From Chitinophaga pinensis (GTDB taxonomy: Bacteria; Bacteroidota; Bacteroidia; NS11-12g; UBA9320): a DNA stretch of 38,783 bases. Shown in pieces: positions 1 to 38,783 of this stretch. Every line of letters starts with the position of its first letter. Within the stretch, counting starts at the first letter, position 1. The position numbers were made by a program, and so were the translations under genes. A model generated the notes under the pieces. That model had not been told where the DNA came from and made no database searches. It was given only the letters and a program-made list of their open reading frames with translations. The stretch is from positions 1 through 38,783 of the forward strand of contig CAMDXE010000007.1 in the NCBI GenBank assembly GCA_945878925.1, written 5' to 3'.

Positions 1-732
1 GTTAAATTTTATAACAATACGGTCATTGTTCCAAATGACGGACGCTGGGGTATTCACATAATTGACGATGCCAGTAACATCGATATTAAAAATAATATCA
101 TTATCAATCTCCATTCATGGAAAGGTGCTATTGCACTCCAAAAAGGATCCTATTCTCAAACAAATATTAAAAGCGATTACAATGTGGTGAGCAATAAATT
201 TTGTGAAATTGATGATGCTTGCTCTAAACCATTAGCAACTTGGCAGGGCTTTGGCTACGACCTTAATTCGAAACTTGTTCCGGCAAATCTTAGCTCGCTT
301 TTTGTAAATCCTTCACTGAACGATTATCATATCATTAATGGCTCTGTTGCTGTTGATGCAGGCACTTCCACAGTTTCGGCCGATGTTACAAAAGACTTAG
401 ATCTGATAAACAGACCGATTAATAACCTTTATGATATAGGATGTTATGAGTATTCTGTCGTTAATAATACCATGACACCAAGCGCAAATTATGAATTGAA
501 AATTTACCCAAACCCAGCTACTTCGGATGTAACTATTCAAACGGATATTCGGCTAAACAATGCAACACTTGTGGTAACTGACTGCCTCGGACAGACATTT
601 GCCCAAATAAGTGATATCAATGAACAGACCATCACATTTAATTGCAGCAATCTTCCAAATGGACTCTATTTTGTTCGCCTTATAGAAAACAGCAAAACAA
701 TCGCGACAAAAAAATTAATTATCAAATACTAA
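1..732 (+). CDS. C-terminal part of a secreted protein with beta-helix-like repeats and a T9SS type A C-terminal sorting domain (5' end outside window)
   Basis: The frame is open from base 1 (VKFYNNTVIVPNDGRWGIHIIDDASNIDIKNNIIINL...), typical of right-handed parallel beta-helix repeats. The C-terminus YPNPATSDVTIQTD...GLYFVRLIENSKTIATKKLIIKY matches the T9SS sorting-domain pattern. Confidence 0.85.
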   Translation, partial: VKFYNNTVIVPNDGRWGIHIIDDASNIDIKNNIIINLHSWKGAIALQKGSYSQTNIKSDYNVVSNKFCEIDDACSKPLATWQGFGYDLNSKLVPANLSSLFVNPSLNDYHIINGSVAVDAGTSTVSADVTKDLDLINRPINNLYDIGCYEYSVVNNTMTPSANYELKIYPNPATSDVTIQTDIRLNNATLVVTDCLGQTFAQISDINEQTITFNCSNLPNGLYFVRLIENSKTIATKKLIIKY

Positions 733-776
733 AACAAGGAAGCAAATAACAGCTCCGAAAATAAGGATGCACTGGC

Positions 777-794
777 TATAACCGCGGGGTTATA
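777..794 (+). terminator. Hairpin downstream of the T9SS gene (TATAACC-GCGG-GGTTATA); no strong U-run
   Basis: Perfect 7-bp inverted repeat with 4-nt loop located 45 bp after the stop codon. Confidence 0.35.
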
Positions 795-982
795 AGATAG
801 TTGTTTTGAAGTATGGGTAAAACGGTGTTCTTCCTACTTAGTTTTGTCAAAGGTAAAAGTAAAAGGCTTCGAAGTCGCCAACAAATATATCTGCAAGTGC
901 TACCGCATATTCTAAAAAAAATTAGCAATCCTTAGGAAAACACATGAAATAGTAATTACTTTGTGGTCACAGTTTAGTTGGA

Positions 983-1228
983 ATGGAAATCTCAGTAATA
1001 TCAATTGGAAATTCAAAAGGAATAAGATTAGCGAAGACCTTAATCAAAAAATACAATATCACCGATACGGTTGAATTAATAATGGAAAAGGAGTACTTGA
1101 TTCTGAAACCTATAACTGTACCTAGAAAAGGATGGGAAAAGTCTTTCGAAAAGATGCACGCTAATGGTGATGATAAACTTCTAATGCCAGATTTTTTTGA
1201 AGATGAAAACTTTGAAGAATGGAAATGA
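983..1228 (+). CDS. MazE/AbrB-like antitoxin
   Basis: 81 aa. N-terminal ISIGNSKGIRLAKTLIKKYNI...VELIMEKEYLILKP is a SpoVT/AbrB/MazE swapped-hairpin pattern. Overlaps a MazF-like ORF by 10 bp. Confidence 0.8.
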   Translation: MEISVISIGNSKGIRLAKTLIKKYNITDTVELIMEKEYLILKPITVPRKGWEKSFEKMHANGDDKLLMPDFFEDENFEEWK

Positions 1229-1542
1229 TTCAATACAAAATAGTCTTAGTAAATCTTGACCCAACAATTGGTAGCGAGATGAAAAAGACAAGGCCTTGTG
1301 TCATAATTTCTCCTAACGAAATGAACAAGAACCTACAAACTATTGTTATTGCGCCAATCAAAAGCAGTTCTAAACCCTACCCAACTAGAGTAGAGCTAAA
1401 GCATTATAAAACCAAAGGATGGATTGTTCTTGATCAGATAAGAACTATCGACAGGCAAAGGATTATCAAAGTTATTGATTCATTAACAACAAAAGAAATA
1501 GAAAAAACTAAATCAATCTTAAAGGAGACTTATGTGGATTAA
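1219..1542 (+). CDS. MazF/PemK-like endoribonuclease toxin
   Basis: 107 aa. KIVLVNLDPTIGSEMKKTRPCVIISPNEMN...IVIAPIKSS...GWIVLDQIRTIDRQRI matches the PemK/MazF family pattern (G-E/K-TRPCVI and QIRTIDR). Confidence 0.9.
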   Translation: MEMIQYKIVLVNLDPTIGSEMKKTRPCVIISPNEMNKNLQTIVIAPIKSSSKPYPTRVELKHYKTKGWIVLDQIRTIDRQRIIKVIDSLTTKEIEKTKSILKETYVD

Positions 1543-1727
1543 ACGCATCGGAAACCATGACTATGAAATACGCCTTGTATCATAGGCATGTGCAATGCTG
1601 GTTTTTAGGTTTGGAAAATGTGTAGTTCCCGTTAAATTTGTTCAAGATCCAATGTTTATAGACTCCGAATCCGCACGAAGGCCAATCCGAAAAACGCAAA
1701 CAGTAATGCAACCAAAATTACCAACCA

Positions 1728-1760
1728 TTGGACACATTTATAAAATAAGCTGTAAATTTG
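1728..1760 (+). promoter_or_regulatory. Putative Bacteroidota-type promoter for the MntA/HepT operon (TTG-N22-TAAATTTG)
   Basis: TTG at 1728-1730 and TAAATTTG at 1753-1760 (TAnnTTTG consensus), 20 bp upstream of the ATG at 1780. Confidence 0.5.
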
Positions 1761-1779
1761 ACTGAAAATTTCAATAATA

Positions 1780-2079
1780 ATGAACAGGCTTGAAACGTAT
1801 AAAGCAGACATTATAAAACTTTGTGAAACACATAAGGTTAAAAGCTTGTATGCCTTTGGTTCAGTTTTGACAAAGGACTTTAACTCGAAAAGTGATATTG
1901 ATCTTGTTGTAGACTTTGCAAACATTGAGGTTGAAGATTATGCCGACAATTATTTCGATTTTAAATTTTCACTACAAGATATCCTTAAACGACCAATTGA
2001 CCTCTTGGAAGAGAAAGCTATTAAAAATCCATATTTCAGGAAATCACTAAACCAGCAAAGACAACTAGTTTATGGATAA
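1780..2079 (+). CDS. MntA-like minimal nucleotidyltransferase (antitoxin)
   Basis: 99 aa. AFGSVLTKDFNSKSDIDLVVDF fits GS-X10-DxD exactly. Overlaps a HepT-like ORF by 8 bp. Confidence 0.88.
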   Translation: MNRLETYKADIIKLCETHKVKSLYAFGSVLTKDFNSKSDIDLVVDFANIEVEDYADNYFDFKFSLQDILKRPIDLLEEKAIKNPYFRKSLNQQRQLVYG

Positions 2080-2410
2080 TGAAATCAAATCCTGGCTTTT
2101 TGATATTTTGAACGCAATTATAGAGATCGAAAGTTTTTTCCAAGACAGATCAAAGGAGTTTCTTAAATATCAAGCCGATATAAGAACAAAACGAGCTGTA
2201 GAAAGAAATGTTGAAATAATTGGGGAGGCGATGAATCGCATTCTAAAAAGAGATAGTACAATTGTAATTTCAAACTCTCGAAAAATTGTAGATGTCAGAA
2301 ATATCATTATCCATGGCTATGACAAAGTTTCAGATGATGTAATTTGGGGTATTGTGGTAAGGCATCTTCCTGTATTGAAAACCGAGGTAGAACACCTATT
2401 AGGCGAGTAG
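2072..2410 (+). CDS. HepT-like HEPN-domain toxin (DUF86 family)
   Basis: 112 aa. AVERNVEIIGEAMNRI...DVRNIIIHGYDKV contains the R-X4-H-X-Y motif (RNIIIHGY). Partner of the MNT ORF. Confidence 0.88.
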   Translation: MDNEIKSWLFDILNAIIEIESFFQDRSKEFLKYQADIRTKRAVERNVEIIGEAMNRILKRDSTIVISNSRKIVDVRNIIIHGYDKVSDDVIWGIVVRHLPVLKTEVEHLLGE

Positions 2411-2745
2411 ACAGACCATGCACTTCTGCCAACTTGGGCAGCAATTGTAATTAATGCCAAATTTTATGCTATTACCAATTCCTTTTAAGCCTTATTGCCG
2501 CTTTTTATATGCTATTTATGTATCTATAAATAGACGATTTTTCGAGGAACTCTCTTTTGTGATATTTTTTAAAGTGTTTGTTTTTAGCTAATTACACGTA
2601 TTAAGAGCCTGAAGGAATTGTATTTGAATGGGTAAGCTCAAAAGGAACACTAATTGGCAATCGCTTCTTAAGGTTTTCATTATAAAATAATATGAAAATT
2701 AGGCACTCCATTAGCTCCTTAGTTTAATTTTTAATTCAAAAAATT

Positions 2746-3606
2746 ATGAAACCAATTTTCCAAAACCGAATTATTAAGGTTACAATGGTCCCCTTAATTA
2801 TGCTCATGTTTAGTGTAGCTTTTACTTTTGCTACACCGTTTCACAAACAAGAATCTGCTTTGCGGATTTTGTTGCCTGCCAACGGCAATCATACCGTAGT
2901 GGTCGACAATACACCCTACCATGGAATTTACACCTCGTTTAGAACCGAAAATTTAAGGCCTGGGAATCACCGCATAAAAATTGTACAGACCCGCATTATA
3001 CATCGTGGCCGAACCCAAATTACCCATAAAAACGTTTTGTATAATGGGGTAATTTTTGTTCCAGCCAATTCAATCGTATTGGCATCCGTAAATTACAATG
3101 GCCGATTAGTAATTGATCGTATTTGCAGAACCAATGCCAGAGACGGATACCGAAACAATGGTGGCTACAACGGCTACGATCAGGATAAAAATGACGACTA
3201 TACTTATAGACGTGGACATGACGAAAATACTCAAGATGAAAGCTATGAGGATGCTGGCGACACCTACGACAGACGCGACCAAAACGACCGCCAAAAATAC
3301 AGAGACGACAATGTTAGAGAAAACGACCAACGTGTATCTTTCAGAAATACATTACAGGTTATTAAAAATCAATCTTTTGACAGCGAGCGTTTAAAAATTG
3401 CAAAACATGCGGCAGCTAATGGTGAGCTAACGAGCCATGAGGTATCTGAAATTGCAAAACTCTTTTCATTCGAATCAACCCGATTAGATTTTGCCAAATA
3501 TGCCTATGATTATACGATTGACAAAAAAAACTACGTCGTTGTTCACCAAGTGTTTCAGTTTAGCAGCAGTGTATCCCAATTGCAGGACTACATAAGCCAA
3601 AGGTGA
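2746..3606 (+). CDS. DUF4476-type secreted protein with D/R/Y/N-rich linker
   Basis: Signal peptide at N-terminus; charged low-complexity middle; C-terminal SFDSERLKIAKHAAANGELTSHEVSEIAKLFSFESTRLDFAKYAYDYTIDKKNYVVVHQVFQFSSSVSQLQDYI is DUF4476-like. Confidence 0.8.
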   Translation: MKPIFQNRIIKVTMVPLIMLMFSVAFTFATPFHKQESALRILLPANGNHTVVVDNTPYHGIYTSFRTENLRPGNHRIKIVQTRIIHRGRTQITHKNVLYNGVIFVPANSIVLASVNYNGRLVIDRICRTNARDGYRNNGGYNGYDQDKNDDYTYRRGHDENTQDESYEDAGDTYDRRDQNDRQKYRDDNVRENDQRVSFRNTLQVIKNQSFDSERLKIAKHAAANGELTSHEVSEIAKLFSFESTRLDFAKYAYDYTIDKKNYVVVHQVFQFSSSVSQLQDYISQR

Positions 3607-3618
3607 AACTAATATCAC

Positions 3619-3653
3619 AAAAAAAGCCGCTCATAAACTGGGCGGCTTTTTTA
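3619..3653. terminator. Bidirectional intrinsic terminator between convergent genes
   Basis: aaaaaagccgctcataaactgggcggctttttt: GC stem flanked by A-run and T-run, between stops at 3606 (+) and 3659 (-). Confidence 0.85.
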
Positions 3654-3658
3654 TTGGT

Positions 3659-5305
3659 CTAAAGTCCCAATACCTTGGGGCCTTGCTCAAAAATAATATC
3701 GACCGGTATTTTTTTTGATTTAAGTCTATCTAAATCCGATTGCAAATCAGGACTGATGTTGCCCATTGTCGATAGCAAATCTTCAACCCCTTTTAAATCT
3801 CCATTTCCTTGTAGTTTCAAAATGAGAGCCGAAAGCGAATTGGTTGCTTCTTTCATTTTTTGAAGGTTTACCGTATAGGTATTATCGGCGTTTTTCGAAA
3901 ACGCACCCATTTCTTCAAAATAATTAAACCTTACCATATTGGCTTTGCCATGCGCACTGCTAGCACCGAAGCGAACCGAGCGAAAAATTGATGCCAAAAA
4001 CGTTACATAATAATCCATGAGTTCGCCCTCTTTTATTTCTCCTTTGGCAAACAGTTTATCAATCATGTAAAGGCCCAAAATATCGGCCTTGCCTTCTTCC
4101 AAGGCGCTTCCTTGTTCGGCCAAGGCTTCTCTTACAGTTCCTTTTCCATTTATGGTATTTTTTATCCCTAATCCATGCGCCACTTCATGAAACATTGTAG
4201 TGGCAAAAAATGCATCGAAGGTGATGTGTTTTCGTTGCGTTTGGCTTATTAATTCGTTACTAATTGGAATAAGAATTTTATCAAACTTTGCCCTCATTAC
4301 ATTTTTAAGCTGACTGCGCCTTGTTCCCTTGGTGGTTTGCACCTCCTCGTCGTTTGGCAGATTTACGGCTATTGTTTTACTTCCTGCATTGCAATCGCCG
4401 GCATAATAAATCACATCATAGGCATTTAGTTCGCTGTCGGTTCCAGGTTTTTCCTTTTTATATTTTGCTTCTACTGGCAGCCCGTTTTGCAGCTCGGGCA
4501 AAAAAGATACATAATGCGATAATCGCTTGCTCCACTGCATGTCTTTTATCAAAACATAGCTTTCGAAGGCTGCGCGCGCATTAAATAATTTATCTTCATA
4601 AACTTCGATGGGGCCAATAATAATATCGATACCATTGGTTTTCATATCCAACCATGCCAAGTCGCTCGGTTTATACTCTGAAGTAAGCAAAGCATTGGCT
4701 CTTAAATTTAAATAATTTTTTAGAGCTTGATCTTCGCTAAGCTTTGCTGCTTTTAGCAATAGTTCGGAGGCACGCGTTAATTCATCCTTATACTCTTGGT
4801 GATAAGGTACAGAATATAATTTTCCGTCTTTATGGCGTTTAATCACACTGTAAAGCCCTTTTTTGTCGACTAAATCGCTTTTTTCTATTTCTTCTTTAGT
4901 TGCATCCTTTGGATAAAGATTGGCCCCATTAGGCTTAGGACCATATCCTTCAACAAAAGGTTGATCGTCGTTTAATCGGTCCCAAGGGCCATAATTAATT
5001 TCGGCAAATTTTCGAGTGGTAGCGTTTTTAATACTACTTAGGAAGGCCTCCTTGTTGCCAAAAGCTTGCTTCCAATATAAATCGTCCATAATTTTTGCGG
5101 CTTCTATTAGCAAAGGCAGCATTTGCAATTCGTATGGTTTTAATTGGCTTAGGTTGGCGTTGAGTATAACCGTTTCGTAAATTTGTATACGCTCCTGTGT
5201 GAGGCTATCGAATTGGGAAAGCGGTATATTTTTAACTTCTTTTTTTTCGGTACCCGATTGGCAAGAAACTAGGGTTATTGCTATGGCAATTATTAAATAC
5301 TTCAT
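3659..5305 (-). CDS. Peptidase family M49 (dipeptidyl-peptidase III-like) lipoprotein
   Basis: 548 aa. Lipoprotein signal IAIAITLVSCQS; TTMFHEVAHGLG plus downstream EEGKADILG resembles the M49 zinc-site motif pair (HExxxH-type and EExxA[DE]). Confidence 0.8.
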   Translation of the reverse strand: MKYLIIAIAITLVSCQSGTEKKEVKNIPLSQFDSLTQERIQIYETVILNANLSQLKPYELQMLPLLIEAAKIMDDLYWKQAFGNKEAFLSSIKNATTRKFAEINYGPWDRLNDDQPFVEGYGPKPNGANLYPKDATKEEIEKSDLVDKKGLYSVIKRHKDGKLYSVPYHQEYKDELTRASELLLKAAKLSEDQALKNYLNLRANALLTSEYKPSDLAWLDMKTNGIDIIIGPIEVYEDKLFNARAAFESYVLIKDMQWSKRLSHYVSFLPELQNGLPVEAKYKKEKPGTDSELNAYDVIYYAGDCNAGSKTIAVNLPNDEEVQTTKGTRRSQLKNVMRAKFDKILIPISNELISQTQRKHITFDAFFATTMFHEVAHGLGIKNTINGKGTVREALAEQGSALEEGKADILGLYMIDKLFAKGEIKEGELMDYYVTFLASIFRSVRFGASSAHGKANMVRFNYFEEMGAFSKNADNTYTVNLQKMKEATNSLSALILKLQGNGDLKGVEDLLSTMGNISPDLQSDLDRLKSKKIPVDIIFEQGPKVLGL

Positions 5306-5315
5306 GTTATGAGTT

Positions 5316-7754
5316 TTAATTTTTGAATAAACCGGCCTCCTTAAATACAGAATAATCTTTATCCGAATAGCCTCCTTGCTTAATCCCTTTTTCGATAAGG
5401 CTCTTGTAGGCCGTTTGTTCGTTAAAATATTTTAAAATACCCTTGGCTGGACCAGCGAGTCGTCCGTTAGAACTAAGCGAGGCATTAAGCATTTGATAAA
5501 TAGTACTTTCGTCGCAAATCCCCAATCGTTTCAAAGCTTCCATGGCTGTAACGCGTGTTCTGAATTCGTACAAATCTGTCGTTAAAGCCTTCAATTCATA
5601 GCCATATTTCGATTCGTTGATGCGGTTGTAAATCGAAATTTCGAGGTATTTTATTCGAATGTTATGGTTTTGTCCATAGGATTTTTTTTGCATGTACATT
5701 TGATCGATTTTGTCGAGATAGGCATCGGCTTCTTTTGGAAATTCATCACAAAGGCGTGTCAGCGATTTTTCAACCAAATCGTAGGATGGATGTTCCATTA
5801 ATTTTTCGAAACTTGGTTTTAGAGGTTCGTAAATTTTTGTCATCGAATTTACCATTGCCTTTGTTATTTCGGTTTCTACGCCTTGAAATTGCAATTGCAA
5901 TTTGCCAAAACTTTTCTCGTCGTTTGCCAATTGCGAAACAATTTCGGCCTTAATTCCATAAAATGTTTCTTTGCCATAGGCTGCCCAAAGCGCATCGCGT
6001 TTTTGATTAACATTAACCGTTTTAAGCCCTAATAAGGCGTCGTATCGGTCCATCATATATTTCGAATCGCTTAATTGCGCAAATAACTCTTCGTTGGTTT
6101 TGGCAAACGTTACCTTTTTGGTTATTTCAGAATTTTCATCGAAAAGAACAAAACCTATGGTTTTATTTAATGGATTAGCGAAGGTCACAGTTTGGGTCTG
6201 TTTTTCAATCCAAACCTGTTGTCGGCTTACCGATCCATCTTTAAAATACACGGCGAAATTAATGGGCATTTTAAACACCTTTATTAACTCGTTGGTGGCA
6301 TGAATTTGTTCAACCGTAATATCCACCGACTTATCGTTTGATGTGTAATTTACTTTATAATGTGGCTCTCCGCCTCGATAAAGCCATTGATCGAAAAACC
6401 AATCTAAACTTTGGCCCGTAACATCTTGAACCGCTTGATAAAGGTCGTTGGTTTCTACGTTTTTATAAAGGTGTTGGTTAAGGTAATATTTGATAACTTT
6501 TTTGAACGATTCGTCGCCCAAAACATAACGCAACATTTGGATAACTGTACTTCCTTTTTGATAAACTCTTGCTGTTCCGGCGCCTGCAAATCGAACCGGA
6601 TTATTATCTGTTTCCGACGCTTTTAACGCTGAATTTACCTCCTGTCGTTGGCCCCATTTAACTTTATCTTTTCCCTCAAGGCTCTCAAAAAACAGCTTGG
6701 CATAGTAGGTGGCATAGCTTTCTTGCAGCCAAGTATCGCCTCCGCCCCTGGCGGTAATCAAATCGCCAAACCATTGATGGGTTAGCTCGTGGCAATTGAC
6801 CCCAATATAATTGCGATCTAAAAACCCTCTGCTGTCGACATTAAAAAAATCGCCAAAAATAGTGGCTGTCGTGTTTTCCATGGCTCCATACATAAAATCT
6901 TGAACCATCACTTGCGAATAGCTTTCCCATGGATAAGCAATGCCCGTTTCCTCTTCCAAAAATTCAATCATTTTTTCGGTATGAAGGCTTGTTGATTCTA
7001 CTTTCTCGGGCGATTCGGGATAATACCAAAATGCCACAGGAACCCCTGATTTTGTTTTCGATTTTTTAATCGCATATTTATCAATGGCTAGCATAAGCAG
7101 GTAGCCTGCATGCGGTTTTCCCATGGCATAATGCCAAGTTTTGGTTCCGTTGGCATTTGCATTAACACTTTTTAGAGCCCCGTTCGACAACACACTGTAT
7201 TCTTTATCAAAACTTACCACGGTTTCGGTTGTGAATTTGTCGTTCATGTTATCGTACATTGGAATCCAATAGCGGTTATCTACGCCCTGTCCTTGCGTCC
7301 AGATTTGATGACGTGTTTGGTTTTTTGGGTCGGTAACGGTTGGACTATTCCACCCAATAAAGTAAATTCCTTTTTTAGGTGTTGCCTCGTAATCGAACGA
7401 CACATTATAGCCTTTGTCGGCCACAAGCGGTGGGTTGAAATAAACAGTTACCCCTTCCTGATTTACTTTATATACCAAAGGTTTTCCATCTAATTTAGCC
7501 GATAAAATGGAAATGGCTGGTCCATCAAAAAACAAGGTATCAATTGTTTTGCGCAATGGAATAAGCGAATGCGTAACTTTTCCCTTTACTATCCCTTTGG
7601 GGCAATCGAACGACACCTCTACTTTCATATTGGTTATGTCGGCCGAATGTTCTCTCGGGCGCTCGTTGGGGTCGTGTTGATGAATGCTAAGATTAGATTG
7701 TGCCGATACAGTTTCTAAAATAATAATGGATAAGAGTGTAATTAGTAGTTTCAT
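5316..7754 (-). CDS. M1 family metallopeptidase (aminopeptidase N-like)
   Basis: GAMENTTATIFGD exopeptidase motif, HELTHQWFGDLITARGGGDTWLQESYA (HExxHx18E) zinc motif, secretory signal. The ORF track begins at 7784, but MKLLITLLS at 7754 looks like the true start. Confidence 0.92.
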   Translation of the reverse strand: MKLLITLLSIIILETVSAQSNLSIHQHDPNERPREHSADITNMKVEVSFDCPKGIVKGKVTHSLIPLRKTIDTLFFDGPAISILSAKLDGKPLVYKVNQEGVTVYFNPPLVADKGYNVSFDYEATPKKGIYFIGWNSPTVTDPKNQTRHQIWTQGQGVDNRYWIPMYDNMNDKFTTETVVSFDKEYSVLSNGALKSVNANANGTKTWHYAMGKPHAGYLLMLAIDKYAIKKSKTKSGVPVAFWYYPESPEKVESTSLHTEKMIEFLEEETGIAYPWESYSQVMVQDFMYGAMENTTATIFGDFFNVDSRGFLDRNYIGVNCHELTHQWFGDLITARGGGDTWLQESYATYYAKLFFESLEGKDKVKWGQRQEVNSALKASETDNNPVRFAGAGTARVYQKGSTVIQMLRYVLGDESFKKVIKYYLNQHLYKNVETNDLYQAVQDVTGQSLDWFFDQWLYRGGEPHYKVNYTSNDKSVDITVEQIHATNELIKVFKMPINFAVYFKDGSVSRQQVWIEKQTQTVTFANPLNKTIGFVLFDENSEITKKVTFAKTNEELFAQLSDSKYMMDRYDALLGLKTVNVNQKRDALWAAYGKETFYGIKAEIVSQLANDEKSFGKLQLQFQGVETEITKAMVNSMTKIYEPLKPSFEKLMEHPSYDLVEKSLTRLCDEFPKEADAYLDKIDQMYMQKKSYGQNHNIRIKYLEISIYNRINESKYGYELKALTTDLYEFRTRVTAMEALKRLGICDESTIYQMLNASLSSNGRLAGPAKGILKYFNEQTAYKSLIEKGIKQGGYSDKDYSVFKEAGLFKN

Positions 7755-7773
7755 GAATGATTTTATAAAAATA

Positions 7774-7806
7774 AAAAAGCCCACGAATTTAATCCGCAGG
7801 CTTTAA
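7774..7806 (-). terminator. Terminator-like hairpin downstream of the TlpA-like gene
   Basis: aaaaaagcccacgaatttaatccgcaggcttt; AAAGCC/GGCTTT stem with a T-tract on the minus strand. Confidence 0.5.
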
Positions 7807-7823
7807 TAATAAATTATTTTTTC

Positions 7824-9272
7824 TTACTTCTTTTTTTTCATTTCGTCCTCACGTATTTCTTTGGTAAGCAAATCTAAAACTTGAGCTAAACCATCAATGT
7901 CGATATTCTTAAGTTTGATGCGTTTGTTTTTATCCAAAATATAAATTTGAGGTGTCGAAATAAAGAAGTATTCGCGTCGGTAATTGCTCTTTCCATGCAT
8001 GTTTCCAACATTCATATATTTTAACTTTTTTTCACGAACATATTTTTTCCAACCTTCCCAGTCGTCTTGAGTGTAAACAGAATATATTTCAAATTTAATT
8101 CCTATTTTATTCAAAGAATCATACAGTACATTTAGGCGAGGCATGGTTTTTTGGCAATGTCCGCATTGGTGATCCCAAAAAATCACTACGGTAAGGGGCG
8201 AGTTAATCGAATAAAGGTCTATTTGTTTGGCATAGGTGGTATCGAAAAGATTAATAATTGGTGGAGCCTGCGATTCGCAAAGGGTTGGTCTTATTTTTAC
8301 CACATGTTCGCATATTTTGCGGATGGTGGCTGTATCGGCCCAAGGCGTTTTGCCAACACAATAATAATTGGTTCCCATGTAGTGAAGCACCTTATCCATA
8401 CACACAATTTTAGATTCTTCGTAGTGGTTGGTAATCCATTGCACGGTGTATTTAAACAATTCTGTGCCACCTGCTGCTTCAATTTTCTTTATCAATCGGT
8501 CGGCTTCCTTTACAATGCTGTCGGGAATTTGCATGAAGGTGCGGATCATAAACATCTTTAATTTATTATGATACACCGGCGATCGAATTAATCCATCTTC
8601 GCCCAAATCAATATTATCCCAATAGTGATCTTTATAATATTGATAGCGGTAATTTGAATCTTGCAATGACCCGTCAACGTTTCGCAAGGGTATGGGTTCG
8701 TCCAACTCTTTAAAGCTTTTGAATACTTTGGAAACAAATAACGAAGGATCGCGACGCGCAATTTCCTGTCGCTTTGCTTGAATAGAACTGTCTAATTTTT
8801 GAAATTGCTTTTGAAGCAAAAGAGTATCGGCACGGTTTTGGGCCATCACCATTTTGGCCTTGATGGCCTCATATTCGATGGATTGGCGACTGGCAAAAAT
8901 GTTAAATTCAATAAACCCATTGTTTTCTTTTGAGTTTTTAATAATAAATTTTTCCGATTCAAAATTCGAATCCGTTTCTAAAGTAAAATTTTGCTCAGAT
9001 TTAGAAACCACCATTTCAAAATAATTGCGGGTTGGGGTTACAACCAAGTAAATTCCATTGGGTAAAGTTTCTTTCCCTGCAAAAACAATGACCCCATTTT
9101 TATCTGCTTTTGCCGAGTCTTTTAATTGGTTTTTTTCGGCAAAATAATTAGCTAATAAATACGTAGAATTGGGCTTGGCCCCTTTGATTTTTATGGTAAT
9201 CTTATACCCTTGGGCGAAGCTTTGTGTTATAAAAAATAAGACAACCGATAGTAATGTATAGTGTTTGAACAT
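7824..9272 (-). CDS. TlpA-like thiol-disulfide oxidoreductase, DUF4369/DUF5106-like domain architecture
   Basis: Signal peptide MFKHYTLLSVVLFFITQSFAQG; C-terminal VVIFWDHQCGHCQKTMPRLNVLYDSL thioredoxin-fold CxxC; N-terminal DUF4369-like beta region. Confidence 0.85.
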   Translation of the reverse strand: MFKHYTLLSVVLFFITQSFAQGYKITIKIKGAKPNSTYLLANYFAEKNQLKDSAKADKNGVIVFAGKETLPNGIYLVVTPTRNYFEMVVSKSEQNFTLETDSNFESEKFIIKNSKENNGFIEFNIFASRQSIEYEAIKAKMVMAQNRADTLLLQKQFQKLDSSIQAKRQEIARRDPSLFVSKVFKSFKELDEPIPLRNVDGSLQDSNYRYQYYKDHYWDNIDLGEDGLIRSPVYHNKLKMFMIRTFMQIPDSIVKEADRLIKKIEAAGGTELFKYTVQWITNHYEESKIVCMDKVLHYMGTNYYCVGKTPWADTATIRKICEHVVKIRPTLCESQAPPIINLFDTTYAKQIDLYSINSPLTVVIFWDHQCGHCQKTMPRLNVLYDSLNKIGIKFEIYSVYTQDDWEGWKKYVREKKLKYMNVGNMHGKSNYRREYFFISTPQIYILDKNKRIKLKNIDIDGLAQVLDLLTKEIREDEMKKKK

Positions 9273-9284
9273 AATCTTAATTTG

Positions 9285-9292
9285 CAAATGTA
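9285..9292 (-). promoter_or_regulatory. Putative -7 element (TACATTTG on minus strand) for the TlpA-like gene
   Basis: caaatgta on plus strand, 12 bp upstream of the inferred start; TAnnTTTG match, no clear -33 TTG found. Confidence 0.35.
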
Positions 9293-9346
9293 AATAAATT
9301 GAGATGATATAAATTTGAAGAAATTTTTAGTTTTACCTCAAAATTT

Positions 9347-9691
9347 ATGCCAAAAATAGAAAACGTCAATTTTTTTGATTTAGTATATAAAGTGGTTCGG
9401 CTCATACCAAGGGGGCGCATTACCAGTTATGGGGCCATTGCATCCTACTTAGGTTCGGCGCAATCGAGCCGCATGGTGGGTTGGGCTATGAATTCGGCGC
9501 ATAGCTTAACCGAAAAAATTCCAGCCCACAGGGTGGTCAATCGAAACGGATTGCTTACCGGAAAAGCCCATTTCGAAACTATTGACAGAATGCAAAAATT
9601 ACTTGAGGCTGAAGGTTTGGTGATTAAAAATGATCAAATTAAAGATTTTGAAACTTATTTTTGGAACCCCAGCATAGAGTTGGCCCTTTGA
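9347..9691 (+). CDS. MGMT-fold alkyltransferase-like protein lacking the acceptor cysteine (PAHRV motif)
   Basis: 114 aa. VYKVVRLIPRGRITSYGAIASYLGSAQSSRMVGWAMNSAH...IPAHRVVNRNGLLTG is the MGMT DNA-binding domain, with Ala in place of Cys of PCHRV. Confidence 0.88.
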   Translation: MPKIENVNFFDLVYKVVRLIPRGRITSYGAIASYLGSAQSSRMVGWAMNSAHSLTEKIPAHRVVNRNGLLTGKAHFETIDRMQKLLEAEGLVIKNDQIKDFETYFWNPSIELAL

Positions 9692-9693
9692 TT

Positions 9694-11097
9694 TTATTTT
9701 AATTGCAATAAGGTTACATTTTCGACGTGATGCGTTTGAGGAAACATATCAACCGGACAGGTTTTTAATAGGCTGTATTTTTCTGATAATATAGCCAAAT
9801 CGCGTGCTTGGGTGGCTGGATTGCAACTTACATACACAATTTTTTGGGGACTCATTTTTAGCAATTGTTCAACCACTTGTGGATGCATTCCGGCCCTTGG
9901 GGGGTCGGTAATAACCACGTCTGGTTTTCCGGTTTTTGCTATAAAGGTATCGTTGAGTTCAAAGCGCATATCACCAACTGTAAATTCAACATTCGTTATT
10001 CCATTATTTTTGGCATTTTCGTTGGCGTCTTCAATGGCCTGTGGCACACTTTCGATCCCAAAAACTTTAGCAGCATGTTTGGCTACAAATAAGGATATGC
10101 TTCCTGCTCCACAGTATAAATCATAAACCAACTCTTTGCCAGTTAGTCCTGCAAATTCTCGGGTAATTTTATAAAGATTTAGCGCTTGATGAGAATTGGT
10201 TTGAAAAAAAGATTTGGGTCGGATGCGGTACTTCAGGCCTTCTAATTGCTCTTCAACAAAATCTTGCCCTTTGAAAGTAATAAGCTCTACATCATAAATG
10301 GTATCGTTTACTTTGGTATTTATGCCATAAACCAAGGATGTAATTTCATTGAAACGTTCGCCTAAAGCTGTCATCAAACCATCGATAGCCATTTGATTTT
10401 CTTCGCCTACTATCATTATTACCATCCATTGGCCAAGGGTCGTATTGCGGATGATAACATTTCGTAAAAATCCATTTTGCGCTTTTATATCATAAAAACT
10501 TAAGCCATTGGCTAATCCATAATTTTTTATAAAAATCCTGATATCATTTCCTAAATTATCTTGCAAATGGCAGGTATCAATATCTAATATTTTATCGAAT
10601 CGCCCTGCTATATGAAACCCCGCGGCGTTTAAATGGTCGTTCTCGTCAACCACTTCGTTGTGCAACAGCCAGCGTTTATTGCTAAAAGCGTATTCAAGTT
10701 TGTTGCGATAATGCGATTGGTTTGGCGCCCCAATAATGGGCATCCACTCGGCACATTCCACTTTTCCAAGGCGCTCAAAGGCATCTACCACTTGCTTATT
10801 TTTCCAATACAATTGGGTGGCATAATCCATTTGCTGCCATTTACATCCTCCACAAACACCAAAATGCGAACAGAAGGGTTCGGTTCGGTTTTCGCTTGGT
10901 TCAATTATGTTTTCGATTTCGGCAAAGAGTACTTTTTTCTTTTTGGCAAACAGGCGTATATCAACTCTATCGCCAGGTACGCCATATTTAACAAATATTA
11001 CTTGCCCGTCGACTCGTGTTATACTTAAGCCTTCAGAGCCCGAGCTTTCAATGGTTACATTTGGAATGATTTTACCGTATAATTTTCCTATTGACAT
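9694..11097 (-). CDS. rlmD: 23S rRNA (uracil-5-)-methyltransferase, RumA/RlmD family
   Basis: 467 aa. N-terminal TRAM-like domain, CSHFGVCGGCKWQ Fe-S cysteines, DLYCGAGSISLFVA, ITDPPRAGMHPQVV, VYVSCNPATQARDL. Confidence 0.9.
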   Translation of the reverse strand: MSIGKLYGKIIPNVTIESSGSEGLSITRVDGQVIFVKYGVPGDRVDIRLFAKKKKVLFAEIENIIEPSENRTEPFCSHFGVCGGCKWQQMDYATQLYWKNKQVVDAFERLGKVECAEWMPIIGAPNQSHYRNKLEYAFSNKRWLLHNEVVDENDHLNAAGFHIAGRFDKILDIDTCHLQDNLGNDIRIFIKNYGLANGLSFYDIKAQNGFLRNVIIRNTTLGQWMVIMIVGEENQMAIDGLMTALGERFNEITSLVYGINTKVNDTIYDVELITFKGQDFVEEQLEGLKYRIRPKSFFQTNSHQALNLYKITREFAGLTGKELVYDLYCGAGSISLFVAKHAAKVFGIESVPQAIEDANENAKNNGITNVEFTVGDMRFELNDTFIAKTGKPDVVITDPPRAGMHPQVVEQLLKMSPQKIVYVSCNPATQARDLAILSEKYSLLKTCPVDMFPQTHHVENVTLLQLK

Positions 11098-11218
11098 GGT
11101 TTATTTAAAAGATTTAGCGATGTGTAAAGGTATTGATTAGCAATTAAAATTTAGAATTTGGCATCATAGCGCGGCATTGAGCAGAGGGTTGAGGAGATAA
11201 AATCGTAAATTTTTGAGA

Positions 11219-12280
11219 TTATTTTACCGTCACCTTAATTAATTTATCGGCTAACACATAACCCTCGGTGGCCGAATAAAAACTCGAAATGTACAGGGTT
11301 CCATATGTTTCTAAAAACTCTTTCCCTGTCCAGTAAGTTCCTCCGTTTTGGGTTTGGTTAAATGCACTGTGAGTGTATCCAAAACATCCGCGGCTATATA
11401 TGCCTCCCCAAATGATGCAATCGGTTTCGGAAAGTAAATTTATTTTGCCCAAGCCATAATTGCTTGTATTAAATAATTTGGCCCACGATGTGCCATTATT
11501 TATGGTTTTATAAACCATATTATTGAAAATACACATGCCCACATTATTATAAAATGCGAGGTCGCGTATTGTCCCATCCGAAAAGGAGGCCGAATTGGCC
11601 CATGTAGTTCCATGGTCTTGGCTTTCTATCATTGTATTTTTAGAGTCGAGTATGGTGCAAAAACCGACATTTTTATTAAAAATAATTTCATAAAGTACGA
11701 AACTAAACTGGCTTACCATTGTCCAACTTGAGCCCCCATCTGTACTTTTTAATATTTTAGATGCCGGTTGATTGGGCCCTATATATTCATTTTGGATTAA
11801 AAACAATTCACCTTTGCTATTGCTGGCTATATCCTTAAATTCTAATTGACCACTTAATGCAAAAATAGGCGACCAGGTTTCGCCAGCATCTGTTGTTTTT
11901 AAAACAATTCCACCCGGACATATACACCCGTTTCCATTGCACCAATTTGCACCTCCAACAACATATCCAATATTTTTATCGGTAAACACTATTTCAAAAA
12001 AAGGTTGATCTTTGGTTGGGTTTGTATATTTCAATGTCCATGAACGCCCCCCGTCTTTCGTTTTATATATTTCTCCTTCACGCGAAATAATAATTCCTAT
12101 CGAATCATCAAAAAAATGCATGTTTACCCTATTTACGCTATCTGGCAGATTGGTTGCTACAAGTTCCATTTTTATAGCATCGTTTTCGAACGGAAACTCC
12201 CTGAATTTTAGTTCGGGATCTTTTTGGCATCCAGCCAAGGCAAGGAAAATAATAAGCAGTATCGAAAACCTCTTTTTCAT
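11219..12280 (-). CDS. YCF48/BNR-repeat-like beta-propeller lipoprotein
   Basis: 353 aa. Signal ILLIIFLALAGCQKD; recurring KTKDGGRSWTL, KTTDAGETWSP, KSTDGGSSWTM, SQDHGTTWAN, KTINNGTSWAK units. Confidence 0.82.
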   Translation of the reverse strand: MKKRFSILLIIFLALAGCQKDPELKFREFPFENDAIKMELVATNLPDSVNRVNMHFFDDSIGIIISREGEIYKTKDGGRSWTLKYTNPTKDQPFFEIVFTDKNIGYVVGGANWCNGNGCICPGGIVLKTTDAGETWSPIFALSGQLEFKDIASNSKGELFLIQNEYIGPNQPASKILKSTDGGSSWTMVSQFSFVLYEIIFNKNVGFCTILDSKNTMIESQDHGTTWANSASFSDGTIRDLAFYNNVGMCIFNNMVYKTINNGTSWAKLFNTSNYGLGKINLLSETDCIIWGGIYSRGCFGYTHSAFNQTQNGGTYWTGKEFLETYGTLYISSFYSATEGYVLADKLIKVTVK

Positions 12281-12349
12281 TTTAAGTAAGGGTTTGATTA
12301 GTCAAAAATACATTTGATATATCTTTTTGCCTAAAAATAAAGTTTGACA

Positions 12350-12829
12350 TTATTGTTTACTATGTTCGGCTACAATGCCTCTTAAGATGCTTTCGAATTT
12401 TACAGGTTCAATGTATCCGGCTTCTTGGTACATGATGTTTTTTTTGGTCAAATAAAAATAAGTAGTGGGGTATCCGCTGCTATTGCCGCCGCTTAAAGCG
12501 CCTAACAGTTGGCGACCGCTAAGGGTATCGGTACCGTTTATGTATTTTTTGTCCAGCTCGGGATTAAATTTTATGGCCACAAATTCTTTATTTATCAAAT
12601 CAATTACCGCTTGGTTGGTATAGGTGTTTTTATCCATGACTTTGCACCAATGGCACCAGTCGGTGTAGGTATCAATTAAGGCTATTTTCCCTTCGCGCTT
12701 AGCCTTTAATACGCCTTCGTTCCAATCGTACCATTTAAACTCTGGAGGCGCAATTGGTTTATCAAGCGAAAACCCGCCCATTATAAAAAGGATAAATATG
12801 CCACAGACTATGTTTTTAATTAATTTCAT
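12350..12829 (-). CDS. Thioredoxin-family protein (DUF255/thioredoxin_7-like)
   Basis: 159 aa. ALIDTYTDWCHWCKVMDKNTYTNQAVIDLINKEFVAIKFNPE; signal sequence. Confidence 0.87.
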   Translation of the reverse strand: MKLIKNIVCGIFILFIMGGFSLDKPIAPPEFKWYDWNEGVLKAKREGKIALIDTYTDWCHWCKVMDKNTYTNQAVIDLINKEFVAIKFNPELDKKYINGTDTLSGRQLLGALSGGNSSGYPTTYFYLTKKNIMYQEAGYIEPVKFESILRGIVAEHSKQ

Positions 12830-12889
12830 CGATTTAGAATATAACTACGAAAATAAAACAAAAAGTATAGCCATAATGTAATTTTATTC

Positions 12890-13549
12890 TTGAAATTTGC
12901 ATCATTACACCATCAATCAATATCGAACGTTTTGGAGAATAGCAAGTTTGTAATAGACGGAGAAATAGAAGGCAAGCAGGAGTCGGTGTATTTAAAAAAA
13001 CAAAAATCCATTGAATCGACCAAACTAAGGGTCAAATTTTTTGGACTTGGCTTTGTATGTCTCCTCTTATTTTTAAGCACCATCTTTCTTTTGTACACGA
13101 TGGATAGAACAAACTCCAAACTATTGTCGATGAAACAAAGAGTTAAAATGGCCGATCATTTAATCCAAGAAAATAAAAATTTTGGCCTTGCAAATGGGTT
13201 GCTTCAAAAAAAGATCATACAGCTTAAAAAAGAAAACGACATATTATCCGAAAACCACGATAGCGCCAAAGGTGTTTTTTTTGAAGTGCAAATAGGCAAT
13301 TTTTATGATTTTAATATTGATGCCTACATGAATGAATTGGAATCGCTGAGGCAAGAAAAAAAGGGGAATACTTCAAAGCTAATTCTAGGCCGATTTCGTT
13401 CGTTTCAAAAAGCCATGCTCTTTGAAAATGACATTAAAAAAATGGGATTTACCAATGCCTTTTTGGTTGGCCGTATCGACGGCCAATTGGTAGATTATCA
13501 GAAGGCGCTAATAGCCCATCAAAACACAACACATAAGGAAGAAAAATAA
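12890..13549 (+). CDS. Single-TM protein with coiled coil and SPOR-like C-terminal region (start uncertain, TTG in track)
   Basis: TM segment FFGLGFVCLLLFLSTIFLLYTM; C-terminal VFFEVQIGNFYDFNIDAY...LILGRFRSFQKAMLFENDIKKMGFTNAFLVGRIDGQLV resembles a SPOR/sporulation repeat. An alternative in-frame TTG (LENSKF) near 12932 is possible. Confidence 0.65.
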   Translation: MKFASLHHQSISNVLENSKFVIDGEIEGKQESVYLKKQKSIESTKLRVKFFGLGFVCLLLFLSTIFLLYTMDRTNSKLLSMKQRVKMADHLIQENKNFGLANGLLQKKIIQLKKENDILSENHDSAKGVFFEVQIGNFYDFNIDAYMNELESLRQEKKGNTSKLILGRFRSFQKAMLFENDIKKMGFTNAFLVGRIDGQLVDYQKALIAHQNTTHKEEK

Positions 13550-13611
13550 ATTATTTAATGAAACGTTTATCCATAGGCATAGTCCTTTTTGATTTATAGT
13601 AACCCATTCGG

Positions 13612-16600
13612 ATGAAAAATTTCACTGCTCCAAATACTCAATGGCCTAAAAGCGAATTGCTGCTAAAGCTTGATGAGTTTATTCGCAAGTACTATAAAAA
13701 TAGACTTTTGCAAGGAGCTATATTTTTTGTTGGAGCCGCACTAACATTCTTTTTAATCGTTTCGTTGCTCGAATATTTTGGGCGTTTCAATACGGCTTTT
13801 CGAACCTTGCTTTTTTACAGTTATATTCTCTTTACAGCGGTTATAATGTTTCGCTGGATGGCGGTTCCTATTTTTAAATTATACAAAATTGGCGAGCGAC
13901 TCGATTATGAGGCTGCCTCTGATATTATTGGCAAACATTTTGGCTCCATACAAGACAAATTATTAAACACACTGCAGCTCAACAAACAATTGCAGAACGA
14001 ATTTGAGAATAGGTTTTTAATAGCCTCTATCGAGCAAAAAACATCCGAATTAAGGCCCATTAAATTTTCGACGGCCGTAGATTTTAAAGGAAATAAGCGC
14101 TACCTTAAATTTGCAATTGGGCCCATGTGCATGCTTATATTAATTATGATTATTGCACCCGGATTTAAAGAAACAACCACTCGCCTCATAAACCATTCGA
14201 AACACTATGCCACCCCACCGCCTTTTACCTTTGTTTTAAATACCAAAAATTTGGTGGCTGGGCAAAACGAAGATTTTGAAATAGACCTAGGCATTACTGG
14301 CAATGTGGTGCCAGACGAGGTGTATATTGTTACCGAAGGCAATCGCTTTAAAATGAAAAAGGAAGGTGCGGCCACGTTTAAATTCACCTTAAAAAATGTA
14401 CAAAAATCGTTCGATTTTCATTTCGAATCCAGTAATTTTAGCTCAGATGCCTATCATTTAGCGGTAAAACAAAACCCAGTATTATTAGATTTTAGCATCC
14501 TTTTAGATTACCCCTCCTATACCGGAAGGCCCGACGAATCGCTCGTAAATATTGGCGATCTTACGGTGCCGGCCGGAACCAAAATACATTGGAAATTTAA
14601 CACAAAACATGTTCAAACTATTAAATTAAGTTTTAGCAATGCCACAACTCAAGCCGTCAAAGAAGGCGGCAATCGTTTTTCGTATACCAAAGTTTTTAAA
14701 TTGAGTGAGCGCATAAAAATAAACACCTCTAATGCCGAAGGCGATAGCCGCGATTCAATTCTTTACCAAATAAATGTTATTCCCGACGCCTATGCCCAAA
14801 TTAACTTTAGGGAACGCCGCGATAGCAGCAATTCGAAATTGATGTATTTTGTGGGCGATATATCCGACGATTACGGTTTCAATAAATTAGTGTTTCACTA
14901 TAAATTTATTGAAAGCGCCGACCCCTCCAAAAATACCGCCAACACCAAACATAGCATCATTGGTATAAACACTATACAAACGGTTCAAAATTTTTATTAC
15001 CTATGGGATTTGTCGGCATTGAATATTGCCGCAGGCGAAAAAATAGAATACTATTTCGAGATTTGGGACAACGATGCCATTAATGGCAGCAAGGCAACAC
15101 GCACTAGCAATGGAATTTTTGCGGCACCAACCCTCGAGCAAATTGAAAAACAAACCGAACAGGCCAACGAAAACATAAAAGGCGAAATGGCACAAGCAAT
15201 TAAAGACAGCAAGGCCATGGAGGAAGAAATAAAAAAACTGCAACAAAAGCTTACTGAAAAAAAATCATTGAATTGGGAAGATAAAAACCAAATTGAAGAC
15301 TTGCTTAAAAAACACCAGGACCTTCAAGAAAAAATGAAGGCCCTCATGGAAAAAAATCAAGATAAAAACAATAAGGAGTCCGAATTTAAACCAAGCGACC
15401 AAGATGAACTTGACAAAGAATCTGAATTAGAAAAATTGTTTGAAGAATTGATGGACGACGAGATGAAAAAGCTTCTTCAAAAAATGAAAGAATTGTTGCA
15501 GAACAATCAAAAAGAGGAATTGCAGGAGCAAATGGATAAATTTAAATTTAGCGACAAAGAGCTCAAAAAAAAGATAGAACGCGCCCTCGAATTATTCAAA
15601 CAGCAAGAGCTTGAAAAGAAAATGAAAGAAACGGTCGATAAGCTTGATCAGTTGGCAAAAGAGCAGGAAAAATTAGCCGAAGAAACTAAAAACGGCAAAG
15701 AAAATTCGGAGCAATTAGAAAAAAAACAAGAGGAACTGAATAAAAAATTTGAGGAACTAAAAAAAGACTTGAACGAGATAAAGGACAAAAACAAGGCCCT
15801 TGAACAACCAAATGAGCTAAAGGACACAAAAGACAAACAAGAGTCTATCGATCAAAAACAAAAAGAAAGTTTAGAACAACTCCAAAAAAAGCAGACCAAA
15901 AAAGCGTCGCCTTTGCAGAAAAAAGCCGCCGAAGAACTCAAAGAAATGAGTGAAAAAATGGAAGAAGAAATGATGGAGATGTCGGCCGAAAAACAAGAAG
16001 AGGATTACAATACCTTGCGACAGATACTCGAAAATATAATTACCGTTTCGAAAGAACAGGAAAAATTGATGAAAGATTTTAGGGCCGTGGGAGGTTATAA
16101 TCCAAAATTTGTAGAACTGGCGCAAAATCAAAAAAAACTGAGAGACGATACAAAAATTATTGAAGATTCCTTATTTGCATTAAGCAAACGGGTGATACAA
16201 ATAAAGTCGTTCATCAACAAAGAAATCGGGTTGGTAAATTATAATATGGACAAGGCGCTTGAAAATTTAGGCTACCGCAACATTCCAAGCTTGGTAAATA
16301 ACGAACACTATATTATGACCAGTTTGAACAACCTTGGTTTGATGCTAAGCGAGGTATTGAAGCAAATGCAAGAACAGATGAAAAACGCAAAGCCCAATCC
16401 AAATTGCAAAAATCCAAAACCCGGTAAAGGCAAAAAACCTGGCATGAAAGAAATGAAGGAAATGCAAGATAAGATGAATAAAGAGATGGGTGAAATGATG
16501 AAAAACGGAAAAGGCAAAAAACCGGCATCCAAAGAATTGGCTCAAATGGCCGCTCAACAATCCGCCTTGCGAAAAAAATTAAGAGATCTCGAAAAAGAAC

Positions 16601-16956
16601 TCGAAAAAGAAGGCCAAGGTAAAAAATTAGGCGACCTCCAAAAAACTCAAGATTTGATGGATGAGGTAGAAAAAGACCTAGTCAACAAACGAATTAACGA
16701 AGAAACGCTTCGCCGTCAACGCGAAATTCTTACCCGTTTGCTCGACCACGAACGCGCCGAAAAAGAACAGGAACAAGATGAAGAACGCAAATCGAACGAA
16801 GGCAAAGATGTGAGTCGCCCATTGCCTCCATCCTTGCAAGATTATTTAAAACAACAACAAAAAGGACAAGAATTGTTGCGAACGGTATCGCCAAATCTTA
16901 ATCCGTATTACAAAGAAAAAGTAAAAACTTATTTTAAATCCTTAGGCCATCATTAA
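13612..16956 (+). CDS. DUF4175-like large membrane-anchored coiled-coil protein
   Basis: 1114 aa. Two N-terminal TM segments, beta-rich extracytoplasmic region, then about 550 aa of K/E/Q/M-rich helix; C-terminal SLQDYLKQQQKGQELLRTVSPNLNPYYKEKVKTYFKSL. Confidence 0.75.
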   Translation: MKNFTAPNTQWPKSELLLKLDEFIRKYYKNRLLQGAIFFVGAALTFFLIVSLLEYFGRFNTAFRTLLFYSYILFTAVIMFRWMAVPIFKLYKIGERLDYEAASDIIGKHFGSIQDKLLNTLQLNKQLQNEFENRFLIASIEQKTSELRPIKFSTAVDFKGNKRYLKFAIGPMCMLILIMIIAPGFKETTTRLINHSKHYATPPPFTFVLNTKNLVAGQNEDFEIDLGITGNVVPDEVYIVTEGNRFKMKKEGAATFKFTLKNVQKSFDFHFESSNFSSDAYHLAVKQNPVLLDFSILLDYPSYTGRPDESLVNIGDLTVPAGTKIHWKFNTKHVQTIKLSFSNATTQAVKEGGNRFSYTKVFKLSERIKINTSNAEGDSRDSILYQINVIPDAYAQINFRERRDSSNSKLMYFVGDISDDYGFNKLVFHYKFIESADPSKNTANTKHSIIGINTIQTVQNFYYLWDLSALNIAAGEKIEYYFEIWDNDAINGSKATRTSNGIFAAPTLEQIEKQTEQANENIKGEMAQAIKDSKAMEEEIKKLQQKLTEKKSLNWEDKNQIEDLLKKHQDLQEKMKALMEKNQDKNNKESEFKPSDQDELDKESELEKLFEELMDDEMKKLLQKMKELLQNNQKEELQEQMDKFKFSDKELKKKIERALELFKQQELEKKMKETVDKLDQLAKEQEKLAEETKNGKENSEQLEKKQEELNKKFEELKKDLNEIKDKNKALEQPNELKDTKDKQESIDQKQKESLEQLQKKQTKKASPLQKKAAEELKEMSEKMEEEMMEMSAEKQEEDYNTLRQILENIITVSKEQEKLMKDFRAVGGYNPKFVELAQNQKKLRDDTKIIEDSLFALSKRVIQIKSFINKEIGLVNYNMDKALENLGYRNIPSLVNNEHYIMTSLNNLGLMLSEVLKQMQEQMKNAKPNPNCKNPKPGKGKKPGMKEMKEMQDKMNKEMGEMMKNGKGKKPASKELAQMAAQQSALRKKLRDLEKELEKEGQGKKLGDLQKTQDLMDEVEKDLVNKRINEETLRRQREILTRLLDHERAEKEQEQDEERKSNEGKDVSRPLPPSLQDYLKQQQKGQELLRTVSPNLNPYYKEKVKTYFKSLGHH

Positions 16957-16961
16957 AAAAT

Positions 16962-17453
16962 ATGTATAAAGTTTCGGTAAACGATAATCCTGAAATAGAA
17001 GTAATTCGAAAAAAAGGGAAGTATTATATAAATAATCAGATCATTGATTTTGATATTGTTTCGAACACCAACGGCAGCTATCATGTATTGCATAATGGAA
17101 AATCATATACCATTGATGTGCTCGAAAAAAAATCGCATCGCCTCTTGTTTACCATAAATAAACAAAAAACCGAGGTAAAAATCAAAAACGATTTAGAAGA
17201 TTTATTGTCCAAAATGGGTATGGATAAAGCGTTAAATCCTTCTATGAATGAACTTAAAGCGCCCATGCCCGGAATGGTTTTGAAGGTGATGGTTAGCCAA
17301 GGCCAAGAAGTAAAAAAAGGGGATAGCTTGCTGGTGCTCGAAGCCATGAAAATGGAAAATAATATTAAGGCGCTTGGCGATGGCACCGTTAAAATGATAA
17401 AAATTAAAGAAGGCGACAAGGTAGAAAAAAATCAGGTGCTCATCCTTTTTTAA
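16962..17453 (+). CDS. Biotin/lipoyl attachment domain protein (acyl-CoA carboxylase/decarboxylase BCCP-like)
   Basis: 163 aa. APMPGMVLKVMVSQGQEVKKGDSLLVLEAMKMENNIKALGDGTVKMIKIKEGDKVEKNQVLILF with canonical EAMKMEN biotinylation site. Confidence 0.93.
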   Translation: MYKVSVNDNPEIEVIRKKGKYYINNQIIDFDIVSNTNGSYHVLHNGKSYTIDVLEKKSHRLLFTINKQKTEVKIKNDLEDLLSKMGMDKALNPSMNELKAPMPGMVLKVMVSQGQEVKKGDSLLVLEAMKMENNIKALGDGTVKMIKIKEGDKVEKNQVLILF

Positions 17454-17628
17454 GCCCTAAATTTAGGGTAGGAATGGTTTTACCAATTTTCAATTCTCAC
17501 TCCCCTCTGCTCGTTCAGATTTTTGAGCAAATTGTATGAATTGTAAAGGGAGATTAACATTTATAATTATCGAAAGAAAGCGCCTCTAATTCTTAGGAAT
17601 TTCTAATAAAAACCATTTTGTTTGCGGC

Positions 17629-18903
17629 ATGAATCGCGACACCCAAATTTTCGATCTTATACAACAAGAATTAAGCCGTCAACAAGATGGTATTGAGCTT
17701 ATAGCTTCTGAGAATTTCGTTTCAAAACAAGTGATGGAGGCCATGGGCTCTGTGCTTACAAATAAGTATGCCGAAGGCTTGCCCGGTAAGCGATATTACG
17801 GGGGTTGCGAGGTGGTGGATGTGATTGAAAACATAGCCATCGACCGTTTAAAAACCCTCTTTGGTGCCGAATGGGCCAATGTTCAACCTCACTCTGGCTC
17901 ACAGGCTAATGCCTCGGCCATGTTGGCTTGCTTAAAACCAGGCGATACCATATTAGGATTCGACCTTTCGCATGGTGGACATCTAACGCATGGCAGTCCA
18001 GTAAACTTTTCGGGAAAAACATACAGCGCCAATTTTTATGGGGTAGAACCAGAAACAGGCCTTATAGATTGGGATAAAGTGGAAGTAAAAGCCCAGGAGG
18101 TAAACCCAAAATTAATTATTTGCGGAGCCTCTTCCTATAGTCGCGACTGGGATTATGTTCGATTGCGCAAAATTGCCGATAGCGTAGGCGCTCTACTTTT
18201 GGCCGATATTGCTCATCCTGCCGGACTTATTGCCAAAAAATTATTAAACAATCCATTGCCGCATTGCCATATTGTTACAAGCACCACGCATAAAACATTG
18301 CGCGGCCCTCGAGGGGGAATTATTATGATGGGGCAAGATTTTGAAAACCCATGGGGATTAACCGATATGAAAGGGAATATTCGTAAAATGTCATCAATAC
18401 TCGATGGGGCAGTTTTTCCGGGCACCCAAGGCGGGCCTTTAGAACATGTTATTGCAGCCAAGGCCGTAGCCTTTGGCGAAGCCTTAAGCGACGACTTTAC
18501 AATTTATGCTAAACAGGTAATTGCCAATTCAAAAGCCATGGCCAGCGCCTTTATTCAATCAGGATATAAAATAATAAGCGGGGGCAGCGATAATCACATG
18601 ATGCTCATTGACCTTAGAGGAAAAGATGAAACGCTTACTGGAAAAATGGCCGACGACATTCTCGTTCGCTGCCATATTACCATTAATAAAAATACGGTGC
18701 CTTTCGAAACCCGAAGCCCATTTGTTACAAGTGGCATTCGCATTGGTACGTCGGCCATGACAAGCCGAGGCTTGGGCGTAACGGAAATGCCTCAAATTGT
18801 TGAACTTATTGATTATGCCTTAATGAACAGAACTGACGAACATAAATTGAAATCGGTAGGCGATAAAGTGCACGCCATGATGAAATCTTTTCCTCTGTAT
18901 TAA
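17629..18903 (+). CDS. glyA: Serine hydroxymethyltransferase
   Basis: [78 protein letters not shown]. Confidence 0.98.
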
Positions 18904-18943
18904 ATTTTTTAGCCCTCACACACATCTTTTTTTAAGGCCCAAT

Positions 18944-18968
18944 TACCCAATTAACTTTAAATTGGGTA
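18944..18968 (+). terminator. Hairpin downstream of glyA (TACCCAAT-N9-ATTGGGTA)
   Basis: 8-bp perfect inverted repeat about 40 bp after the glyA stop; only a weak downstream T-tract. Confidence 0.4.
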
Positions 18969-19028
18969 TTGCCAGATTTTTGTAGGCAAAATCCCTTTTT
19001 AACAGCTATAAAAAAAATAATATAGGGC

Positions 19029-19060
19029 TTGCTAATCCAAAAACTTTACACTTACCTTTG
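19029..19060 (+). promoter_or_regulatory. Putative Bacteroidota housekeeping promoter (TTG-N21-TACCTTTG) driving the intergenic RNA
   Basis: TTG at 19029-19031, TACCTTTG at 19053-19060 (exact TAnnTTTG), immediately before the structured segment. Confidence 0.65.
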
Positions 19061-19065
19061 TGTTG

Positions 19066-19259
19066 AAGGGCTGGCAGAATTGAAAAATTTAATACTAAAA
19101 TAATACCGGCTGAAGTCAAATGTCAATGTCAGGCTTTTTTCAACCTTAGGGTGATCCTTTCAAGTTGCTATTGGCAAGTTGAGACGACGTAAGAAGACAG
19201 AGATACCCGACAGGCCAAAACTTGCTTTAAAAGGATTTTTTCATCCTCAGCCCTTTTTT
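19066..19259 (+). ncRNA. Candidate structured ncRNA or leader RNA of about 194 nt
   Basis: Terminal stem AAGGGCTG (19066-19073)/CAGCCCTT (19248-19255); ATCCTTTCAAGTT (19154-19166) pairs with AACTTG+AAAGGAT (19219-19224, 19230-19236); TTGGC (19171-19175)/GCCAA (19214-19218); ends in T-run 19254-19259; own promoter; no ORF of note. Confidence 0.6.
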
Positions 19260-19320
19260 GTTTTCTTTTTTATTAATATGTTTTATAGAGGCTAACCATT
19301 TATCGACACCTGCAATAAAT

Positions 19321-19980
19321 ATGAAAAAAATAGTAAAAATACTCCTCATTATTTTGGCCCCCTCATCTTTACTGGCCAACTCTGAAACTTTTGTTTTGTC
19401 GCCGCCCACTAAGGATATTGCATCGTATGCGGCTAAAAAAACTAAAAAGGAATTTCCCTACCGACAGATTGCAACTTTTTATCCTGTTAAAGCCATGGCT
19501 AACTATATGTTGGCTGGATATGAAAGGCAAATTGGCCCAAAGCATGCCTTAAAAATTGCTGTAGGTTATGCAAATTTTGAAGAACAAAGTTTTCAAACTG
19601 GATTTAATAACGACCTCAAAAGTTTCTCAGGCACCCGTTTCGATTTGATGTTTAAATACTTTGCCGGAAGAGATCCCGAAATGTTTAATGGCTTTTATGT
19701 GGCCCCCTATCTTTCATTCAAAAACTCAAATTTTCTTTATGAATTTGATGATAATATTGGGCTCCCAGATGCATGGGAAGAAGGTTCGGCCTCCTGCCTC
19801 GTTACTGGCTTTATATTTGGAATTCACTCTCCTTTAGGTTCGAGCTTTTGCATGGACCTTTATATTGGAAATGCTATGCAAAAAAGCAGAGGCGATTATA
19901 AACAAGCAAGCCGATTTCTGGACAGTTATAAAAGTTCCATTGGCGTTATTTCGGGCCTAAGTATTGGGTTTGGGTTTTAG
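19321..19980 (+). CDS. Hypothetical exported protein, probably an outer-membrane beta-barrel (OmpA/DUF3575-like)
   Basis: Signal MKKIVKILLIILAPSSLLANS; alternating amphipathic strands ending GVISGLSIGFGF. The track start at 19258 lies inside the upstream U-run, so 19321 is more likely. Confidence 0.6.
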   Translation: MKKIVKILLIILAPSSLLANSETFVLSPPTKDIASYAAKKTKKEFPYRQIATFYPVKAMANYMLAGYERQIGPKHALKIAVGYANFEEQSFQTGFNNDLKSFSGTRFDLMFKYFAGRDPEMFNGFYVAPYLSFKNSNFLYEFDDNIGLPDAWEEGSASCLVTGFIFGIHSPLGSSFCMDLYIGNAMQKSRGDYKQASRFLDSYKSSIGVISGLSIGFGF

Positions 19981-21327
19981 TCAACTTGCGATTGGCGAAA
20001 TTTTAACCAACAATACCTTCTTAGTGTCTGCCTGAATTTTATAATCATCGCTGAGCAAAATTCCACTTATCCAGATTATATCTTTGCCCGAAACCAGTAC
20101 CCAAATTTGCTCCTTTTCTATCCTCGAAAGTTTTTTATTAATTAAAACATCGCTTACTTTTTTGCTTCCTTTCATGCCAAGTGGCCTAATCTTGTCACCC
20201 TGCTGCCATGGCCTTAGGCTTAATGGAAATATTAGATTGTCGCCATTAAGGCACGCCTCTTGTTTTGCCAAAGGCTGGTTTTCATCTTTGTTTATTTCTT
20301 CAAAAAACCAATTATGATGGGGGGTGCATATTTGTTTAGTATCTCTGTTAACGCAATAAGTTTCAAAACTTTCGACTTGCTTTTTTTGAATGATTAGCTG
20401 GCCTCTATTTATGGTAAGTACATGGGTGTTTGAGAAAAACTGTTTGCCCGATAAGCCATTCATAGCAAGGTAAATATTGTCAACCGACGAAGCATTAAAT
20501 CCAAATTTTACCAAAATGGCATACAATATAAATAGAGGCTCAGGCTTTTTCAGCAACTCGCTTACGCAAATATGCGTTTGATTGGCACTAAGCGAAACCA
20601 ATTCGCTTTCGATCGTGGCCATATAATGGGCTATGAAACTACTGGCTTGTTTGGCTATTTTTGAATTGTCGAGAAAGGTGTTTTCAAATTCAGGATTAAT
20701 CTTTTTTAATTCAGGAATTACATTTAGCCTAAGTCTATTCCTGTGGTATTTGTCGCTCTCGTTGCTTTTGTCGTTTCGATAGGTAATCTTTAGGTTGTTT
20801 ACGGCCGTTTCCACCTCATCTCTTGTCAAACAGAGCATGGGTCTAATTACCTTTCCCGAAATCATGGCTATTCCTTCAAGCCCTCTCAAACCTGTGCCTC
20901 TCAACATATTTATCAAAATAGTTTCGGCATGATCCGATTTATGATGTGCCGTCACAATTTTTGTGGCTCCTTCGGTATTCAATTGGCACAGCTCGTCGAA
21001 CCAAGTATAGCGCAATTCGCGCGCAGCCATTTGGATAGAGAGCTTGTTTTGGGTGGCATAAGCCGTGGTTTCAAATGTTTTGCTATAAAATAGTATAGCA
21101 TGTGTTTGGCAATATGATTTAACAAGCGCTTCGTCAAGATCGCTTTCGGTTCCCCTTAATCCAAAATTGCAATGGGCTACAGTTAATTTATAGCCTTTGG
21201 CTTGCAAATAGGATAATAAAAACATCGAATCCATTCCCCCACTTACGGCCACTATTAAATTATCACTTTTCGAAATCAGGTGATTATGGAGTATGAATTT
21301 ATCTAATTTTTCAATCCAACTTGGCAT
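19981..21327 (-). CDS. tilS: tRNA(Ile)-lysidine synthase
   Basis: LIVAVSGGMDSMFLLSYL PP-loop motif, VTAHHKSDHAETILINMLRGTGLRGLEGI, RPMLCLTRDEVE. Start probably MPSWIEKLDKF (21327) rather than 21405. Confidence 0.93.
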   Translation of the reverse strand: MPSWIEKLDKFILHNHLISKSDNLIVAVSGGMDSMFLLSYLQAKGYKLTVAHCNFGLRGTESDLDEALVKSYCQTHAILFYSKTFETTAYATQNKLSIQMAARELRYTWFDELCQLNTEGATKIVTAHHKSDHAETILINMLRGTGLRGLEGIAMISGKVIRPMLCLTRDEVETAVNNLKITYRNDKSNESDKYHRNRLRLNVIPELKKINPEFENTFLDNSKIAKQASSFIAHYMATIESELVSLSANQTHICVSELLKKPEPLFILYAILVKFGFNASSVDNIYLAMNGLSGKQFFSNTHVLTINRGQLIIQKKQVESFETYCVNRDTKQICTPHHNWFFEEINKDENQPLAKQEACLNGDNLIFPLSLRPWQQGDKIRPLGMKGSKKVSDVLINKKLSRIEKEQIWVLVSGKDIIWISGILLSDDYKIQADTKKVLLVKISPIAS

Positions 21328-21410
21328 AGTACAAAAATGATAAATTGAATCCTTAAAACCATAATCTACTTTACAAGCATTTTTAATCTTAAATTTGCGC
21401 ACCAAATTGT

Positions 21411-23303
21411 ATGAGCGACCCTATCAAACATGAGTGTGGAATAGCCTTTATTAGACTTAAAAAACCACTTGACTATTATCGTCAAAAATACGGCACCTCC
21501 CTTTTTGGATTAAAACGCTTGCAGCTTTTGATGGCTAAGCAGCTCAACCGAGGGCAAGATGGTGCTGGAATTGGAATCATTAAATTGGACCCCAAATACG
21601 GGCAGCGCTATATTGCTCGAAAACGCAGCGTTAGCAAAAATGCGGTGTCGGATATGTTTGCTGAGATTAAAGCTAAATACGACGCCCTCGATCCTCGAAA
21701 AGTGGATGATATTGAATGGCTGAAAGATAATTTTGCTTATGCCGGAGAACTTTTAATCGGACATCTTCGCTATGGCACACATGGCGGAAATTCGATTGAA
21801 CACATTCATCCTTTTTTACGTCAAAATAATTGGATGAGCCGCAATTTAGTATTGGCCGGCAATTATAATATGACCAACGTTGAGGAAATGTTTCAGCATT
21901 TAATTGAATTGGGGCAACATCCAAAAGAAATTTCAGACAATGTTACGATGCTCGAAAAAATTGGTCATTTTATTGATGAAGAAAATGAATTAATTTTTAG
22001 AAAATATAAAAATCTTGGCTATTCGCATACCGATATAACCAGCAAAATAAAAGAAGAACTCGATATAGAAACGATATTAAAACGTTCGTTCAAAAATGTA
22101 GATGGGGGATACAATATGGTTGGAATGCTTGGCCATGGCGACGCTTTTATAATCAGAGACCCGGGCGGCATACGACCTTCGTTCTATTGCGAAGACGATG
22201 AAATATTTGTTGCAGCAAGCGAAAGACCTGCCATTCAAACAGCTTTTAATTTTAAACGCCTCGATATTAAAGAATTGCAACCCGGCAATGCCTTAATAAT
22301 TAAACAATCGGGGCAGGTTAAGGAAGTATCAATTTTGCCCCCTACTCAAAAAACTAGCTGTTCGTTTGAGCGCATTTACTTCTCGCGCGCTAGCGATGCC
22401 GATATTTATCAGGAACGCAAACAGTTAGGAAGGTTATTGACGGACGCGGTGCTTAAAAAAGTTGATTTTAATTTTAAAACGGCCGTATTTTCCTATATCC
22501 CCAATTCGGCATCAACGGCCTATTATGGATTGCTGGATGGGGTAAATGACTATTTGAATGCTTGGAAAATTGATGCCATATCTAAATTAGGTTCTAGTGC
22601 CTCACGTGATGAGATTTCGGCCATTGTTTCGGTAATGCCTCGCCTTGAAAAGGTGCTAATAAAAGATGCCAAAATGCGTACCTTTATTTCGCAAGGAAAA
22701 GATAGGGATGATTTGGTGGGCGAAGCCTACGACGTAACCTATGGACTGGTAAAAAATCAAGAGGATACCTTGGTGGTAATGGACGATTCGGTAGTTAGAG
22801 GAACCACCTTAAGCAAAAGTGTCCTGCGAATTTTAGATCGCCTCAATCCTAAACATATTGTTATTGTTTCGTCGGCCCCCATCATTAAATATCCCGATTG
22901 TTATGGTATTGATATGAGCCGTTTCAATGAATTTGTAGCCTATAAAGCCCTGATAAATTTATTGAAAAAAAATGGCCTTGAATCAAAAATCGAAGAAACT
23001 TATAAGGAATGCAAACGCCTCATAAGCCTGCCAAATGCCGAATTGCGCAATGCCGTTAAAGATTTATATGATTTATTTACCGATGAACAGTTAACCGAAG
23101 AAATAAGAAATATAATAACGCCTGCCGATTTAAACGCTACCGTGGATATGGTTTTTCAAAGCGTCGAAAATTTGCACATCGCCTGTCCAAATCATAAAGG
23201 CGACTGGTATTTTACAGGCAATTATCCCACATCGGGCGGAATCAAAGTGGTATTGCGTTCCTTTATTTATGCTTTTGAAGGCCGTAGCGATAGAGCGTAT
23301 TAA
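21411..23303 (+). CDS. Amidophosphoribosyltransferase-like class II glutamine amidotransferase, long (630 aa) form
   Basis: HECGIAFIRLKK, MAKQLNRGQDGAGIG, IGHLRYGTHGG, AGNYNMTN, IIRDPGGIRP and PRPP-binding VVMDDSVVRGTTLSKSVLRIL. Confidence 0.9.
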   Translation: MSDPIKHECGIAFIRLKKPLDYYRQKYGTSLFGLKRLQLLMAKQLNRGQDGAGIGIIKLDPKYGQRYIARKRSVSKNAVSDMFAEIKAKYDALDPRKVDDIEWLKDNFAYAGELLIGHLRYGTHGGNSIEHIHPFLRQNNWMSRNLVLAGNYNMTNVEEMFQHLIELGQHPKEISDNVTMLEKIGHFIDEENELIFRKYKNLGYSHTDITSKIKEELDIETILKRSFKNVDGGYNMVGMLGHGDAFIIRDPGGIRPSFYCEDDEIFVAASERPAIQTAFNFKRLDIKELQPGNALIIKQSGQVKEVSILPPTQKTSCSFERIYFSRASDADIYQERKQLGRLLTDAVLKKVDFNFKTAVFSYIPNSASTAYYGLLDGVNDYLNAWKIDAISKLGSSASRDEISAIVSVMPRLEKVLIKDAKMRTFISQGKDRDDLVGEAYDVTYGLVKNQEDTLVVMDDSVVRGTTLSKSVLRILDRLNPKHIVIVSSAPIIKYPDCYGIDMSRFNEFVAYKALINLLKKNGLESKIEETYKECKRLISLPNAELRNAVKDLYDLFTDEQLTEEIRNIITPADLNATVDMVFQSVENLHIACPNHKGDWYFTGNYPTSGGIKVVLRSFIYAFEGRSDRAY

Positions 23304-23317
23304 ATAAAATATCAGCT

Positions 23318-24268
23318 CTAAGCCTCGTTATAAACACCCATATTCGAGAATTTTTCAACCCTTTGGTTTACAAGTTCTTCCTTATTAAGTACAAGCAATT
23401 CCTTAAGCATTTTCTTTAATTCTTGTTTCAATGTTTTATACATCGCTTCGGGGTTGTTATGCGCTCCCCCAATGGGTTCGGTAATGATTTTGTCAATCAA
23501 CTTGTTTTCCAACATTTCGTTGGATGTTAGTTTTAAGGAAATAGCTGCTTTTTCTTTATGCTCCCAACTGCGCCATAAAATAGATGAGCACGATTCGGGT
23601 GATATTACCGAATACCAAGTATACTCAAGCATGGCTATTTTATTTCCAACTCCAATTCCTAAAGCACCTCCACTGGCTCCTTCGCCAATTACCACGCATA
23701 TTACAGGCACCTTAAGAACCGCCATTTCCATCAGATTTTTTGCAATGGCCTCCCCTTGTCCGCGCTCTTCAGCCTCTAATCCTGGCGAAGCGCCCGGGGT
23801 GTCGATTAAGGTAATTATGGGGATGTTGAATTTTTCAGCCAAACGCATCAATCTAAGGGCTTTTCGGTACCCTTCGGGGTTAGGCATTCCAAAATTTCTC
23901 ATCTGACGCTGTTTGGTGTTTCTGCCTTTTTGATGCCCAATAACCATAACCGGTTGATTGTCTAATTTGGCAAAGCCTCCTACCATAGCCTTATCGTCGG
24001 CTACATTTCTGTCGCCGTGCAACTCAATAAAATCGCTAAATACCTCTTCGATATAATCGAAGGTATAGGGTCTATCAGGATGTCGGCTAATCTGAACCTT
24101 TTGCCATCCATTTAGTTCGCTGTAAATGGTTTTTTTTAACTCCTGTAATTTGCCCTCTAATTGCTCGATGGTATCGCTCAAATTAACCTTTCCTTTGGCA
24201 TGAGTTTCTTTTGCTTTTTCAATCTGCTTCTGCAGTTCTTCTATTGGTTTTTCAAATTCAAATAGCAT
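23318..24268 (-). CDS. accA: Acetyl-CoA carboxylase carboxyltransferase subunit alpha
   Basis: [95 protein letters not shown]. Confidence 0.97.
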
Positions 24269-24289
24269 CATAAAAAGTAATTAGGGCAG

Positions 24290-24297
24290 CAAATGTA
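24290..24297 (-). promoter_or_regulatory. Putative -7 element (TACATTTG on minus strand) upstream of accA
   Basis: caaatgta on plus strand, about 20 bp upstream of the accA start; TAnnTTTG match only. Confidence 0.35.
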
Positions 24298-24402
24298 AGG
24301 ATTTATTAAGCATTAGGTAAAATAGCCTTATGAATGGCGCTACAAAAGGGGAATCAAACCCCATTGAACGAGGATATACTCCTTAATCGATACCAATTTA
24401 AA

Positions 24403-26865
24403 TTACCCTAATTTATGTTTCCAATAGCTTACAAAAAATCGAAGTTCTTCGTAGCTATAGTCCTCGCCAAGTAAATTTTTGGCTTCGCTAATTTTTAGTT
24501 CTGGATGGCTGGCATAAACGCCCTCTATGGCCTCAAGTTTTGGTGGTGCAATAAATTGATTGATCGACAGCAATCCTTGTCCAACATAGTGTGTCAAATG
24601 TCCGTTTATGGTTGAGGCGGCCAATGCTCTTTGTGTGGCAATTTCGATAACCGATAGCCCACTCACCAATAAATCGTAACTAATTTTATGAGACTCTTCT
24701 TTGATGGCTTTCGGTTTTATTTCTTCTTTAGGCTCGGCCGAAACATGGATTTGATTGCTTTGGCAATACGCCATAACCGTGTTAATTATTTCGTCGCCAT
24801 ACTTGCTGCACGTTTTTTTGCCAATGCCTTTTACTTTTACCAATGCATTAAGGGTAGTGGGCAAAGTGTTTGAAATTTCCATTAGCGCTTTTAAAGTAAA
24901 TATTTTGAAGTCTTCAACCTTTATCTCATCTGCCAAATGCCGGCGTAATTTTCGAAGTTTATGGTATAAAACTGGATGTTGGCTTGAGTTTAAGTCTTTA
25001 AAATCATGCTTATCTTGTCGCTGATTTATTTTTTGAAAATCAAGTTCGGCATTTACCTTTATCTGAGCATAAGCTGACGCCTTAAAATCGGAGGCACAAT
25101 ATTTGAAGCACGCCATCTTAATAAACAAAGCTTGTTTGGCAATCGTTAACGCTTTGTTAATGGCTTCCTTTATTGCTTTATTATCGGTTTGTATGGTCAA
25201 TTCATTCAGTGGCTTTTGCAACAACTCTTCCCATAATAAACTAAAGTAGGCTTGTCCTTTTGCTAGGCGTTCGTTCAATTGCACATTCGATTCAATCGCA
25301 CCATCCTTAAGTATCAATTGCTTTATTTGGTTATGAAAATTTCGAAGCACTTTTCCAATGCTTAATTCTGCTTTGGATATTACCTCCCCAAATTGCTCAA
25401 CCGTTTTTGAATCTATGGGGGGTGAATTTTCTAAAAGTTGAGTATGTAAATAAACGAGGGGATGGCGCAATCGATCATAGTCGAGCAAATCCATTATTAG
25501 CCCTTCCTGATATTCGAGCTTATCTTTTTGCAACGCCTCATCATCCAAATTTTGTTGGGCAAAGGAATGGTTAAATTGATGAATCGTAGAATCTAATCGA
25601 ATGCTTTTTGAAGAAATTGGCGTGCTTAATATTATGCCCTCCAAAGTGCGACATCGGCTTAGAGCCACATATACTTGGCCACTGCTAAAAGCATCTTCGG
25701 CGTCAATAATTACCTTGTCAAATGTTAGCCCTTGGCTTTTATGTATGGTTATGGCATACGCCAATTTTAAAGGCATTTGGTTAAACGACCCTAAAACTTT
25801 TTCTTCAATGGTTTTGGATTCCAAATTCAAGGTATACTTGATATTATTCCACTCCTCATTGGCTACGAGTATTTCATCAAAATCGTCCGTTTTAACACAA
25901 ATACTGTCTGAGTCTAATTTTACAATTCGACCAATCTTACCATTAAAATATTTTTTTTCTTTGGCCGTGTCGTTTTTAATAAACATCACTTGAGCCCCTA
26001 TTTTCAATTCAAGGTTTTGGTCGGTAGGGAAGCTGTATTCTGAAAAATCGCCTGTAATTTTTGCCTTATAAACCCTTGACGTTCCACTTAGTTTTTCTAA
26101 TCGGTCTTGGTTTATTTGTTTGGCCATAGCATTGTGCGACGAAAGGGTTATATAACCCTCGTCCTGGTTTGATTCTAAAATACCTCTGTCCAATCGACTA
26201 TTGAGCAGGGCAAAGCCCTCCATACTCATTTCGTTGTTTCGAACTTGATTCAACAAATCGATAAAAACGCCATCGCTTTGCCTAAAAATATGTTTTAACT
26301 CAACGATAACAGGATAGTTTTTTCCTAAGGCATGGCTGCTAAAAAAAAATACAGTTTGATAATGCGTTTTTAGCAATTCCCAATCGGCGTCTTTCATTAC
26401 CGGAGCCAACTGATTTATATCGCCAATTAGCAGCAATTGAACTCCGCCAAATGCTTCAAAGCGGTTTCGAAATTGCCTAAGCACCATATCCACGGCATCT
26501 AACACATCGCATCGCACCATACTAATTTCGTCAATCACCAATAAATCGATGCTTTTGATGAGGTTGATTTTATCGCGCGAATATTTTTTAGGTTCCACCG
26601 CCACATGATTGGGAACAAAAGGCGAAAATGAAAGTTGAAATAAAGAATGTATGGTTACCCCTCCTGCATTAATAGCCGCAACCCCTGTAGGCGCTACTAT
26701 GGCCATTCGTTTAGCCGTTTGTTTTTTAAGCCTGTGTAAAAACGTGGTTTTGCCTGTGCCTGCTTTGCCTGTCAAAAAAACATTTCGATTGGTATTGAGG
26801 ACATAATCATAAGCCAAATCGAGTTGAGCATTGGATTGCGTGGCAAAATCGTCCGTTTTATTCAT
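24403..26865 (-). CDS. PIF1-like helicase with HRDC-like and C-terminal helix-turn-helix domains
   Basis: NVFLTGKAGTGKTTFLHRL Walker A, LVIDEISMVRCDVLDAVD, QLLLIGDINQLAPV, LAYAITIHKSQGLTFDKVIIDAE; HRDC-like KLRRHLADEIKVEDFKIFTLKALMEIS...VKGIGKKTCSKYGDEI; HTH at C-terminus. Start at 26865 (MNKTDD) or 26883. Confidence 0.9.
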   Translation of the reverse strand: MNKTDDFATQSNAQLDLAYDYVLNTNRNVFLTGKAGTGKTTFLHRLKKQTAKRMAIVAPTGVAAINAGGVTIHSLFQLSFSPFVPNHVAVEPKKYSRDKINLIKSIDLLVIDEISMVRCDVLDAVDMVLRQFRNRFEAFGGVQLLLIGDINQLAPVMKDADWELLKTHYQTVFFFSSHALGKNYPVIVELKHIFRQSDGVFIDLLNQVRNNEMSMEGFALLNSRLDRGILESNQDEGYITLSSHNAMAKQINQDRLEKLSGTSRVYKAKITGDFSEYSFPTDQNLELKIGAQVMFIKNDTAKEKKYFNGKIGRIVKLDSDSICVKTDDFDEILVANEEWNNIKYTLNLESKTIEEKVLGSFNQMPLKLAYAITIHKSQGLTFDKVIIDAEDAFSSGQVYVALSRCRTLEGIILSTPISSKSIRLDSTIHQFNHSFAQQNLDDEALQKDKLEYQEGLIMDLLDYDRLRHPLVYLHTQLLENSPPIDSKTVEQFGEVISKAELSIGKVLRNFHNQIKQLILKDGAIESNVQLNERLAKGQAYFSLLWEELLQKPLNELTIQTDNKAIKEAINKALTIAKQALFIKMACFKYCASDFKASAYAQIKVNAELDFQKINQRQDKHDFKDLNSSQHPVLYHKLRKLRRHLADEIKVEDFKIFTLKALMEISNTLPTTLNALVKVKGIGKKTCSKYGDEIINTVMAYCQSNQIHVSAEPKEEIKPKAIKEESHKISYDLLVSGLSVIEIATQRALAASTINGHLTHYVGQGLLSINQFIAPPKLEAIEGVYASHPELKISEAKNLLGEDYSYEELRFFVSYWKHKLG

Positions 26866-26956
26866 CCTGTTTAAGGTTAACAAATGTATTGGAAATTATT
26901 AAAAATTTGGTTCGATATTTTAACAAATACCGAAGTCATATCTGTACTAATATGTC

Positions 26957-27022
26957 ATAAAAAAAGCCCCGCAAACGGCTCAAATAGAAGGAAGCAGTTT
27001 GGAGGGCTTAAGGCTTTTTTAT
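26957..27022 (-). terminator. Long stem-loop terminator downstream of the cold-shock gene
   Basis: aaaaaaagccccgcaaacggc...gcagtttggagggcttaaggctttttt: AAAAAGCC/GGCTTTTT base plus CAAAC/GTTTG inner stem. Confidence 0.55.
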
Positions 27023-27068
27023 TATTTGGAACCCTTTGCTTACGGCGTAATAAAAGGATAAATAAGTA

Positions 27069-27260
27069 TTAAGCTTTTTTTACATTTACCGCCGAGGGAC
27101 CTTTGCGGCCTACTTCTACTTCGTAGGTTACTTGATCGTCTTGTGAAATTTGGTCGATAATACCGGTTACGTGTACAAAAACTTCCTGACCATTGTCGTT
27201 GTTTTTAATAAAGCCATAGCCTTTTGACGCGTTAAAAAATTTTACTGTTCCTGTGTCCAT
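27069..27260 (-). CDS. Cold-shock domain protein
   Basis: 63 aa. MDTGTVKFFNASKGYGFIKNNDNGQEVFVHVTGI...VTYEVEVGRKGPSAVNV; RNP1/RNP2 motifs. Confidence 0.97.
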   Translation of the reverse strand: MDTGTVKFFNASKGYGFIKNNDNGQEVFVHVTGIIDQISQDDQVTYEVEVGRKGPSAVNVKKA

Positions 27261-27288
27261 TGGTTAATAAATTAAGATGTTAAAATGC

Positions 27289-27296
27289 CAAAAATA
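27289..27296 (-). promoter_or_regulatory. Putative -7 element (TATTTTTG on minus strand) for the cold-shock gene
   Basis: caaaaata on plus strand, about 30 bp upstream of the csp start. Confidence 0.4.
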
Positions 27297-27421
27297 CAGT
27301 TAATATTTTCCTTTTTACTATTCTTTTTTGAAAAACAAAAATAGATGTACATTTTTAAAGTCAGCCCTAAATCGAATGCCGAATGAAGCCTTTGAAGGAA
27401 CTCCTAAAATGGCCCTTTAAC

Positions 27422-28165
27422 CTAAGTGCCGCTCACTAAAATATTCTTATACTGATTAAGGCCCCAAACTTCATAGCTTGGTATAAGCAGTGGATCAAAC
27501 GTTAACAAAGTTTCGCCTTCCAAAAATTGAATTTTAAGGCCAAAGCTACCAATGGTTTCATAAAATTGGGCTACCGAACTGCCGGCGGCCCTCAAACCGT
27601 GTGGCCAAAATTCTAATAAAAGTTTGATATCGGGATTGGCCTTAATGGTTTTTTCCATGCCCTTAAGCGCCGCCACTTCATAGCCTTGAATGTCCATTTT
27701 TATAAGGTTAACTGTCCATAGGCCGTTTACATAATCGTCAATAGCGATGGCCTCTATGGTTTCGAACGATTGAAATTCATCCACAGGATAGGTGCGATGA
27801 TCGACATTCAAATCTTTTGATTTATAAATTGTCAATTGGCCCGATTTATCACTCACCGCTTTATGGTTGAGCACCACGTTGACCAACTGCTGCGTGTTGT
27901 TTTTTAGATGCTTGAAGTTTAAGCCATCAGGCTCAAATGAATGTACTTTACCATATTTTCCAGTACACTTTGATAATATTTTGGAGTAAAATCCAATGTT
28001 GGCGCCAATGTCTAAAATTATATCATCGGGGGCAATTATTTTTTTTAAATACCTAATTTCATCTGCATCCTGCCTGTTCTTAAACATTGGATAAATAACG
28101 TTGTATATAGGGAATGCATGGGTATATAAAAAATGACCTATCCTAATTGAAAGTGGTTTTGACAT
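27422..28165 (-). CDS. FkbM-family SAM-dependent methyltransferase
   Basis: DDIILDIGANIGFYSKILSKC, VHSFEPDGLNFKHLKNN, VNLIKMDIQGYEVAALKGMEKTI. Track start 28192; MSKPL at 28165 preferred because a TATTTTTG box overlaps the upstream codons. Confidence 0.9.
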   Translation of the reverse strand: MSKPLSIRIGHFLYTHAFPIYNVIYPMFKNRQDADEIRYLKKIIAPDDIILDIGANIGFYSKILSKCTGKYGKVHSFEPDGLNFKHLKNNTQQLVNVVLNHKAVSDKSGQLTIYKSKDLNVDHRTYPVDEFQSFETIEAIAIDDYVNGLWTVNLIKMDIQGYEVAALKGMEKTIKANPDIKLLLEFWPHGLRAAGSSVAQFYETIGSFGLKIQFLEGETLLTFDPLLIPSYEVWGLNQYKNILVSGT

Positions 28166-28269
28166 CACTCGCAAAAATAAAGCTTTCGGCACTTAAAATA
28201 GCTTTGCTTGGTTTCAAAATATTTTTACCCTCAGCTTCGGTTTGTGGCCTAAGAATAATGCTTAAATCT

Positions 28270-28302
28270 TTTGGCTAAAAGGGCTTGAAACTGTTATTTT
28301 TG
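28270..28302 (+). promoter_or_regulatory. Putative promoter (TTTG-N21-TATTTTTG) upstream of the cyclophilin-pgk pair
   Basis: TTTG at 28270-28273 and TATTTTTG at 28295-28302; start codon at 28340. Confidence 0.55.
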
Positions 28303-28339
28303 CACTACTTTTTTTACCCACTTTCTATTCGAATATCAC

Positions 28340-29011
28340 ATGAAAAACACAAACATTCTTTGGGCCCTCCTAGCCATATTTATTCTGGGATCTTGCTCAA
28401 ATTCAAGTCAGTCGTCGGTTGACGAATCGTCGTCAGTTGAAGAAGAGCCGGTGGTTGCTTTGGTAGATACCAGCAACGGGCTATTTGCCATTTTTAGCAC
28501 AACCAAAGGGGTGGCCATTGCAAAACTTTTTGATGAAAAAGCCCCTTTAACTGTGGCAAATTTTGTAGCCTTGGCCGAAGGAAGCATGCCAAATTCATTT
28601 CGAAAAGCAGGTGTTCCCTATTTTGATAGTTTAAAATTTCATAGGGTTATTAGTTTTACCAATGGCGATAAAGAAAATTTTATGATTCAAGGTGGCGATC
28701 CTCAGGGCACAGGCAACGGAGGCCCTGGCTACAACTTTAAAGATGAATTTTCGGATTTAAAACTTGATAGGCCTGGTTTATTGGCTATGGCCAATTCGGG
28801 ACCATCAACCAATGGAAGTCAATTTTTTATAACCCTTAAAGCAACCCCTTGGCTTGATGGCCTGCATACTGTTTATGGCGAATTAATTGCAGGAACCGAA
28901 GTGCCTTTTTTAATAAAAACGAATGACTATATCACTAAAATAAAAATAATTCGTAAAGGCGCTAAGGCTTTAAAATACAACGCTATGGCCGAGTATAATG
29001 CCCATAAATAA
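28340..29011 (+). CDS. Cyclophilin-type peptidyl-prolyl cis-trans isomerase, lipoprotein
   Basis: Lipobox [21 protein letters not shown]...[59 protein letters not shown]. Confidence 0.95.
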
Positions 29012-29029
29012 GTTGATTATTTTATAAAA

Positions 29030-30220
29030 ATGAATACGATTGATCATTACAATTTTGCGGGCCAACGTGTCCTTGTTCGGGTAGATTTTAATGTGCCTTT
29101 AGATGAAAATCTTTCGATTACCGACGATTCAAGAATTACAGCGGCTTTGCCAACCCTCAAAAAAATACGCGATGATGGTGGATCCATTGTATTGTTATCG
29201 CATTTGGGCAGGCCCAAAAACGGACCCAGCCCCAAAACTTCCTTAAGTAATCTTGTAAGCCATATAAGCACGCTATTAGGCGTTGATGTAAGATTTGCCG
29301 ACGACTGCATAGGTACAATGGCTACTGAGTTGTCGGCATCGCTTAAATCGGGTGAAGTTTTATTATTAGAAAATCTTCGATATTATAAAGAAGAGGAAAA
29401 TGGAGACCATGATTTTGCCGAAACGCTTTCGAAATTAGGCGATTTTTATGTGAACGATGCCTTTGGCACTGCTCATCGCGCTCATGCAAGCACCGCCATA
29501 ATAGCTCAGTTTTTTCCAAGCTCAAAATGCTTTGGATATTTGATGGCTAAAGAAATCAATAATGCCGACTTGGTACTTAATAACCCTAAACGGCCTTTAA
29601 CAGCCATTGTGGGTGGAGCCAAAATAAGCGACAAGATTGTTATTATTGAAAATCTGCTTAAGGTAGCCAACCATATTATTATTGGAGGAGGCATGTCGTA
29701 TACCTTTATTAAAGCAAAAGGAGGCGCCGTAGGAAATTCACTACTTGAAAAAGATATGTTAGATTTGGCTTTGGGCATTTTGGACCAAGCGGCCCAAAAA
29801 GGTGTAAAAATTCATTTACCCATCGACTCTATAGTGGCCGATGAATTTAGCAATAATGCTCAAACCCTTACATGCTTAAGCCATGAAATACCCGATGGGT
29901 GGATGGGCTTGGATATTGGAGAACAAGCTATCGCTAGTTTTAAAACTGTAATTAATTTGAGCCAAACCATCCTTTGGAATGGGCCTATGGGTGTATTTGA
30001 ATTGGATAAATTTTCGAATGGAACTCGTGAAATGGCTTTTGCCTTGGCAAGCGTTACAAACAATGGCACGTTTACGCTTATAGGTGGCGGTGATTCTGCC
30101 GCAGCAATTCACCAATATAAATTGGAAGACAAGGTAAGTTATGTATCAACCGGAGGCGGTGCTTTACTCGAATATTTCGAAGGCAAAGTGCTTCCAGGTA
30201 TAAGTGCTATAATATCTTAA
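29030..30220 (+). CDS. pgk: Phosphoglycerate kinase
   Basis: RVLVRVDFNVPLDENLSITDDSRI, LLSHLGRPK, LLENLRYYKEEE, VNDAFGTAHRAHASTAII, IIGGGMSYTF, WNGPMGVFE, GGGDSAAAI. Confidence 0.98.
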   Translation: MNTIDHYNFAGQRVLVRVDFNVPLDENLSITDDSRITAALPTLKKIRDDGGSIVLLSHLGRPKNGPSPKTSLSNLVSHISTLLGVDVRFADDCIGTMATELSASLKSGEVLLLENLRYYKEEENGDHDFAETLSKLGDFYVNDAFGTAHRAHASTAIIAQFFPSSKCFGYLMAKEINNADLVLNNPKRPLTAIVGGAKISDKIVIIENLLKVANHIIIGGGMSYTFIKAKGGAVGNSLLEKDMLDLALGILDQAAQKGVKIHLPIDSIVADEFSNNAQTLTCLSHEIPDGWMGLDIGEQAIASFKTVINLSQTILWNGPMGVFELDKFSNGTREMAFALASVTNNGTFTLIGGGDSAAAIHQYKLEDKVSYVSTGGGALLEYFEGKVLPGISAIIS

Positions 30221-30233
30221 GGCGTTTACCTTT

Positions 30234-31820
30234 TTAATTTTTACTCATTTTTTCGGCCAATTCCACGGCTTTGTAGGTATTTACAACCCCTCCCGAAACG
30301 CTTATTTTTTTAAGTTTTGTCCCTTTTTTTGTTCCCGGAACATACACTTTTCCTTTTACCTTAGTGGTCGACTGCATAAGAATGGTTCGCACTTGTGCGG
30401 CCGAAAGATTTGGATAATAAGAGCGCAATAATGTGGCAATACCTGCTGTGCAGGGTGAAGCCATGCTTGTGCCATCGAAAGCGGCATATTTTGAGCCAGG
30501 TATCGTTGAATAAATGCTTACGCCTGGAGCAAATACATCCACGTTTTTTTGGCCGAAGTTCGAAAAATCTGCCAATCGGGCTTTTCCGCCAACCCACGAC
30601 GATGCGCCTACTTCAACCCAATTGCTAGCGCGTTTGTTGTCGGCTGCAATATTTGGATTTGGATAATTTATATTAACATCAATATCTTTTGAATCGTTGC
30701 CTGCCCCATGAACCAACAGCACATCCTTAGACTCGGCGTATTTAACTGCCTCGTCTACCAAATTTTTATCCCAAGGAAACGCTTTCCCAAAACTCATATT
30801 TATCACTTTAGCACCATTGTTTACAGCATAGCGAATGGCGTTGGCTACATCCTTGTCGCGCTCGTCGCCATCGGGTACGCATCGCACCGACATGATTCGG
30901 GCATTATTCGAAACTCCTTTTATTCCTAAATTATTGTCGCGTTGGGCGCCAATTATTCCGGCTACATGGGTGCCGTGTGATGCATCGGGGCCAGTTACGT
31001 CGTTGTTTCCATAATTGGTTTCACGCTGGTCGTCGTAGTTGTCGCCAACAATTAGGCGCGAATTATAATTAATATTATAGGCATAATTTGCTTGCACATC
31101 GAAATGATCGAGGGCTTGTTTTAAATTTGTTTTTATGGTTAAATATTTTTCGCCAGATTGCATATAGGCTATAAATTTTTCGATGGTGCTGGCTTCTTGT
31201 GCATTGGCCGGTGTATAGGCTTTAAGTTCGTCTAATGTGAAATTTTCGCCCTTGCCTATGCCTGCCTCAATACTTTCAAATCGTTTCATTGATTTTGAGT
31301 ATAACTCATACATGGTATGCGACTGTAAGCTTTTTTGCAAAAACTCAACCTTTAGTTTTAAATATGTATTGTACTCGCCTTTCTCCGCTTCACTCATGGT
31401 GGCTTCGTTTACGTTCTCATACTTCACTCTATATTTATTGTAAACCCGTGTTAGTTCATAAGAATCATGTTCTACATTTTTTCCATCTTTTCCTCCAATA
31501 AAATTCCAACCATAAATATCGTCTATGTATCCATTGTTGTCGTCGTCGAGGTTGTTTCCTGCAATTTCACCCTTATTAATCCACATCACATTTTTTAGAT
31601 CTTCGTGATCTTCATCGACGCCACTATCGAGCACGCCAACAATAACCGGAACCGATGTTTTATTCTTCAACAGCTCTTCATAAGCCCTTTCGGTGCTTAC
31701 GCCCAAAACTTTATTGGCCTTTTTATCCAAGTTAAACCAATTTTCAGGGGCGTTTTGCCCGAATACTAAGCCCGCTGAGGAGCTAAATGCCAATGTCCAA
31801 ATTAATTTTTTAGTCAACAT
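30234..31820 (-). CDS. Subtilisin-like S8 serine protease, secreted
   Basis: VIVGVLDSGVDEDHEDL (Asp), DASHGTHVAGIIGA (His), FDGTSMASPCTAGIATLL (Ser); signal MLTKKLIWTLAFSSSAGLVFGQ. Confidence 0.95.
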   Translation of the reverse strand: MLTKKLIWTLAFSSSAGLVFGQNAPENWFNLDKKANKVLGVSTERAYEELLKNKTSVPVIVGVLDSGVDEDHEDLKNVMWINKGEIAGNNLDDDNNGYIDDIYGWNFIGGKDGKNVEHDSYELTRVYNKYRVKYENVNEATMSEAEKGEYNTYLKLKVEFLQKSLQSHTMYELYSKSMKRFESIEAGIGKGENFTLDELKAYTPANAQEASTIEKFIAYMQSGEKYLTIKTNLKQALDHFDVQANYAYNINYNSRLIVGDNYDDQRETNYGNNDVTGPDASHGTHVAGIIGAQRDNNLGIKGVSNNARIMSVRCVPDGDERDKDVANAIRYAVNNGAKVINMSFGKAFPWDKNLVDEAVKYAESKDVLLVHGAGNDSKDIDVNINYPNPNIAADNKRASNWVEVGASSWVGGKARLADFSNFGQKNVDVFAPGVSIYSTIPGSKYAAFDGTSMASPCTAGIATLLRSYYPNLSAAQVRTILMQSTTKVKGKVYVPGTKKGTKLKKISVSGGVVNTYKAVELAEKMSKN

Positions 31821-31938
31821 ATTCTTATTTCTTAAGTCTTCAAAAATCACTATAAATTTTAGATATAGGGTTACACTTTAGATAAAAATAATAAAATTTA
31901 CCACCAAGTGTTTATCGAATTTATCCATTTTAAGCACT

Positions 31939-34900
31939 TCATTTTTTTACAAGCGCAATCTTAAATTTATCAAGCTCGCCTAATTTAATGTAATCGGCCT
32001 TAAACAAATCAAATTCATCAATCTCAATTATGGTCTTCAAAAACTTTTGCCTTTTGGCTACCTGAAGAATTTGTCCAGTGCTTTTGAAATCAACCGAATA
32101 GTTTGAAAAAGCAGAGCGATGATTTATTGAACTTGGCAGTTCAACTAACTTGTAGCCCATTGGAATTTTAAAATTTATGATTTGCTCTGAGCTATAAATA
32201 TTTAAGACTTTTTCAAGATCAACGCGATTGGTTCTATGGTTTTCCAAAAACACTTTATTTTTTTTAATGCATTCCATATAAGGCATCCGAAGTATGTATA
32301 AGCCCGACACCTTGTCGGCAAATCCGCTGGCGCTTAAATCAAAAACGGCCTTTAAGGGGCTCGAAAAATCGTTCAAATTCAAAAAATCAACCTTCTGATA
32401 AATGCAATTTTCAAATACATCCTGTCCAAAATAATTCGACATAAAATCGCTGTATTTATTTGGCGGCGTTCTAAAAATTTGTTCTCTTAAATTGCCTCCT
32501 GCCGTGCCGGTATATTCGGCCTTAATTGTAACGTTGAGGGTTCTATCCAAATTTAGCTCAGCGTCCATTTCATATTTAGCCCTTGTTTTAACCGAATCGA
32601 TGATGTCGTTGGGAAGACGGAAAACTTCATTTTCGCCGGGCTTAATAAGCAGTCCAATGGCATCGTTGTCCATCTCGGGAAGTACGTATAAAGGATAAAA
32701 ATTGGTAGTGAGGTCGCAGTAATTTTTTTGACCATTCAAAATATAACATACAATAACATGGTCGAATGAAAGTGAAGGAACGGGCTCTAACCGGTTGCTA
32801 TGATTAGATTTTACGAGGGTATAATAGGCCTCAATGCCTTGCGAATGCAGCATGCTTATCATTAATGTGGCCACATCTTTGCAATCGCCTATGCATGCCG
32901 AAAGGGTGTTTCCTGGCCGCTTAGGAACAAATCGAGAGTTTAAAAACGGCACATAACTGTAGCGAATTTTGGAGGTAATATAATTATAGATTTTTTGGAC
33001 TTTTTCAAAATCACTATCCGAGCCACGCAGTAAAGTATCTAACACATGTTTTACTTCATAAGTGAGTTCTGTTTTTTGATAGGTGGTTTGCTCGTACCAT
33101 TCATTTATGGGTTGCCAATTTTTGATGGTGCTAATGGATACGCTTCGGTATAAATCATAATAATCGGGAATAGCCGATTCGTCTTCTATTTTTTGAAGCT
33201 TTTGGTGCTGCCAAACATAATGATCGTAATTAAAGGAGTCGGAAAATTTAAGAGGTTCCCCTTCTATCTTATGCGATTTGTACCCTAAAAATTTTCCTTT
33301 GGGAACCAATACCTCGAATTTGGAAAAAAACACAGGGCTTGGAAAAAAGATGAAATGCTGATGAAAAAAATCTTTTCCAAATAGAGATTCTGCTTCTAAC
33401 TTAATGTTTCCTTCTACTTGTATGATATCGCCTACTTCCAAATTTTTGACGACCAAATAATTCCCCGATTTTTCTGGATTTATTTCTGTGCCATTCTCTT
33501 TAATAACCTTGGCGCTCACAAGGTTTCCCATAAAACCCATATCCATTTCGTTGTATTTTTCAATCCCCGATTCCTTAATTATTTTAAGCATGAGGGTTTG
33601 ACCAAGTGTTGCCATATTATTGGTATCCAAAAGGCAATCTTTGGTGTATTGCAGAATAATAGCGTCTTCATTTTCTGCCAATTTATTCCATTCGGGGTTG
33701 GCTAAGGTTTCGTTGAATGTAGGTGTTTTAAAATATTTTTTAATATTAACATGCCCAACAATTTGCTCAATTTTATCGTCAATACCATTGGCGTATCCAA
33801 AAATACCTGTACCCGAGCCAAGCGCTAAACCGGTATAAAAATAAGACAAGGCCTTTGTTTCGTTGCCTTCTAATATGGCAATGTCTCCAAGCAATTCATA
33901 AACTCCGCTTTGATAAGGATCAATTTCGAGGGAGGTTTTTAGGATGGTTTCGGCATAGTCATATTTACCTGTTTCTTTTAAATAAGTTCCAAAATCATAG
34001 TAACTCGAGGTAAGGTGTGGAGCAAAATAAATTTTGTCTTTATACAAGGCGCATACTTTATCTTGTTTTTTGCGATCTTTATAATACTCGATGGCAGTAT
34101 TAAAATCATCGTCATGCGATCCTGTTTTTAAAGCCTTAATGGCCTTTTTTTGTAAACTTAGCGCTTCGGCAGGCCCATACCTTTCTTCTGTTTCTGAGTA
34201 TTTCGAAAGGCTTGGCCTTAAGTCTGATTTATACAAAGGATATTTTCGGAGGGTTTGATATATAAACGAGTCTTTTTCTATAGGCCATCCCAATTTGTTG
34301 AAATAATCGATATATCGAAAAATGACCTTGATATTTGAAGGGCTTATTTCGGATAGTTTGGTGAGTGCAGTAAAAAATTTATCGGGTTCGGTTTCTAAAT
34401 TTATTTCTTGTAGTTTTTCATACTGCATGCCAAAAAAAGGAGCGTTTACATCATCGCTTTTCGAAAGCAGTTCATATACTTTCTCGGTTTTACCATTGAG
34501 CTGACAAAACTTGGCAAATAAATATTTATAGAAGAGTATGCTGGGATGCAATGCGCTTTTTTGTGAAAAATATTCCTCCCCAAGTTTGCATTTGTTTTCG
34601 CCTACGAAGGCTTTGAATAAACAATAATCCAACCATAAATTGTCGGTGTTTGCTGCTTTTGTTATAAAATAATTAACCAAACTGTGGCTTGTGGTGGCAA
34701 ACGAATCGATTCCGTTATTATGGTAATTGGCAGCTACCGAACTGTTTAAATCCACAATTGGTTTGCCATCGGGTTCGGTAAATCGTATGGCCAACATATC
34801 GTATTCATAGTTTTTATCATCCCTAAAGCTTAATGGACCTTCGTTTTCTTCTGTATTTTTTTGGCTGGCATTTTTTATTAATATTCGATTATTTCCTTTT

Positions 34901-35697
34901 TTTAATTTCAAAGCAACGGTTTCGATATCGTAAATGAACGGCAGCGTGTGGTTGCTTTCGAACACCTTTACATCGTTAACCCATACTTTTATGGCGGCCG
35001 ATCGGCCAATATTTAGGTGTATGCTTCGGTCGTCGATACAATTTATAAAGGTGTTGGCATAGTATACTGCATCCAAACTCATGGGCACCGCAGGCAAATG
35101 TTGCGAAAAAACAATGCGTCCGGTAGCGGCAGTGTAAAGTGGTGCCACCCATTTCAACCCTACGCCTTCGTAATTTTTATACACATTGGCCGGCAAATAT
35201 GGCTCGCTTTCGATGGGTTGAGGGATGCTAAATCCGCTTCCATTAATGTTTTTAAAAGGCCCGATGATGCTCCAATTAATCTTAGGAATTATGTTATTAT
35301 ATTTTTCCCATGATTTGGGTCTATCTCGATTTTTTTCACCCCAACTTATCGCATCCTCTAATTTATAAGTCAAGGTAGCCCAATCGGGGTAGGCCATGGT
35401 TTCGATGGTTTTATATTGGCCTCGATATAAGGAACTAAACAAAGCAAAAGTGTATGGATCCTTGACGTTTCGCAAAAGAACATTGATATAATTATCAAAT
35501 TCTATGGATGCCTGCGAGAGTTCCGATAAAATAATCATTCCGGTAAGCCCTTCATAATTTAACGAATCCTTCTGTAAAGTGGACGTAAACGATTTTTTTG
35601 CTTCCTCAAAATTATTTTTTTTGAGGGCCTCAAATCCCGATTGGGCAAAGGCCGACTGTATGATTAGAAGAAAGGCTAATATGGATAAAAAACGCAT
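31939..35697 (-). CDS. Large secreted protein with TPR-like repeats, DUF3857-like and transglutaminase-like domains
   Basis: 1252 aa. Signal MRFLSILAFLLIIQSAFAQ; TPR-like region; LSACIGDCKDVATLMISMLHSQGIEAYYTLV...SLSFDHVIVCYILNGQKNYCDLTT Cys-His-Asp transglutaminase pattern. Confidence 0.85.
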   Translation of the reverse strand: MRFLSILAFLLIIQSAFAQSGFEALKKNNFEEAKKSFTSTLQKDSLNYEGLTGMIILSELSQASIEFDNYINVLLRNVKDPYTFALFSSLYRGQYKTIETMAYPDWATLTYKLEDAISWGEKNRDRPKSWEKYNNIIPKINWSIIGPFKNINGSGFSIPQPIESEPYLPANVYKNYEGVGLKWVAPLYTAATGRIVFSQHLPAVPMSLDAVYYANTFINCIDDRSIHLNIGRSAAIKVWVNDVKVFESNHTLPFIYDIETVALKLKKGNNRILIKNASQKNTEENEGPLSFRDDKNYEYDMLAIRFTEPDGKPIVDLNSSVAANYHNNGIDSFATTSHSLVNYFITKAANTDNLWLDYCLFKAFVGENKCKLGEEYFSQKSALHPSILFYKYLFAKFCQLNGKTEKVYELLSKSDDVNAPFFGMQYEKLQEINLETEPDKFFTALTKLSEISPSNIKVIFRYIDYFNKLGWPIEKDSFIYQTLRKYPLYKSDLRPSLSKYSETEERYGPAEALSLQKKAIKALKTGSHDDDFNTAIEYYKDRKKQDKVCALYKDKIYFAPHLTSSYYDFGTYLKETGKYDYAETILKTSLEIDPYQSGVYELLGDIAILEGNETKALSYFYTGLALGSGTGIFGYANGIDDKIEQIVGHVNIKKYFKTPTFNETLANPEWNKLAENEDAIILQYTKDCLLDTNNMATLGQTLMLKIIKESGIEKYNEMDMGFMGNLVSAKVIKENGTEINPEKSGNYLVVKNLEVGDIIQVEGNIKLEAESLFGKDFFHQHFIFFPSPVFFSKFEVLVPKGKFLGYKSHKIEGEPLKFSDSFNYDHYVWQHQKLQKIEDESAIPDYYDLYRSVSISTIKNWQPINEWYEQTTYQKTELTYEVKHVLDTLLRGSDSDFEKVQKIYNYITSKIRYSYVPFLNSRFVPKRPGNTLSACIGDCKDVATLMISMLHSQGIEAYYTLVKSNHSNRLEPVPSLSFDHVIVCYILNGQKNYCDLTTNFYPLYVLPEMDNDAIGLLIKPGENEVFRLPNDIIDSVKTRAKYEMDAELNLDRTLNVTIKAEYTGTAGGNLREQIFRTPPNKYSDFMSNYFGQDVFENCIYQKVDFLNLNDFSSPLKAVFDLSASGFADKVSGLYILRMPYMECIKKNKVFLENHRTNRVDLEKVLNIYSSEQIINFKIPMGYKLVELPSSINHRSAFSNYSVDFKSTGQILQVAKRQKFLKTIIEIDEFDLFKADYIKLGELDKFKIALVKK

Positions 35698-35809
35698 GGG
35701 CTTAGAAAAATATAAGTCAACGAAAATAGTTTATTTATGAGGTGTTTCGATTCGAATTATTAGGAACATTGGGGTTTGAAACGCCTAGAAACGAAAAGGT
35801 GAAGTGCCC

Positions 35810-36841
35810 TTATTTTATGTGCTTTGCATTAAAATCGGCCAATTGTTTGTGAATTATTTTGCGCCACAAAAAAGGAATAGCCGCCACAAAAAACAAACCG
35901 GCATATCCCGATGGAAGTTTTGGCGATTCAGTATAATTTATCAAAGTATGGTATGGTTTCGAAGCATAATTATGATGGTCGGCATGCCTCGACAAGTCCA
36001 CTAAAAGAAATCGACTTGCAAATTGATTGCTCTCCCAACTATGCAATTCTGATGCGCGTTGTTTTTCGTCGCGCGTCAAACCGTAATGCTGAATGTAATT
36101 GACATATTCCAACAAAAAATTTGCTAGCAAGCCCTGAATAATCAATGCCAATAAAACCGCTGACCCCAAAAAATAAACACTTAAAATAATAACTAGCCCT
36201 TGAACACATATTTGCCTTACTACATAATGATATAAAAATATTGGGGCTATGCCTAATGCCTTTACCCGTTCTGTTTCTATTTGATAAGCGCCTTTTATTT
36301 GCCCACAAGCCGAGCGAATAAAAAAAGCATACAACGACTCGCCAAATTTGGCTGTGGCATTATCTTTGGCTGTGCCCACCCATCGGTGATGAACTGCCAA
36401 ATGCTCGATATAAAAATAAATATTTCCTGCAGTAAAAAGGAGAAACTTTCCTAGAAAACGGTCAAAAGGTTTTCGGCAATGAATAAATTCGTGGGCAACC
36501 ACTATGGCCGAAGTCCCCGAATTGAGGCCTGTACTAAATGCCGCTGCCACAATCCATACCCCATTAATGGTTTCATAATATATCCCGTAAAACAAACTTG
36601 AAATTGAAAGTATTTGCAGAGGGACATGGGCGTATAAAATTAATTTTGGCCAAGCATCTTGTTTAGATGAATTATGGTTGGACAGAAAAGCCGGTGTTAT
36701 CCATTCGAATATGGCCAAAATGCCCAAAGTATAGGCGGTGTTAAGCAAGGTGAATGCTCCCCCGCTAAGATTGCCAATTATTACAGCTATTGCCGGCGTA
36801 AAACTTAAAAGATACAGGCTATTTCGAAGCGTTGATTTCAT
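35810..36841 (-). CDS. alkB: Alkane 1-monooxygenase (AlkB-like membrane fatty-acid-desaturase superfamily)
   Basis: 343 aa polytopic. Histidine boxes HEFIHCRK, EHLAVHHRWVGT, LSRHADHHNYASKPYHTL. Confidence 0.88.
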   Translation of the reverse strand: MKSTLRNSLYLLSFTPAIAVIIGNLSGGAFTLLNTAYTLGILAIFEWITPAFLSNHNSSKQDAWPKLILYAHVPLQILSISSLFYGIYYETINGVWIVAAAFSTGLNSGTSAIVVAHEFIHCRKPFDRFLGKFLLFTAGNIYFYIEHLAVHHRWVGTAKDNATAKFGESLYAFFIRSACGQIKGAYQIETERVKALGIAPIFLYHYVVRQICVQGLVIILSVYFLGSAVLLALIIQGLLANFLLEYVNYIQHYGLTRDEKQRASELHSWESNQFASRFLLVDLSRHADHHNYASKPYHTLINYTESPKLPSGYAGLFFVAAIPFLWRKIIHKQLADFNAKHIK

Positions 36842-36842
36842 A

Positions 36843-37025
36843 TTAATTTTTTGTTTTTTGTTGCCAATATCGCATCATCGAATCTTCTTTTTCCTGGTCT
36901 CGTTTTTTTATGGCTTCAAGCACGTTGTTTTCTTTTTTTATTTCGGCAGAGGTTTGTTGGATTGGGCCAGTATTGCACGCTAACCCAATGGCCAAACAAA
37001 GGCTCCCCGTCCATTGCTTTTTTAT
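36843..37025 (-). CDS. Small lipoprotein-like ORF without a canonical start codon (ATA in initiator position)
   Basis: My own reading: (ATA)KKQWTGSLCLAIGLACNTGPIQQTSAEIKKENNVLEAIKKRDQEKEDSMMRYWQQKTKN*. Signal peptide plus lipobox-like LAC; absent from the supplied ORF track. Confidence 0.4.
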   Translation of the reverse strand: MKKQWTGSLCLAIGLACNTGPIQQTSAEIKKENNVLEAIKKRDQEKEDSMMRYWQQKTKN

Positions 37026-37039
37026 TACACTTCAAAAAT

Positions 37040-37072
37040 AAAAAAGGCCGCCCAATTAGGCGACCTTTTTGT
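37040..37072. terminator. Bidirectional intrinsic terminator
   Basis: aaaaaggccgcccaattaggcgacctttttg; GC stem with A-run/T-run, after the Ala-rich lipoprotein gene. Confidence 0.8.
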
Positions 37073-37095
37073 TAAAGATTTTTAATCTACTTGAA

Positions 37096-37284
37096 TTACT
37101 TTGCAGCAGGAGCAGCAGCAGTAGTGTCAGCAGCAGCAGCAGCAGTGTCAGCAACTGGAGCTTCTTCAACAACAGCTTCTACAGCAGTTGAATCTACAGC
37201 TTCTTCAGTTGTTTCAGCAGCGTTGTTACAAGCTACAAATCCGAAAGTAGCGATGATGGCGAAAATTGCAATAAATTTTTTCAT
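37096..37284 (-). CDS. Small Ala/Glu/Thr-rich lipoprotein
   Basis: MKKFIAIFAIIATFGFVACNNAAETTEEAVDSTAVEAVVEEAPVADTAAAAADTTAAAPAAK; lipobox FVAC; low-complexity mature region. Confidence 0.8.
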   Translation of the reverse strand: MKKFIAIFAIIATFGFVACNNAAETTEEAVDSTAVEAVVEEAPVADTAAAAADTTAAAPAAK

Positions 37285-37313
37285 GTGTGTGTATTTTTTT
37301 CAGTTAAACGCTG

Positions 37314-37344
37314 CAAAAATATTCATTAACCCTATACGATGCAA
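37314..37344 (-). promoter_or_regulatory. Putative promoter (TTG-N20-TATTTTTG, minus strand) for the small lipoprotein
   Basis: caaaaata 37314-37321 and caa 37342-37344 on the plus strand, upstream of the start at 37284. Confidence 0.55.
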
Positions 37345-37352
37345 GTTGTTTT

Positions 37353-38657
37353 TTATTTTTTTCTGAAAAAAATAAAAATTGGTGTTCCTTTAAAATCAAA
37401 ATGCTCGCGTAAACGGTTTTCTAAAAACCGTTTATAGCTTTCGGCTACATACTGCGGTAGGTTGCAGAAAAAAGCAAAACATATTTTTTTGGTAGGCAAT
37501 TGGGTTATGTATTTTATTTTAACGTGCTTGCCTTTGGTGGCCTGAGGAGGCGTTTTTTCGATAATTGGCAATAGCAAGTCATTCAATTTGGAAGTGCTAA
37601 TTCGTTTCGACATGTTGTCGTATACCTCCAAGGCCATTTCCATGGCTTTAAATATTCGCTGCTTGGTTAGGGCCGAAATAAAAATAATGGGCACATCGGT
37701 AAATGGCGCAATTTTTCTTAGGATCTGTTCTGTATATTTTTTGGTGGTATTGGTTTCTTTGCCTTCCACCAAATCCCATTTATTTACCACAATAACAATG
37801 CCCTTGCCATTTTTTTGCGCCAAATGAAATAAATTAACGTCCTGGCTTTCTAAGCCATCTTTGGCGTCAATCAAAAGCATCACCACATCTGTATCTTCGA
37901 TGGCTTTTATAGAGCGCATTACACTATAAAATTCGATGTCCTCGTTCACCTTTCCTTTTTTGCGTATGCCCGCCGTATCAATTAATACAAAGTCTTTTCC
38001 AAAATAATTATAATGCGTATTGATGCTATCGCGAGTGGTTCCTGGAATGTCGGTAACAATGTTGCGTTCCACGCCCAAAAGCGCGTTGCACAAGGAGCTT
38101 TTGCCAACATTGGGCCTTCCTACAAGTGCTATTTTTGGAAGGGTGGTAGATTCGGCCGTTTCTTCTTCAGGCAATAGCTTTACTATTTCATCCAACAATT
38201 CGCCGGTTCCAAAACCAGATATGGATGCAATAGGAAAAACGCCATCAAATCCGAGCCCAAAAAATTCGTGCTGATTATCCATGCGCTTGCTGCTATCGGT
38301 TTTATTAACGGCCACAAACACAGGCTTGTTCGATTTTCGAACCACCAACCCAAATTCTTTATCTACATCGGTTACTCCGGCGGTTCCGTCAACCATAAAA
38401 ATTAAAGCATCGGCTTCTTTAATGGCTATTAAAACCTGGCTGGCAATTTCTTTTTCGAAAATATCCTTGGTATCGCTTACAAATCCTCCGGTATCTACTA
38501 CTACAAACTCTTTGCCTGTCCATTCGCATTTTCCATAATGACGGTCGCGCGTTACGCCGCTCATATCGTCCACAATTGCTTTTCTATCGCCCACCAATCG
38601 GTTAAAAAGGGTCGATTTGCCTACGTTTGGCCTTCCTACTATTGCTACTATACTCAT
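37353..38657 (-). CDS. der: Ribosome-associated double GTPase Der (EngA)
   Basis: Two G domains: MSIVAIVGRPNVGKSTLFNRLVGDRKAIVDDMSGVTRDRHYG and IALVGRPNVGKSSLCNALLGVERNIVTDIPGTTRDSI; KH-like C-terminus. Start 38657 rather than 38738. Confidence 0.98.
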   Translation of the reverse strand: MSIVAIVGRPNVGKSTLFNRLVGDRKAIVDDMSGVTRDRHYGKCEWTGKEFVVVDTGGFVSDTKDIFEKEIASQVLIAIKEADALIFMVDGTAGVTDVDKEFGLVVRKSNKPVFVAVNKTDSSKRMDNQHEFFGLGFDGVFPIASISGFGTGELLDEIVKLLPEEETAESTTLPKIALVGRPNVGKSSLCNALLGVERNIVTDIPGTTRDSINTHYNYFGKDFVLIDTAGIRKKGKVNEDIEFYSVMRSIKAIEDTDVVMLLIDAKDGLESQDVNLFHLAQKNGKGIVIVVNKWDLVEGKETNTTKKYTEQILRKIAPFTDVPIIFISALTKQRIFKAMEMALEVYDNMSKRISTSKLNDLLLPIIEKTPPQATKGKHVKIKYITQLPTKKICFAFFCNLPQYVAESYKRFLENRLREHFDFKGTPIFIFFRKK

Positions 38658-38755
38658 CTTGTTGTGCCCCCTAACCAAATGGTTATGAGAATTTTTAATT
38701 ATTTCTATTTCAAATTTTATTAAGATTCGAAGCCCCACTTTGGGGTTGATGGCCT

Positions 38756-38783
38756 CTACTCCTTATATCCAAATCGCTTTAGT
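38756..38783 (-). CDS. era: C-terminal tail of GTPase Era (partial, continues beyond window)
   Basis: Minus strand reads L-K-R-F-G-Y-K-E-stop up to the window edge; an (L)(K)xFGY tail is typical of Era, which is often next to der. Confidence 0.45.

Follow-up and report, generated by a model that had tools for sequence, protein, structure and literature searches.

A probable divergent 6S RNA encoded between glyA and an OMP-like gene of a Chitinophaga pinensis contig

On a contig of Chitinophaga pinensis, glyA and an OMP-like gene run in the same direction, and between them lies a segment of about 195 nt whose ends pair with each other and which follows a promoter motif of its own. The question raised by this locus is whether an RNA is made from it, and whether such an RNA belongs to a known class or to a new one. 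6S RNA is a widespread, near-universal bacterial RNA that restrains RNA polymerase. A previous reading of the letters without database searches (the sequence-only reading) noted a 6S-like size, found the layout at odds with a clean 6S fold and allowed for a different or new class. Here, the locus is considered within the whole stretch of 38,783 nucleotides that was analysed (the window) and in comparisons with related genomes. We conclude that the RNA is very probably a divergent 6S RNA (ssrS-like), i.e. a promoter mimic acting on RNA polymerase, where the role at the polymerase is assigned by homology.

Promoter, ends and distribution of the gene

The following features delimit the gene; the closing stem and the -7 box served to place the 5′ end of the RNA, and the U-run its 3′ end.

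19029..19031, + strand: putative -33-like element TTG, 21-nt spacer to the -7 box
19053..19060, + strand: putative -7 box TACCTTTG, fitting the primary-sigma consensus TAnnTTTG of Bacteroidota
19066..19260, + strand: probable 6S RNA gene, ~195 nt, matched by model R3 (see below); conserved body, flanks not conserved
19254-19259, + strand: terminal U-run, into which the 3′ strand of the closing stem runs

The promoter proposed in the sequence-only reading, i.e. TTG, a 21-nt spacer and an exact TACCTTTG box, has correct coordinates, and its motif is kept in homologues. TAnnTTTG is the consensus of the Bacteroidota primary sigma factor (PMC7366714), and the arrangement TTG-N21-TAnnTTTG is kept in the window and in the five genus homologues having intact upstream DNA. 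Among 48 homologues of the lineage, an exact TAnnTTTG adjoins the RNA start in 37, where 1-5 nt separate it from the start of the model, and TnnnTTTG does so in 45. In comparisons of the five full-length genus copies, the conserved body opens with AAGGGCTGGCAGAATTGAAAAATTTAATAC and closes with CAGCCCTTTTTT, and the flanking DNA is unconserved. The U-run was likewise seen where it had been claimed, after the closing stem, and no credible ORF of at least 50 aa covers the RNA, as had been stated. At the sequence level this supports a structured ncRNA of 6S-like size with a promoter of its own and a terminator at its end. Independent transcription from a primary-sigma promoter is a feature of 6S RNA, and the conserved TAnnTTTG motif agrees with it by sequence. 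No tRNA or tmRNA was found in the window. Elsewhere in the window, a long ORF of 1114 aa occupies positions 13612-16956; membrane segments lie at its N terminus, and a very long part of it is charged, rich in Q, E and K, and resembles a coiled coil.

When 59 relatives were searched at the DNA level, each of the six other genus members proved to have the element, at 76-92% identity, and five of these six homologues are full-length copies; the carriers are Bacteroidia genomes assembled from metagenomes, of which two bear the label Chitinophaga pinensis. A covariance model of the genus sequences (R1) recovered full-length copies, with E ~1e-8 to 1e-20, from most genomes of the family and also from many that belong to a second family in the same order. 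Two further covariance models were used: R2 was built from the 48 lineage homologues only, with no Rfam alignment, and R3 is a merged model trained on, among others, the window and some Rfam-family loci. R3 gave one match in 33 of 39 family genomes and matched 88 of 242 class genomes, where some of the matches hold by construction because the window and those loci are in the training set. The window, itself a training member, was matched at 19064-19262 with 152.1 bits and E 3.7e-33. This is the one clear R3 match of its genome (152 bits), the runner-up having 23.9 bits (E 0.05), and no second, better 6S RNA was found elsewhere in it at E < 0.05; the gene is single-copy.

R3 matched nothing in many good-quality genomes of the order's second family (genera g13, g15 and part of g14); their 6S RNAs may have diverged still further, or the gene may really have been lost. 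Two near-identical 6S copies were observed in genome G185, at C3:61119-61307 (L128) and C7:46668-46857 (L129), each with a TTACTTTTG promoter; they are possibly a recent duplication, recalling 6S-1/6S-2 pairs. In genome G154, R3 matched C37:11960-12161 (L130) and C93:5478-5674 (L131), whose strongly different sequences point either to divergent paralogues or to assembly contamination.

Fold supported by the homologues

The minimum free energy of the single sequence is unremarkable (z = -1.0, with 31 of 200 shuffles equally stable), and therefore the case for a structured RNA rests on comparison. The 48 lineage homologues were aligned (alignment A4), and the fold is as follows.

19066..19074, + strand: closing stem, 5′ strand, pairs with 19247-19255; compensatory changes in 9/9 pairs, 97.7% paired in the 48 homologues
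19081..19087, + strand: inner closing (downstream-duplex-like) helix TGAAAAA, pairs with 19237-19243
19088..19107, + strand: central bubble, 5′ strand, unpaired in the model and A/U-rich; assigned by analogy with 6S RNA
19108..19130, + strand: apical stem, 5′ strand, pairs with 19196-19216
19143..19152, + strand: small hairpin ACCTTAGGGT at the apical junction; 92.6% paired, 3/3 pairs compensatory
19155..19187, + strand: variable apical hairpin; length and sequence vary, pairing is kept
19196..19216, + strand: apical stem, 3′ strand, pairs with 19108-19130
19217..19236, + strand: central bubble, 3′ strand AAAACTTGCTTTAAAAGGAT, with a weak internal hairpin 19221-19223/19231-19233
19247..19255, + strand: closing stem, 3′ strand, pairs with 19066-19074

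Over the whole structure, A4 has 91.5% paired cells, and 40 of 48 pairs change on both sides. The covariation score is 0.510 compared with 0.182 in shuffles and ~0.1 once partners were slid by one column, where it should be considered that the covariation alignments were fitted to the covariance model and the modelled structure is thereby favoured. The closing stem had been read as AAGGGCTG at 19066-19073 pairing with CAGCCCTT at 19248-19255, and compensatory changes in all nine pairs, far beyond chance, bear this out; its forms among homologues include AAGGGCTG/CAGCCCTT, AAGGTCGG/CCGACCTT and AGAGTCCGG/CCGGACTCT. Both conservation and covariation in related genomes, for which the sequence-only reading had called, were found in this stem. 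The apical stem consists of four helices, 82-100% paired in A4, with compensatory changes in 14/15 pairs. The small hairpin has the form CCUU(A/C)GGG, and the upper seven pairs of the variable hairpin are 91.5% paired and compensatory in 7/7. The end of the apical arm is a junction with two hairpins and not one plain rod. The components of 6S RNA, i.e. ~200 nt with a closing stem, a central bubble and an apical stem, are all present with compensatory support.

The inner closing helix is 94.6% paired in A4 with a near-invariant sequence, and shows double changes across clades in alignment A5. The most conserved region is the block AATTGAAAAATT at this helix, together with the 3′ bubble strand, and by analogy with 6S RNA the block is a probable pRNA template. 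In 43 Bacteroidota-wide sequences, the inner closing helix and the two bubble strands, which in 6S RNA are the functional parts, hold most of the conservation, as expected if they face the active site of polymerase.

The earlier fold thus stood in its closing stem, by covariation among the 48 homologues, and failed in its apical helices. A 13-bp helix with a 5-nt bulge had been drawn between 19154-19166 and 19219-19236 and continued by TTGGC/GCCAA and GTTG/CGAC; helix and extensions are complementary in this one sequence and are not conserved. Within the genus they are 61-74% paired and none of their pairs is changed on both sides, and over the 48 homologues they are 30-55% paired. The objection that had been raised to a 6S fold, a large one-sided bulge at 19088-19153, is absent from the covariation-supported fold; it arose because the apical fold with its 13-bp helix was wrong.

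Relation to the Bacteroidota 6S families

An Rfam scan at gathering scores found no match anywhere in the window, including for RF00013 and RF01685, the two families to which the sequence-only reading had pointed. RF01685 (6S-Flavo) gave no match to the window, and RF00013, the general 6S model, gave none in the whole genome. RF01693 (Bacteroidales-1, in the Rfam description a suggested 6S-Bacteroidales RNA) aligned to the window from end to end with 16.3 bits and E 1.9, which is not significant and compares with a gathering score of 60 bits; in the 59 relatives it gave scattered weak matches, none over cut-off and none at R1 loci. A gathering score is a curation threshold and not a biological defining feature, and we read the missed score as a result of the limited taxon sampling of the Rfam models.

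Homology to RF01685 and RF01693 was established via intermediate sequences, not by the window's own score. R2, RF01685 and RF01693 were each run over the same 242 class genomes, where RF01685 and RF01693 exceed their cut-offs in 1 and 7 genomes, respectively. R2 and RF01685 agreed in position and strand, the ends of their matches being nested, in eight genomes (G162, G181, G244, G276, G287, G312, G326, G338), R2 and RF01693 coincided in four (G133, G204, G234, G326), and the G326 locus was matched by all three models. R2 also matched five of the six loci where RF01693 passes its cut-off, with near-identical ends (L117-L121; L117 was best with 39.1 bits and E 1.5e-6, the other four being weaker), as well as most 6S-Flavo loci, where it extends at both ends (best L112, E 5.2e-6). 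A homologue from the window's family (L078) aligned with RF01685 end to end at 36.4 bits, E 0.0083 over 4227 families. Since independent models coincide at these loci, the lineage, 6S-Flavo and 6S-Bacteroidales form one family. Judged by these comparisons, the window RNA is a divergent, unannotated member of the known Bacteroidota 6S family, homologous to both of its Rfam branches, and the new class that had been envisaged is not supported.

RF01693 and RF01685 themselves coincide in seven genomes (G123, G166, G203, G261, G290, G315, G341) and look like one family split by taxon; in many class genomes there are members that both models miss at cut-off.

A 6S homologue could still have taken on a changed role, as the actinobacterial Ms1, which is described in PMC9130861 as having a 6S-related structure and binding core polymerase instead of holoenzyme. 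Divergence from the other Bacteroidota 6S RNAs would fit this, as would a primary sigma factor that recognises unusual promoters and a -10 mimic motif that is not detectable, but conservation is highest in the bubble strands and the probable pRNA template, and pRNAs have been detected for another Bacteroidota 6S RNA (PMC7366714), and we regard such a change of role as very unlikely. Still more improbable is a lineage-specific, trans-acting structured RNA that forms a new and functionally distinct class with no relation to 6S: the window has no Rfam match at gathering thresholds and its match to RF01693, taken alone, is not significant, yet R2 and the two 6S models repeatedly find the same loci, architecture and ends agree with 6S, and CAAAACTTG of the bubble strand is common to 6S-Flavo loci. 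The position between glyA and the OMP-like gene on the same strand might suggest that the segment acts in cis, as leader or terminator of the membrane-protein gene downstream, or is a glyA 3′ UTR, but this has next to no probability, since promoter and U-run of its own are conserved, 3-kb loci outside the genus keep the RNA yet match neither glyA nor tilS, and the neighbour differs within the genus (tilS directly adjoining in L035, OMP in the window), so that cis-regulation of changing neighbours is disfavoured.

Proposed mechanism and comparison with known systems

6S RNA is a ~200-nt rod with a closing stem, a central bubble and an apical stem, which mimics an open promoter and binds polymerase holoenzyme until pRNA synthesis releases it; this synthesis begins in the 5′ bubble strand, the adjoining helix is unwound, and in some species there is a 3′-bubble hairpin (PMC8876501). 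By homology with this established biology, the divergent 6S RNA of the window would imitate an open promoter. In RNA polymerase holoenzyme, the active cleft would take up the bubble 19088-19107 and 19217-19236, with the apical arm acting as upstream duplex and the inner closing helix as downstream duplex, and polymerase would be sequestered by the RNA when nutrients run low. Upon return of nucleotides, polymerase would template a short product RNA on the 5′ bubble side and the AATTGAAAAATT strand, reading the pRNA template 3′ to 5′ from about 19088-19096, and this product would open the inner closing helix and release the enzyme. We infer polymerase binding and pRNA synthesis by the window RNA from homology. 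For the -10-like element that 6S RNA in general has in the 3′ bubble strand, a copy of the TAnnTTTG box is not supported: a TAnnTTTG-like -10 mimic is not enriched, having scored 4.42 compared with 4.19 in shuffles in A4, and 4.00 compared with 4.03 in A5 (of 6). A 6S-derived RNA with a changed partner or release mechanism, e.g. Ms1-like binding of core polymerase, or recognition of the unusual Bacteroidota sigma factor by the branched apical end in place of a -10 mimic, appears unlikely.

At Rfam cut-offs, 6S RNA seems absent from this family, yet 33 of 39 genomes carry a copy, and an annotation gap is thereby filled; the RNA was overlooked because this branch of bacteria lies outside the coverage of the public models. 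A literature search for 6S and Chitinophaga found nothing. RF01685, RF01693 and this clade come together as one family, for which R3, partly by construction, reaches 88 of 242 class genomes, compared with 1 and 7 for the Rfam models. The conserved bubble strands provide a testable prediction of a pRNA template for a polymerase with the unusual sigma factor of Bacteroidota. In this phylum, dRNA-seq detected 6S RNA and pRNAs in Bacteroides thetaiotaomicron (PMC7366714), and a Flavobacterium transcriptome likewise contained 6S RNA (PMC9723704).

With 6S-Flavo (RF01685), the window RNA is connected by the loci that independent models both match in the eight genomes, and it shares CAAAACTTG in the 3′ bubble strand, whereas its inner closing helix is TTGAAAAAT/ATTTTTCAA instead of the AAACTC/GAGTTT of Flavo loci, its apical part is longer and its score lies far below the gathering score. 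With RF01693 it has in common a closing stem ending in a U-run, AATACCG before the apical stem, and a small CCUUCGGG hairpin beside a variable hairpin, the small hairpin being present in the RF01693 consensus; the inner closing helix of Bacteroidales loci, in contrast, is GAAACTC/GAGTTTC, and the window reaches 16.3 of the 60 bits. The branched apical end and the missing model match set it apart from RF00013 (E. coli ssrS, B. subtilis 6S-1), with which it agrees in size, central bubble and closing stem, and its 3′-bubble hairpin resembles the B. subtilis kind (PMC8876501).
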